A stretch of DNA of 43,670 nucleotides from Clostridiaceae bacterium OM02-2AC (GTDB lineage: Bacteria > Bacillota_I > Bacilli_A > Erysipelotrichales > Erysipelotrichaceae), in the NCBI GenBank assembly GCA_003481775.1, contig QULU01000007.1:1-43670 (forward strand). Reading direction: 5' to 3'. Positions 1 through 43,670 of this stretch are shown here, in pieces. The notes beneath the pieces were generated by a model. That model was not told the DNA's origin. It saw nothing but the letters and a program-made list of their open reading frames with translations, and did not search any database. Position numbers and translations under genes: made by a program. Position 1 is the first letter of the stretch; each line of letters begins with the position of its first letter.

Positions 1-82
1 CTTTACTCCTTTTTACATAGAAGGCACCAGTCCCAGGAAATGGATGACGTGTTTTTTCACCTCCTCTCCCTGTTCTTACTGT

Positions 83-244
83 CTATCTGCGCCGCTTTCT
101 GTGCTTCGAAATGATCTCAGCCAGATACCCTGCTTCATGCAGAATACGTGGGCATATCATAATGATTGTCAAACAGATGACGACCCATTCGGACATTGGA
201 CTCCTTTCCTCCCTGGTGCGTATAAATATGTATTGTCTACGCAT
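83..244 (-). CDS. Small single-pass membrane protein
   Basis: A 53-codon frame reads leftward from an ATG at 244, 7 bases after a strong AGGAGG (complement of 252-257). A second ATG at 196, preceded by AAAGGAG with only 4 bases of spacing, would give 37 residues. From the second start the protein is one hydrophobic segment (WVVICLTIIMICP) followed by a basic tail ending KHRKRRR, the usual shape of a small type I/III membrane peptide. I do not recognise a family and cannot say which start is used. It stands alone, with no gene within 300 bases on either side. Function unknown; the ribosome site and membrane segment are what support it. Confidence 0.45.
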   Translation of the reverse strand: MRRQYIFIRTREERSPMSEWVVICLTIIMICPRILHEAGYLAEIISKHRKRRR

Positions 245-458
245 CGCAGAACCTCCTATATATTTCTATACGTTTCCAACCTGCAAAAATCCTAAATTAT
301 TTTTTTATTTTTTACAGATAAAGGCATGCATTGGAATTTCTGTGATGAAGCTGTGGTAACGATTTACGATCATGAATGGCAGACTTTTATCGTTTTACGC
401 ATATACAGATACAAAGCATTTAAAGAATCCTGCACTTATAAAATACGTACACCATTCT

Positions 459-506
459 AAAAAAACCTCGAAGTTTTCAGCAAAATACTGAACATCATCC
501 GAGGTT
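459..506 (-). terminator. Intrinsic terminator of the PTS operon
   Basis: Read leftward, a stem ACCTCG/CGAGGT encloses an inner TTCAG/CTGAA hairpin and is followed by seven T residues (A-run at 459-465). It lies about 90 bases after the ROK kinase stop and should end the leftward operon. The 245-458 interval to its left is AT-rich and shows no gene. Confidence 0.75.
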
Positions 507-595
507 CTTATATTGGTATGTGGTTTTGATTCTATTATATTGAAATCCATCACGCCTGCAATGCTTCACAGCAACCATATCGTTCTCAAGGCATA

Positions 596-1492
596 TCAAG
601 CGAACTGGATTCCTTCCTTTATCATCCAGTAAGCGCAAGCGCCAGCCATTCCGGCACGATTTCCCAGCTGTGCAAAAGCAAGCTGTGTATGTGCATAGAT
701 TTCTTCATTCATATACTGTTTTAGATATGCTTCCATCAACGGTGCAAACAATTCCTTCTGTGTCATGATACCGCCTCCCAGAATAATGATTTGCGGATTC
801 ATCAGACAGGCGCAGCTGCTGACACCAATAGCGATATGGCTGCACAGCTCCTTGATTGCCTGCATACAAACAGCATCTCCGCGTTTTGCCCGTGCACATA
901 TGATTTTTCCATTCAAATCAGCTTCCTGTGTCTTCGCTTCCACATGCTGAATCAGTGCCGTGGTGCTTGCAATATCCTGAAAGTGACGGTCCTTTACCCA
1001 CATGTATCCGATTTCTCCGGCACTTCCGCTGTAGCCATGGTAGATGGTATGATCGATTACCACAGCTCCTCCGATTCCTGTTCCGATTGTCAGCATCAGC
1101 GCATGTGCAGCGCCCCTTCCAGCTCCAAACACCGTTTCCCCCAAAGCTGCGGCATTTACATCATTCTCCACCCAGCAGGGCATATGAAAGCGAGCTTCCA
1201 GCAGCTGCTTAAACGCCAGGCCGGTATACTCTGGAATATTATCGTTGGCATACTGAATACACCCCTTCTCTGCGTCTACCATACCTGCTGTTGAAATAGC
1301 AATACCTTCAATATCCTGCTGCTGCATAGCCTTTGCAATCAGCGTTTCAACGCGCTGCAGGATGCCTGGTCCCTTCAATACTCTGGCATCACTGCTGATC
1401 TCATTCTGCATCACAAACACCGGCTGCCCCTTCCTTAGTGTGAAGATACCATACTTGATGGAGGTTCCTCCAATATCAAATGTTATTAGCAT
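596..1492 (-). CDS. ROK-family sugar kinase
   Basis: ROK (repressor, ORF, kinase) family sugar kinase of 298 residues, expected to phosphorylate a hexose or aminosugar with ATP in the cytosol. The N-terminus carries the phosphate-1 motif DIGGTSIKYGIF, and the middle carries the ROK signature GTGIGGAVVIDHTIYHGYSG followed by SAGEIGY. The usual zinc motif (CxCGxxGC) and the histidine of GEIGH are absent (here GEIGYM), so it belongs to the zinc-less branch. There is no N-terminal winged helix, so it is a kinase and not a NagC-type repressor. Its ATG lies inside the 3' end of the EIIA gene (17-base overlap), indicating translational coupling. As last gene of the PTS operon it may phosphorylate a product released inside the cell. 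The substrate cannot be read from sequence. Confidence 0.88.
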   Translation of the reverse strand: MLITFDIGGTSIKYGIFTLRKGQPVFVMQNEISSDARVLKGPGILQRVETLIAKAMQQQDIEGIAISTAGMVDAEKGCIQYANDNIPEYTGLAFKQLLEARFHMPCWVENDVNAAALGETVFGAGRGAAHALMLTIGTGIGGAVVIDHTIYHGYSGSAGEIGYMWVKDRHFQDIASTTALIQHVEAKTQEADLNGKIICARAKRGDAVCMQAIKELCSHIAIGVSSCACLMNPQIIILGGGIMTQKELFAPLMEAYLKQYMNEEIYAHTQLAFAQLGNRAGMAGACAYWMIKEGIQFA

Positions 1493-1943
1493 CCAATTCC
1501 TCCTTCATCCTCCGCAGCAGTTCAACAAATTCCCGCTCGGTTGCACAGCTCACCAGACGCTCGACATGCGCTTCCTCCATCAGGATATCCGCAAGTTCAC
1601 TGATCAGCTCCAGATGACTGTCGGCATCGACCGCAGCCAGCGTGATAATCAGTGATACCGGATCAAATTTCTCACTTCCAAACGGTATCGGCGGCTCTAA
1701 GGTTGTGAAATGTACCGATAGCTCGTTGACACCGCATTCCGGTCTGGCATGAGCCAAAGCAACATGCTTTCCCAATACGATATAAGGACCTACACGATGC
1801 ACCGCATCAATCATTGCACGGATATAGCGTTCCTCAATTTTTCCGGTTTCCAGCAAATGCTTTGCTGATTTGCGGATTGCATCCTCCCAATCTGCGGCAT
1901 GAACCCCTACCTCGACATTTTCTTCTTTTATATGTTCTAACAT
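1476..1943 (-). CDS. PTS EIIA component (fructose/mannitol/ascorbate superfamily)
   Basis: Stand-alone PTS EIIA domain of 155 residues. It takes phosphate from HPr and passes it to the EIIB domain of the neighbouring EIICB. The phospho-acceptor His65 sits in ALAHARPECGV, and the segment that follows (EPPIPFGSEKFDPV) is typical of PTS_EIIA_2 domains. The HARPE context resembles ascorbate/galactitol-type EIIA proteins more than MtlF, whereas the EIICB partner is mannitol-like. The start is supported by AAGGAG 7 bases upstream. It lies between the HAD phosphatase (15-base gap) and the ROK kinase, which it overlaps. Family assignment is secure; the transported sugar is not determined. Confidence 0.9.
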   Translation of the reverse strand: MLEHIKEENVEVGVHAADWEDAIRKSAKHLLETGKIEERYIRAMIDAVHRVGPYIVLGKHVALAHARPECGVNELSVHFTTLEPPIPFGSEKFDPVSLIITLAAVDADSHLELISELADILMEEAHVERLVSCATEREFVELLRRMKEELDANNI

Positions 1944-1958
1944 GATGTTTCTCCTTTG

Positions 1959-2618
1959 CTATGAGGATTGAAAATCCGCAATGAGTTCCTCTAGTTTCAG
2001 CTCCTTCAAAGAGGAAAGCTTTCGATAGCAGCCTGTAAAATCACTGGATTCCGTTATCTTGTTTGGCACAATCAGGCACGGCATACCTGCTCTAGCGGCT
2101 GCAATCAGGCCGTTACGGGAATCCTCTATCGCCAGACATTCTGTACAGGAGCAGCCAAGAAGCTCTGCAGCCTTTACAAATATATCCGGCGCAGGCTTGA
2201 TGTGTCTGCTTAATTCCGCTGTGGAAAATGCATCGAAATATTCCAGCAGCTGCAGCCGCTCCAAATGCACCTGCGGCTTTTTTCTGGTCGCAGATGTCGC
2301 AATCGCCAGACGCAGTCCTTTTTCCTTTGCAGCAGTGACCAGTTCCGCAACGCCCTCCATCGCCGGAAGATTGCGGGTACGCTCAATAAATTCTGACATT
2401 GCCTGTTTCTCAAATTTGCGGATATCCTCATCCGTACCAAGCTTTTGCTTCAGGAAGGCGAACAGTCGCTCACTGCTGGAGCCGACGCACACCAGATAAT
2501 CCTGTATGCGCAAATCATAATGATAGGCCTTTTTCAACCAATCTCTGTATATATAGTACCATTGTGTTTCTGTATCGACGATGACACCGTCGAAATCAAA
2601 TACGAGTGCCTTTAACAT
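1959..2618 (-). CDS. HAD-superfamily phosphatase / beta-phosphoglucomutase-like
   Basis: HAD subfamily IA hydrolase of 219 residues, acting on a phosphorylated sugar or related metabolite. Motif I is DFDGVIVDTE (nucleophile Asp near residue 9), with a helical cap after it. Motif II is the TSAT segment, and motif III/IV lies around KPAPDIFVKAAELLG and AIEDSRNGLIAA. Length and layout match phosphatases and beta-phosphoglucomutase-like proteins. An AAAGGAGGG ribosome site precedes the start. An intrinsic terminator lies between this gene and the upstream EIICB, so expression may be attenuated relative to the transporter. Its PTS operon position suggests it dephosphorylates or isomerises the imported sugar phosphate; that is inference. 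Confidence 0.85.
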   Translation of the reverse strand: MLKALVFDFDGVIVDTETQWYYIYRDWLKKAYHYDLRIQDYLVCVGSSSERLFAFLKQKLGTDEDIRKFEKQAMSEFIERTRNLPAMEGVAELVTAAKEKGLRLAIATSATRKKPQVHLERLQLLEYFDAFSTAELSRHIKPAPDIFVKAAELLGCSCTECLAIEDSRNGLIAAARAGMPCLIVPNKITESSDFTGCYRKLSSLKELKLEELIADFQSS

Positions 2619-2632
2619 AGAACCCTCCTTTT

Positions 2633-2668
2633 AAAAAAGGAATCCTAAAATACGCTCAGATTCCTTTT
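2633..2668 (-). terminator. Intra-operon terminator/attenuator between EIICB and HAD gene
   Basis: Read leftward, AAAAGGAATC pairs with GATTCCTTTTTT around a 14-base loop and ends in a six-T run, the form of an intrinsic terminator. It sits between the EIICB stop (2676) and the HAD start (2618), directly before that gene's AAAGGAGGG ribosome site. Partial read-through would lower expression of the three distal enzyme genes relative to the permease. Confidence 0.7.
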
Positions 2669-2675
2669 ATCGGTA

Positions 2676-4100
2676 TTATGACCTCGCTGCCTTGATGCTG
2701 TTTACAAGCGCATCATATTCCGGTGCATTCAAATAATCCTCAATGGATATGATTTCGATATCCGGCTGTTTCTCATGTGCGACCTGCCGCAAAGACACGT
2801 GCGTCACAATGATATCGGCCTTTGGATCCGGCAGCTCCATTACACGGGCATGCTCCACTGTGATATCTGTGATTCCTGCCTTTCGCAGCCGCTTGGCAAT
2901 CACACTCGCGCCCATGGCAGAAGAGCCCATCCCGGCATCACATACATACACAATACGCTTTACTGTACGAAAATCCGTCACAGTCTCCTTTTCCTCAAAC
3001 ACAGAAGATATCCGGGATTTTTTTCCCTTTAAAGACTCCATCTGCTTTGCGGCTTCCTTCAGATTCTTATTTACATCCTCATCATTCTGTTTGGAATGCT
3101 TCACAATCACTGCGGCAACCAGAAAGCTGACGGCGGTGGAAGCAAGCACGGCCAGCAGAATCAGCAGCTGATCTCCGGCCGAGGCCATCATCATGATGGT
3201 GACGATACTTCCGGGAGAGCTGACCCCCACAAGACCGACATTGAACAGTGTAAACAGGAAGGTCCCGGTAATCCCTCCGGCAATCGCTGCCAGAACGGTC
3301 AGCGGATTCATCAGGATAAACGGGAAGTAAATTTCATGGATACCACCGAAGAAGTGAATAATGCTGGCACCATAAGCGTTTGCTTTTGCATTTCCCTTGC
3401 CAAAGAAGCAATATGCCAGCAATATGCCAAGACCCGGTCCGGGATTGGATTCCAGCAGGAACAATACCGATTTTCCAAATTCATTCAGCTGTGTCGTACC
3501 AAGCGGCGTCAGGATTCCCTGTCCGATGGCATTGTTCAGAAACAACACCTTGGCCGGCTCGATGAAGATTGCTGTCAATGGTAACAGATTATTGTTTTCC
3601 AAGGTGGAAACACCTGCGGAGAACACAGCAGATAGTGACGTAATGGCCGGAGCGATCCAGACACAGCCGATGACCGCGATAACAGCACCAAGCAAAGCAA
3701 CGGTCAAATTTCCAATCAGCAGCTCAAAGCCGACAGGAATCAACGGTTCCACAACCGCATCCAGCTTTTTCAACAGCCATGCGGACAGCGGTGCGATAAT
3801 CATGGCGCCCAGCAGCATGGAAATATCCGCACCGATGATAACCCCCATCGTGGTAAAGGCACCGATGACAGCACCTTTTTCTCCATAGATCATTTTCCCC
3901 CCGGAAATTGCGATTAAAAGCGGAAGCAGGTACGTGAGTACCGGTGAAATAAAGGCCTTCAGCATATCGTTGGACAGCCAGATTCCCAAAGCGGTAAGAA
4001 TGCCCCAGCCCATAAATGCTCCCAGATTCGGAAGCACCATGGCACTGAGCTTTCCGCCAAAGCGCTGAGCCTTCACACGCAAAGATACATCTTTTGACAT
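2676..4100 (-). CDS. PTS mannitol-type EIICB permease
   Basis: Membrane permease of 474 residues that transports and phosphorylates a sugar or sugar alcohol. The EIIC domain (about residues 10-335) has multiple hydrophobic segments, the mannitol-type opening LGAFMGWGILTALG and the GGIHEIYFPF loop with the substrate-binding GxHE. A charged linker leads to an EIIB domain with the phosphocysteine (about Cys387) in VCDAGMGSSAMG. No EIIA domain is attached; it is encoded separately downstream. I chose the ATG at 4100 because GAGGAG lies just upstream and the next residues match the family start; an extension to 4178 has no ribosome site. It follows the oxidoreductase gene in the operon. The mannitol class is clear from sequence; the real substrate may be another polyol. 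Confidence 0.9.
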   Translation of the reverse strand: MSKDVSLRVKAQRFGGKLSAMVLPNLGAFMGWGILTALGIWLSNDMLKAFISPVLTYLLPLLIAISGGKMIYGEKGAVIGAFTTMGVIIGADISMLLGAMIIAPLSAWLLKKLDAVVEPLIPVGFELLIGNLTVALLGAVIAVIGCVWIAPAITSLSAVFSAGVSTLENNNLLPLTAIFIEPAKVLFLNNAIGQGILTPLGTTQLNEFGKSVLFLLESNPGPGLGILLAYCFFGKGNAKANAYGASIIHFFGGIHEIYFPFILMNPLTVLAAIAGGITGTFLFTLFNVGLVGVSSPGSIVTIMMMASAGDQLLILLAVLASTAVSFLVAAVIVKHSKQNDEDVNKNLKEAAKQMESLKGKKSRISSVFEEKETVTDFRTVKRIVYVCDAGMGSSAMGASVIAKRLRKAGITDITVEHARVMELPDPKADIIVTHVSLRQVAHEKQPDIEIISIEDYLNAPEYDALVNSIKAARS

Positions 4101-4235
4101 GTTCTTATTCTCCTCTTCATATAATATAAGCTTACGTTCGCTAAACGATAGCGCATGATACATTGCGCATGCTTCCATAAACGATTGCGTAGTTCAATAC
4201 AGGTAGTCTATTTATAAGAAACATGCTACAGCAGC

Positions 4236-5237
4236 TTAAAGCGCTACCTCTTTTCCTTCCCTGATGGAACGCTCGATGGCATCAACAACACGCAGCGCAT
4301 CATAGGACTGCTTCGGTGTGATGACCGATTTTGTATTTGTCGCTACATTGTTCACAAAGGCCATAACCTCTTCTGCCAAATCTCCGCATACCTCACCATT
4401 TACATAGTACCAGTGACGGCTGTCCGGATACTGAATTCCCTTTTCGGTAACGAAACGAATACCATGATCACAGGAATCCACATAGGCAACCCCCTTTGTA
4501 CCAACAAGCTCTACCTTATCATCAATTATCGTTGGAGAGTTTTCCGGAAGTGTCCAGCACGCCTCCATACAGGCTACAGCTCCGTTTTCATAGGTAACCA
4601 GTGCATAGATCACATCATTCATGCCGTTTTCCTTCAACAGCACACTGCGATTCTTGGCAAATACCTTCACCGGCTGACAATCCATCCACCAGTTGATATA
4701 ATCAATATCATGAATCATGACATGCATACTCAAATCACTTGCGCCGATGTAACGCCGCGGTCCGATGATCGGACTATTCCTTCTCACGTAGCAGTGAATG
4801 ATATCTCCCAGTTCATCGCTGTCCAGCCGCTCCTTGATCATGGCAAAGCGCGGATCGAAGCGAAGCAGGAAGCCTGTTGTAAATACTTTATCATAATCCT
4901 TTGTAATTTCATATAAGGCTTTTCCATCCTCCAGCTCCTTTGCCAGCGGTTTTTCCAGAAGAATATGCTTACCTGCCTGCACTGCCAGCTCTACAGCCTC
5001 CCGATGCAGATTATCCGGAAGTACGATACTCACCGCTTCGATTGCGGCATCCTTTAACAGCTCCTTATAATCCTTATACAATGTGATTCCCGGAAATTCT
5101 GTTGCCAGCTCGCTTCTGCGGTCATCGTTGAACTCACACAATGCACACAGCTCCACCTGCGGTAGCTTCTGATAAATCTGGGCATGATAGGTTCCCATCT
5201 GTCCCACACCGATAACACCAACTTTGATTTTACTCAT
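4236..5237 (-). CDS. Gfo/Idh/MocA-family NAD(P)-dependent oxidoreductase
   Basis: Cytosolic dehydrogenase of 333 residues, expected to oxidise a hydroxyl of a sugar, inositol or polyol derivative using NAD(P). The Rossmann motif GVIGVGQMGTYH opens the protein, the EKP motif appears in LLEKPLAKEL, and the catalytic lysine/histidine region is represented by HDIDYINWW. The ATG at 5237 has GAGGAGG 6 bases upstream, whereas the longer frame from 5288 lacks such a site. It is the first gene of the leftward PTS operon and is divergent from the PRD regulator. With a ROK kinase and HAD phosphatase beside it, a polyol or modified sugar pathway is likely. Family assignment is sure; substrate unknown. 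Confidence 0.9.
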   Translation of the reverse strand: MSKIKVGVIGVGQMGTYHAQIYQKLPQVELCALCEFNDDRRSELATEFPGITLYKDYKELLKDAAIEAVSIVLPDNLHREAVELAVQAGKHILLEKPLAKELEDGKALYEITKDYDKVFTTGFLLRFDPRFAMIKERLDSDELGDIIHCYVRRNSPIIGPRRYIGASDLSMHVMIHDIDYINWWMDCQPVKVFAKNRSVLLKENGMNDVIYALVTYENGAVACMEACWTLPENSPTIIDDKVELVGTKGVAYVDSCDHGIRFVTEKGIQYPDSRHWYYVNGEVCGDLAEEVMAFVNNVATNTKSVITPKQSYDALRVVDAIERSIREGKEVAL

Positions 5238-5333
5238 AAAAATCCTCCTCTCATACAGCATGATTCGCTGCCTTGAAATCTCTTTCAATTTCTGACTTCA
5301 TTGTAAATCCGGACCTAAAAAAAGAGAAGACAA

Positions 5334-5406
5334 CCGTTTTCCATATGAAACGGCAGCCTCAAACCATTGAGCTTCAGCAGCTGTTTCCGTTTTAAACGGC
5401 AGCCTC
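5334..5406. promoter_or_regulatory. Repeated palindromes, candidate operator sites
   Basis: Two related elements lie in the divergent intergenic region. The first (5334-5360) is CCGTTT-8 bases-AAACGG followed by CAGCCTC; the second (5387-5406) is the compact palindrome CCGTTTTAAACGG followed by the same CAGCCTC. A third imperfect stem GCTTTGCC/GGCGAAGC lies at 5426-5450, just upstream of the regulator promoter. The arrangement fits operators of the adjacent PRD regulator, which is inference. Read leftward, the first element also precedes a T-run and could act as a leader terminator for the PTS operon. Confidence 0.45.
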
Positions 5407-5456
5407 TTCAAATATTCTTCCTGCCGCTTTGCCAGAGGAAACGGCGAAGCCTTATG

Positions 5457-5485
5457 TTGCTTCCGGATAGTAAAATCTATATAAT
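5457..5485 (+). promoter_or_regulatory. Promoter of the PRD regulator
   Basis: A -35-like TTGCTT at 5457-5462 and a perfect TATAAT at 5480-5485 are separated by 17 bases. Transcription would begin near 5492, giving a leader of about 40 bases to the regulator's start. Confidence 0.7.
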
Positions 5486-5532
5486 AAGGGTACCAGGGGG
5501 ATATATCATAAAGGATGAGGAGGTGGATGCGC

Positions 5533-7464
5533 TTGTTTCAGTACACGCGATTACAGGACTTACTTGACTACTTTCTGTCGCATCAAGGCTACATTTCTCC
5601 GTCTGTGTTAACCAGACACTTTCAAATATCCCAGCGAACACTGCGCAGCGATATCCACAATCTGAATGAGGAGCTATCCGGCTTTGGTGCACAAATCATC
5701 ATGAAGCGCTCTCAGGGCTATGCCTTGGAAATCAAAGAGGAACAGACACGGACACTGTTGGAGAATATGCTGGTAAATGAGGAGGAAAAGCAGCTGGATT
5801 CTGCCGACAAACGAATCAACCACATCATTATCAAGATGCTGTATGCCAACACCTATCTTACACAGGATGAGCTGGCGGATGAGGTATTCGTATCAATCAA
5901 TACGATAATCAATTATCTGAAAACAATTCGTCTGATTCTTTCCAAGTATCAGCTCACGCTTCAGACGAAGGCAAACCTCGGCTATATCGTTACCGGTGAA
6001 GAGGCAGACAAGCGCCGCTGTATCATCGATCTGATCACGACCAATTACCAGCATTACGAATTCCGTTTTTCGCAGGAGCAGACGGCTTTGCTGAATCATG
6101 TCAATCTGGAACAGATCAAGGATATCGTCATGGAGTTCAATCGAAAGAACGATCTGCACTTCTCGGACTATAATCTGAAAAATCTGATTCTGCATATCGC
6201 ATTGTCCATATCCAGACTGCTTGTAGCCAAACCAATCGAGGAGTATGCAATACCGGAGCATGAAGCGCTTCGTACGTTGCTGGATCCCCTCATTACAGAG
6301 ATAGAGCTTGATTTTCAGGTTGTCTTTACTGCAAATGAAAAAAATTACATCTACTCTCATTATGTATCCAACACAAATGAGCTTCTGGATGCGCAAAAAA
6401 ACACGGAGTACATCCATAATCTGGTCGCAAATATTCTGGATTCCATCTTTGAATCCTATCACTTTGACCTACGTTCCGATTTAATTCTGGAGCATGATCT
6501 GACGCATCATCTGCAATCCATTCTGAATGCCAGATATTATCATCTAAACAAAAAGAATCCGCTGCTGAATACCATTCGCAACAACTATATCCTTGCCTAT
6601 GAAATCAGCGGAACGGCAATCAAGCAGGCATTCGCGAACGAGCCGTTTGAGCTGAATGATGATGAAATCGGCTATATCTCTTTGCACATCGGAGCAGCCA
6701 TTGAGCGCTATTTTGATTCCCGTTACCTCAAGCATAAAAAAGCTGTGATTGTATATGACAGCGGGTATGCCGCTGGCAGCTTTCTTGCTTCCAAGCTGAA
6801 TACACTATTTAAGGAAACACTGGAAATCATCGGCAGATATCCATCACATGAAATTGAGGAACAAAAGCTGCAGGCTGCGGATATTGTGATTTCCACCGTT
6901 GCCCTCAAGCAGACAGCACTGCCGGTTGTGGTTGTGGAGATCCCGCTGTCCAGAAGAGATATTGAAAATGTGGCAAGAGCCATTACAATGGATGAGCAGC
7001 ATCCGATTGATAAAATCACACAGTTTTTCGATGAGAAGCTGTTTATCAATACAGCTGCAGACAGCAAGGAGGAGATCATTCATACCCTATGCGGCTTACT
7101 GCATCAGGAGAACTGCATCAACGATGATTTTGAGGCCAGTGTTCTGGAACGGGAGCAGCGCATTTCGACAGCGATGGATGGTGTGGTAGCCATACCGCAT
7201 CCCCTTAAAATCTGTTCACGGAAAAGCAAAATCGCAGTCGGGGTGCTTCAGCGTCCGATTTCGTGGTCTGAAAAGGACAGCGCGCAGATTATTCTGCTGC
7301 TGGGACTTGCCGACGATGCAAAGAAGGATATTGAAAAGCTGTACGACACCTTTGTCGCAATGACGCACAACGCTCCCTTGCAGGAGCTGCTGTTTCATGC
7401 CAGAAGTCTTTCGGAATTTCTGAATATCCTCAAACAGAATTTAGACGAAGATGCATACGGATAA
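5533..7464 (+). CDS. MtlR/LicR-type PRD transcriptional regulator with EIIB-like and EIIA domains
   Basis: DNA-binding activator of about 643 residues, controlled by PTS phosphorylation. Residue numbers count from the ATG at 5515. Two N-terminal helix-turn-helix segments (25-45, 113-135) are followed by two PRD domains (about 190-285 with His227 and 300-400 with His391 in SLHIGAA), an EIIB-like domain (408-495) and a C-terminal EIIA_2 domain with His562 in IPHPL. The EIIB-like domain reads VIVYDSGYAAGS, so the usual phospho-cysteine is missing. Start: AGGAGG at 5518-5523 is 9 bases before a TTG at 5533, ideal spacing; the ATGs at 5515 and 5527 are too early or too close. It is divergent from the PTS operon, which it probably controls. 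Confidence 0.88.
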   Translation: MFQYTRLQDLLDYFLSHQGYISPSVLTRHFQISQRTLRSDIHNLNEELSGFGAQIIMKRSQGYALEIKEEQTRTLLENMLVNEEEKQLDSADKRINHIIIKMLYANTYLTQDELADEVFVSINTIINYLKTIRLILSKYQLTLQTKANLGYIVTGEEADKRRCIIDLITTNYQHYEFRFSQEQTALLNHVNLEQIKDIVMEFNRKNDLHFSDYNLKNLILHIALSISRLLVAKPIEEYAIPEHEALRTLLDPLITEIELDFQVVFTANEKNYIYSHYVSNTNELLDAQKNTEYIHNLVANILDSIFESYHFDLRSDLILEHDLTHHLQSILNARYYHLNKKNPLLNTIRNNYILAYEISGTAIKQAFANEPFELNDDEIGYISLHIGAAIERYFDSRYLKHKKAVIVYDSGYAAGSFLASKLNTLFKETLEIIGRYPSHEIEEQKLQAADIVISTVALKQTALPVVVVEIPLSRRDIENVARAITMDEQHPIDKITQFFDEKLFINTAADSKEEIIHTLCGLLHQENCINDDFEASVLEREQRISTAMDGVVAIPHPLKICSRKSKIAVGVLQRPISWSEKDSAQIILLLGLADDAKKDIEKLYDTFVAMTHNAPLQELLFHARSLSEFLNILKQNLDEDAYG

Positions 7465-7492
7465 AGCAATGACAGAATGAATCCGGATTATA

Positions 7493-7548
7493 AAAAGCAC
7501 GCAGACGCTCCATAGATGAGACGAAGAGAAGGCGTGCTTTTCTATTTT
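7493..7548 (+). terminator. Intrinsic terminator after the PRD regulator
   Basis: AAAAGCACGC at 7493-7502 pairs with GCGTGCTTTT at 7532-7541, followed by a T-rich tail. It lies 29 bases after the regulator stop. Confidence 0.75.
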
Positions 7549-8225
7549 ATTTCAGCTATATTACCAGAACAGTAATAACAATGACTCCTGCAACGGACTC
7601 ACTATGGATAACGGATTTGCAGATAGGTTTTAGCGTATTCACACAGCAGTGCCATCCATTCCCTTTTGTATACACAGCTTATTTCCATATGATTTCAGCA
7701 TATACTTGCCCGTTTACCGCAGCAATACTACGCTCTTTCTGTAAATAGGATGAAGGCAGCATCCTATTTAACCGCGAATTCTGTTATGTCGATACAATAT
7801 AAAAATTGATGATCCCAAACAGCGATACGAAAAAGCTATTTCAGCTTGGCCTAACCATATGCAGATGGAGTATTTAAAAAGCTGAATACTACCACAGTAG
7901 AATCAGCTTCAACACCTGCGTCAATATTATTTTGTTTCTTTATTTTTCAGCTTCTCCTTCAAAGCATCCTATGTATCACATTCCAAATTTATAGATAACA
8001 GCAGCATCCATCTGATGATCCGACAGTGTATCTATCCAATCATCTCAATACCATATTTGTGCTCTTCTGCCTTTTCTATAATCCATCCTGCACATATACT
8101 ACAGACGAAACCCTCATCCGCATTCAAAGCACAGCTTCACTCAGTGTAAATGGACACCCGACGCGTGTGAATCATAAACCGATATCACGGCAAGCTTACC
8201 TCATGAGGAACTGTTCGTGAGCTGC
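7549..8225. other. Gene-free interval of about 680 bases
   Basis: I see no convincing coding region, RNA or repeat here. Short open frames lack ribosome sites and are broken by stops. On the leftward strand, short stretches between 7960 and 8200 look weakly coding but are interrupted repeatedly, so decayed sequence is possible without being demonstrable. Confidence 0.4.
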
Positions 8226-8495
8226 TCAGCCCGCTGTTTTCTCATTCGCCCATGCTCTTAAATTGGCTAAGCGCGGTTTGGGGTCAAAGCCCATTTCCTT
8301 TCCCATGCTGGAACACATTTCACAAGGAAACTCTGTACACTCCCCGCAGTGCAGCAAATGCTTTTCCTCACAGCAGGCTTTTACCTGACAGGGACTTCCC
8401 CAGAACGGCTGCTTCATGGCATTGCAGCCAAGACAATGCACCGCTTCCTTTCTCTCACACGTTGTACAATCCACACCACATCTTGATGAACACAT
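8226..8495 (-). CDS. DUF3795-like cysteine-rich protein
   Basis: Small cytosolic protein of 89 residues with eleven cysteines. It begins MCSSRCGVDCTTCERK, continues with CLGC and CQVKACCEEK, and ends with a HCGECTEFPCEMC segment. This spacing matches DUF3795 proteins, presumed to bind zinc or another metal; their biochemical role is not established. The ATG at 8495 has GGGAGA upstream and starts at the first family motif; the longer frame to 8591 only overlaps the PadR gene. It lies 20 bases behind the PadR regulator stop, so the two are one transcript and it is probably a PadR target. No family-specific residue is missing. Confidence 0.75.
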   Translation of the reverse strand: MCSSRCGVDCTTCERKEAVHCLGCNAMKQPFWGSPCQVKACCEEKHLLHCGECTEFPCEMCSSMGKEMGFDPKPRLANLRAWANEKTAG

Positions 8496-8515
8496 ACTAC
8501 TCTCCCTTCTCCGCC

Positions 8516-9073
8516 TTAAGGCAGCTCCTTCATTTTCTCTAAGCCATCGCTGTTTTCCAGCTCCTCGCGCAGACTGTCGCACCAGGTACACAGGGTTTCA
8601 CAAACGCTCAGCTGCTGCTCCAGAATCGTCCTGCCCACATAAGGGATATCCTTTTTCGCTTCCCTTTGTATGCTCAAATATGCTTGTGTATTCTTCAGGC
8701 TTTCTGCTATTCGTTGAACACAATCCAGCCCCTCTTCCTTTCCGACCTTGTTCAGACTGACAACGACCGCGTTGAAGTCAAACAGTATTTCAAATGGCTG
8801 CGCACTGATTTCCTGCATCAGCTCATGAAAATACCGCCGTCCCTGCTTTGTCAGTGAATAGATGCTTTTCTCGGGCATGTTTCCCTCCCGCTGCCGCGTT
8901 GTCATCAGATAGCCCTTCTGCTCCAGCACTCTCAGCTTTTTGTAAACAGAAGGTGAACTGATTTTCACCCAGTGGGAAAGCTTACGATATTCCACATGCT
9001 TTTGTATATCATAGGCACTGCGGGGCTGATCATATACCATACCCAGAAGAATTAAATCAATGGAGGATGCCAC
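8516..9073 (-). CDS. PadR-family transcriptional regulator
   Basis: Repressor of 185 residues. An N-terminal winged helix (LILLGMVYDQPRSAYDIQ, then SSPSVYKKLRVLEQKGYL and the wing) is followed by a helical dimerisation region of the PadR C-terminal type (Vir_act_alpha_C). The start is a GTG at 9073 with GAGGTGAT upstream. PadR proteins usually repress their own operon and respond to small molecules such as phenolics or drugs. Here two identical 11-base repeats overlap the -10 region of its own promoter, which fits autorepression. It is co-transcribed with the DUF3795 gene. The effector cannot be predicted. Confidence 0.88.
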   Translation of the reverse strand: MASSIDLILLGMVYDQPRSAYDIQKHVEYRKLSHWVKISSPSVYKKLRVLEQKGYLMTTRQREGNMPEKSIYSLTKQGRRYFHELMQEISAQPFEILFDFNAVVVSLNKVGKEEGLDCVQRIAESLKNTQAYLSIQREAKKDIPYVGRTILEQQLSVCETLCTWCDSLREELENSDGLEKMKELP

Positions 9074-9086
9074 ACTATCACCTCTT

Positions 9087-9121
9087 TACTATATACTACT
9101 ATACTATATACTATCTGTCAA
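9087..9121 (-). promoter_or_regulatory. padR-type promoter with direct-repeat operator
   Basis: Read leftward, TTGACA (complement of 9116-9121), a 17-base spacer and TAGTAT (complement of 9093-9098) form a promoter. Two exact copies of TACTATATACT (plus-strand 9087-9097 and 9102-9112), 15 bases apart, cover the spacer and -10 region, where a repressor would block RNA polymerase. Binding by the adjacent PadR protein is inferred. Confidence 0.6.
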
Positions 9122-9134
9122 TAAAAAAAGCCGC

Positions 9135-9638
9135 CTACTCCTTTGACAGGATCAAGACAGCCTCTTTGAAATTATCCTCATTGAAATACTTATCCCGAAC
9201 GTGTACAAAATGGTTTCGGAAGCTGCGCTCCATATTCAGATCATCGATTACCACATAGCGTTTAATTTCCGGATATCCCCATAAATACATCTGAATTTCC
9301 TCCGCTTTATCTCCGGTATCTACAGTTACATCAACCAAATACCTATCCAGCCCATGCAGGGAAAACAGCAGCCTTAAGGTTTCAAGAGAGCGATGCATCC
9401 GCCATGAGGATGTTAATACGATCGACGCCTCACAGACCTCGGCAAGCTGCTGAATATACCGGCTGGCACGCGGATACCAGTCCAAATCCACAGCCGCAAT
9501 ATCATAGGCATTCACCGGCGCAAAGCGTTTATCCTGCGAAACGTAATAGGCCTTCAGTGCAGCTGCGTCACTGCGCAGATACTCATGAGACCCCAGCGGC
9601 ATCAATACGCCGTCAATATCAAGGAAGATGATGTTCAT
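9135..9638 (-). CDS. HAD-domain protein, tandem copy 2
   Basis: Compact HAD-fold protein of 167 residues without a large cap. Motif I is FLDIDGVLMP, motif II is VLTSSWR and the acidic motif is YVVIDDLN. The layout resembles the HAD domain associated with RNA-repair-type proteins, which process phosphate ends or nucleotides; the substrate is unknown. It overlaps the upstream paralogue by 20 bases, so the two are translationally coupled and arose by tandem duplication. About a third of positions appear shared by eye, including SSW/TSW and the RLLFSLHGLDRY / RLFSLWRLDSY segment. Confidence is high in the fold, low in the role. Confidence 0.78.
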   Translation of the reverse strand: MNIIFLDIDGVLMPLGSHEYLRSDAAALKAYYVSQDKRFAPVNAYDIAAVDLDWYPRASRYIQQLAEVCEASIVLTSSWRMHRSLETLRLLFSLHGLDRYLVDVTVDTGDKAEEIQMYLWGYPEIKRYVVIDDLNMERSFRNHFVHVRDKYFNEDNFKEAVLILSKE

Positions 9639-10158
9639 GCCCCAGCTCCTTCGTCCTGTGGTTCAGTATATGAAGCGCCTGTCGATAACTTTCTTCATCA
9701 AAGATATCCGGTGTGGCAACCGCATGCTTTGGAAAGGTCTTCTGCATTGGAATATCATCCAGAATTACATAGTCCTCCACCTCCGGATGTGCATCCAGAT
9801 ATCGCTGAATTGCCCCTTCCTTGAAAAACATCTCCTTATTATCGGTCATGTCGAGGATATAGCTATCCAGTCTCCACAGGGAAAACAGCCGTTTCATTTC
9901 TTCCAGACTTCGCATGCACTTCCATGAGGTTTCCAAAACGATAAGCGCACCGCTTTGATCACATAGCATACGCAGCCGCTCTACGGCAGCCTCCTGAAAT
10001 CCGCAAGCCACACTGCACAGGTCCCAGTCTGTTATGCCTTTTGTGGAGATACCCTCTTTTTGTAATCTGCTTCGCACAGCTTCCGCATGAAAACAGCTTG
10101 TCCTTCGGGAATAGCAGGGGTAGAGTACACCGTCGATATCAAGAAATACAATCTTCAT
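9619..10158 (-). CDS. HAD-domain protein, tandem copy 1
   Basis: HAD-fold protein of 179 residues, paralogous to the gene behind it. Motif I is FLDIDGVLYP, motif II is VLETSWK and the acidic motif is YVILDDIPM. An AAAGGGGGAA ribosome site precedes the ATG. It is first of the pair and is divergent from the SDR gene. The short length and lack of a cap domain suggest a macromolecular or nucleotide phosphate substrate, but this is inferred from the family only. Confidence 0.78.
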   Translation of the reverse strand: MKIVFLDIDGVLYPCYSRRTSCFHAEAVRSRLQKEGISTKGITDWDLCSVACGFQEAAVERLRMLCDQSGALIVLETSWKCMRSLEEMKRLFSLWRLDSYILDMTDNKEMFFKEGAIQRYLDAHPEVEDYVILDDIPMQKTFPKHAVATPDIFDEESYRQALHILNHRTKELGHEHHLP

Positions 10159-10294
10159 GGCGATTCCCCCTTTCTTACTCTCAGTATATCATGAAAACCC
10201 TTTCCTGTTTCTGAAAAAGTCGTTTTCTTTTCGGACCTGCAGGTTTATGTGCTTTCTCACAAGGCATACTAAGTATGACAGGAGGTTGTTGTTT

Positions 10295-11041
10295 ATGAAT
10301 TTAGAGCTAGATGGCAGAGTTGCACTGGTCAGCGGCTGCTCACAGGGTCTTGGCTATGCCTGTGTACGTACACTGGCCAGACATGGTGCAGATATATTCG
10401 GTGTCAGTATCGGTGATGACTCCGCATTGAAAAAAGAGGTGGAGGCGATGGGAAGATCGTATCATTCCCTCACCGTATCGCTTACGACACCCGGCAGCAT
10501 TCATGATGTAATGAAGGAAGTGCTTGCCGCCTATGGACATGTGGACATTCTGTTGAACTTCGCAGGTATACTGAAAAAAGAGGATACCCTGGAAATCAGC
10601 AGGCAGGCGTTTCAAAGTGCCCTGGATATCAATGTAACTGCGGCATTTACACTTTCTCAGGAGGTCATACGCCAGTTTATCAAGCAGGGACACGGAGGTA
10701 AAATCATCAATGCGTCCGGAATCCTGCCCTACGGCACCAGCGAATACTGTGCCTATTTCACCAGCAAGGGTGCTGTAGAAGCAATGACGAAATATATGGC
10801 GCATGAATTTGCGGGCAGAGATATACAGATCAACGCGATCACACTGGGCTTCATGAATGAAGGGAACCGGCTGCAATGCGGCGATGGTCAGCAGGACGAT
10901 CTCGCTATCCTAAAGGAAATTCCCGCTGGACGCTGGGGTACCTGGCAGGATCTCGACGGTCTGCTTCTGGTATTGTGCAGTGCAGCGGGCAATTACATCA
11001 ATGGAGCCTGTATTCCGCTGGATGGCGGCTACAGTATCTGA
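10295..11041 (+). CDS. Short-chain dehydrogenase/reductase (SDR)
   Basis: Classical SDR of 248 residues, an NAD(P)H-dependent oxidoreductase of the FabG/sugar-keto-acid type. The nucleotide motif appears as VSGCSQGLGYA (TGxxxGxG variant), the NNAG motif as NFAG, and the active site as Ser in NASG with YFTSK (YxxxK). The C-terminus CIPLDGGYSI is typical. The ATG at 10295 has AGGAGG 9 bases upstream and fits family length; the longer frame from 10157 is unsupported. Resemblance to KduD-like enzymes (GVSIGD, HEFAGRDIQINAI) suggests a keto-sugar acid or polyol substrate, but no pathway gene adjoins it. A terminator follows at once, so it is monocistronic. Confidence 0.85.
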   Translation: MNLELDGRVALVSGCSQGLGYACVRTLARHGADIFGVSIGDDSALKKEVEAMGRSYHSLTVSLTTPGSIHDVMKEVLAAYGHVDILLNFAGILKKEDTLEISRQAFQSALDINVTAAFTLSQEVIRQFIKQGHGGKIINASGILPYGTSEYCAYFTSKGAVEAMTKYMAHEFAGRDIQINAITLGFMNEGNRLQCGDGQQDDLAILKEIPAGRWGTWQDLDGLLLVLCSAAGNYINGACIPLDGGYSI

Positions 11042-11049
11042 TGCTATGT

Positions 11050-11077
11050 AGGAATGGATGCTTTCCATTCCTTTTTT
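11050..11077 (+). terminator. Intrinsic terminator after the SDR gene
   Basis: GGAATGGA at 11051-11058 pairs with TCCATTCC at 11064-11071 around a tight loop and is followed by six T residues, ten bases after the SDR stop. Confidence 0.8.
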
Positions 11078-11083
11078 CATATC

Positions 11084-11188
11084 TCATTCCAAAAACATCG
11101 CTGTGATCCATACCAGAAACAAGCCGATCAGCAGTACAAGCAGCAAAGTCAGGTAAGCCAGTATGATGTCTTCTCTTTTGGGTTCCAT
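11084..11188 (-). CDS. 34-residue membrane peptide
   Basis: A 35-codon frame reads leftward from an ATG at 11188 with GAGGTGG about 5 bases upstream. The peptide starts MEPKRED, has one long hydrophobic segment (ILAYLTLLLVLLIGLFLVWI) and ends TAMFLE, so it is a single-pass membrane peptide with a charged N-terminus. It is divergent from an XRE regulator gene 200 bases away. The pairing resembles both small membrane toxins under repressor control and ordinary small membrane proteins; no family was recognised. The good ribosome site and clean membrane segment support it as real; function unknown. Confidence 0.5.
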   Translation of the reverse strand: MEPKREDIILAYLTLLLVLLIGLFLVWITAMFLE

Positions 11189-11354
11189 CCGTTCCACCTC
11201 ATGCTGTACTATGCAGAAGTTCTCCATAAATCTAGGCCTTTATCCTATAGATTATAAAGTAATGTTAAAAACATGCATTTTTAGACAGGTAAAATTCCGT
11301 ATTTGATTACTTTTTCTAAAGAAAATAATTTTTTCAGATATAATAATGCCGGGC

Positions 11355-11377
11355 ATAGGCAAGGGGAAACAGCCTAT
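11355..11377 (+). promoter_or_regulatory. Leader palindrome before the XRE regulator
   Basis: ATAGGC and GCCTAT lie 11 bases apart directly before the AGGAGG of the XRE gene, downstream of a TATAAT at 11339-11344. A related CTAGGC...CCTATAG element lies near 11229-11250. The shared half-sites could be operators for the XRE protein between the two divergent genes; this is inferred. Confidence 0.35.
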
Positions 11378-11388
11378 AGGAGGAAACC

Positions 11389-11727
11389 ATGAAAAGAAAC
11401 CACATTGATACAGATTTAGGTGCCGCAATCAAAGAGGGCATCATACTGAACAATATGACACAAAAGCAGCTCGCAAAGGCTCTCCATATTTCACAGCAGA
11501 CACTCAGCTGCTATATACACAACCAAAGAACACCGAATATACATGATCTCGTGGCGATATCGCAGATTCTGAATCTGGATATTTACGTTTTGCTTGGCTT
11601 AAAGAAGGATATTCCGGATCAGCTGGACCATATCATTTTTAAAAATGTGATGAAGCTGGATCATAAAGGAAAAAAGATGGTTTACGATTACGTAGAGCGT
11701 TTATTAAAATACAGCTGCCCGCATTAA
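11389..11727 (+). CDS. XRE-family helix-turn-helix regulator
   Basis: DNA-binding protein of 112 residues. The Cro/C1-type helix-turn-helix spans about residues 11-65: MTQKQLAKALHISQQTLSCY gives the two core helices and NQRTPNIHDLVAISQILNLD completes the fold. A short helical tail follows. The AGGAGG 5 bases upstream fixes the start. It has no catalytic or sensory domain, so it probably acts as a small repressor. It is divergent from the 34-residue membrane peptide, and a terminator of the leftward azlCD genes lies directly behind it. Target and inducer are unknown. Confidence 0.85.
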   Translation: MKRNHIDTDLGAAIKEGIILNNMTQKQLAKALHISQQTLSCYIHNQRTPNIHDLVAISQILNLDIYVLLGLKKDIPDQLDHIIFKNVMKLDHKGKKMVYDYVERLLKYSCPH

Positions 11728-11754
11728 AAAAGCGCCGAACATTTGCTCAGGCGC
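11725..11754 (-). terminator. Intrinsic terminator of azlCD
   Basis: Read leftward, GCGCC pairs with GGCGC around a short imperfect inner stem and is followed by six T residues (A-run at 11725-11731). It lies 20 bases after the azlD stop. Confidence 0.65.
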
Positions 11755-11774
11755 ACTTCTGCTTCCCTCCTGTT

Positions 11775-12077
11775 TCAGAAGATACAGGCTGCCAGATATG
11801 CCGTAACACAGGACGCTACCGCAACACTCAGCAGGCCTTTTCCCTTATATGCCAGTACCAGCCCCACGAAGCAGCCGGCACAGCTCGCCAGCGTATGACC
11901 GGTAGCTGTGAAGATGGCGGGAAACGTCATGGCTCCCAACACGGCATAGGGCACATAAAATAAAAAGGATTTTATAAAAGGACTTTTTATTTCCTTCTGA
12001 AAGAAGGTTAGCGGAAGCATACGGATCAGATACGTAACAACCGCCATTACCAGAATGTAAGGAAGATATTCACTCAT
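11775..12077 (-). CDS. azlD: AzlD-family branched-chain amino-acid exporter subunit
   Basis: Small integral membrane protein of 100 residues with about four hydrophobic segments. The start MSEYLPYILVMAVVTYLIRM and PLTFF are typical of AzlD. With AzlC it forms a two-subunit exporter of branched-chain amino acids and their analogues in the cytoplasmic membrane. The ATG at 12077 has GAGGAGGTG upstream and overlaps the azlC stop by 8 bases, so the pair is translationally coupled. Length matches the family. No regulator gene of the Lrp/AzlB type adjoins it. Confidence 0.85.
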   Translation of the reverse strand: MSEYLPYILVMAVVTYLIRMLPLTFFQKEIKSPFIKSFLFYVPYAVLGAMTFPAIFTATGHTLASCAGCFVGLVLAYKGKGLLSVAVASCVTAYLAACIF

Positions 12078-12789
12078 GCTGCACCTCCTCAACCGGAAAG
12101 AACCATGCTCCGAATGCAGATGCGGCAATCGTGCAGATAATGATCACGAACCCGGAGCTGACAGGCATGACTGCCTGCATTGCTGCGAACAGACAGCTCA
12201 GAAGCACCGATAAAAGCAATACGATCCGCACGGAGCGCAGCTTTCTGGCCGGAGGTATGATAATAGCAAGAAACATTCCGTAAATGGCGATGCCCAGTGC
12301 AGAACGAATTGCCTCCGGAAGCAGGGTACTCGCCGCTCCGCCCAAAAAGGTGCCCAGTGTCCAGCAGAACACCGGAAAAGCGATAAGCCCTGCCATATAC
12401 CATTTACCGACACGCTCATAGGTACTGCTGGCAAGAGCGAAAATCTCATCGGTGACACCATAGGCAATCATAGCGCGCTCATGCGTTTTCATATGCCGGT
12501 CAACCTTCTGCGTCAGGGACAGGGACATAAGAGCATAGCGCAGATTGATGATAAACTGTGACAGCGCCAGCTCCACATAGGAGCCATGTGCCAGCATCAG
12601 TGTCAGACCGGAAAACTGCCCGGCGCTGGTCACATTCGTTAAGGATATCACAACGGCAGCCTCCACCGGAATCCCGTTGGAAACCGCCATCATCCCAAAG
12701 GTAAAGGATACAGACAAGTAGCCCAGTCCAATCGGAACACCATCCTGAATTCCCTTTTGAAATCTATTTTCCACAACTTCCAAATTCAT
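12070..12789 (-). CDS. azlC: AzlC-family branched-chain amino-acid exporter subunit
   Basis: Integral membrane protein of 239 residues, the large subunit of the AzlCD exporter. The opening FQKGIQDGVPIGLGYLSVSF and the motif NVTSAGQFSGLTL are diagnostic, with further membrane segments to the C-terminus. It is expected to export branched-chain amino acids, as shown for BrnFE/AzlCD relatives. azlD follows with an 8-base overlap. I saw no T-box or other leader element in the 200 bases upstream. Family assignment is firm. Confidence 0.88.
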   Translation of the reverse strand: MNLEVVENRFQKGIQDGVPIGLGYLSVSFTFGMMAVSNGIPVEAAVVISLTNVTSAGQFSGLTLMLAHGSYVELALSQFIINLRYALMSLSLTQKVDRHMKTHERAMIAYGVTDEIFALASSTYERVGKWYMAGLIAFPVFCWTLGTFLGGAASTLLPEAIRSALGIAIYGMFLAIIIPPARKLRSVRIVLLLSVLLSCLFAAMQAVMPVSSGFVIIICTIAASAFGAWFFPVEEVQHE

Positions 12790-13120
12790 ACACCCCGCAA
12801 TACTTAGGTAACATTATACAAGAAATTTCTATGTTTTTAAAGGGTGAATCCCGAAACTGGGAAAAGAATACATACCGAAAGCTAAATCATATCCTACTGA
12901 TACAAGTTGCAACATCATGCAGTGAAACAGCATAAATGTACATATCGGCCAGATTAACGGCGCAGCGACTGCTTTGCCTTGTTGATTCAACAGCTATCCA
13001 ATATGAAGCTCTGAAAACAAATCTCTTAAAGCTGTCGCTTCGCTGTGCCTACAGGTATCCGCTTGTCCGACATTCGATTTCACTCGCTGAAATGCTTTCT
13101 TTTATTCCACGACAGAAATC
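12790..13120. other. Gene-free interval
   Basis: About 330 bases between azlC and the Cof-type HAD gene. Short open frames here lack ribosome sites and resemble no family. I see no RNA element apart from the terminator at its right edge. Confidence 0.4.
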
Positions 13121-13154
13121 AAAAAAATCCTTTCCTCAGTAATGGAAAAGGATT
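13121..13154 (-). terminator. Intrinsic terminator after the Cof-type HAD operon
   Basis: Read leftward, AATCCTTTTCC pairs with GGAAAGGATT around a short loop and runs into seven T residues. It lies 22 bases after the stop at 13177. Confidence 0.8.
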
Positions 13155-13176
13155 CACGGTTTTAGATACTTTCCAA

Positions 13177-13998
13177 TCAGACAAAGATGAAACGCTCAAT
13201 AACTTCTGCGACAGCTCCTTCATTGTGATCGGCTGTACAGACATAATCACACATAGCCTTGATCTCAGGTACCGCATTCGCCACAGCTGCGGAAAGTCCT
13301 GCCTCCCTTAGCATTCCCACATCGTTGAAATTATCTCCGATTGCGATGGTTTCCGACAGGTCAATCTGCAGATGCTCACACAAATCACGCAAGCCGAGCC
13401 CTTTATCCACACCATATGGATTCAGCTCAAGATAGCGGTTGCTGGAGAAGGAAACGGCAACCCTGCCCTGTGTAAACTCGTGCAGCTTTTTTTCCAGCGT
13501 TTGAAGATAGGGGATATCCGTATTCTGAAACAGAATTTTTGTAATCGGTGTTCCCTTTAAAAAGGCAATAGAGGCTTCCTCACATACGATAGAATCCGGT
13601 TTGAAGGAAAACAGCCACGAACGCTCATCCTCATTCAGGTGAAATGCATACACATCCTCCGCTGTAAACACCTGTATGCAGACATCCTGTTCAATGCCGA
13701 AGGCAAACAGCCTTTCAGCGATTTCATAAGGCAGCTCATGAAAGGAAAGCTTTCGGTAATTCTTATTCTCCGTAACGACACCGCCGTTATTGGAAATCGT
13801 ATATTCCTGCTCAGCATCATAGACCCCCAGCGTATGCAGCACATTATCAATACAGGTGTAGCCGCGTCCGGTAGCCGGTACAAACCGCACACCATACTCC
13901 CGCTCTGCGCGTTTGATAGCCGCAATATTTCTGGCACAGATTTCCTTATCCGTATTCAAAAGTGTTTCATCCAGATCACATGCAATCAGCTTATACAT
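13177..13998 (-). CDS. Cof-type HAD-IIB phosphatase, copy 2
   Basis: HAD-IIB (Cof/YidA-like) phosphatase of 273 residues. Motif I is CDLDETLLNTD, the cap domain occupies roughly residues 80-190, and motif IV is IAIGDNFNDVGML. Relatives dephosphorylate sugar phosphates, FMN or pyridoxal phosphate in the cytosol. It overlaps the upstream Cof-type gene by 8 bases, and a terminator follows. It shares only the common fold with its neighbour, so the two probably have different substrates. Family secure, substrate unknown. Confidence 0.88.
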   Translation of the reverse strand: MYKLIACDLDETLLNTDKEICARNIAAIKRAEREYGVRFVPATGRGYTCIDNVLHTLGVYDAEQEYTISNNGGVVTENKNYRKLSFHELPYEIAERLFAFGIEQDVCIQVFTAEDVYAFHLNEDERSWLFSFKPDSIVCEEASIAFLKGTPITKILFQNTDIPYLQTLEKKLHEFTQGRVAVSFSSNRYLELNPYGVDKGLGLRDLCEHLQIDLSETIAIGDNFNDVGMLREAGLSAAVANAVPEIKAMCDYVCTADHNEGAVAEVIERFIFV

Positions 13999-14836
13999 CC
14001 GCGCTCCCTCCTTCCTTCTTTTGATAATTCTCCTTCAGCCACAAAGCCACAGCATCCGCATCATGATTCCCGATCACCGCTGTTGCCGCGTTTTTCAGCT
14101 CCTCGATGGCATTTTCTACCGCATAGCACTCATCGCTGATTTGAAACATCGGCAGATCATTGATGGCATCCCCAAAGGATATCACCCGCTCATATCCGCC
14201 TTTTTCCTTCAGCTCCAGAATTGCCTGCGCCTTGGAAACTCCTCGGGGCATGACCTCCAGCCAGTATTCCTCTCGGTACAGCTCCTGTTGAAAAACAATC
14301 ACATAGTCGGTTGTTTCCTCCAGATATTCATACATCGGCTTTAAAAAGGAACCGTCGTGAATGCAGGTGAAGTAGAAGACATCCCCCTCCAGCAGCTGCT
14401 CCGTGGCAGTCACCTTGCGAAAACGCTTGTCATAGGGACGGGATTCCATGTAGTATTTCCCACCTTCATGCATCCCCTCCTCCATATAGCTGACCCTCTC
14501 CTTCCCATCAATATAGGAATAAACAAAGGGAATCATATGATGCCTTAACAGATAGTTCAGAATATCCTGTGCATCCTGTTTGGTAAAGGAATGCGAATAC
14601 AATATTTCATGAGAATCCGGATCCAGCAGATAGACCCCGTTGTATACGATCAGAGGCGTACGCAGGTGGAGCCCCTTGGACACCAGAGAAGCAGAGGTTA
14701 TGGAACGGGCTGTCGCAAAGGTGAATTCCATCCCCTCCTCCACCAGAGCATTGATTGTCTTTACCGTTGTATCGGATAATGCGGTGTTGCTGTTGAGCAG
14801 TGTACCATCCAGGTCACTGACGTAAAGTGTCTTCAT
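13991..14836 (-). CDS. Cof-type HAD-IIB phosphatase, copy 1
   Basis: HAD-IIB phosphatase of 281 residues. Motif I is SDLDGTLLNSN, motif II includes FTFATARS, and motif IV is ISFGDAINDLPMF. The cap lies between about residues 85 and 195. Its start codon is inside the 3' end of the DUF1361 gene (23-base overlap) and its end overlaps the next HAD gene, so three genes are translationally coupled. The coupling to a membrane protein is consistent across the operon but does not reveal the substrate. Confidence 0.88.
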   Translation of the reverse strand: MKTLYVSDLDGTLLNSNTALSDTTVKTINALVEEGMEFTFATARSITSASLVSKGLHLRTPLIVYNGVYLLDPDSHEILYSHSFTKQDAQDILNYLLRHHMIPFVYSYIDGKERVSYMEEGMHEGGKYYMESRPYDKRFRKVTATEQLLEGDVFYFTCIHDGSFLKPMYEYLEETTDYVIVFQQELYREEYWLEVMPRGVSKAQAILELKEKGGYERVISFGDAINDLPMFQISDECYAVENAIEELKNAATAVIGNHDADAVALWLKENYQKKEGGSADV

Positions 14837-15515
14837 GACGCGTACCTCCTATTTTTTTATGAAAGCAGAAATAATACAGACCATAGGTTATAAACAGAAA
14901 CAGAAAGAATACCAGGGTAAACTGCAGACTGAAGGTATCACTGCCCTGTACGATTTTATCCATCAATGAGGATGGATGCATAATATCCCAGGAATTCAGA
15001 CGCAGAAACCGCCCCAGATACACACCATAGCTGCTCAGCAGACAAATCAGGGCGGCTAGCAGCCAGGTGCGCAGCTGTCCCAGCCTTTCTGCCGTGAATT
15101 CATGCAGCAGATAGAGCGAACGATAGCCGCTCATGATGCCAAAGAAGATTCCGACAGCCAGATGCAGCAGCTCCAGCCAGGGGAGAAGCGCCCGGACATA
15201 GACACTCCCGGTTTCCTGAAAGATATAGAAGGTCAGTGGTGAGATATGTATAAAATCCGTAATCAGATACGGTACATTGGGAAACAGCAGCAGCCAGCAT
15301 AGAAAGGCAGCCAGCATGCCAAGGTGATGCTTTCGCTGCTGTGCCGCAAAAAACAGCGTCATAAACAGATACGGCAACAGGGCGAGAAACACATTCCACA
15401 CGATTGCTCTGTGAATAAATATACCGCTTCGCTCATAGACATAAAGACTAACCAGTGCATAGGCACCAAGTGCAGCCAGAAGCCAGAAATTCTGCTTCCA
15501 TAGCTTTTTCATCAT
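14814..15515 (-). CDS. DUF1361 integral membrane protein
   Basis: Polytopic membrane protein of 233 residues with about six to seven hydrophobic segments. Features typical of DUF1361 include WNVFLALLPYLF, the acidic loop motif LLFPNVPYLITDFIHI and the late GVYLGRFLRLNSWD. The role of the family is not established. Two adjacent ATGs at 15515 and 15512 follow GAGGGAGGG; I took the first. The longer frame to 15590 lacks a better start. It leads a three-gene operon with two HAD phosphatases. Confidence 0.82.
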   Translation of the reverse strand: MMKKLWKQNFWLLAALGAYALVSLYVYERSGIFIHRAIVWNVFLALLPYLFMTLFFAAQQRKHHLGMLAAFLCWLLLFPNVPYLITDFIHISPLTFYIFQETGSVYVRALLPWLELLHLAVGIFFGIMSGYRSLYLLHEFTAERLGQLRTWLLAALICLLSSYGVYLGRFLRLNSWDIMHPSSLMDKIVQGSDTFSLQFTLVFFLFLFITYGLYYFCFHKKIGGTRHEDTLRQ

Positions 15516-15653
15516 GGACAGCCCTCCCTCGTTCATCAGTATAGCATATAATTTACAGCCACGGTTTATCATTTCCATGACATTCTTCATCTTTTCTTTC
15601 TTACCGATTCGTGATACATTATACTATATCACACGCAAGAGAGGTATCTTTAT

Positions 15654-16076
15654 ATGAAGAAAAGTGAAAACAGTAAAATTCTACCCTATACAAAAAAGCA
15701 GATTGCTTCTGTTATTCTGCATCCGGAAACCTGCAATATACGTGGTTATCAGGTATATAAAAAACTGGATGAGGATAACTGGATCGAGGATTACGGCGAT
15801 CATTTTCTAATGAAATTCTATTTTACGGAGGTTGGTGAGGATCGTATTGTTATGGAGCGTTATCCGTTTGCACAAAGCAGTGTACATGTAACCAAAACAA
15901 TATTTGAAATGAAGGATGCAGAGAATGGTCAGGTGGAACTGAGTATCAAGGAAAAGGTCACCAAAGGGGATTTCGTACGAAAAATCACAAAGGTCATAGA
16001 GAATCATGATCAAAACGACACCTATTACATGGATTTGATCACCAGAATTCAAAAATACTGCGCAAAGGGGAAATAA
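15654..16076 (+). CDS. Conserved hypothetical protein
   Basis: Soluble, basic protein of 140 residues with no signal peptide or membrane segment. It has alternating beta-strand-like stretches in the middle (FLMKFYFTEVGEDRIVMERY) and charged helices at the end. I recognise no family. The start is supported by AGAGAGGT about 6 bases upstream. It stands alone and is divergent from the DUF1361 operon. A short terminator-like hairpin overlaps its stop codon. Probably real, function unknown. Confidence 0.65.
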   Translation: MKKSENSKILPYTKKQIASVILHPETCNIRGYQVYKKLDEDNWIEDYGDHFLMKFYFTEVGEDRIVMERYPFAQSSVHVTKTIFEMKDAENGQVELSIKEKVTKGDFVRKITKVIENHDQNDTYYMDLITRIQKYCAKGK

Positions 16077-16095
16077 CTGGACGTTTCCTCTTTTT
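16066..16095 (+). terminator. Terminator overlapping the stop of the hypothetical gene
   Basis: AGGGGAAA at 16066-16073 pairs, with one G-U, with TTTCCTCT at 16084-16091, followed by T residues. The left arm overlaps the end of the coding region. Confidence 0.5.
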
Positions 16096-16174
16096 GTTTA
16101 TTGATTTTATAAACAAACAGTGATAATATCATATTACAGTTTATTATTTTGATAAACAGAAAGGAGATATGTTT

Positions 16175-16432
16175 ATGAAAAGTGCAAACTTGGACGTATT
16201 CTATCAGGCAGAGCCGTTTACCATTCATCAAATGCCGAAAAAACAGGAGCCGCGAAAAGCGGTACTTGCACTGGCGGCTGCACAGCTGCCTGATCGAGAT
16301 CTCAGTGAGCAGGAATTGAATGCATTACTCAAGCCTATGTACGAGGATTTTGTAGAGCTTCGCCGGTATCTGGTAGATTATAAGCTATTAAATCGCAGCA
16401 GGGACGGGAGCCGATATCACATCAGTAAATAA
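16175..16432 (+). CDS. DUF2087-domain protein
   Basis: Small cytosolic protein of 85 residues made almost entirely of a DUF2087 domain. Recognisable points are MPKKQEPRKAVLALAAAQL, the SEQELNALL helix, and the closing DFVELRRYLVDYKLLNRSRD with GSRYHI, which resembles a winged-helix. DUF2087 often occurs with transcription regulators and is thought to be DNA-binding, though its function is unsettled. AGGAG at 16162-16166 is 8 bases before the ATG at 16175, which is preferred over the ATG at 16169. A strong terminator follows, so it is monocistronic. Confidence 0.8.
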   Translation: MKSANLDVFYQAEPFTIHQMPKKQEPRKAVLALAAAQLPDRDLSEQELNALLKPMYEDFVELRRYLVDYKLLNRSRDGSRYHISK

Positions 16433-16461
16433 TATGGTGATATGATAACGAATGAAAAAGA

Positions 16462-16503
16462 AGCTGCAAAATCTATCTTCATAGATTTTACAGCTCTTTT
16501 TTA
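16462..16503 (+). terminator. Intrinsic terminator after the DUF2087 gene
   Basis: AGCTGCAAAATCTAT at 16462-16476 pairs with ATAGATTTTACAGCT at 16481-16495 around a CTTC tetraloop, then a six- to seven-T run. Very strong. Confidence 0.88.
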
Positions 16504-16564
16504 TGTTCTTAAAATGGTAGGAAGCAGATGCTTTGATGAAGCAGCTTCCTGCTTTCTTCCAAGC

Positions 16565-16762
16565 CTAATCCCTATGTCCTTTATTTCGTATGAAATAGAT
16601 GATTTCCTGTAGCAGGAATAAAATCAAAAGGACAGCACATATAGAAACGCCTGTAAACCAATCTACGCTTCCACCGAAATTCATCGAAAGAACATATGCA
16701 ATCAAACAGCCCAGCCACACGCCAATAAAGGTTATTATGAGACGCAGTATCCTTTTCTTCAT
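16565..16762 (-). CDS. Small two-pass membrane protein
   Basis: Protein of 65 residues with two hydrophobic segments (LIITFIGVWLGCLIAYVLS and ICAVLLILFLLQEIIYFI) joined by a short loop FGGSVDWFTG, with basic residues at both ends. AAAGGGG precedes the ATG at a normal distance. It is a plausible small integral membrane protein with both ends in the cytoplasm; no family was recognised. It lies alone between the DUF2087 gene and the alcohol dehydrogenase gene. Confidence 0.6.
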   Translation of the reverse strand: MKKRILRLIITFIGVWLGCLIAYVLSMNFGGSVDWFTGVSICAVLLILFLLQEIIYFIRNKGHRD

Positions 16763-16951
16763 CCTAACCCCTTTCTTTCTCTATGATAAGAACAGTCATC
16801 CATCATCCCTATTCCATACATTTTTAGGCATATCTATCATTTCACTTCTACGCTGTATACCAGTCAACTGCTTTGTACATTTCGCAGCTTCGTACACAGT
16901 ATAAGAATCCTATGAGCATTGCTTACGGCTATGTTTAGGCGATATCTTCTA

Positions 16952-18124
16952 TTATTTCGCAATACGATAGATAGCTTCCATATCCGCTTTCTTCAAAACC
17001 TTGAAGCACCCGATCGTGCGTTCATCCTCAAAGCTGCATTTCCATGCCAGCGTTCGGATATCCTCCTCACATAACGTGATTCCCATTTCATGGATGGACG
17101 TCGGCATACCGATTTCCTTAAAGAATTGCTCCGTTGCTTCAATTCCAGCCAGTGCACATGCGACATCGTTTTCTTCCCGGATTCCCATTACGTTTCTGGC
17201 ATACTGTGCAAATCTGGACGGCTCTTCCTGATAGACATAGCGTGCCCAGCTGCCCCATACAGCAGCCAGTCCAGCACCGTGGGCAACCTTGTACATACCG
17301 CTCAGCTCATGCTCCAGCTGATGACAGGCCCAGTCACCAAAGCTGCGGCTTCCTGTAATATCGTTATGAGAAAGACTGCCTGCCCACATCACCTCCGCAC
17401 GGGATTCATAGTTATCCGGCTCCTTCATCAGTTTACGGGTATGCTTCATAACCGTACGCATCAGACTTTCTGCAAAGCCGTCGGTGATATCCATATTATT
17501 TTCCTTTATAAAATAACGTTCCATGGTGTGTAAAATAATATCCGTACAGCCACTTGCAGTCTGATAAGCCGGAAGTGTCATAGTCAGCTCCGGGTTCATA
17601 ATGGCAAACCGGCACCGTCCGTAATCAGAGCTTAATCCCCGCTTCAGCCATCCGTCTTCATTGGTGATTACACTGGAATTACTCATTTCACTGCCGGCAG
17701 CCGCAATCGTCAGGATTGCACCGATTGGAAGACAGCCGGTTACCTTTTTCTTTCTTGCATAATACTCCCATACATCGCCTTCATTCACAACGCCATAACC
17801 GATGCCTTTCGCAGAATCGATCACACTGCCGCCTCCAACTGCCAAAATGAAATCCACCTGTTCCTGTTTAGCAAGAGCGATTCCCTCGCGCACCTTGGAA
17901 AGCTGCGGATTCGGCACAACACCACCCAGTGTGACTGCGGGAATGCCGGCTTTTTTCAAAGATTGCAAAACACGCTCAAGCAGACCGCTTTTTACCGCAC
18001 TCTGTCCTCCGTAATGCACCAGTACCCTGCGGCACCCCTCCTGTTTCAATATAGAACCGATTCGCTCTTCTTCTTTTCGACCGAAATACACGCGTGTCGG
18101 AGCGTAAAATGTAAAATTGCCCAT
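16952..18124 (-). CDS. Iron-containing alcohol dehydrogenase
   Basis: Group III, iron-dependent alcohol dehydrogenase of 390 residues, related to the NADH-dependent butanol dehydrogenases (BdhA/YugK). It reduces aldehydes such as butyraldehyde or acetaldehyde to alcohols, or the reverse, in the cytosol. The nucleotide motif GGGS is at residues 97-100, and the metal ligands are Asp195 and His199 (CTDIILHT), His268 (ACHQLEHE) and His282 (VAHGAG). Length is as usual. AGGAGGT precedes the ATG. It is a single gene placed behind the SNF transporter with a terminator between them. The physiological substrate is not evident. Confidence 0.9.
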   Translation of the reverse strand: MGNFTFYAPTRVYFGRKEEERIGSILKQEGCRRVLVHYGGQSAVKSGLLERVLQSLKKAGIPAVTLGGVVPNPQLSKVREGIALAKQEQVDFILAVGGGSVIDSAKGIGYGVVNEGDVWEYYARKKKVTGCLPIGAILTIAAAGSEMSNSSVITNEDGWLKRGLSSDYGRCRFAIMNPELTMTLPAYQTASGCTDIILHTMERYFIKENNMDITDGFAESLMRTVMKHTRKLMKEPDNYESRAEVMWAGSLSHNDITGSRSFGDWACHQLEHELSGMYKVAHGAGLAAVWGSWARYVYQEEPSRFAQYARNVMGIREENDVACALAGIEATEQFFKEIGMPTSIHEMGITLCEEDIRTLAWKCSFEDERTIGCFKVLKKADMEAIYRIAK

Positions 18125-18194
18125 AAGCTACCTCCTGTATATGTCATTAGTTTACAACGAATCATACGAAGGTGCAAGCCATGCGGCAATCTCA

Positions 18195-18223
18195 CAAAAA
18201 AAGCAGTGTGCAATACACTGCTT
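18195..18223 (-). terminator. Intrinsic terminator of the SNF transporter gene
   Basis: Read leftward, GCAGTGT pairs with ACACTGC across a five-base loop and is followed by seven T residues. It begins within the stop codon region of the transporter gene. Confidence 0.85.
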
Positions 18224-19598
18224 ACCCGTTGAATTTTTCCCACAGCCCAAATAGAAAAATGAACATTACAATCAGCGGCAGAACATAAGATACATAGCCC
18301 CTTGCCTTTTCCGGGAAGCGAAGGCCTTTTCCGGCATTAGCCTCTGCCACGAAATTTTTCCAGCCCCAGCCAAGCCTTCTCGTACAGAAGAACAGGAAAA
18401 CCAGTGAACCAAGCGGCATAATAACGTTGGAAACAAGGAAATCCAGCAAATCCAGCACGGCACTTCCTTCACCGAAGGGCTGAAAACCGGACAAAACACT
18501 GAAGCCAATCGCGCAGGGAATGCTCCCCACAGCGATAATAATAAAATTCAAGAGAACACTCTTTCGCCTTGTCCAGTTACATAAATCAATCGTAAAGGAA
18601 ACGATATTTTCAAATACAGCAATGATGGTGGACAACGCAGCAAAATTCATAAATACGAAGAACAGAGTCCCCCACAGCTGTCCGTTTGCCATTTCATTAA
18701 AGATATTGGGAAGCGTCACAAACACCAGCCCGGGGCCGCTGTCAGGTGCTACACCGAAGGACATGCAGGCTGGAAAGATAATCATTCCTGCCATAAATGC
18801 CACAAACGTATCCAGCGCCATGACACGCACACCCTCACCGCTCAGGGAATGCTTGCGGTCAATATAGCTTCCAAAGATCGCCATCCCCCCCATTCCAATG
18901 CTCAGTGTGAAAAAGGCCTGCCCCATTGCCGCATAAATGGCATTGAAAATACCATTTTTCATCAATTCATCAAAATCCGGTATCAGATAAAAGGAAACAC
19001 CCTTCATCGCACCATCCAGACTCAATGATTTTACTACCAGCAATATCATAACTGCCAGCAGCAGTCCCATCATTCCTTTTGTGATTTTTTCCACACCGTT
19101 TTGCAGACCAAGCGCACATACACCGCAGCCAATGGCGACAATCAGCAGCATCCAGAACAAGGATGCCTGCGGATTTTGCTGCAAAGCGGTAAAGACATGC
19201 TTCACCTCCTGCGGATTCAAATTGTTAAACTCCCCGCTGATCATCTTTGCGAAATATGCGAGCATCCAGCCGGATATCGTTGTGTAAAACATGACAAGCA
19301 GATAGTTACCCGCCATGGCCACATAGGAGAATCGATGCCAGAGCTGCCCTGGCTTCTCTAACATATGAAAGCTTCTTGCTACACTTTTTCCGCTCCCTCT
19401 TCCCACGGAATATTCCATAACGATAATGGGAAGCCCAAGAAGAACAAGGAAAAACAGATACACGAGTACGAACGCCCCTCCCCCATATTTTCCGACCATA
19501 TAGGGAAATCGCCATATATTGCCCAGACCGATGGCACATCCTGCCGACAGAAAGATAAAACCGAGTCGGGAGGATAATTTTTCTCTTTTATTTTCCAT
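18222..19598 (-). CDS. SNF-family sodium-dependent transporter
   Basis: Neurotransmitter:sodium symporter family (LeuT/SNF) protein of 458 residues with about eleven to twelve membrane segments. It imports an amino acid or related amine with Na+. The first helix has the diagnostic GCAIGLGNIWRFPY, which carries the unwound substrate and sodium site, and GGGAFVLVYL follows. The ATG at 19598 has AAAGGAG upstream; the frame extends to 19688 without a better start. It is monocistronic with its own terminator. Substrate not predicted. Confidence 0.92.
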   Translation of the reverse strand: MENKREKLSSRLGFIFLSAGCAIGLGNIWRFPYMVGKYGGGAFVLVYLFFLVLLGLPIIVMEYSVGRGSGKSVARSFHMLEKPGQLWHRFSYVAMAGNYLLVMFYTTISGWMLAYFAKMISGEFNNLNPQEVKHVFTALQQNPQASLFWMLLIVAIGCGVCALGLQNGVEKITKGMMGLLLAVMILLVVKSLSLDGAMKGVSFYLIPDFDELMKNGIFNAIYAAMGQAFFTLSIGMGGMAIFGSYIDRKHSLSGEGVRVMALDTFVAFMAGMIIFPACMSFGVAPDSGPGLVFVTLPNIFNEMANGQLWGTLFFVFMNFAALSTIIAVFENIVSFTIDLCNWTRRKSVLLNFIIIAVGSIPCAIGFSVLSGFQPFGEGSAVLDLLDFLVSNVIMPLGSLVFLFFCTRRLGWGWKNFVAEANAGKGLRFPEKARGYVSYVLPLIVMFIFLFGLWEKFNG

Positions 19599-19799
19599 AA
19601 CTACTCCTTTAATAAAGTATCCTTGCGGCGAACATGCTCCGCTGACACAGACGTTCTTCATTGTAAAAGAAATTTGTATGGAAGTCAACGAAAACGAAGG
19701 GAAAACACGTTTGTACCGCTATCGCAATGCCGCTGTACAGTATCACGCTATCCACACGCTAACAGCCGCTGCCCTATATAAAGCAAAACCCGATGCCTC

Positions 19800-19925
19800 C
19801 TATCCTTTTCTAATGTATACATCACCTGCTCCTTCCTCAATCAAAGCCCCCTTGTTCATAAAGCGCTTAGCAATTTCCAAAGCTGCCACCGAAGGGTATG
19901 GGATGCGCCATTCCCGATTCCATAC
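19800..19925 (-). pseudogene. Candidate 3' remnant of a decayed gene
   Basis: Read leftward, 41 codons from about 19925 to a TAG at 19800 look coding: REWRIPYPSVAALEIAKRF then a segment ending GDVYIRKG. There is no start codon or ribosome site, and the frame begins directly behind the terminator of the HAD gene. It may be the tail of a gene whose 5' part was deleted. I do not recognise the family. The rest of 19599-19977 shows nothing convincing. Confidence 0.3.
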
Positions 19926-19940
19926 AAGAAAAAAAGGCAT

Positions 19941-19965
19941 AAAAAAATCCCAATACGGGATTTCA
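19941..19965 (-). terminator. Intrinsic terminator after the HAD gene
   Basis: Read leftward, AAATCCC pairs with GGGATTT around GTATT and is followed by a seven-T run. It lies 13 bases after the HAD stop. Confidence 0.8.
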
Positions 19966-19977
19966 TATTCTAAATTC

Positions 19978-20625
19978 TTAATTCAGATTCTCTGTCTCTA
20001 TATTTTGTACAAATGCAGGAATCTGTTCTGGGGAAGAAAGACAGCCTTGCGATACCGGACCCTCTGCTCTCCACACTGCCTGCGCAAAGCTTACCCCAGC
20101 TCTAACAGCACATTCCCTATCCGTATCCATATCTCCGATATAGATACTGTCTTCTTTTGCTGCATTCATCTTTCGCAGATAGGCAAGAAGAGGTTCCGGA
20201 TCCGGTTTGTGAAGCTTTGTATCCTCCTTACAAATTATACAGGCAAACAGAGCATCAAAGGAAGGGGACGAAAAATAAGCCCTGTATTCCTTCCAGTCAC
20301 GAGAGGTAACGATTCCCAAGGTGTATCCCTGTTCCCGCAGGGTATTCAGTACCTCCTGCATACCGGTGAACATCGCAATATGCTCCACCTGTGTTTGATA
20401 TTGCAGCTGCCAGTAATCATCGAACTGTGCTACATCACTCATATCCACCTGCAGCATGGATAATGCTTTTTCCGTGGTTACCCCCAGTATGGCTTTCAGC
20501 TCTGTATTTGAAAATGTACGCCCTGGCACATAATAGCGCAAGGTCTTTTTCCATGCATACAGATTCCCCTTCTCTGTATCCATAAGAGTTCCATCCAAAT
20601 CAAAAATGATATGCCGTATTGCCAT
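19978..20625 (-). CDS. HAD-superfamily hydrolase (phosphoglycolate phosphatase-like)
   Basis: HAD-IA phosphatase of 215 residues. Motif I is IFDLDGTLMDTE, motif II is LGIVTSRDWKEY, the lysine motif is KLHKPDPEPLL, and motif IV is YIGDMDTDRECAVRAG. It resembles PpaX/Gph-type phosphatases, which hydrolyse pyrophosphate or phosphoglycolate; the exact substrate cannot be assigned. The ATG at 20625 follows AGGAGG, so the longer frame to 20706 is rejected. It is a single gene. Confidence 0.87.
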   Translation of the reverse strand: MAIRHIIFDLDGTLMDTEKGNLYAWKKTLRYYVPGRTFSNTELKAILGVTTEKALSMLQVDMSDVAQFDDYWQLQYQTQVEHIAMFTGMQEVLNTLREQGYTLGIVTSRDWKEYRAYFSSPSFDALFACIICKEDTKLHKPDPEPLLAYLRKMNAAKEDSIYIGDMDTDRECAVRAGVSFAQAVWRAEGPVSQGCLSSPEQIPAFVQNIETENLN

Positions 20626-20794
20626 AAATACCTCCTGTCCTGTTCCTGTTGCTGAACAGGTACTTTTCTTCATTGTATAATGATGCAGCAGGAAACGCAA
20701 TAGCATGACTTAAAAACAGAAAAAGAGGCAGCCCCTGCACAATTAGAAATTCTAAACAAAAAACCGATAGAATACAGAACATAGAGGCAAAGAG

Positions 20795-20833
20795 AAAAAG
20801 AAGCAATCCCTTCCATATCAAAGAAATTGCTCC
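20795..20833 (-). terminator. Terminator after the first enoate-reductase-type gene
   Basis: Read leftward, GGAGCAATTTC pairs with GAAGGGATTGCTTC imperfectly and is followed by a T-rich run. It lies about 70 bases after the stop at 20904 and may work in both directions. Confidence 0.55.
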
Positions 20834-20903
20834 TTTTTATTTCCTGCTTACCATGTGGCCCTAAGGCAGTGTACTTCAGCTTTCGCACACAGGCTTGGTT
20901 TCG

Positions 20904-22832
20904 CTATATAGCCATCGCTGCCAGCGTTGCATCCCGTACAGCCTCAAGTGCCTGCGCTACGGTTGCGGCATCCCCAACGACATATACATTGTCCTGCTTT
21001 GTCAACGCTGAAGCCAATGCTGTATTGCTGCGGGAGCCGGTCGCATACACAACATGTGTAAAATCGTGACGCTCCAGCGCTTCTCCATGAACCTTCAGCT
21101 TTACACCGCTTGCTTCCACAGCCTCCAGCTTGGTATTTGTCAGCAGCTGTACCTGTGCCTTATGCAGACGGTCCATGACCAGCACCTTTTCATTTACAAC
21201 CATACCGGCCGCAATTTCATCCGTCATTTCAATCATCGTAAGCTGCAGCGGTCCCCGTTTGTTGTGGAGAAGGTGTTCACATACCTCACAGCCGACCATT
21301 CCCCCGCCGACTACCAGAACGTTTCCGCCCAAAATGAGCTGCTCGTTTTTCAGCACCTCCCAGGCACCGATGCCATGCTCTGCCAGCCCGGGAATCGGCG
21401 GTACTGCCTCCGTTGCACCGGTTGCCACGATCAAAGCATCGTATCCGTCCTTCATATTCTCATGAAATTCCGTACGCAAACGAATTTCGACGGATAAACG
21501 TGCCAGCTCATGCTCCAGATAAACAACCCATTTACTGATTGGCTGTTTAAACGGCGGCACACAGGCCAGAAGCAGCTGACCTCCCAGACGGTCTGTTTTC
21601 TCAAACAGTGTTACGGTATGTCCGCGAAGAGCCAGTACCCTAGCGGCAGCCATACCCGCAATACCACCCCCGGCCACAGCGACATGCTTCTTCTGCTCAG
21701 CCGGAAGCAGTCTCATTTCCAGCTCTTTTCCACAGGCCGGATTGATAACACAGCTCGCCGGGTGACGCTTCGTCTGTTCTCCCACACAACCAATCACACA
21801 GCCGGTGCATGGTGCGATTTCCTCCAGCTTATCTTCGGCAGCCTTATTGACCAGATACGGATCAGCCAGCAAGGCCCGACCGAACACGACACCATCCACC
21901 AGTTCTTTATCTACCAGATCCATAGCCATGGCAGGATCCAGCACCTTGCCAACAACGATGACAGGCACACTGCTGACCTCGCGGATTCTCGCTGCCTGCG
22001 CAACATTGACACCCTCATGCTCGCCGTGACTTGGAATGATTTTATTCGGACGCTCATACTGTGTACCACCACTGATTTCAAAGGCATCGACACCATGTGC
22101 AATCAGCTTCGGCACCAGATAACACATATCCTCCACCGTATTTCCCTGTGCATCCTTTTCATCTCCGCTCATACGCAGAATGATAGGAAAGTCCCTGCCG
22201 CAGGCTGCCTTGATCGCATCGATCACCTCAAACAGAAGACGTGCTCGATGATCCAGACTTCCTCCATACGCATCACAGCGCTTATTGCGCAGCGGTGACA
22301 GGAAGGAGCCCAGCAGCATGTATGCATGCGCACAGTGCAGCTCGATTCCATCAAAGCCTGCCAGCTTCGCCTGTAACGAGGTTTGTGCATACTGCTCGAT
22401 AATTTTCGGCAGCTCTTCGATTGTCAGCGCTCTGGTCTTTTGCCCCATTGAGTTGACATAGGCACTGCTCGCAACCGGTGGTATTCCCATAAAGGCTGAG
22501 ATACTTTCCGGACCCGGATGTGTGATCTGCGGTATGATGCAGGCACCGGCTTCGTGAATTTTATCCGTGAACGCCTTATAGGATGCTATGGCTTCCTCCC
22601 CACGAAAGCACAGTGTATTTCCCAGATAGGGAACGGATGGATCAACGCTTAACGCATCTAGAATAATACAGCCGACTCCACCGCGTGCACGCTCGAGCCA
22701 GTATGCCTGCATCCGCTCATTTACACAGCCGTCACTGCTTTCATATCCCAGAGACATCGGTGCCATGAACGTCGCATTGCGCAGCTTCATTGTAGAAATC
22801 GTCAGTGGCTGAAAAAGCTTTGAACTATTCAT
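20904..22832 (-). CDS. NADH:flavin oxidoreductase, enoate/2,4-dienoyl-CoA reductase type (copy B)
   Basis: Old-yellow-enzyme fusion protein of 642 residues that reduces activated C=C bonds. An FMN-binding TIM barrel (1-335) has the substrate-binding pair His166/His169 in LHCAHAYML. A 4Fe-4S site uses Cys342, Cys345, Cys349 and Cys361. The second half binds FAD and NAD(P)H (AGGGIAGMAAARVLALRG near 387, VVGGGMVGCEV near 515). This is the layout of FadH, BaiCD/BaiH and bilirubin or cinnamate reductases; the substrate cannot be named. It lies 103 bases behind a paralogue of the same length and downstream of an AraC-type regulator, so coregulation is likely. Expected to be an oxygen-sensitive cytosolic enzyme. 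Confidence 0.9.
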   Translation of the reverse strand: MNSSKLFQPLTISTMKLRNATFMAPMSLGYESSDGCVNERMQAYWLERARGGVGCIILDALSVDPSVPYLGNTLCFRGEEAIASYKAFTDKIHEAGACIIPQITHPGPESISAFMGIPPVASSAYVNSMGQKTRALTIEELPKIIEQYAQTSLQAKLAGFDGIELHCAHAYMLLGSFLSPLRNKRCDAYGGSLDHRARLLFEVIDAIKAACGRDFPIILRMSGDEKDAQGNTVEDMCYLVPKLIAHGVDAFEISGGTQYERPNKIIPSHGEHEGVNVAQAARIREVSSVPVIVVGKVLDPAMAMDLVDKELVDGVVFGRALLADPYLVNKAAEDKLEEIAPCTGCVIGCVGEQTKRHPASCVINPACGKELEMRLLPAEQKKHVAVAGGGIAGMAAARVLALRGHTVTLFEKTDRLGGQLLLACVPPFKQPISKWVVYLEHELARLSVEIRLRTEFHENMKDGYDALIVATGATEAVPPIPGLAEHGIGAWEVLKNEQLILGGNVLVVGGGMVGCEVCEHLLHNKRGPLQLTMIEMTDEIAAGMVVNEKVLVMDRLHKAQVQLLTNTKLEAVEASGVKLKVHGEALERHDFTHVVYATGSRSNTALASALTKQDNVYVVGDAATVAQALEAVRDATLAAMAI

Positions 22833-22935
22833 ATTTCCTCCATTCTCTCGCTACACGCGAGCACAAGCATTGTATGAAAGTTGTTTCAAATCTGTAAAAT
22901 TGCTATATTTTGAATTTCTTTCACACATTCTCCTG

Positions 22936-24864
22936 TTACAGGGAACGTGCAACAGCATGTGCTTCCGCAATCGCCTGCAGTGCCCTTCTTGCCTTTTTGG
23001 CATCTCCTATGATGTGATACGGAAGCTGTTTCTTTTCACAGGCGTCTGTCAGCGCTTCATGATTTCTTGCGCGTGCACCTACTGCCATAACGACGCTGTC
23101 ACAAGGAATCACCTGCTCGACACCTTCCTTTTCCACCAAAACTCCGTTTTCCACAACGGCTTTTACGGACGTGCTGACAATCGTTTCAATATGATGCGTA
23201 TACAGCGACTCCATGACACAGATTTTGCGCAATGCGCCAAGGTCCTTCGCAACACCGTCCAGCATTTCGATAACCGTGACGGCTGCCCCCTGCTCACTCA
23301 GATATTCTGCGGTTTCCACACCGACCAGACCACCGCCGATAACAGCGACATGGCCGGAAGCGGTTGCTTTTCCATTTAATATGTCATGGGAATTGTATAC
23401 ATTTTCCCGTTCTGCACCCGGAATGGACAAATGAATCGGCTCCGCCCCGATCGCAAGGATAACCTCATCCCAGTTGCCCTCTGTAAGCAGCGACGCATCA
23501 ACCGGTGTGTTGAGATGAATAGGAATGCCAAGACGCTTTGCCTTTTCCCCATAGGACAGCGCAGCCTCCTTCATTTCCGTCTTACGCGGTGCCTTTCCCG
23601 CAGTCACAAACTGACCGCCCAGCTCACCGCCTGCCTCATATACAACCGGCTGATGACCGCGCTGCTTCAGGATGCAGGCTGCTTCCAGACCGGCGATACC
23701 GCCGCCTGCGATCAAAACCCTTTTCGGCTTCTGTGCAGGAACAAGGACATCCTGTGCTTCTTTTCCAAGATATGGATTTCGCATACAGGTGATGAATGGT
23801 ACATTGGGATCGGTAAATCCGTCATAGCAGCCCTGATCACAGCCGATACAGTATACGATATCCTGCAATCTGCCTTCCTTTGCCTTTACACAGAAGTTGG
23901 CATCGGCAAGCTGCGCACGTCCCATGACAACCATATCCGCCTTATCCTGTTCCAGAATTTCCTCAGCCTGCTGCGGCGTGTTGATACGTCCGACCGCAAT
24001 ACAAAGCATACCGGTTTCCTTACGGATTCTGGCACAATTATCCACATTGAAGCCCTTTGGTATATCAATCGGCGGTACCTCGTATTTCAGCCCCGCTGTA
24101 ATCATATTGCCACGTGAGATATCCAGTACATCGACTCCGGCCTCTTTTGCTAGCCTGCAATACGCAATGACATCCTCAATGGTCAATCCATTCTCCAGAT
24201 AATCATCCTGTGCATCCAGACGCATCAGCAGCGGCATATCCTGCGGTATGCTCTCACGAATAGCACGGATACAGCCCAGCGGGAATTTACAGCGCTTTTC
24301 AAATGTTCCGCCATAGGCATCCTCACGGTGATTGAATGCCGGTGACAAAAAGGAATGCGGCAGATAATTATGTCCGCAATGAAATTCCACACAGTCATAG
24401 CCGGCCTTTACCGCACGCTTTGCAGCCGCACCGAAGCATGCGACAACCTCTTCAATCGTTTCCACATCCACAGCCGGTATGGTATTCCCGTGAACATGCA
24501 AATCACTGGCCACAAGAATTCTCGCCTTCGGATCCATGCTTGCGGCAAGACTTCCCTGCCACAGCTGCACACCGCACTTCCCGCCTGCCTCATGAATGGC
24601 ATCGCAAAATGCCTTGTGTGATGGAATATAGGAATCGTTATGCAGTGCCAGAAATTTTCTAGGAGCACTTGGTGCATGCACAGCACATACCTCGGATAAA
24701 TTCAGCCCGCAGCCGCCCTTTACACGTGCAACCTGATAATCGATGATCTGCTGTGTCACATTTCCATCCTCTGCCGCCATTTTCGTTCCCATCGCCGGCA
24801 GCACAATGCGGTTGTTCACTTCCATTCCGCGAATTCTGATTGGTTCAAATAGTTTTTCAAACAT
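22936..24864 (-). CDS. NADH:flavin oxidoreductase, enoate/2,4-dienoyl-CoA reductase type (copy A)
   Basis: Second enzyme of the same FMN / 4Fe-4S / FAD architecture, also 642 residues. The active-site pair is His162/His165 in FHCGHNYL, and the cluster ligands are Cys339, Cys342, Cys346 and Cys360 (CIGCDQGC). FAD and NAD(P)H motifs are AGGGIAGLEAA and IGGGLVGVETAEYL. It differs clearly from copy B through the barrel (GTKMAAEDGN, RGNMITAG), so substrates probably differ. AGGAGGT precedes the ATG. It is directly downstream of the AraC-type regulator gene, with 77 bases between. A two-step reduction by copies A and B is possible but unproven. Confidence 0.9.
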   Translation of the reverse strand: MFEKLFEPIRIRGMEVNNRIVLPAMGTKMAAEDGNVTQQIIDYQVARVKGGCGLNLSEVCAVHAPSAPRKFLALHNDSYIPSHKAFCDAIHEAGGKCGVQLWQGSLAASMDPKARILVASDLHVHGNTIPAVDVETIEEVVACFGAAAKRAVKAGYDCVEFHCGHNYLPHSFLSPAFNHREDAYGGTFEKRCKFPLGCIRAIRESIPQDMPLLMRLDAQDDYLENGLTIEDVIAYCRLAKEAGVDVLDISRGNMITAGLKYEVPPIDIPKGFNVDNCARIRKETGMLCIAVGRINTPQQAEEILEQDKADMVVMGRAQLADANFCVKAKEGRLQDIVYCIGCDQGCYDGFTDPNVPFITCMRNPYLGKEAQDVLVPAQKPKRVLIAGGGIAGLEAACILKQRGHQPVVYEAGGELGGQFVTAGKAPRKTEMKEAALSYGEKAKRLGIPIHLNTPVDASLLTEGNWDEVILAIGAEPIHLSIPGAERENVYNSHDILNGKATASGHVAVIGGGLVGVETAEYLSEQGAAVTVIEMLDGVAKDLGALRKICVMESLYTHHIETIVSTSVKAVVENGVLVEKEGVEQVIPCDSVVMAVGARARNHEALTDACEKKQLPYHIIGDAKKARRALQAIAEAHAVARSL

Positions 24865-24941
24865 AAAAAAGACCTCCTGATACTTAAATTATAACGCAAC
24901 CATAGAATACGTATATTTAAAATCATTGGTCTTTTTCTCAT

Positions 24942-26123
24942 TTATGCAGATTGCTTTTTGCGATACTGCTCCGGTGTACATCCCATGCAGGCAGCAAAGT
25001 GCCGTTCAAAAACAGCCAGAGATGAAAATCCGCAGTCCATGGCAATCGAAGTGATGGTTTGCTTTGTCGCCGTCAATAAGGCGGCTGCCTGATGCACACG
25101 TATCCATGTCAGCTCCTGTGTCCAGCTGGTCTGATATTCATTTTTCAGCAGCTGGTCCAGCTCATAGCTTTTCCGGTGGCATTCCCTCGCCATATCCTCC
25201 AGCGTAATCTCCTGTGAAAAATGCAGATAGAGATACTGCATAATCTGTAAATACAGGTCCTTACGGCAATAGAAATGAGTGTTATCCAGAATCCGGTGCT
25301 TCTGATAATCCAGTGGTGACATACCTGTCCATGTCTGAAACTGACGGTAAAAGGCAGCCGTTGAGGAGAAGGAAAGTAAATCCACAATATAGGATATAGA
25401 TAAGTCCTCAAAATGAAGCAGCGCACAGGCATTGATGATTTTGCCGAAGGAGCGCAGCTGAGCAAAGCTGTAGCCGCAGGCATCCTTGATTTTCTGATTG
25501 AGATAGCGTGGATGCAGCTGCAGCTGGTTCGCTGCATCCTGCAGTGTTGTGTACTCCTGTGAGGCTACAATCGTACGCTTGATCAGCTTCCAGACCGGTG
25601 ACTGCTTCTCCTCCATTGATTCCTGTAATGCATAGCGGCAAAACAGCATATGAATTTGCAGAACGATATACATCAGCATGTTGCGGGAGCCGAAGGCATT
25701 ACCGCTGAATTCCTGCCGTGCCTGCAGAAACAGCCGGAGCACCTCACGATCCGCACAGTGAAGGCACGCCGGTGTTTCATATACTAGGGAGGCATTTCTA
25801 CCTCTGGGATGCTTTTCCCACATAGCATGCATAAACAAACCGATATAGAACTGAATGCGTAAAATCCGCAGCGGCTTTCGCACGCAGGAAATCTCATACA
25901 AATGATGGGCATACAAACAGAGAAAGGAATCCTGCTGAACAGAATGCGAAATCCCGTTCACCCGCATATCGCCATCCCCCTCCAGAACATACCAAAGCTC
26001 CACGCGTTCATGCCGTGTGAGCGGCATTGGTTGTGCAATGCTTTGTTCCTCTACCTGTATATCCTGTTCCTTATAGGATTGAAAATAGTCAATCCCCGTG
26101 TACCAGTCATTTTGTTGCTGCAT
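24942..26123 (-). CDS. AraC-family regulator with two AraC DNA-binding domains
   Basis: Regulator of 393 residues. An N-terminal cupin-like sensor domain (about 20-165, LWYVLEGDGDMRVNG) is followed by two complete AraC-type double helix-turn-helix modules. The first is about 180-280, with LQLHPRYLNQKIKDACGYSF and ending GMSPLDYQKHR. The second is about 293-390, with ITLEDMARECHRKSYELDQL and ending GCTPEQYRKKQSA. Ordinary AraC proteins have one module and about 280-300 residues, so this one carries an extra DNA-binding unit in a single chain. It is upstream of two reductases and in the same orientation; their activation by a ligand is the likely role. Confidence 0.85.
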   Translation of the reverse strand: MQQQNDWYTGIDYFQSYKEQDIQVEEQSIAQPMPLTRHERVELWYVLEGDGDMRVNGISHSVQQDSFLCLYAHHLYEISCVRKPLRILRIQFYIGLFMHAMWEKHPRGRNASLVYETPACLHCADREVLRLFLQARQEFSGNAFGSRNMLMYIVLQIHMLFCRYALQESMEEKQSPVWKLIKRTIVASQEYTTLQDAANQLQLHPRYLNQKIKDACGYSFAQLRSFGKIINACALLHFEDLSISYIVDLLSFSSTAAFYRQFQTWTGMSPLDYQKHRILDNTHFYCRKDLYLQIMQYLYLHFSQEITLEDMARECHRKSYELDQLLKNEYQTSWTQELTWIRVHQAAALLTATKQTITSIAMDCGFSSLAVFERHFAACMGCTPEQYRKKQSA

Positions 26124-26273
26124 GCATGATCACCTCGCTATGCTTTTTACACCTATTGCTTTTTCGCAGAAGCAATCGAGCCTGTCGTACGAACAACAGG
26201 CGTTTATCGTTTGTCGCGTGCTTCCTTCCCCATTCCTTATGCCTATCAGCTGCTGTATGCTTGCTCATAAGCA

Positions 26274-26297
26274 AAAGAAAAGGGGAAACTCCCCTTA
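26274..26297 (-). terminator. Intrinsic terminator after the nucleotidyltransferase gene
   Basis: Read leftward, AAGGGG pairs with CCCCTT around a five-base loop and is followed by TTCTTTT. It begins just after the stop at 26302. Confidence 0.7.
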
Positions 26298-26301
26298 TTT
26301 G

Positions 26302-27213
26302 TTATTTGCTCCAGAGCGGTACCGGGTATTTGCCAGCTTCAATCAGCTTGCGAATTCCTTCCTTTACCATCGGCTTGTCTTCCTGATAGGTAACGCCGTA
26401 CCATTTGTCATCACTGGATAATACGGTTACGGTAGCTTTTCCCTCACGAATCAGCGTATCCACTGTTACCGGAATGTAAAATTCACTCTTCAAAGGATTT
26501 TCCTTTACCGTTTCTTTCAGGAATAACGGGAAGCGTTCTTCCACTTCCTCCATGAATTTCGGTGTAAAGCCCCACATATTCATGGACACCAGAGAGTTTG
26601 CATCAACATCGTACCATGTATCATTTTCGTAATACTGCACCTTGCCCTCGCGTTTTTCAATTCTTGTGCGTTCATCAACACCAGCCAGCTTGCCGTCTTC
26701 TACCTTGCAGACACCGCGGGCAACACTGCCGTGATCTGTCAGGGTGTTTCCAAGAACAAAGCCTACCATGCTGTACGCCGTTTCATCCTCGTTGGAAACC
26801 AGATAGTCATGCAGCTTCTGGAAGGAAGCAATTCCATAGTAATCATCCGCATTGATCACTGCAAACGGTTCATGGATGACATGCTTACAGCACAGAATAG
26901 CATGTGCCGTCCCCCATGGCTTTACACGATCCGCCGGGATTTCATAGCCCTCCGGCAGACATGCGTCCATTTCCTGAAATACGTATTCCACCTTGATATG
27001 CTCCGCAATCTTATTTCCAATCGCGTTTTTGAAATCTTCCTCAATCGCTTTCTTTATAATAAAAACAATCTTGTTGAAGCCTGCGCGAATTGCATCGTAT
27101 GCAGACATTTCCAGAATAATTTCTCCGTTTGGTCCAATCGGATCGATCTGCTTCAATCCTCCGTAACGGCTGCCCATACCGGCCGCCAATACAACTAATG
27201 TCACATCTTTCAT
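26302..27213 (-). CDS. Sugar-phosphate nucleotidyltransferase family protein
   Basis: NTP-transferase (GalU/RmlA fold) protein of 303 residues, which joins a nucleotide to a sugar phosphate or similar. The signature loop is VLAAGMGSRYGGLKQIDPIG with the GxGxRxG core and lysine, and the metal-binding NADDYYG follows around residue 120. The insertion and the C-terminus (YIPVTVDTLIREGKATV, WYGVTYQEDKP) match a Firmicute branch of uncertain substrate. TGAGGTGA precedes the ATG. It is a single gene, flanked by the AraC regulator and the AT-rich island. Its role in cell-envelope or sugar activation is inferred. Confidence 0.85.
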   Translation of the reverse strand: MKDVTLVVLAAGMGSRYGGLKQIDPIGPNGEIILEMSAYDAIRAGFNKIVFIIKKAIEEDFKNAIGNKIAEHIKVEYVFQEMDACLPEGYEIPADRVKPWGTAHAILCCKHVIHEPFAVINADDYYGIASFQKLHDYLVSNEDETAYSMVGFVLGNTLTDHGSVARGVCKVEDGKLAGVDERTRIEKREGKVQYYENDTWYDVDANSLVSMNMWGFTPKFMEEVEERFPLFLKETVKENPLKSEFYIPVTVDTLIREGKATVTVLSSDDKWYGVTYQEDKPMVKEGIRKLIEAGKYPVPLWSK

Positions 27214-27411
27214 TATCTCACCTCATTGTCCCTATTTTACCATAGTTGGTATTTGATGAAAAGGATTACAACACGATTTTGACAATTCTTCACAAGATAC
27301 TGAAAACCAGAAATCCAATTCTTCTCAAAAAAAGTATCTATCGCTGAAGATAAAGCGTTATGTAAACCTGCTTGCTTACCTCTTGTTGGAACTATCTTTA
27401 TCATCAGAGCG

Positions 27412-27577
27412 CTAATTCTTATGCCGGTCACTTTCCCCAAAGCAAAGTAAAGCAGAGCCTAAACACAATCAGATTACACCAGATGAAAAAGCCTGCATAA
27501 AAAAAATTAGTGACAGCCACTATATAAAACAGCATGAAAGCTAAATAATACAAAGTCGCAGATGTTTTATTGCGCAC
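27412..27577 (-). pseudogene. Decayed small membrane protein gene
   Basis: A GTG at 27577 with GGGGAG 8 bases upstream opens a frame reading VRNKTSATLYYLAFMLFYIV followed by AVTNFF, typical of short two-segment membrane proteins common in Firmicutes. At an eight-T run the frame is lost. In the next frame the sequence continues SSGVI, TGA, LCLGSALLCFG, where relatives, as I recall them, read VIWLCLGS; so a TGG-to-TGA change has also occurred. One frameshift and one nonsense codon therefore inactivate it. The tail ends near 27412. It is the last member of the AT-rich array. Confidence 0.5.
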
Positions 27578-27604
27578 GATATTTTCTCCCCTACAATCTC
27601 TGTT

Positions 27605-28144
27605 TCACATATAATTTTGAATAATTTGTAAGTTTTCCTCTAATGGCATACTTCCATCTAATAAAATACACTTACAGCCTAATTTCATTTGCCATTCATC
27701 ATGCTTTGCTTTACTTCTCATATCTATACCGCCATTATCATATGCCGCCGCCCAGTTTAAAAATTTCTGATGATTTTCATACATATCTCCGCCTATATCA
27801 ATTCTGTTTCCAAAACGTAGTTGTTCTCGCCTCACCAATCTTTCAATCCTTATGTCCGTGTTAGTTTCTAATCGAATGGCTAATGAAAATAAGGGAATTA
27901 GCTCATCTCCCCAATCAACAAGGGAACCTGCTATAACAATTTTTTCATGTTCATTTATATCTTTTTTCATCATAGATAATCGTTCTGAAGCATCTCTTTT
28001 TTTCGTATAGGGTGGATTGGTTGCTTGCCAAAAGTAATCATCCGTATCCATAAAATAGTAATTCCATTTGACAGATATATATTTGCCAATCGTTGAGGTT
28101 CCAGAACCAGATGCTCCAAATATATGAATCACGTTCTTGCTCAT
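27605..28144 (-). CDS. P-loop nucleotide-kinase-like ATPase
   Basis: Soluble protein of 179 residues with a Walker A loop FGASGSGTSTIGK at residues 9-21 and a later MDTDDYFW acidic segment. The fold is that of small nucleoside/nucleotide or shikimate kinases, often annotated as AAA-family or adenylate-kinase-like. A RLVRREQLRFG arginine-rich lid is present. GAGGAGGAGA precedes the ATG. It is AT-rich compared with the genes to its left and belongs to the island 27.4-31.0 kb. The substrate is unknown. Confidence 0.8.
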   Translation of the reverse strand: MSKNVIHIFGASGSGTSTIGKYISVKWNYYFMDTDDYFWQATNPPYTKKRDASERLSMMKKDINEHEKIVIAGSLVDWGDELIPLFSLAIRLETNTDIRIERLVRREQLRFGNRIDIGGDMYENHQKFLNWAAAYDNGGIDMRSKAKHDEWQMKLGCKCILLDGSMPLEENLQIIQNYM

Positions 28145-28224
28145 CGTATCTCCTCCTCAAATTCTAATTTTCCTTTTTCATAAACTGAAATTTGACACAC
28201 TCTAGAATATCCTCATTTTATATG

Positions 28225-28620
28225 CTACATCTGAAATGCCGTTATCCAAAAACAAAATCCGGCTATAAGCGAAAGCGGAGTCATAACATATTTTTCTTTC
28301 CTACTTTTTGAAATCATGTTCATAATAGTATTCAAGGATAGATAAACGGCAAAGAAGAAACAAATATACTTCGTAGCCTTAAAAGACAACCACAAGGAAA
28401 TAAAACCTCCAGCCTGCAAAACAATTACCATTGCAAAAACTTGGACAGCAAACGAAATAACTGCCACAATTCTAAATTTCTTAGGTAGGGTTTTATGTTG
28501 TCCTCCCATTGTGAATTCGCCCAAAGGCAAACCACAAGCAACAAGAACTGTCATAATTGCTATAACTCCAAATAATACTGCACCTAATATGGAAAGCATA
28601 AAAATATTCTCCCTTCGCAA
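28225..28620 (-). CDS. Four-segment integral membrane protein
   Basis: Membrane protein of 131 residues with four hydrophobic segments: IFMLSILGAVLFGVIAIMTV, IVAVISFAVQVFAMVIVLQ, YICFFFAVYLSLNTIMNMI and PLSLIAGFCFWITAF. A loop with GEFTMGGQHKTLPKKFR lies between the first two. I recall similar small proteins of unknown role in Firmicutes but cannot assign a family. AGGGAGAA precedes the ATG. It is a member of the AT-rich array, with the boundary motif on both sides. Function unknown. Confidence 0.7.
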   Translation of the reverse strand: MRRENIFMLSILGAVLFGVIAIMTVLVACGLPLGEFTMGGQHKTLPKKFRIVAVISFAVQVFAMVIVLQAGGFISLWLSFKATKYICFFFAVYLSLNTIMNMISKSRKEKYVMTPLSLIAGFCFWITAFQM

Positions 28621-28657
28621 AATACAAAAAACTTCAATTACAAATTCTCATTTTCAG

Positions 28658-29308
28658 TTAAAATAAAGTGGAATTTAGTAGTATACCTTTCATAAGTTTT
28701 GATAATTGTTTAGGATTCTCAACCATAATCATATGACAAGAATCATGAATAAACAATATATTGAGATGATTTAAAACCTGTGCAGATAAATTTAAATCCT
28801 GAATCTTTGCTGGATATTCCGACATACCACGGTCACCATAAATCGCATAAATATCCTGTGTAACTTCATTGACTAAAGTGCTATAATCAAAATCAACTTG
28901 AATTGACTTCAATAATTCAGCAGTATAAAATTCCCTTTCTTTACTAAACATTTGAAGAATACTATTTCCATATTTATCCATGTTTTTTTGTGTCATTAAA
29001 TTTCTATAAAATTCATTAGCAGGCTTCAAATTTGTATCCAAATAGATTATTTTATCGACTTTCATTTTATATTTTGCAGTTAATTGCAATGCAATGATTC
29101 CTCCAAGACTATGTCCTATAATTGCATCATAACTGTGATGACCATAGTTTTTATAAACCCATTCAGTAATATCATCAACTTTTTTTGCGTGTAGTGTTAC
29201 TTCATGCGGGTACTCCACATAATCAATTTCAAATTCTTTTAGATAAGGGTCTATAACATTCCATATGTCTTTCGTGCAATTAACACCATACAGTATCAGT
29301 AATCTCAT
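28658..29308 (-). CDS. Alpha/beta hydrolase
   Basis: Alpha/beta-hydrolase-fold enzyme of 216 residues, an esterase- or acyltransferase-like protein. The nucleophile elbow is GHSLGG with Ser67, the acidic residue may lie near DTNLKP or the late IHDSCH segment, and the catalytic histidine is in HDSCHMIMVENP near residue 196. It has no signal peptide, so it is cytosolic. TGGAGGTGA precedes the ATG. It lies in the AT-rich array, 29 bases after the DJ-1/PfpI gene, with a boundary motif between. Substrate unknown. Confidence 0.82.
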   Translation of the reverse strand: MRLLILYGVNCTKDIWNVIDPYLKEFEIDYVEYPHEVTLHAKKVDDITEWVYKNYGHHSYDAIIGHSLGGIIALQLTAKYKMKVDKIIYLDTNLKPANEFYRNLMTQKNMDKYGNSILQMFSKEREFYTAELLKSIQVDFDYSTLVNEVTQDIYAIYGDRGMSEYPAKIQDLNLSAQVLNHLNILFIHDSCHMIMVENPKQLSKLMKGILLNSTLF

Positions 29309-29337
29309 AATTCACCTCCAATAAATTCTAAGGTTTG

Positions 29338-29916
29338 TTAGTACCCCATCGCTTTTTTTACTTCAATGGCTTTTTCTTGTGATGTTAGCATTTTTAATAA
29401 TTGGAAGGCAACATCAGGTGCTGTCTTTGGACATGAAGATGTTATGATAGTATCATCAATCACGATCCATTCATCTCCAAGTATGACGCCAAAATCCTTT
29501 AATTCTTCCCTCTTATATCCGCCACGTAAATGATATGTTGTTGCTTTTCTATTTTTTAATATGCCACTTTTAGCTAAAGGAAAAGCAGCTACACAAACGG
29601 ATGCAATAGGCTTATGAAGTGAATGAAAAGAGCGAATCAAATTCAGAGTTTTTTCATGATACGCTTCCTTATAAAAGCCATATTCTTCAAATCCTCCAGG
29701 TATAGCCAAGGCAGCATATTGACCTGCATCAACATCATCTATTAAAATATCAGATGTTATCGATACTCCAAATGTACTTATAATCGTACGACTAAATCCA
29801 CATATATCAATCTTTATATCACAATCAAAATCATCATGCGCCCATCCAAAAACATCCACAAAAGGGCTAAATTCCATTGTCTCAAAAGCATTTAAACACA
29901 ATAACAATATTTTCAT
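29338..29916 (-). CDS. DJ-1/PfpI-family protein
   Basis: DJ-1/PfpI (class I glutamine amidotransferase-like) protein of 192 residues. The reactive cysteine is Cys108 in IASVCVAAFPLAKSG, preceded by the conserved IPGGFEEYGF. Members include deglycases, isocyanide hydratases, proteases and regulators, and sequence alone does not separate them here. AGGAGAAG precedes the ATG. It belongs to the AT-rich array; the boundary motif lies at 29933-29941, immediately 5' of its ribosome site. No AraC domain is attached. Confidence 0.85.
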   Translation of the reverse strand: MKILLLCLNAFETMEFSPFVDVFGWAHDDFDCDIKIDICGFSRTIISTFGVSITSDILIDDVDAGQYAALAIPGGFEEYGFYKEAYHEKTLNLIRSFHSLHKPIASVCVAAFPLAKSGILKNRKATTYHLRGGYKREELKDFGVILGDEWIVIDDTIITSSCPKTAPDVAFQLLKMLTSQEKAIEVKKAMGY

Positions 29917-29950
29917 AACCTTCTCCTGTCACAAATTCTAATTTATACAA

Positions 29951-30096
29951 TTACTTTGATTGGTGATTTTCTCTGATTTTTTTTAAAATTTCTAATTGTC
30001 GCTTATTCTTCCTATGACTCCTGATTTCCCTTTATGCTTCCTTTACTGCTTCCATATACCTAAAAATATTATTTGGGGTCTTATAGAATTTTTCAT
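29951..30096 (-). pseudogene. Candidate decayed small gene in the array
   Basis: An ATG at 30096 sits 5 bases after a strong AAGGAGG and opens a 17-codon frame (MKNSIRPQIIFLGIWKQ, stop). In another frame the sequence continues as RYMEAVKEA, stop, then REIRSHRKNKRQLEILKKIR and a few more residues to a TAA at 29951. The membrane-like start and basic tail in different frames suggest a small membrane protein lost through a frameshift and a nonsense change. The family is not recognised. It fits the spacing of the array, with boundary motifs on both sides. Confidence 0.35.
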
Positions 30097-30186
30097 TATT
30101 TCCTCCTTAGTATCACCTGTTTTAATGTATTTATTACTGTGTAAACAGAACTATGAATCTATTGTTGTATCTTTATAAATTCCAAA

Positions 30187-31017
30187 TTATCGAACCAAAC
30201 AATACATCATAATTGCTTGCTGAACATATAATAGATATTTTTTGAATTCATATCCAACGAAAAATTCAGATTCTATTATATCGTCTGATATCTCTTCACC
30301 TCTATAGAATGGCGGGCATGGATTCAATACAGCTCCCTTGTTTGCCTTTTTCATTACTTGTGTTGTAACTTTACATTTCTTGAAATGCTCTAACATGGTA
30401 GCCGGAAGTGAATCCGTACAAATAATATCCTTACCTAAAATGGCTTTTTCAATATCATGATGCGTTACGATACCTTCCATTTCATATCCTTCACCACAGC
30501 ATTGCTCTAAATCAAATCCCATAACCTCAGAAGCTTCCTTCCAAGCATATCCTATATTTTTATTTTCTCCACAAAAAAGAAATTTATCTTTTATGAAATT
30601 ATCCCTTATTTTTGAAAGTGCATATAAATCAGAAATAATTTCACATGGATGGTTAACATCAGTCATTGCATTGATCACCGGAACCGAAGAATATCTTGCT
30701 ATTTTTTCCAAGACATGAATATCTTTATGACGTATGACTAATACATCAGCCCAATTGCTTAAATACCCAAAAACATCTTGTAAATCTTCTTTTTTATCAA
30801 GTGTCTCCGTTGGAAACAAAACAGCTTGTCCTCCTAATAAATAGACACCCTTTTCAAATGTAACTCTTGTTCTGATACTGGTATTAGGAAAAAACATAAC
30901 TACGGTTTTCCCTTTAAAAAAGTTTTTGTATTTCCCTTTTAATAGATCATCAGCAATTTCAAAAATTTCATATATATCGGATTTACTATAATCAGTCAAT
31001 CTTATAAGTTCTCTCAT
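30187..31017 (-). CDS. Divergent aspartate/ornithine carbamoyltransferase-family protein
   Basis: Protein of 276 residues from the ATG at 31017 (TGGAGGA upstream), shorter than ornithine carbamoyltransferase (about 310-335). The carbamoyl-phosphate loop is present as FFPNTSIRTRVTFE (residues 43-56), and HPCEIISDL (residue 123 onward) matches the HPxQ motif. The ornithine-specific DxxxSMG is missing; CTDSLPATM stands there, and the HCLP loop is NPCPP. It should therefore bind carbamoyl phosphate but use an acceptor other than ornithine. No arginine-deiminase or arginine-biosynthesis gene adjoins. It heads the AT-rich array. Family sure, activity unknown. Confidence 0.78.
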   Translation of the reverse strand: MRELIRLTDYSKSDIYEIFEIADDLLKGKYKNFFKGKTVVMFFPNTSIRTRVTFEKGVYLLGGQAVLFPTETLDKKEDLQDVFGYLSNWADVLVIRHKDIHVLEKIARYSSVPVINAMTDVNHPCEIISDLYALSKIRDNFIKDKFLFCGENKNIGYAWKEASEVMGFDLEQCCGEGYEMEGIVTHHDIEKAILGKDIICTDSLPATMLEHFKKCKVTTQVMKKANKGAVLNPCPPFYRGEEISDDIIESEFFVGYEFKKYLLYVQQAIMMYCLVR

Positions 31018-31065
31018 GATAAAATCCTCCATAACCTCTATTGCATTTAGCTTTTCCCATAACAT

Positions 31066-31268
31066 GCTTCCTCCTTTCGGGTTAAACCATTATCCTATCA
31101 TCCTGATATAATTTTAAAACCTCTTTAATTACCAATATATAAAATTCTATTTCCGAAAAAACCAGTCAGTCCATACACCCTGTAATCAAAAGGCGCTGCC
31201 ATTTGACAAATTGAATTCTCGCAATAGCCTTTTCCACAATACTTTAAACATGTCTTTGAAGCCAGCGA
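31066..31268. other. AT-rich interval without a gene
   Basis: Separates the carbamoyltransferase-like gene from the TetR gene. It contains one more AAATTCTAT-like motif at 31142-31150, marking the right edge of the island. No coding region or terminator was seen. Confidence 0.4.
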
Positions 31269-31874
31269 TCACGTAGTTCCTCTTTGTAATTTCTGCACAC
31301 GATAAGAAAGATAATCCATAAGCTCCTCCAGCTGCTTCTCATGCCAGTCCGGTGCTATCTGCTCATCCTTTAAACAGCAGGCATGATAAATCAGACCCCG
31401 GGCAGTCGTCAGCAGTCCCCATGTCACATCCTTCACTGCAGTCTTTGAAACCAGCTTACCAACCTCTGCCGCCAACAGTTGAAAAATCGGACGCTGTTCA
31501 TCAAAGAAATAGGTATCATGGTATTTAATATGGCAAATATAGATCTGACGCACGGCGTGCATGTCCTCCAGTGTGACCATCTTCAGATAACAGGTCATGA
31601 TTTTACGAATGCTGTTCCATGCATCCTCCTCCAGCTGCAATGCAAGAAACTGTTCATCCGCCTGACGATAGCCATACAGCAAAGCGGCCTCCTTACAGGA
31701 AAAATATAAATAGAAGGTGCCGATGGATACACCGGCCTTATTACATACGCTACGGATGGTGATATCACTAAGATCTGCTTCCTTCATACTCGCATGAATC
31801 GCCTCAACAATTTTTCTTCTTGTTTTTTCCGTCTGATTCGGGCGCCGCCGTATTTCCTTTTCTTCCACGCTCAT
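31269..31874 (-). CDS. TetR-family transcriptional regulator
   Basis: Repressor of 201 residues. The N-terminal TetR domain spans about 12-60, with RRKIVEAIHASMKEADLSDI and TIRSVCNKAGVSIGTFYLYF as the helix-turn-helix. The rest is a helical ligand and dimer domain. It is divergent from the enoate-reductase-type gene at 32006, and the intergenic region has a palindrome just downstream of that gene's -10 site, the expected operator. It most likely represses the reductase until its substrate or a related ligand is present. TGAGTGT precedes the start; no further gene follows in its transcript. Confidence 0.87.
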   Translation of the reverse strand: MSVEEKEIRRRPNQTEKTRRKIVEAIHASMKEADLSDITIRSVCNKAGVSIGTFYLYFSCKEAALLYGYRQADEQFLALQLEEDAWNSIRKIMTCYLKMVTLEDMHAVRQIYICHIKYHDTYFFDEQRPIFQLLAAEVGKLVSKTAVKDVTWGLLTTARGLIYHACCLKDEQIAPDWHEKQLEELMDYLSYRVQKLQRGTT

Positions 31875-31939
31875 ACACTCACCTGCTTTGTGTCTTCATT
31901 GTAACGTATCCGTTAAAAAAACACAACGCAAACCAGCCC

Positions 31940-31988
31940 TTGACTTTTTCTATGTAAGTGCTATCATTTAATTAAATGAACACGTTCA
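31940..31988 (+). promoter_or_regulatory. Promoter and TetR operator of the third reductase
   Basis: TTGACT at 31940-31945 and TATCAT at 31962-31967, 16 bases apart, form a promoter. Directly after it, TGAAC-AC-GTTCA (31977-31988) is an inverted repeat that would cover the transcription start, and TTTAATTAAA lies between. Binding by the divergent TetR protein is inferred. Confidence 0.7.
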
Positions 31989-32005
31989 CTTAAAGGAGGA
32001 ACATC

Positions 32006-34000
32006 ATGAAAAAGGAATATGAAGCTTTATTCACGCCGCTTCGTATCGGTAATGTGGAGATACGAAACCGTTTTGCTATGGCTCCGATGGCAATGGGACA
32101 GCTGGATGACCATTGGGCGTATAAGCAGGAATCCATTGATTACTTTACAGAACGGGCCCGTGGAGGTACCGGTCTAATCATCACAGGTGCCAATTTTATC
32201 GAAAACAGAATCGAAAAGCATCGCAAGGCAAGCTTTCCCTGTCCGCTGGAGGACCCGCAAAGCTACATGACGCAGCTAAAGAAAATGAGTGATAATATTC
32301 ATGCCTACAATTCCAAGCTGTTTGTACAGCTAACCGCAGGATTGGGACGCTCCGCCATACCTGCAATGATTCTGGATAATACCTTTGTTGCACCGAGTGC
32401 AACCACGAATCGCTGGGATCCTTCCATTCAGCATCGTGCTTTAACTACTGAAGAAATCTACGAGCTGATCAAGGATTTCGCGACCTGCGCCATGCTGGCA
32501 AAGATGGGAGGAGCAGATGGTATCGAGGTGCATGCAGTTCATGAGGGCTATTTGCTGGATAATTTCACAATGGAATATTTCAATCAACGCGAGGATGAGT
32601 TCGGCGGTGACCTGATGGGCAGACTGCGGTTTCCGCTCGCCATATTACAGGCTGTTAAACAGGCATGCGGCAAGGATTTCCCTGTGATTTTAAGGTTCTC
32701 ACTCAAGAGCTTTATCCGTGCGGAACGCCATGGCATCCTGCCTGGTGAATCCTATCCGGAGCTGGGAAGAGATATTGAGGAAGGCCTGCAATTTGCTAAA
32801 ATTTTGACAGAAGCCGGTTATGATGCTTTGAATGTGGATGCCGGAAGCTACGATGCATGGTACTGGGCACATCCGCCATTCTTCCAGAATCGCGGCTTGT
32901 ATCTGCCTTTTGCCGAAAAGGTAAAAGAGGTTGTAAAGGTACCGGTGCTGACAGCCGGGCGAATGGGCTATCCACAGCTTGCTTCCGAGGCATTGCAGGA
33001 AGGAAAGTGCGACATGGTGGTATTGGGAAGACCACTGCTTGCGGACCCGGAATTTGTCAACAAAATGCGAAATGGAGACGTGCAGGATATCCGCCCATGT
33101 CTGTCCTGTCATGACGGCTGCTTTAACCGGGCACACTCCATGCGTCTGATGTCCTGTGCTGTAAATCCGCAATGCAACCGTGAAAAAGAGGCTGCCTTCT
33201 CTAAGGCAGAGAATATGAAAAACTGCCTTGTCATCGGTGGAGGTCCTGCCGGTATGGAGGCCGCAAGAGTTTTGGCACTACGCGGACACACAGTAACACT
33301 TGTAGAAAAAGAAAACCAGCTGGGTGGCATGTATCGCTGGGCAAGTGTTCCGGAATTCAAGGATGATGGAAAGCTGCTGATTTCCTGGTATGAGCACCAG
33401 ATGGAGAAGCTGCAGGTACAGGTTGAATTGAACAGTGATGTACAGGTAGAGGATCCACGCATCGAGGCCGCTGATGTTGTAATCTGTGCAACCGGAAGCC
33501 ATGCGTTCCTGCCGCCAATCAAGGGAATCGAATACGGAGTAACTGCTGTCGATGTATTGAAGGGTACTGTCAGCGCAAAGAAAGAGACAACGATTATTGG
33601 TGGAGGACTAGTCGGCTGTGAGCTGGCTATCTGGCTATCACAACATGGATCAAGTGTACGCATCGTAGAAATGGCTGACAAGCTGATGTCTACCGGAGCC
33701 CCTGCCGATATGAACAAGCAGATGATTATGGAATTACTGGAGCACCATCAGGTTGATATCCGCTTACAGACAAAGCTGCAGGAAATCCGCGAGCATGAAA
33801 TCGTGGTTGAGGCACAGGGGACTATACAGGAGCTGGCAAGTGACTGCACGATCCTTGCACTTGGCTATCGCAGCAATCGTTCCCTGTATGATCAGATTTT
33901 GTTGAAGGCAAAGGATATTTATAATATCGGTGACAGCTCTCATCCAAAGGATATCATGGAGGGTATCTGGGATGCCTATGAGCTGTGCTCCCACCTGTAA
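32006..34000 (+). CDS. NADH:flavin oxidoreductase, enoate-reductase type, TetR-controlled
   Basis: Third FMN / 4Fe-4S / FAD reductase, 664 residues. The barrel has the pair His176/His179 in VHAVHEGYLLDNF, closer to the canonical HGAHGYLL than copies A and B. Cluster cysteines are 365, 368, 372 and 384 (CLSCHDGC). FAD and NAD(P)H motifs are IGGGPAGMEAARVLALRG (near 411) and IGGGLVGCELAIWL (near 532). An insertion around ERHGILPGESYPELG (240-254) is characteristic of the BaiH/enoate-reductase branch. AAAGGAGG precedes the ATG. It is divergent from, and probably repressed by, the TetR protein. The C=C substrate is unknown. Confidence 0.9.
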   Translation: MKKEYEALFTPLRIGNVEIRNRFAMAPMAMGQLDDHWAYKQESIDYFTERARGGTGLIITGANFIENRIEKHRKASFPCPLEDPQSYMTQLKKMSDNIHAYNSKLFVQLTAGLGRSAIPAMILDNTFVAPSATTNRWDPSIQHRALTTEEIYELIKDFATCAMLAKMGGADGIEVHAVHEGYLLDNFTMEYFNQREDEFGGDLMGRLRFPLAILQAVKQACGKDFPVILRFSLKSFIRAERHGILPGESYPELGRDIEEGLQFAKILTEAGYDALNVDAGSYDAWYWAHPPFFQNRGLYLPFAEKVKEVVKVPVLTAGRMGYPQLASEALQEGKCDMVVLGRPLLADPEFVNKMRNGDVQDIRPCLSCHDGCFNRAHSMRLMSCAVNPQCNREKEAAFSKAENMKNCLVIGGGPAGMEAARVLALRGHTVTLVEKENQLGGMYRWASVPEFKDDGKLLISWYEHQMEKLQVQVELNSDVQVEDPRIEAADVVICATGSHAFLPPIKGIEYGVTAVDVLKGTVSAKKETTIIGGGLVGCELAIWLSQHGSSVRIVEMADKLMSTGAPADMNKQMIMELLEHHQVDIRLQTKLQEIREHEIVVEAQGTIQELASDCTILALGYRSNRSLYDQILLKAKDIYNIGDSSHPKDIMEGIWDAYELCSHL

Positions 34001-34023
34001 GATACAATCCCTTATCCTGAAGT

Positions 34024-34057
34024 AAAAAATACCTCCGGCAGTTTTAACATCCGAAGG
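34024..34057 (-). terminator. Terminator-like hairpin downstream of the third reductase
   Basis: Read leftward, CCTTCGG pairs with CCGGAGG around a 12-base loop and is followed by TATTTTTT. It would stop leftward transcripts before they oppose the reductase gene. Its flank (CTATTGG) and stem resemble the terminator at 459-506. Confidence 0.5.
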
Positions 34058-34226
34058 CTTCTATTGGAATATTCTTATATGACTGCTGGCTGTACTCATA
34101 TAATAACATAGAGTTTTCTTCTATCAATGTTCGAGAATACACACAGGGTATTCTTTCACAAGCAAAAAAGAACAGTCTACCGCTTTCGTTTATCAAAGAT
34201 GGGTAGAGCCACCACCTATGAAAGTG
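34058..34226. other. Interval without a convincing gene
   Basis: A leftward 84-codon frame covers this stretch but lacks a ribosome site and resembles no family. I see no RNA gene. Confidence 0.3.
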
Positions 34227-34277
34227 AAAAGGAATCAAGTACATCGCTTTAATGTGATACGTTGATTCCTTTTTTTC
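34227..34277 (+). terminator. Intrinsic terminator, rightward
   Basis: GGAATCAA at 34231-34238 pairs with TTGATTCC at 34262-34269, with partial pairing of the bases between, followed by seven T residues. It is the likely end of the reductase transcript, about 230 bases after its stop. Confidence 0.65.
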
Positions 34278-34439
34278 TTGCTGCCAGATGATATTCAAAA
34301 GGAACTATTCTCTATATCTTTCTTGTTTTAGCGTATCGCTTCGACATATACAACGCTTTAGAAAAAGCCTCCATTCCATGAGGACTTACAAGGTAAAAAG
34401 GCAGATAAGGGGTAAGCGGTCTAAAATCAGCACATTACC

Positions 34440-34483
34440 AAAAAAGAGGCAGATATTCCTCAGTCAGGTATCTGCCCTTTTTG
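34440..34483 (-). terminator. Bidirectional terminator at the end of the surface cluster
   Basis: GGCAGATA at 34448-34455 pairs with TATCTGCC at 34469-34476, flanked by an A-run on the left and a T-run on the right, so it can act both ways. It lies about 100 bases after the last bactofilin gene. Confidence 0.7.
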
Positions 34484-34585
34484 CTTTCCATTATGTATCG
34501 ATATAATGCATTCAACCGATTTACGCTCATACTGTCAAGGAGCTGCTTCCTCATCCAAAATCATACTTTCATTATATAGCTTTTC

Positions 34586-35275
34586 TCAGCTGTTCAACCC
34601 CTTCGTCCCTTCCTTAACTCCTATGGATACACTCCCCTGGATACAGGCCCCCTGTTCCACACTGATCGTTCCGGTCATGATATCACCGATGATCTGGGCA
34701 TCCGCACTCAGCCGGATATTGTTTGCCGCTCGCACATCCCCATGGATACTGCCCCCGTTTTCCAATGAGGAGGTGATGATATTCCCTTCCACCTTCGTCT
34801 CCTGCGAGATATTCAGGGAATTTTTGCATTCGATACTGCCCTGTATCGCCGCCTTGACAATCACGGCATCCTGACAGATGATGTCGCCTTCCACACTGCC
34901 GTACACCTGGATGCTCTTACTGCATTTGATATTGCCCTTGATACGGCCATGGATGATTAGATCATCATCTGTATTCACATCCCCTGTCAGTTCCGTATGT
35001 TCTCCAATCACGGATGCTTCCTCACGCGCTGTTTCATGCTCATCAAAAGTTCTGTTCGTTTCCATCGTTCTTCTGTTCTCCTTTTCCGCCTGTGCTCTGA
35101 GCTGGCGTTCCTGTTCCATCTGTATTCGTTTTTCTTCCTCCGCGCGTGCGGCCTGTTGTCGTTTGAATTCCTCTGCCCGTATGGCCTCCTGCCTGTCTTC
35201 CTGCTGGTATTCTTTTTCTTCCTGCTGCTTCACTTCTTCAGTCTTCTTTGTCTTCTGATTCCAGATCACGGGCAT
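34586..35275 (-). CDS. Bactofilin with long charged coiled-coil N-terminus
   Basis: Polymer-forming cytoskeletal protein (bactofilin) of 229 residues. Residues about 5-85 are rich in E, K, Q and R (KQQEEKEYQQED, RAEEEKRIQMEQERQLRAQA) and predicted coiled coil. The bactofilin beta-helix follows, with rung-like repeats such as GDVNTDDDLIIHGRIKGNIK, VYGSVEGDIICQDAV and GSIHGDVRAA. It has no membrane segment. AAGGAGG lies one base before the ATG at 35275; a GTG six bases later has better spacing, so the exact start is uncertain. It is the last gene of the surface cluster, behind a membrane-anchored bactofilin with which it may co-polymerise. Confidence 0.82.
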   Translation of the reverse strand: MPVIWNQKTKKTEEVKQQEEKEYQQEDRQEAIRAEEFKRQQAARAEEEKRIQMEQERQLRAQAEKENRRTMETNRTFDEHETAREEASVIGEHTELTGDVNTDDDLIIHGRIKGNIKCSKSIQVYGSVEGDIICQDAVIVKAAIQGSIECKNSLNISQETKVEGNIITSSLENGGSIHGDVRAANNIRLSADAQIIGDIMTGTISVEQGACIQGSVSIGVKEGTKGLNS

Positions 35276-35294
35276 TCCTCCTTCACTTTCTCTT

Positions 35295-36107
35295 CTACAA
35301 ATCGTATGTCGCTTCTCCATATGGGATCGCTTCGATCCTCATCCTTCCCTGAATGGATGCACCTTCCTCCACCTCGATCTCCATGGATGTCACATCTCCT
35401 ACCAGATACGAGGATTTCTCCATCCTGACACTCTCTCTGACATATGCATTTCCCTTCATATAGCCCTTGTGCAACATCCGCCAGGCTACGATATCTCCAA
35501 TCACGATACTCTTCGGTGACAGATAGATTGTTTCATTGCACTGGATATCGCCCTCCAGCTCTGCTTTATCGACAAACAGATTCTGACATCGCAGGTTTCC
35601 ATTCACCCTGCCAAACAGGCGGATATCCCCCTTGCAATATACATTGCCCTCGACGATGCCATAGATAGAAAGATCCCGCTGTACCTCGACATCGCCATGG
35701 ATGTGCATATCCTCCGGGATCAGCGTAGCGCTCTCTTTGACCGGTTGGACAGGTAAAGACTCCACCAATACCGGCTTGACAACTGTCTGTGTGATTGGCT
35801 TCTGCTGCTTTGCTTTCTGTTCCTTCTCCTGTACGGGCTTCTTGTTTGGAAAATAACGCTGATACAGCTTTTGGATACCACGACCAAGCAGTACCATGAG
35901 CAGACCCCATTTTAGAAGCATCGCCATGAGGCTTCCCTGCTTCGTATCAGCCCACACCTGCATAATCTGCAGGATGAGAATCAAAAGGGGGATACCGATG
36001 AAGATCAGCTGATCCACATACTCCTTAAGCACGAGGAAGATGACCTCAGTGGTTGATTTCTTCCGCTTCCTGCGGGGTGATAAGATCGTATCCTCCTTTT
36101 CCTTCAT
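35295..36107 (-). CDS. Membrane-anchored bactofilin
   Basis: Bactofilin of 270 residues with a membrane anchor. A basic N-terminus (RRKRKK) precedes two hydrophobic segments (about 34-51, IFIGIPLLILILQIMQVW, and 60-78). A KEQ-rich linker leads to the beta-helix domain (about 130-262), with rungs such as MHIHGDVEVQRDLSIYG, GNVYCKGDIRLFGRVNG and GDIQCNETIYL. Bactofilins polymerise without nucleotide and scaffold envelope machinery. Anchoring by two segments and pairing with a soluble coiled-coil bactofilin suggest a membrane-bound filament. GAGGG precedes the ATG. The downstream bactofilin starts 19 bases after its stop. Confidence 0.82.
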   Translation of the reverse strand: MKEKEDTILSPRRKRKKSTTEVIFLVLKEYVDQLIFIGIPLLILILQIMQVWADTKQGSLMAMLLKWGLLMVLLGRGIQKLYQRYFPNKKPVQEKEQKAKQQKPITQTVVKPVLVESLPVQPVKESATLIPEDMHIHGDVEVQRDLSIYGIVEGNVYCKGDIRLFGRVNGNLRCQNLFVDKAELEGDIQCNETIYLSPKSIVIGDIVAWRMLHKGYMKGNAYVRESVRMEKSSYLVGDVTSMEIEVEEGASIQGRMRIEAIPYGEATYDL

Positions 36108-36141
36108 CGTCTACCCTCATTTCCTTATATCACGAATCTTT

Positions 36142-36600
36142 CTACTGCAAGACCTTCTTCGCATATTTATAAAAGGTTGCCTTTTTTAGACCGGTCGCCT
36201 TGCGATATGTCTCCAGCGGCTGTTCATTGCGGACACATTTTCTGACCTGTTCTTCAAAATCCTGCGGCAGTTCCACCTGTGGTCTACCATAGGTTCCTTG
36301 TCCGCTTCGCTGCTTAGCCAACGCACGATCAATCCCAACGCGCTGTGCCTTCTTCAGCTCCTGCTTCTTATGCTCCTCTTCATGTGTGATCAGGTCGATG
36401 ATATCCTGTGCCAGCTCCTCATCGATGACCACATCCCGCAGTTTGAGCCGTATTGCCATGGAGGAACAGTAGTGCAGTTTCTCAACGACACTACCATCTT
36501 CTCTGCACAAATCCTGTAACGTATCCATCTGCAGGACATCATGCCTATTTAGCTTTCCCTTCAGTTCCTTCCAGTTCGATTCATATGTCCATAAGCACAT
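36142..36600 (-). CDS. Serine-recombinase-like DNA-binding protein, catalytic part lost (copy 2)
   Basis: Protein of 152 residues resembling a resolvase that lacks its first 45-50 residues. ELKGKLNRHDVLQMDTLQDL corresponds to the (L)REGDTLVVxxLDRLGR region, then comes the helix EEEHKKQELKKAQRVGIDRA, GTYGRPQVELPQDFEEQ and a C-terminal helix-turn-helix ending KKATFYKYAKKVL. The catalytic serine strand and the DRLGR arginines are absent (DTLQDL), so no recombinase activity is expected. The ATG at 36600 follows GAGG at 8 bases and aligns with the start of its paralogue at 37832. It is probably a DNA-binding regulator. It follows the thioredoxin-like lipoprotein gene by 13 bases. Confidence 0.65.
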   Translation of the reverse strand: MCLWTYESNWKELKGKLNRHDVLQMDTLQDLCREDGSVVEKLHYCSSMAIRLKLRDVVIDEELAQDIIDLITHEEEHKKQELKKAQRVGIDRALAKQRSGQGTYGRPQVELPQDFEEQVRKCVRNEQPLETYRKATGLKKATFYKYAKKVLQ

Positions 36601-36613
36601 CGTCATCACCTCA

Positions 36614-37483
36614 TCATTGCTTTTTGAACCATGCGATCAGCTCATCCTCACTGACATTGTCCTTCAACACATCGACCTCTTTCCCGTCTTTTATGCGAAA
36701 TAAGGATGGTGCGATCTCAATCGTCATCGCCTTGTTGATGGTCTCGATTGCTGCATTCATCTCTTCGTTTTCCTTCTCGCTCGTCGGCTGTTCCATTTTG
36801 GAATTGTTCAGCTGGATGATCTCTACCTTATGCTTTTCCGCATAGGTCTTCAGCTTTTTGGAAAAGGCCGAATTATAGCGATCTTCTGCTGCAAAGTAGA
36901 AATAGAAGTCCTTCTTCTCCTTCAACAGCTTCGCGATGTCTGTGATCGAGCTGTCCTTGAGCTGTTTGCTTTCCGCCAGCGTATAGCTCTCTGTTTTTTC
37001 TTCCTGCTTCTTTCCCTTGACCAGGCCGCACTCGATCATGAAATTGTTCCACGCGATCTCACTCATCTCCCCACTCTGCTGCTTCTGCAGGGTACCGTCC
37101 TTGAAATACAGATATTCCGGTGTAGATCCGCTGAAGCTTGGCACCAGCGACTGCAACTTGGTGAAGCTCGCCTCCGTATCCGAAACCTTATCACCTAGCA
37201 TATCCATCTCGATTTCAAAGAATGGGACATCCCCGTGCTCTCGGAAATACGGGATGAGGGTACGCTTCATCGTATTGCAGTAGGAACAGGTGCTCTGAGT
37301 GATCATCACCATGAACCCATCCTTGTCTTTGATCTTCTTTTCCAGCTCCTTCAGATCCATCTGCTTCAGGGTAGCGCTGTCGGATCCTGTGGCTGCAGTC
37401 TTCTTCTCCTGTGTGCTTGTACAGCCCATCAGGCATGCGCCGCACACTAGCAGCACGGCCATCGTTTTCCATAATCTTCTCAT
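36614..37483 (-). CDS. Lipoprotein with two thioredoxin-like folds
   Basis: Extracytoplasmic lipoprotein of 289 residues. The signal peptide ends in a lipobox ACLMGC (lipidated Cys21). A first thioredoxin-like domain (about 42-160) has the redox pair Cys66-x-x-Cys69 in TQSTCSYCNTMKR. A second region (about 170-289) has a similar strand-helix pattern (DFYFYFAAEDRYNSAFSKKL, then IEIAPSLFRIKDGKEV with the cis-proline), but AAEDRYNS replaces CxxC, so it is a redox-dead copy. GAGGAG precedes the ATG. It probably acts as a membrane-tethered thiol oxidoreductase or folding factor for proteins secreted by this cluster; that is inference. Confidence 0.78.
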   Translation of the reverse strand: MRRLWKTMAVLLVCGACLMGCTSTQEKKTAATGSDSATLKQMDLKELEKKIKDKDGFMVMITQSTCSYCNTMKRTLIPYFREHGDVPFFEIEMDMLGDKVSDTEASFTKLQSLVPSFSGSTPEYLYFKDGTLQKQQSGEMSEIAWNNFMIECGLVKGKKQEEKTESYTLAESKQLKDSSITDIAKLLKEKKDFYFYFAAEDRYNSAFSKKLKTYAEKHKVEIIQLNNSKMEQPTSEKENEEMNAAIETINKAMTIEIAPSLFRIKDGKEVDVLKDNVSEDELIAWFKKQ

Positions 37484-37498
37484 ATTCTCTCCTCATTC

Positions 37499-37825
37499 TT
37501 ATTCATAGGTACTACCTTCATTATGCTTCACTACCGCATACAGGATGATAGCCAGGATACATACTACCCATTTCCCGATCCTTGCACTCTGCCATGCCAC
37601 CTCACGCAGCTCCAGTGGAAGCAGTTTATAAGCGAACAGCTGCGTCATGAACATGACAGCATATACAGCGAACAGGATCCAGATGCACATCGTCAGCCTG
37701 CGGTTGTTCTGCTCATATCTGTCCTCCATCACCTGCTTCTTCTGCTTCAGCGCTTCACAGCGCTCTTCCTGTTTGCGGTGTTCCTGTCTGATCTCCTCGA
37801 TCCGTTTCTGTTCGATATTCATCAT
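37499..37825 (-). CDS. Coiled-coil protein with two membrane segments
   Basis: Membrane protein of 108 residues. The first 45 residues are a highly charged coiled coil (EQKRIEEIRQEHRKQEERCE and onward to YEQNNRR), followed by two hydrophobic segments (about 47-66, WILFAVYAVMFMTQLF, and 85-99, WVVCILAIILYAVV). Both ends are predicted cytoplasmic. ATGATG at the start follows AGGAGAAG. It is placed between the recombinase-like copy 1 and the lipoprotein gene, with gaps of 6 and 15 bases. It could link the membrane complex to the coiled-coil bactofilin, which is speculation. No family recognised. Confidence 0.7.
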   Translation of the reverse strand: MMNIEQKRIEEIRQEHRKQEERCEALKQKKQVMEDRYEQNNRRLTMCIWILFAVYAVMFMTQLFAYKLLPLELREVAWQSARIGKWVVCILAIILYAVVKHNEGSTYE

Positions 37826-37831
37826 CTTCTC

Positions 37832-38290
37832 CTATTCCAGTACCATCCGCGCATATTTGTAAAACGTCGATTTCTTAAGGTTCGTCTTCCTGCGGTATGC
37901 CTCCAGTGATAAATGGTTTTTTTTCAGATAGCGGATCTGCTCGTCAAAATCCTCCGGGATCTCCGCTCTCGGCCTCCCATAGTTCCCCATTCCCAATCGA
38001 CTCCTTTCCAGCGCTTTTCGGATTCCCCTTTGCTGAGCGGTTTTCACACGGTCTCTTCGCAAATTTTCCTCTCGTTCCATCACACTGAGAAAATCCATAT
38101 AGATGTCTTCCTGCAGACAGATGCCCTTTAGACAGATACGTACACCGCTTTCCTTACAGTACTGCAGCTTCTCTCGGATACCGCTGTGCATGTCGCTCAG
38201 CTCCTTCAGTGTAGAGATCACTAGGATATCATCACGCTTTAGCTGTCCCTTCAGCTGTCCCCAGTTGTTTTCCATCGTCCAGATACACAT
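37832..38290 (-). CDS. Serine-recombinase-like DNA-binding protein, catalytic part lost (copy 1)
   Basis: Protein of 152 residues, paralogous to the gene at 36142: both start MC(I/L)WT, share (Q/E)LKG(Q/K)L(K/N)R(D/H)D(I/V)L, GNYGRPRAEIPEDFDEQ versus GTYGRPQVELPQDFEEQ, and the ending KKSTFYKYARMVLE versus KKATFYKYAKKVLQ. Like that copy it lacks the catalytic serine region, and the DRLGR site reads STLKEL. GAGGAG is 9 bases before the ATG. It is preceded by 118 bases containing two strong hairpins, which separate it from the membrane-protein trio. A role as a regulator acting on DNA or its own operon is likely. Confidence 0.65.
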   Translation of the reverse strand: MCIWTMENNWGQLKGQLKRDDILVISTLKELSDMHSGIREKLQYCKESGVRICLKGICLQEDIYMDFLSVMEREENLRRDRVKTAQQRGIRKALERSRLGMGNYGRPRAEIPEDFDEQIRYLKKNHLSLEAYRRKTNLKKSTFYKYARMVLE

Positions 38291-38332
38291 ATTCTCACTC
38301 TCCTCAGATTCTTATTCTGTATCTTGATCCTC

Positions 38333-38397
38333 ATAGGATGGCGGATCATACGATACACCATCCTATCAGGACCCCTGATATCACACAGATATCAGGG
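38333..38397 (-). promoter_or_regulatory. Double hairpin in the intergenic leader
   Basis: Two perfect stems follow each other in the 118-base gap: CCCTGATATC/GATATCAGGG (38373-38382 with 38388-38397) and ATAGGATGG/CCATCCTAT (38333-38341 with 38358-38366). Neither is followed by a T-run, so they are not ordinary terminators. They may be an RNA-processing or stability element, or palindromic DNA sites for the recombinase-like proteins. Confidence 0.6.
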
Positions 38398-38408
38398 AGC
38401 TGATACGA

Positions 38409-39164
38409 TCATTTCTTACTTTCCAGAGCCACCAGCACGGTCTGAACCTCTCCGCTGTTGAGCTCCTGTTTATAGTCCGTCACATCAAAGGTCTTCACTC
38501 GGATGGTGATAGGATACTCCCCCTTCGCGAAGCTGCGATTGAAGGTGATGTTGCGAATCGCCATACCCGGCGGTACCAGTCGGCTCTCATAAATTACAGA
38601 GTGATTGCTCCGTAGTTCTATGACGAATTTGAAATACACCTGATTCTTTTCCGGATTCCACAGGGCAGCACCTGCCTGATCCGTATCGGCCTGCATGTTA
38701 ATCTTATTGTAGGCAGGAATGATGAAGGAGGTCTTGCCATAATCATCCGGCAGGCCTTTTGCCGCCTGAAACTGCTGCAAGCCGGGCTCCAGATCCGGAC
38801 CGCTCTCTCTGTTCAGGAAATAGAACAAGGAGCCACAGACAAGAAGTAAGAGAAGCAACAGCAACAGCAGCAGCTTGATCCAGCTGCGCTTCAATACGAC
38901 GAGGTAGGTTTCATCTTCGCATTGGATATACCCCGCAGGCTTGTACAGATGCCTGTTATATTCCAGGTCCTGAAAGTCCATTTCCATTCCGTCGATCGAT
39001 ACCGTGCCTAGCGTATGTTTCCCTTTGCCATGCACACTGCCGACGATGATGGCTCCCTTTCTCTGCAGATGTTCAAAGGCTTCGACGCTGAAACAGCGGA
39101 TCTGTATTCCCTTTTGTACCGTACAGCTTTGATCATATGATTCGATCAGCTCATATCGTTTCAT
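38409..39164 (-). CDS. Single-pass membrane protein, trio member 3
   Basis: Bitopic protein of 251 residues. A cytoplasmic domain (1-95: IQIRCFSVEAFEHLQRKG, HLYKPAGYIQCEDETYLVVL) is followed by a leucine-rich membrane segment (97-118) and an extracellular beta-rich domain (120-251). The outer domain has FIIPAYNKINMQA, LWNPEKNQVYFKF, YESRLVPPG and LNSGEVQTVL. The same layout and motifs occur in the two genes upstream. The start overlaps the previous stop (ATGA). I recognise no named family; the outer domain resembles modules seen in surface-structure loci of Clostridia. Probably transmits or anchors an external assembly. Confidence 0.72.
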   Translation of the reverse strand: MKRYELIESYDQSCTVQKGIQIRCFSVEAFEHLQRKGAIIVGSVHGKGKHTLGTVSIDGMEMDFQDLEYNRHLYKPAGYIQCEDETYLVVLKRSWIKLLLLLLLLLLLVCGSLFYFLNRESGPDLEPGLQQFQAAKGLPDDYGKTSFIIPAYNKINMQADTDQAGAALWNPEKNQVYFKFVIELRSNHSVIYESRLVPPGMAIRNITFNRSFAKGEYPITIRVKTFDVTDYKQELNSGEVQTVLVALESKK

Positions 39165-39943
39165 TTTTGATCACCTGTATCCTTAACGACGTTTAGTGAA
39201 GTTTCAACTTCTCCGCCATTCATCTGCTGTTCATATTCTTCAATATCATATGTCGACACCCGCACGATCAGCGGATAGACACCCGCATCAAAGCTGCGTT
39301 TTAAAGATAACTCATAGATTGCCTGTCCCGGCGGCACTAATCGGCTTTCATAGATGACTTCCTGTGTATTTTTCAAAACGAGCTGAAACTGAAAATACAC
39401 CTGATTCTTTTCCGGGTTCCACAGCACCGTCTTGACACCCGTATCCCCTGCGCGGACATTCAGTGGCTGGAAGGCGGGTATGATGATCCTCGTCTCTCCG
39501 TAATCATCCGATAGCTTCTGTGCCGCCTTGAAATCCCGTGTACCCGGCTCCAGATCTGGACCGCTTCGTCCCATGCCCCGATAAAGGAATAGACCGAAAA
39601 GGATGAGCAATGCCAGAAGCAGGAACAGCAGCAGGAATTTTCGTATGCGAAGCTGCAGGATGACCAGATACGTATCATCCTCACATAGTACATAGCCATA
39701 CGGCTCATAGAGGTGCTTGTTGTAGGTACAGCGGTAGATTGGCAGGACGTCGTCCTCCAGATGCAGCTTCCCGCATTCCTCTTTTGCACCCTTACCGATG
39801 ATACCAGACAACAGATAGCCTCCGTTTTCATGACGCCGCTCGAATTCCTTCCGGCTGTAACATGCAATCTGGATATCTTCATCCAGATTCCTTACGGCAT
39901 CATAGTCCGAACAGTCCCGAAACACCTGCATGCGCTCATCCAC
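39161..39943 (-). CDS. Single-pass membrane protein, trio member 2
   Basis: Protein of 260 residues with the same plan: cytoplasmic domain (IQIACYSRKEFERRHENGG, HLYEPYGYVLCEDDTYLVIL), membrane segment at about 103-121, and an outer domain with IIIPAFQPLNVRAGDT, LWNPEKNQVYFQF, YESRLVPPGQAIYEL and MNGGEVETSL. It starts at a GTG, 9 bases after AGGAG. It overlaps trio member 1 by 8 bases and member 3 by 4 bases, so the three are translationally coupled. It is the closest relative of member 3; a recent duplication is likely. Confidence 0.72.
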   Translation of the reverse strand: MDERMQVFRDCSDYDAVRNLDEDIQIACYSRKEFERRHENGGYLLSGIIGKGAKEECGKLHLEDDVLPIYRCTYNKHLYEPYGYVLCEDDTYLVILQLRIRKFLLLFLLLALLILFGLFLYRGMGRSGPDLEPGTRDFKAAQKLSDDYGETRIIIPAFQPLNVRAGDTGVKTVLWNPEKNQVYFQFQLVLKNTQEVIYESRLVPPGQAIYELSLKRSFDAGVYPLIVRVSTYDIEEYEQQMNGGEVETSLNVVKDTGDQK

Positions 39944-40694
39944 TTCGCTTCACTCCTGTCAGCTTCACTTCCACCTTCGCACCGTTCAATGGGACATCCT
40001 CATCCTCCAGATCGAAGGTATCGACTGCAATCGAGATATCTCGTGTCCCTGCCTCGATCACCTCGGAAAGCTCTACATCTTTAACAGCCTTACCCGGTGC
40101 GACCAGCTTGCTTGCATATAATACATTCCCACTCTTCACATCTGTGATCGTGAATTTGAAGTAGCAGGTATTCTTCTTCGGATTCCATAACGCCACATGT
40201 AGAACATTTGTCCCTGCTTCGATTTTCATATCATGATAGGCAGGAAATGCGATATGATTCGGGTCAGGATCGATGGATTCCCCGTTTACTGGACTGAAGT
40301 CCACCGCGTTTTCATCCAGTGCCGTATTCCTTCCAAGCATGTACATTCCACCCATCAGAGCACCAATCAGTGCCAGTAATAAAAATAGCAGCAAGAGATG
40401 ACGGGGAACATGATTTCTAATCACCGCATAATAGCCTTCTCCATCATCACATGCTGCATATCCGTCGACCCCATACCGCCATTTTGCATAATGCAGTGCA
40501 TAGCATGGATAACACTCTGAATCGATCCTCACTTCTCCTGTCTGATCCTTCAGTCCCTCACCGATGCCACCAAGCAGAAGGTAGCCCCCTTCGGGGTACC
40601 TTCTCTTCATGGCTCTGCGACTGTAATAGTTCAGACAGCTTCCATCATGCTTCCAGTGTTTGTCAGGTGCCTGTCTGTCGCTCAATACGCTCAC
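39936..40694 (-). CDS. Single-pass membrane protein, trio member 1
   Basis: Protein of 252 residues, the most divergent of the trio. The cytoplasmic domain contains YYSRRAMKRRYPEGGYLLLG and GEVRIDSECYPCY, the membrane segment is at about 99-120, and the outer domain has IAFPAYHDMKIEAGTN, LWNPKKNTCYFKF, YASKLVAPGKAV and LNGAKVEVKLTG. The GTG start at 40694 has only a weak ribosome site; a TTG four codons on is an alternative. It lies 23 bases behind the secreted-protein gene and begins the coupled trio. Function unknown. Confidence 0.68.
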   Translation of the reverse strand: MSVLSDRQAPDKHWKHDGSCLNYYSRRAMKRRYPEGGYLLLGGIGEGLKDQTGEVRIDSECYPCYALHYAKWRYGVDGYAACDDGEGYYAVIRNHVPRHLLLLFLLLALIGALMGGMYMLGRNTALDENAVDFSPVNGESIDPDPNHIAFPAYHDMKIEAGTNVLHVALWNPKKNTCYFKFTITDVKSGNVLYASKLVAPGKAVKDVELSEVIEAGTRDISIAVDTFDLEDEDVPLNGAKVEVKLTGVKRSG

Positions 40695-40717
40695 TCACTT
40701 TCTTATAGTGTTGTTTC

Positions 40718-41293
40718 TTAAGGTGTTACCGTAGTTGTAGAGATTGTATAGATCAGCTTGTCGGTATGATTACCGGTCATCAATGCGTTGGACAGCTTCA
40801 CTGCCATACCTTTGATTTTTAGATTATCCTCAGACAGTTTTCCAATCTCAAAATCTGTGTTCTTCGCGATCGGTGCATTCGTCATCGCTCCGGATTTCTC
40901 ATATCCCAGTGTATACTTCAGGGAATCCGGTTCATCCGGATCATTTAGTTTCATCTCATAGCCGTTTTCTGATTTTACCTTAACTGTAACAGCATTGGCA
41001 GCATCCGGATATCCGGGGTTCTTATCTGCGGACAGATCCACCAGCTTCACATCAGCACGGATAGATGAAATCTTATCTGTAAAGGTAATTGCCTTCGGTA
41101 CTTCCACACCCCAAGTCGCAGGCGCTCCATCCGGATTCTCGATGATCGTAGCGTTGTTGTAGCTTACCGTCGTACTGTCCGGATTCGTTCCCTGTCCGTC
41201 ATTACTTCCGTCTGTTGCGAATATTGGCATTGCGAACATACCGGCTGCCATCGTCAATGCCATCGTTGCGGTAAAAACTCGTGTCTTTTTCAT
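40718..41293 (-). CDS. Secreted beta-rich surface protein (internal start in a fused frame)
   Basis: A 191-residue secreted protein starting at the ATG at 41293: signal peptide KKTRVFTATMALTMAAGMFA cleaved after MPIFA, then a beta-rich domain (TWGVEVPKAITFTDK, VKSENGYEMKLN, LGYEKSGAMTN, LIYTISTTTVTP). It resembles small repeated surface subunits of Firmicutes whose strands end in TVTP. An ideal AGGAGG lies 8 bases before this ATG (complement of 41302-41307), so separate translation is likely. The frame is nevertheless continuous with the upstream gene at 41995, with no stop between them. It lies directly before the membrane trio. Likely the secreted partner or subunit of the surface assembly. 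Confidence 0.65.
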   Translation of the reverse strand: MKKTRVFTATMALTMAAGMFAMPIFATDGSNDGQGTNPDSTTVSYNNATIIENPDGAPATWGVEVPKAITFTDKISSIRADVKLVDLSADKNPGYPDAANAVTVKVKSENGYEMKLNDPDEPDSLKYTLGYEKSGAMTNAPIAKNTDFEIGKLSEDNLKIKGMAVKLSNALMTGNHTDKLIYTISTTTVTP

Positions 41294-41995
41294 TTTCATT
41301 TCCTCCTGTTTGTTATATTCTTCCTCAGACAATCTACGCTTTCGCTCTGCCATGATCAGCATGGCGGCCAGCATCAGGATCAGATATGGTACGGTATCCG
41401 TATGGTCTGCGGTATCAACGACATCATTTCCACTGTTTCCGTCGTCCCCCACAGCACCAGCCAGATTTCCATCCTTACCTGGTACCTCTTCATATACCAC
41501 GATAAGCTTCGTATCCACACTTTCCGTCTGTATCTCTATCTTGTTGTCGACCAGCTGATCCGTAACATCGATGATGTTCTCAGGCAGTGGACCGGCATAT
41601 CGCGCCAGCAACACATCCTCATCCTCTGCTAGCGCCATTGCCATTGCCGGTGTTGCCGCATCATCCATAGACGGACTGTCTGTTGAAAGTTCATGCATGT
41701 CAGCCTGTAATCTCTCATAGCTGACCTGTTTTACCCGGTAGCCTTCTTCCGGCTCCAATATAAATTCCTTGACGACCCCGGGCGCCGTCTCATAGGTCAG
41801 GCTTGTTCGGATATACTGTCTTCCGTCCCGAACGACACCTCTTCCGATCACCTGTACATTCAAGCGATAGACACTGTCTTCGTTCACATCGAAGCCGACC
41901 TCTGCTTCACTGCTTGCCTCACCCGCATGGATCGTTCCCAAAGACATCATGACCATGAGATACATCAGAGGCAGCACCCATAATCTCCTTCTCAT
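40718..41995 (-). CDS. Cell-wall-anchor-like surface protein, open frame fused to the next secreted protein
   Basis: Open frame of 425 residues. Residues 1-27 form a signal peptide (LWVLPLMYLMVMMSLG). An extracellular region (28-205) follows, including SVYRLNVQVIGRGVV and EPEEGYRVKQVSYERL. Then comes a C-terminal anchor-like segment: DTADHTDTVPYLILMLAAML followed by ERKRR, the hydrophobic-plus-basic tail of sortase substrates, though without LPxTG. Where a stop is expected the frame runs on through SEEEYNKQEE into a second signal peptide (residue 235 onward). A TAA lies one base out of frame at this point. It starts at an ATGA overlap with the large secreted-protein gene. Whether a true fusion is made is unclear. 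Confidence 0.65.
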   Translation of the reverse strand: MRRRLWVLPLMYLMVMMSLGTIHAGEASSEAEVGFDVNEDSVYRLNVQVIGRGVVRDGRQYIRTSLTYETAPGVVKEFILEPEEGYRVKQVSYERLQADMHELSTDSPSMDDAATPAMAMALAEDEDVLLARYAGPLPENIIDVTDQLVDNKIEIQTESVDTKLIVVYEEVPGKDGNLAGAVGDDGNSGNDVVDTADHTDTVPYLILMLAAMLIMAERKRRLSEEEYNKQEEMKMKKTRVFTATMALTMAAGMFAMPIFATDGSNDGQGTNPDSTTVSYNNATIIENPDGAPATWGVEVPKAITFTDKISSIRADVKLVDLSADKNPGYPDAANAVTVKVKSENGYEMKLNDPDEPDSLKYTLGYEKSGAMTNAPIAKNTDFEIGKLSEDNLKIKGMAVKLSNALMTGNHTDKLIYTISTTTVTP

Positions 41996-43670
41996 GGCTG
42001 CTTACCTTCATCTTTCTTTCCATATTTCACGGTATAGGTCATCAGTCCGTCATATTCACCTCTATACTTCTCCTTTTCAGGATTCGTAACTATCGGTGTC
42101 TTCAATGTGAAACCTGCTTCTGTCTTCGCATCATAGATAAGTGATGCCAGAAGGTTTTTGTCACTTGTCAGTTTCTTACCAGCTTCGTCAAATACCGATA
42201 CGACATAGGTCTCTCCAGTCTTTGATTCTGCATTGTTCAATGTGATCTCATGTGGTGTATACACATTGAAATACTGCGTGATATCCTGACCTGCAGGCTT
42301 ATCTTCCTCTTTCACGGTGATCAGTTCCAACTTGTCACTACCTACAGCTTCTTTCCCGTCTACTGTATTTTTTAACTGTATCCGTTTCGGTGTGATGATA
42401 TAGGAAGCAGCATCATTCAGCAGCAGATCAACAGGCAGTTCAAATTCCTGGGTCACCTTATTTCCAGCATTACTTTCAACTTCCATCTTGATTCTGATCG
42501 TACCGACTTCTACCTTGTTATCTACCATTTCATCGATATATGCCTGAATTGGGAAATAGGTATCATAATTTACAGCATCCTTATCCAGAGTATAGATTGG
42601 TGTTTTTTCTGTAGTACCCTTGATGACCGCCTGATTGTCGATGCTTTCAACCCCCAACGGTGTTGTGATATCGCCCGTGTTTTTTAACAATGTTGTCACG
42701 GTCTCCTCACAATCATCTACCTGCATGGTATATGTAATCTGTTTAATACCGGATACCGGTGCTTCAATCTTCATAGGATAGATATACGTCTTATCGTAAT
42801 TCTCACGTGTAATCTTTTCCGGCACTTTCTCTGTCTCCGTTTCATCTTTTACTACTGTTATTTTTGGCTTATCACTTGGTTCATTGATGAGCTGCATCGT
42901 TTCCAGTGTCGTTGTCTTACCAGCATTATTCACTGCCACAATGCGAATACTTCCCTTGAATTCATCATTTATCAGGAATGTAGCTGTTTTCTTCTTAACT
43001 GCAAAGGTACCTTCCTCAACACCCGGTACAGTACTATTTTCATCACTTAGCGTAGCATCTGTTATTTCTGTAGTATTTCCATCCTTATCAACTTTATATA
43101 TGGTTAAGGAACGGATTCCACTCTCCTCATCAACGACACTCGTTGTGATATTCAGTCCATCCTTAGAGAAGCGTTTCCCCTGTACTGATCCAGCATCCGG
43201 AATTGAAGCTGGTATATTGCTATCATTTACACTGATAAACGGCTTTACAGGTGCACTCTCATCCACACGCACGGATCTCTTGGCATTTGCTGAACCTGTA
43301 AAGGCTCCGGTCACTGGATCACGGAAGCGCAATTCATACTTCTTCGGACTTGTTCCGGCATCCTTATCATGTGTGAAGTCATCCGTCCAGTCCCATGTTT
43401 CTGGTTTATCCGCATTTCCCTTTTTCTCTACATCAGTATTGATAATTTTGCTATAGGTTCTCACATTATTTGCTTCAGCACTCCCTGTTGTAGCTTTATC
43501 TGTGGGTTTCATAGTGACTGTACTGCCATTCCATGCTTCACTATCTTTTTTCACCAGATTTTCCAAATCCGGTGTTATCGTATACCAGTCTTCTGTGAAG
43601 CTGTCCTGAGTGACCTTCAGTATCTTATCAGCACCTTTATCTGCTGTTTTGGAATCTATGAAATTGATAT
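41992..43670 (-). CDS. Large secreted Ig-like surface protein (5' end outside window)
   Basis: The frame is open to the window edge: about 558 residues are visible and the true start lies beyond 43670. A TTG at 43566 could be mistaken for a start but has no ribosome site, and coding continues upstream (INFIDSKTADKGADKILKV). The visible part is a string of Ig-like beta domains, for example APVKPFISVNDSNIPASI, VVDEESGIRSLTIYKVDKDG, AVNNAGKTTTLETMQL and a C-terminal module ending YDGLMTYTVKYGKKDEGKQP. No membrane anchor or LPxTG is present at the C-terminus. It is the likely main adhesin or matrix protein of the cluster, with its stop overlapping the next start (ATGA). Confidence 0.7.
   Translation of the reverse strand, partial: INFIDSKTADKGADKILKVTQDSFTEDWYTITPDLENLVKKDSEAWNGSTVTMKPTDKATTGSAEANNVRTYSKIINTDVEKKGNADKPETWDWTDDFTHDKDAGTSPKKYELRFRDPVTGAFTGSANAKRSVRVDESAPVKPFISVNDSNIPASIPDAGSVQGKRFSKDGLNITTSVVDEESGIRSLTIYKVDKDGNTTEITDATLSDENSTVPGVEEGTFAVKKKTATFLINDEFKGSIRIVAVNNAGKTTTLETMQLINEPSDKPKITVVKDETETEKVPEKITRENYDKTYIYPMKIEAPVSGIKQITYTMQVDDCEETVTTLLKNTGDITTPLGVESIDNQAVIKGTTEKTPIYTLDKDAVNYDTYFPIQAYIDEMVDNKVEVGTIRIKMEVESNAGNKVTQEFELPVDLLLNDAASYIITPKRIQLKNTVDGKEAVGSDKLELITVKEEDKPAGQDITQYFNVYTPHEITLNNAESKTGETYVVSVFDEAGKKLTSDKNLLASLIYDAKTEAGFTLKTPIVTNPEKEKYRGEYDGLMTYTVKYGKKDEGKQP

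Follow-up and report, generated by a model that had tools for sequence, protein, structure and literature searches.

What the run of leftward genes at one end of the window (the whole analysed stretch of 43,670 nucleotides) encodes, and whether its parts serve a common structure, is the question raised by this locus. The original prediction had described ten leftward coding units as a surface gene cluster built around bactofilins and forming one structure.

Organization of the cluster

The cluster comprises 11 open frames, all leftward, that probably represent 12 genes in two parts (Table 1). Twelve genes are counted rather than 11 because a single ORF (40718–41995) runs in frame and stop-free from the short surface protein into the small secreted one; its interior carries AGGAGG and an ATG at 41293. 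The predicted genes, their order and orientation and most motifs were recovered, and the number of units was revised. The intergenic spacings, from upstream to downstream, are −4, 23, −8, −4, 118, 6, 15, 4, 34 and 25 bp, the last assuming a GTG start for bac2, since the ATG start chosen by the gene-finding tool (35320) would overlap bac1. These spacings indicate tight coupling throughout, as predicted, with the sole exception of 118 bp ahead of the first resolvase-like gene. The first part is a surface module of large secreted, short surface and small secreted proteins together with three paralogous single-pass membrane proteins; the second, beyond the structured gap, consists of r1, cc, trx, r2, bac1 and bac2. 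The count of promoter- or terminator-like sites across the region was not above that in shuffled sequence.

Table 1 Features of the cluster, listed from upstream to downstream.
Feature	Position	Strand	Description	Basis
g1	41992–43668	−	large secreted protein truncated by the window end; C-terminal part present	open frame
g2	41300–41995	−	short surface protein; signal peptide, C-terminal hydrophobic stretch and RKRR	same frame as g3
g3	40718–41293	−	small secreted protein, terminal domain only	phmmer, alignment A4
ta	39936–40694	−	membrane protein with one transmembrane pass; N-domain cytosolic, outer domain Ig-like	sequence
tb	39161–39943	−	ta family member	paralogy; AlphaFold model
tc	38409–39164	−	ta family member	paralogy
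gap	38291–38408	.	two inverted repeats; candidate operator or RNA element	repeats, RNA fold
r1	37832–38290	−	resolvase derivative without the catalytic N-terminal part, predicted to bind DNA	alignment, profile-profile
cc	37499–37825	−	coiled coil and two hydrophobic stretches (by reading of sequence)	sequence
trx	36614–37483	−	lipoprotein with CxxC thioredoxin-like domain	sequence, models below cut-off
r2	36142–36609	−	second resolvase derivative, sharing 43% identity with r1	alignment
bac1	35295–36107	−	bactofilin; two hydrophobic (transmembrane) stretches at the N-terminus	PF04519 2.4e-22
bac2	34586–35269	−	soluble bactofilin	PF04519 2.9e-24

The surface module and its relatives

The three membrane proteins are paralogues, as the original prediction had stated, the middle protein tb sharing 42% and 32% identity with the other two. 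Modelling gives an Ig-like beta sandwich and one helix. The outer domain of tb was modelled with pLDDT mostly between 80 and 96, and the cytosolic N-domain of about 95 residues gave a poor model. An NCBIfam search with ta returned no match, and a resemblance of the outer domain to accessory-Sec Asp3 (E 0.1–0.14) was dismissed as noise. None of the Pfam and NCBIfam models covers the membrane and small proteins among those tested.

A scan of genome contigs with the trio alignment gave 20 pattern matches, only two of which were relatives, one from an uncultured Clostridia bacterium and one from Granulicatella balaenopterae. The latter locus has the same parts: a short protein with an FPQTG motif, a small secreted protein, a 1016-aa large protein and a long-form membrane protein (phmmer 1.9e-38 against tb). 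Farther upstream, the same contig encodes a class B sortase. The long-form membrane protein carries the cytosolic domain; the only bactofilin match in that genome lies on another contig and is weak, at 28.9 bits for a cut-off of 27.9. Of 381 genomes sampled from the class Clostridia, 17 encode the module's membrane protein. We assembled 30 outside loci, spanning 7.6 to 18.3 kb: the two from the contig scan (L001 and L002), three of the five plasmid records matching tb (without H2 and H4), 18 of the 20 matches of the Clostridia-class survey (the omitted two being G715 and the copy of L001), G308 and G104, and five of the eight matches of one further search, whose other three were already included. 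The membrane protein directly adjoins a secreted-protein gene in 25 of these 30 loci, compared with 14 of 145 background genes; the 30 are not independent cases, as they include close pairs (such as L039/L040, L041/L042, L050/L051 and L073/L074) or loci of the same genome. In the remaining five, the anchor was missed by the gene caller (L040, L054 and L075), the copy is stop-rich (L072) or no secreted neighbour was called by the rule used (L046). The designation "surface gene cluster" is supported and can be made more precise, the first half being a module that recurs with the same adjacency in several groups of Bacillota. Separate searches for near relatives with window proteins matched none of 398 class-level genomes at 1e-40, 56 of 398 at 1e-80 (best identity 37%) and six of 12 chosen genomes (best identity 39%), and also gave a family of three genomes.

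Signal peptides of the secreted proteins were called by a crude hydropathy rule. The small protein g3 matches its Granulicatella counterpart at a phmmer E of 4.4e-14; its predicted model was poor (mean pLDDT 50) and unfit for fold search. A profile of the small proteins, the terminal domain, was found in five of nine larger proteins with E values of at most 1.6e-7 (best reversed control 0.032), clearly C-terminal in four (L052, L001, L008 and L007) and N-terminal in one (L006). Three others (L002, L055 and L056) gave no significant match, and g1 a weak one: its residues 412–549 match with a domain i-E of 4e-4 at a whole-sequence E of 1.3, which is suggestive of g1 possibly ending in the common domain. 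Both proteins with ubiquitin-like fronts carry it (3.8e-20 and 5.7e-19). Among the cargo proteins that have this terminal domain in common, the front ends differ (LRR, beta-helix, GLUG, ubiquitin). The short proteins of five of eight loci match the EF2685/EF0750 sortase-dependent family (4.1e-6 to 2e-8, all under the cut-off), and the LPXTG model reached or exceeded its cut-off in those of two of the eight (L002 and L056). Sortase-type motifs FPQTG, YPATG and NPATG occur in the Granulicatella, E. raffinosus and R. albus loci, respectively. The NCBIfam scan of g2 gave no match and no sorting signal was recognised in it; against the Granulicatella FPQTG protein it reached a phmmer E of 0.014.

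This composition recalls the WxL (csc) clusters, which passages of PMC9772566 and PMC10599100 describe as encoding a small WxL protein, a large WxL protein, WxLIP (DUF916-DUF3324-TM) and often an LPxTG protein. Sections of PMC9772566 state that these clusters display host-binding proteins, that 99% of firmicute WxL proteins occur in Bacilli and that reports come almost only from Bacilli. Like them, the surface module combines a domain-only small protein with a bitopic Ig-like membrane protein and with larger proteins, some of which bear that domain behind varied fronts; several loci also have a short, apparently sortase-type protein; an LPxTG-type protein is frequent but not essential in WxL clusters, and g2 has no recognised motif. 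Unlike WxLIP, which has two Ig-like domains followed by a helix, each member of the trio has a single Ig-like outer domain that follows the transmembrane helix, and unlike nearly all firmicute WxL proteins the module is found in Clostridia. PF13731 did not match the g2/g3 ORF or g3 (control E. mundtii WxL protein, 1.6e-49), and W-x-L was absent from g3 and from the part of g1 visible up to the window end, the only occurrence in g2 lying in its signal peptide. PF06030 and PF11797 matched neither ta, tb, tc nor the 11 rows of alignment A3 (positive control 3e-34 and 4.4e-50). The outer domain aligned to WxLIP with an hhalign probability of 4% using a single-sequence template, and the WxLIP structures 9i1y and 9i25 were not among the 50 fold-search matches listed.

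The gap and the second block

The 118-bp gap contains two inverted repeats, at 38374–38396 and 38333–38366, whose 9-base arms match perfectly, and gave an RNA-fold z of −5.35; no further copy of the repeats was found in the window with up to three mismatches. As a terminator the gap was rejected, being absent from the terminator list and without a T-tract.

Descent of r1 and r2 from serine recombinases is firm and agrees with the original prediction: the profile-profile probability to two full-length resolvases was 98%. Both share with resolvase/invertase-type recombinases (PDB 2r0q, Tn552 DNA-invertase bin3) the C-terminal part of the catalytic fold, the long helix and the helix-turn-helix, but lack the first 50–75 residues, in which the active serine lies; alignments to three resolvases start at residue 51, 56 or 76. 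In the eight-row alignment of r1/r2-type proteins (short fragments P0019 and P0020 left out) the catalytic part is missing from every row and the helix-turn-helix residues are kept.

The coiled-coil protein cc matched no family above cut-off in family-model scans. In trx the signal, LMGC and CSYC were read directly in the sequence; the thioredoxin-like matches (PF13098, 2.1e-5; TIGR01295, 3.2e-12) lie below curated cut-offs, in keeping with the redox lipoprotein proposed before. The two bactofilins proposed likewise both carry PF04519; polymerisation into non-polar filaments is the other defining trait of bactofilins. The score of bac2 refers to the longer frame beginning at the ATG (35320); the start chosen here is the GTG at 35269, with AGGAGG 7 nt upstream and the N-terminus MIWNQKTKK.

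Relationship of the two halves

Bactofilin and resolvase-like profiles matched none of the 30 outside loci, whereas the controls were matched (bactofilin 3/3, resolvase 5/5) and the bactofilin profile also found both window bactofilins; as a general statement, "built around bactofilins" is not supported. Judged by matches sharing a contig size, a trio protein and a transmembrane bactofilin lie on one metagenome contig of 28,657 bases, and an r1-like protein and a transmembrane bactofilin on another of 13,697 bases, with 83–90% identity. The bactofilin/resolvase extension was seen in close relatives only. The idea of one structure is partly supported: the parts travel together in the close clade, but the surface half occurs independently elsewhere, in part the outcome named beforehand as contrary, and an internal filament joining the whole is something we infer.

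The cluster might instead be two unrelated neighbours, a display operon (g1–tc) and an envelope/cytoskeleton operon (r1–bac2) with its own promoter in the gap, which is quite possible though we doubt it. The gap is compatible with two separate units, its inverted repeats are strong, and in none of the 30 outside loci is the surface half accompanied by the second block; against this, the linkage recurs on the two metagenome contigs, and bac1, r1 and the long-form trio are all rare among 5.8 billion proteins (six relatives at 1e-10, of 61–100% identity, eight at 1e-3 and 13 at 1e-3, respectively). We consider it improbable that the outer domains are PapD-like donor-strand platforms of a chaperone-pilin system whose small secreted proteins polymerise into a fibre; ta matched the PapD-like PF14874 at E 0.012, under the cut-off. 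That the resolvase-like genes are decaying recombinases left by a mobile element would accord with their firm descent but is very improbable, given that r1 and r2 are intact paralogues with relatives 36–99% identical, conserved helix-turn-helix residues and a catalytic part missing in all eight rows, that the cluster's G+C content (46–49%) is like most of the window and that r1 had no match in the phage collection.

We tentatively favour, at somewhat below an even chance, a WxL-like display platform (g1–tc) with an added bactofilin scaffold that clusters the anchors, the lipoprotein and recombinase-derived regulators. In its mode of operation the platform would resemble a WxL cluster, although it has neither WxL nor WxLIP sequences: cargo and one-domain small proteins would share an all-beta terminal domain, found in outside loci and suggestive for g1, that docks on the Ig-like domains held outside the membrane by the three bitopic proteins. 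The second block would be an addition in the window's lineage. Passages of PMC12448750 report that the Caulobacter bactofilin BacA recruits bitopic PbpC via its cytosolic tail and that bactofilins with transmembrane helices make up about 3.2% of homologues. Here, too, bactofilin genes lie beside those of bitopic membrane proteins whose N-terminal portion is cytosolic; unlike in BacA/PbpC, the client would be a surface-protein anchor instead of a cell wall synthase, and bac1 has transmembrane helices. By this analogy it is plausible that bac1 and bac2 form a membrane-bound scaffold clustering the three anchors via their cytosolic N-domains. The CxxC lipoprotein could service thiols or disulphides outside, and r1 and r2, having lost the catalytic part, may be DNA-binding regulators that act at the paired palindromes ahead of r1.

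Many "hypothetical" surface genes would gain a testable role if Clostridia and other Bacillota have a WxL counterpart unrelated in sequence, with the terminal domain as a handle for discovering new cargo; the bactofilin link, if true, would mean that the anchors of surface proteins are arranged by a filament inside a Gram-positive cell and are a new type of bactofilin client. A bolder version, unlikely as a whole, is a Bacillota-wide, uncurated WxL-parallel system in which a bitopic Ig-like anchor presents arbitrary cargo (LRR, beta-helix, secreted ubiquitin) by way of one terminal beta domain, and which in the window's clade would have turned into an inside-out organelle, with transmembrane and soluble bactofilins as the scaffold that gathers the anchors and with recombinases turned repressors in control.

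Viral contigs gave no relative of the trio or of trx and four resolvase relatives of r1/r2; among plasmids, three matched bac1 weakly as bactofilins and 32 records carried recombinase-type matches to r1.

Organization of the cluster

The cluster is a WxL-like display module in a version that carries bactofilins and is specific to one clade. Between 43668 and 34586 on the minus strand, eleven open frames all run the same way, in the order g1 (C-terminal part of a large secreted protein), g2 (short surface protein), g3 (small secreted protein), the paralogous single-pass membrane anchors ta, tb and tc (the trio), a 118-bp gap, and then a second block of r1 (resolvase-derived), cc (coiled coil), trx (CxxC lipoprotein), r2 (resolvase-derived), and the bactofilins bac1 and bac2. 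The gaps along the cluster are -4, 23, -8, -4, 118, 6, 15, 4, 34, and 25 bases. Because one frame holds two proteins, the cluster contains about twelve genes; the original prediction of a cluster stands, as does its leftward direction, whereas its count of ten units was too low. The single g2/g3 frame with its internal ribosome-binding site may be a real fusion, a lost stop, or a sequence error.

Features of the cluster
Feature	Position	Strand	Description
g2+g3 ORF	40718-41995	-	two proteins in frame, no stop separating them
g2	within ORF 40718-41995	-	signal peptide, C-terminal hydrophobic stretch, RKRR
g3	within ORF 40718-41995	-	own signal peptide, own AGGAGG, ATG at 41293
118-bp gap	38291-38408		before r1; two inverted repeats, perfect 9-base arms

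The WxL-like module outside the window

Granulicatella balaenopterae encodes a long form of the membrane protein (phmmer 1.9e-38 against tb), accompanied by an FPQTG short protein and a 1016-aa secreted protein; its small secreted protein is a g3 homologue (4.4e-14), and a class B sortase and a LytTR/GHKL two-component pair lie farther upstream, past several leftward genes. Shorter forms without the cytosolic domain were found on plasmids of Enterococcus raffinosus, E. mundtii, and Ruminococcus albus. Profile search A3 (1e-8) matched 17 of 381 genomes in the class of an uncultured Clostridia genome, a count that takes in this genome itself, whose sequence is in the profile. Search A1 matched 3 of 398 genomes in the class of Granulicatella at 1e-6, Granulicatella counted, and 8 of 393 in its phylum at 1e-8, three of them already seen. 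Of the 30 outside loci, 25 have a predicted signal-peptide gene on the same strand and within 150 bp of the membrane protein gene; among genes farther off in the same loci the figure was 14/145. Another long-form membrane protein, P0013 (34% identical), has 41 member sequences on 40 contigs.

The small secreted proteins have a common rough pattern, Y-x-x-TIPA ... GxYxxTLTF. A terminal-domain profile built from 15 of them, including those from the loci of L006 (R. albus), L007 (E. mundtii) and L008 and none from L001 (uncultured Clostridia) or L052, matched the C-terminal end of larger proteins in L052 (7.1e-13), L001 (1e-11) and L008 (9.1e-8) and of an LRR-type protein in L007 (1.6e-7), and the front of an R. 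albus beta-helix protein (5.2e-27); the best reversed-sequence control was 0.032. Matches to g1 (domain 4e-4, whole sequence 1.3) and to the large Granulicatella protein (0.037 for the domain) are suggestive only, and the 772- and 783-aa proteins of L056 and L055 gave no match. A second profile, made with the R. albus row left out, places the domain after a ubiquitin domain in two further proteins, one from R. albus (3.8e-20; PF00240 7.8e-31) and one from the uncultured Clostridia genome (5.7e-19; PF00240 1.9e-11). Its presence on LRR, beta-helix, and ubiquitin proteins indicates a single terminal domain combined with widely differing front ends, as a display system requires. The ubiquitin-domain proteins (L006:13301-14041 on R. 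albus pRUMAL01; L001:14009-14986) have a predicted signal peptide and are encoded a few genes away from the membrane anchor gene.

WxL clusters combine a small WxL protein, a large one with the domain C-terminal, and a bitopic Ig-like membrane protein (WxLIP), often with an LPxTG protein, as described in sections of PMC9772566 and PMC10599100. This module has proteins for the same set of roles; in contrast, WxL and WxLIP models gave no match to it while matching the E. mundtii controls, and the outer domain reached only 4% in hhalign against one WxLIP sequence. The module appears to work like a WxL cluster and is not a member. Short proteins from five of eight loci matched the sortase-dependent EF2685/EF0750 family at 4.1e-6 to 2e-8, all under the cut-off, as was that of R. 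albus (0.0024); the L047 short protein and g2 gave no match to this family. We take EF2685 and EF0750 to belong to WxL operons. On E. mundtii pLDW-8 (L007/L059), a plasmid typed as conjugative, the module is positioned ~5 kb upstream of a classical WxL cluster. The module was found in no family library searched, and no description of it or of the cluster was found among the papers listed in searches of the open-access literature.

The second block

Co-occurrence of the trio, the recombinase-like protein, and bactofilins, the check attached to the original prediction, held in part on two further contigs by inference (trio with bac1 on one, r1 with bac1 on the other) and failed at the outside loci, where bactofilin and r1/r2 profiles matched 0 of 30 (controls: bactofilin 3/3 loci, resolvase 5/5 loci). 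Among 13 genomes with the module, a bactofilin matched at 1e-4 in five and above the cut-off in three, these three on contigs other than the module contig. Co-location on relatives' contigs was deduced from coinciding contig sizes in protein-search tables: 28,657 bases for P0002 (trio, 88%) and P0025 (bac1, 83%); 13,697 for P0017 (r1, 85%) and P0023 (bac1, 90%); 1,434 for P0012 (trio) and P0018 (r1, 64%); 104,809 for P0001, P0010 and P0014; and 9,079 for P0003 and P0011. Absent coincidences are uninformative because the contig data have gaps (for the cluster identical to bac1, a single 1,694-base contig is given). Together, the outside loci and the coinciding contigs suggest that, within what was covered, the second block is an addition specific to this clade; it is linked in the window and probably on the two further contigs.

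The r1 and r2 proteins are 43% identical and align with full-length resolvases (98% probability) starting at resolvase residue 51 or 76, and with PDB 2r0q from residue 56 (E 0.0092), which bears out their predicted descent from serine recombinases. They lack the resolvase N-terminal part, presumably where the active serine sits. The helix-turn-helix is kept, so both likely bind DNA, as had been proposed, without recombination. The bac1 bactofilin has two hydrophobic stretches at its N-terminus. According to sections of PMC12448750, about 3.2% of bactofilins have N-terminal transmembrane forms, speculated there to build more static assemblies, and BacA recruits bitopic PbpC via the PbpC cytosolic tail. 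With the GTG start at 35269, our choice, bac2 begins MIWNQKTKK, similar to the membrane-targeting peptide MFSKQAKS given in the same source.

The repeat arms in the gap before r1 are CCTGATATC-n5-GATATCAGG and ATAGGATGG-n16-CCATCCTAT, and searching the window with up to 3 mismatches allowed gave no second copy. These palindromes are a candidate operator of r1/r2. As RNA, the gap folds far more strongly than shuffles (z -5.35). Of the 11 occurrences of CCTGATA in the window, counted on both strands, three are in the gap. Elsewhere in the window, G+C content falls to 32–37% at 28001-32000, versus 42–51% in the rest (2-kb steps); this stretch, possibly of acquired genes, encodes an alpha/beta hydrolase and DJ-1/PfpI, carbamoyltransferase-like, and TetR proteins.
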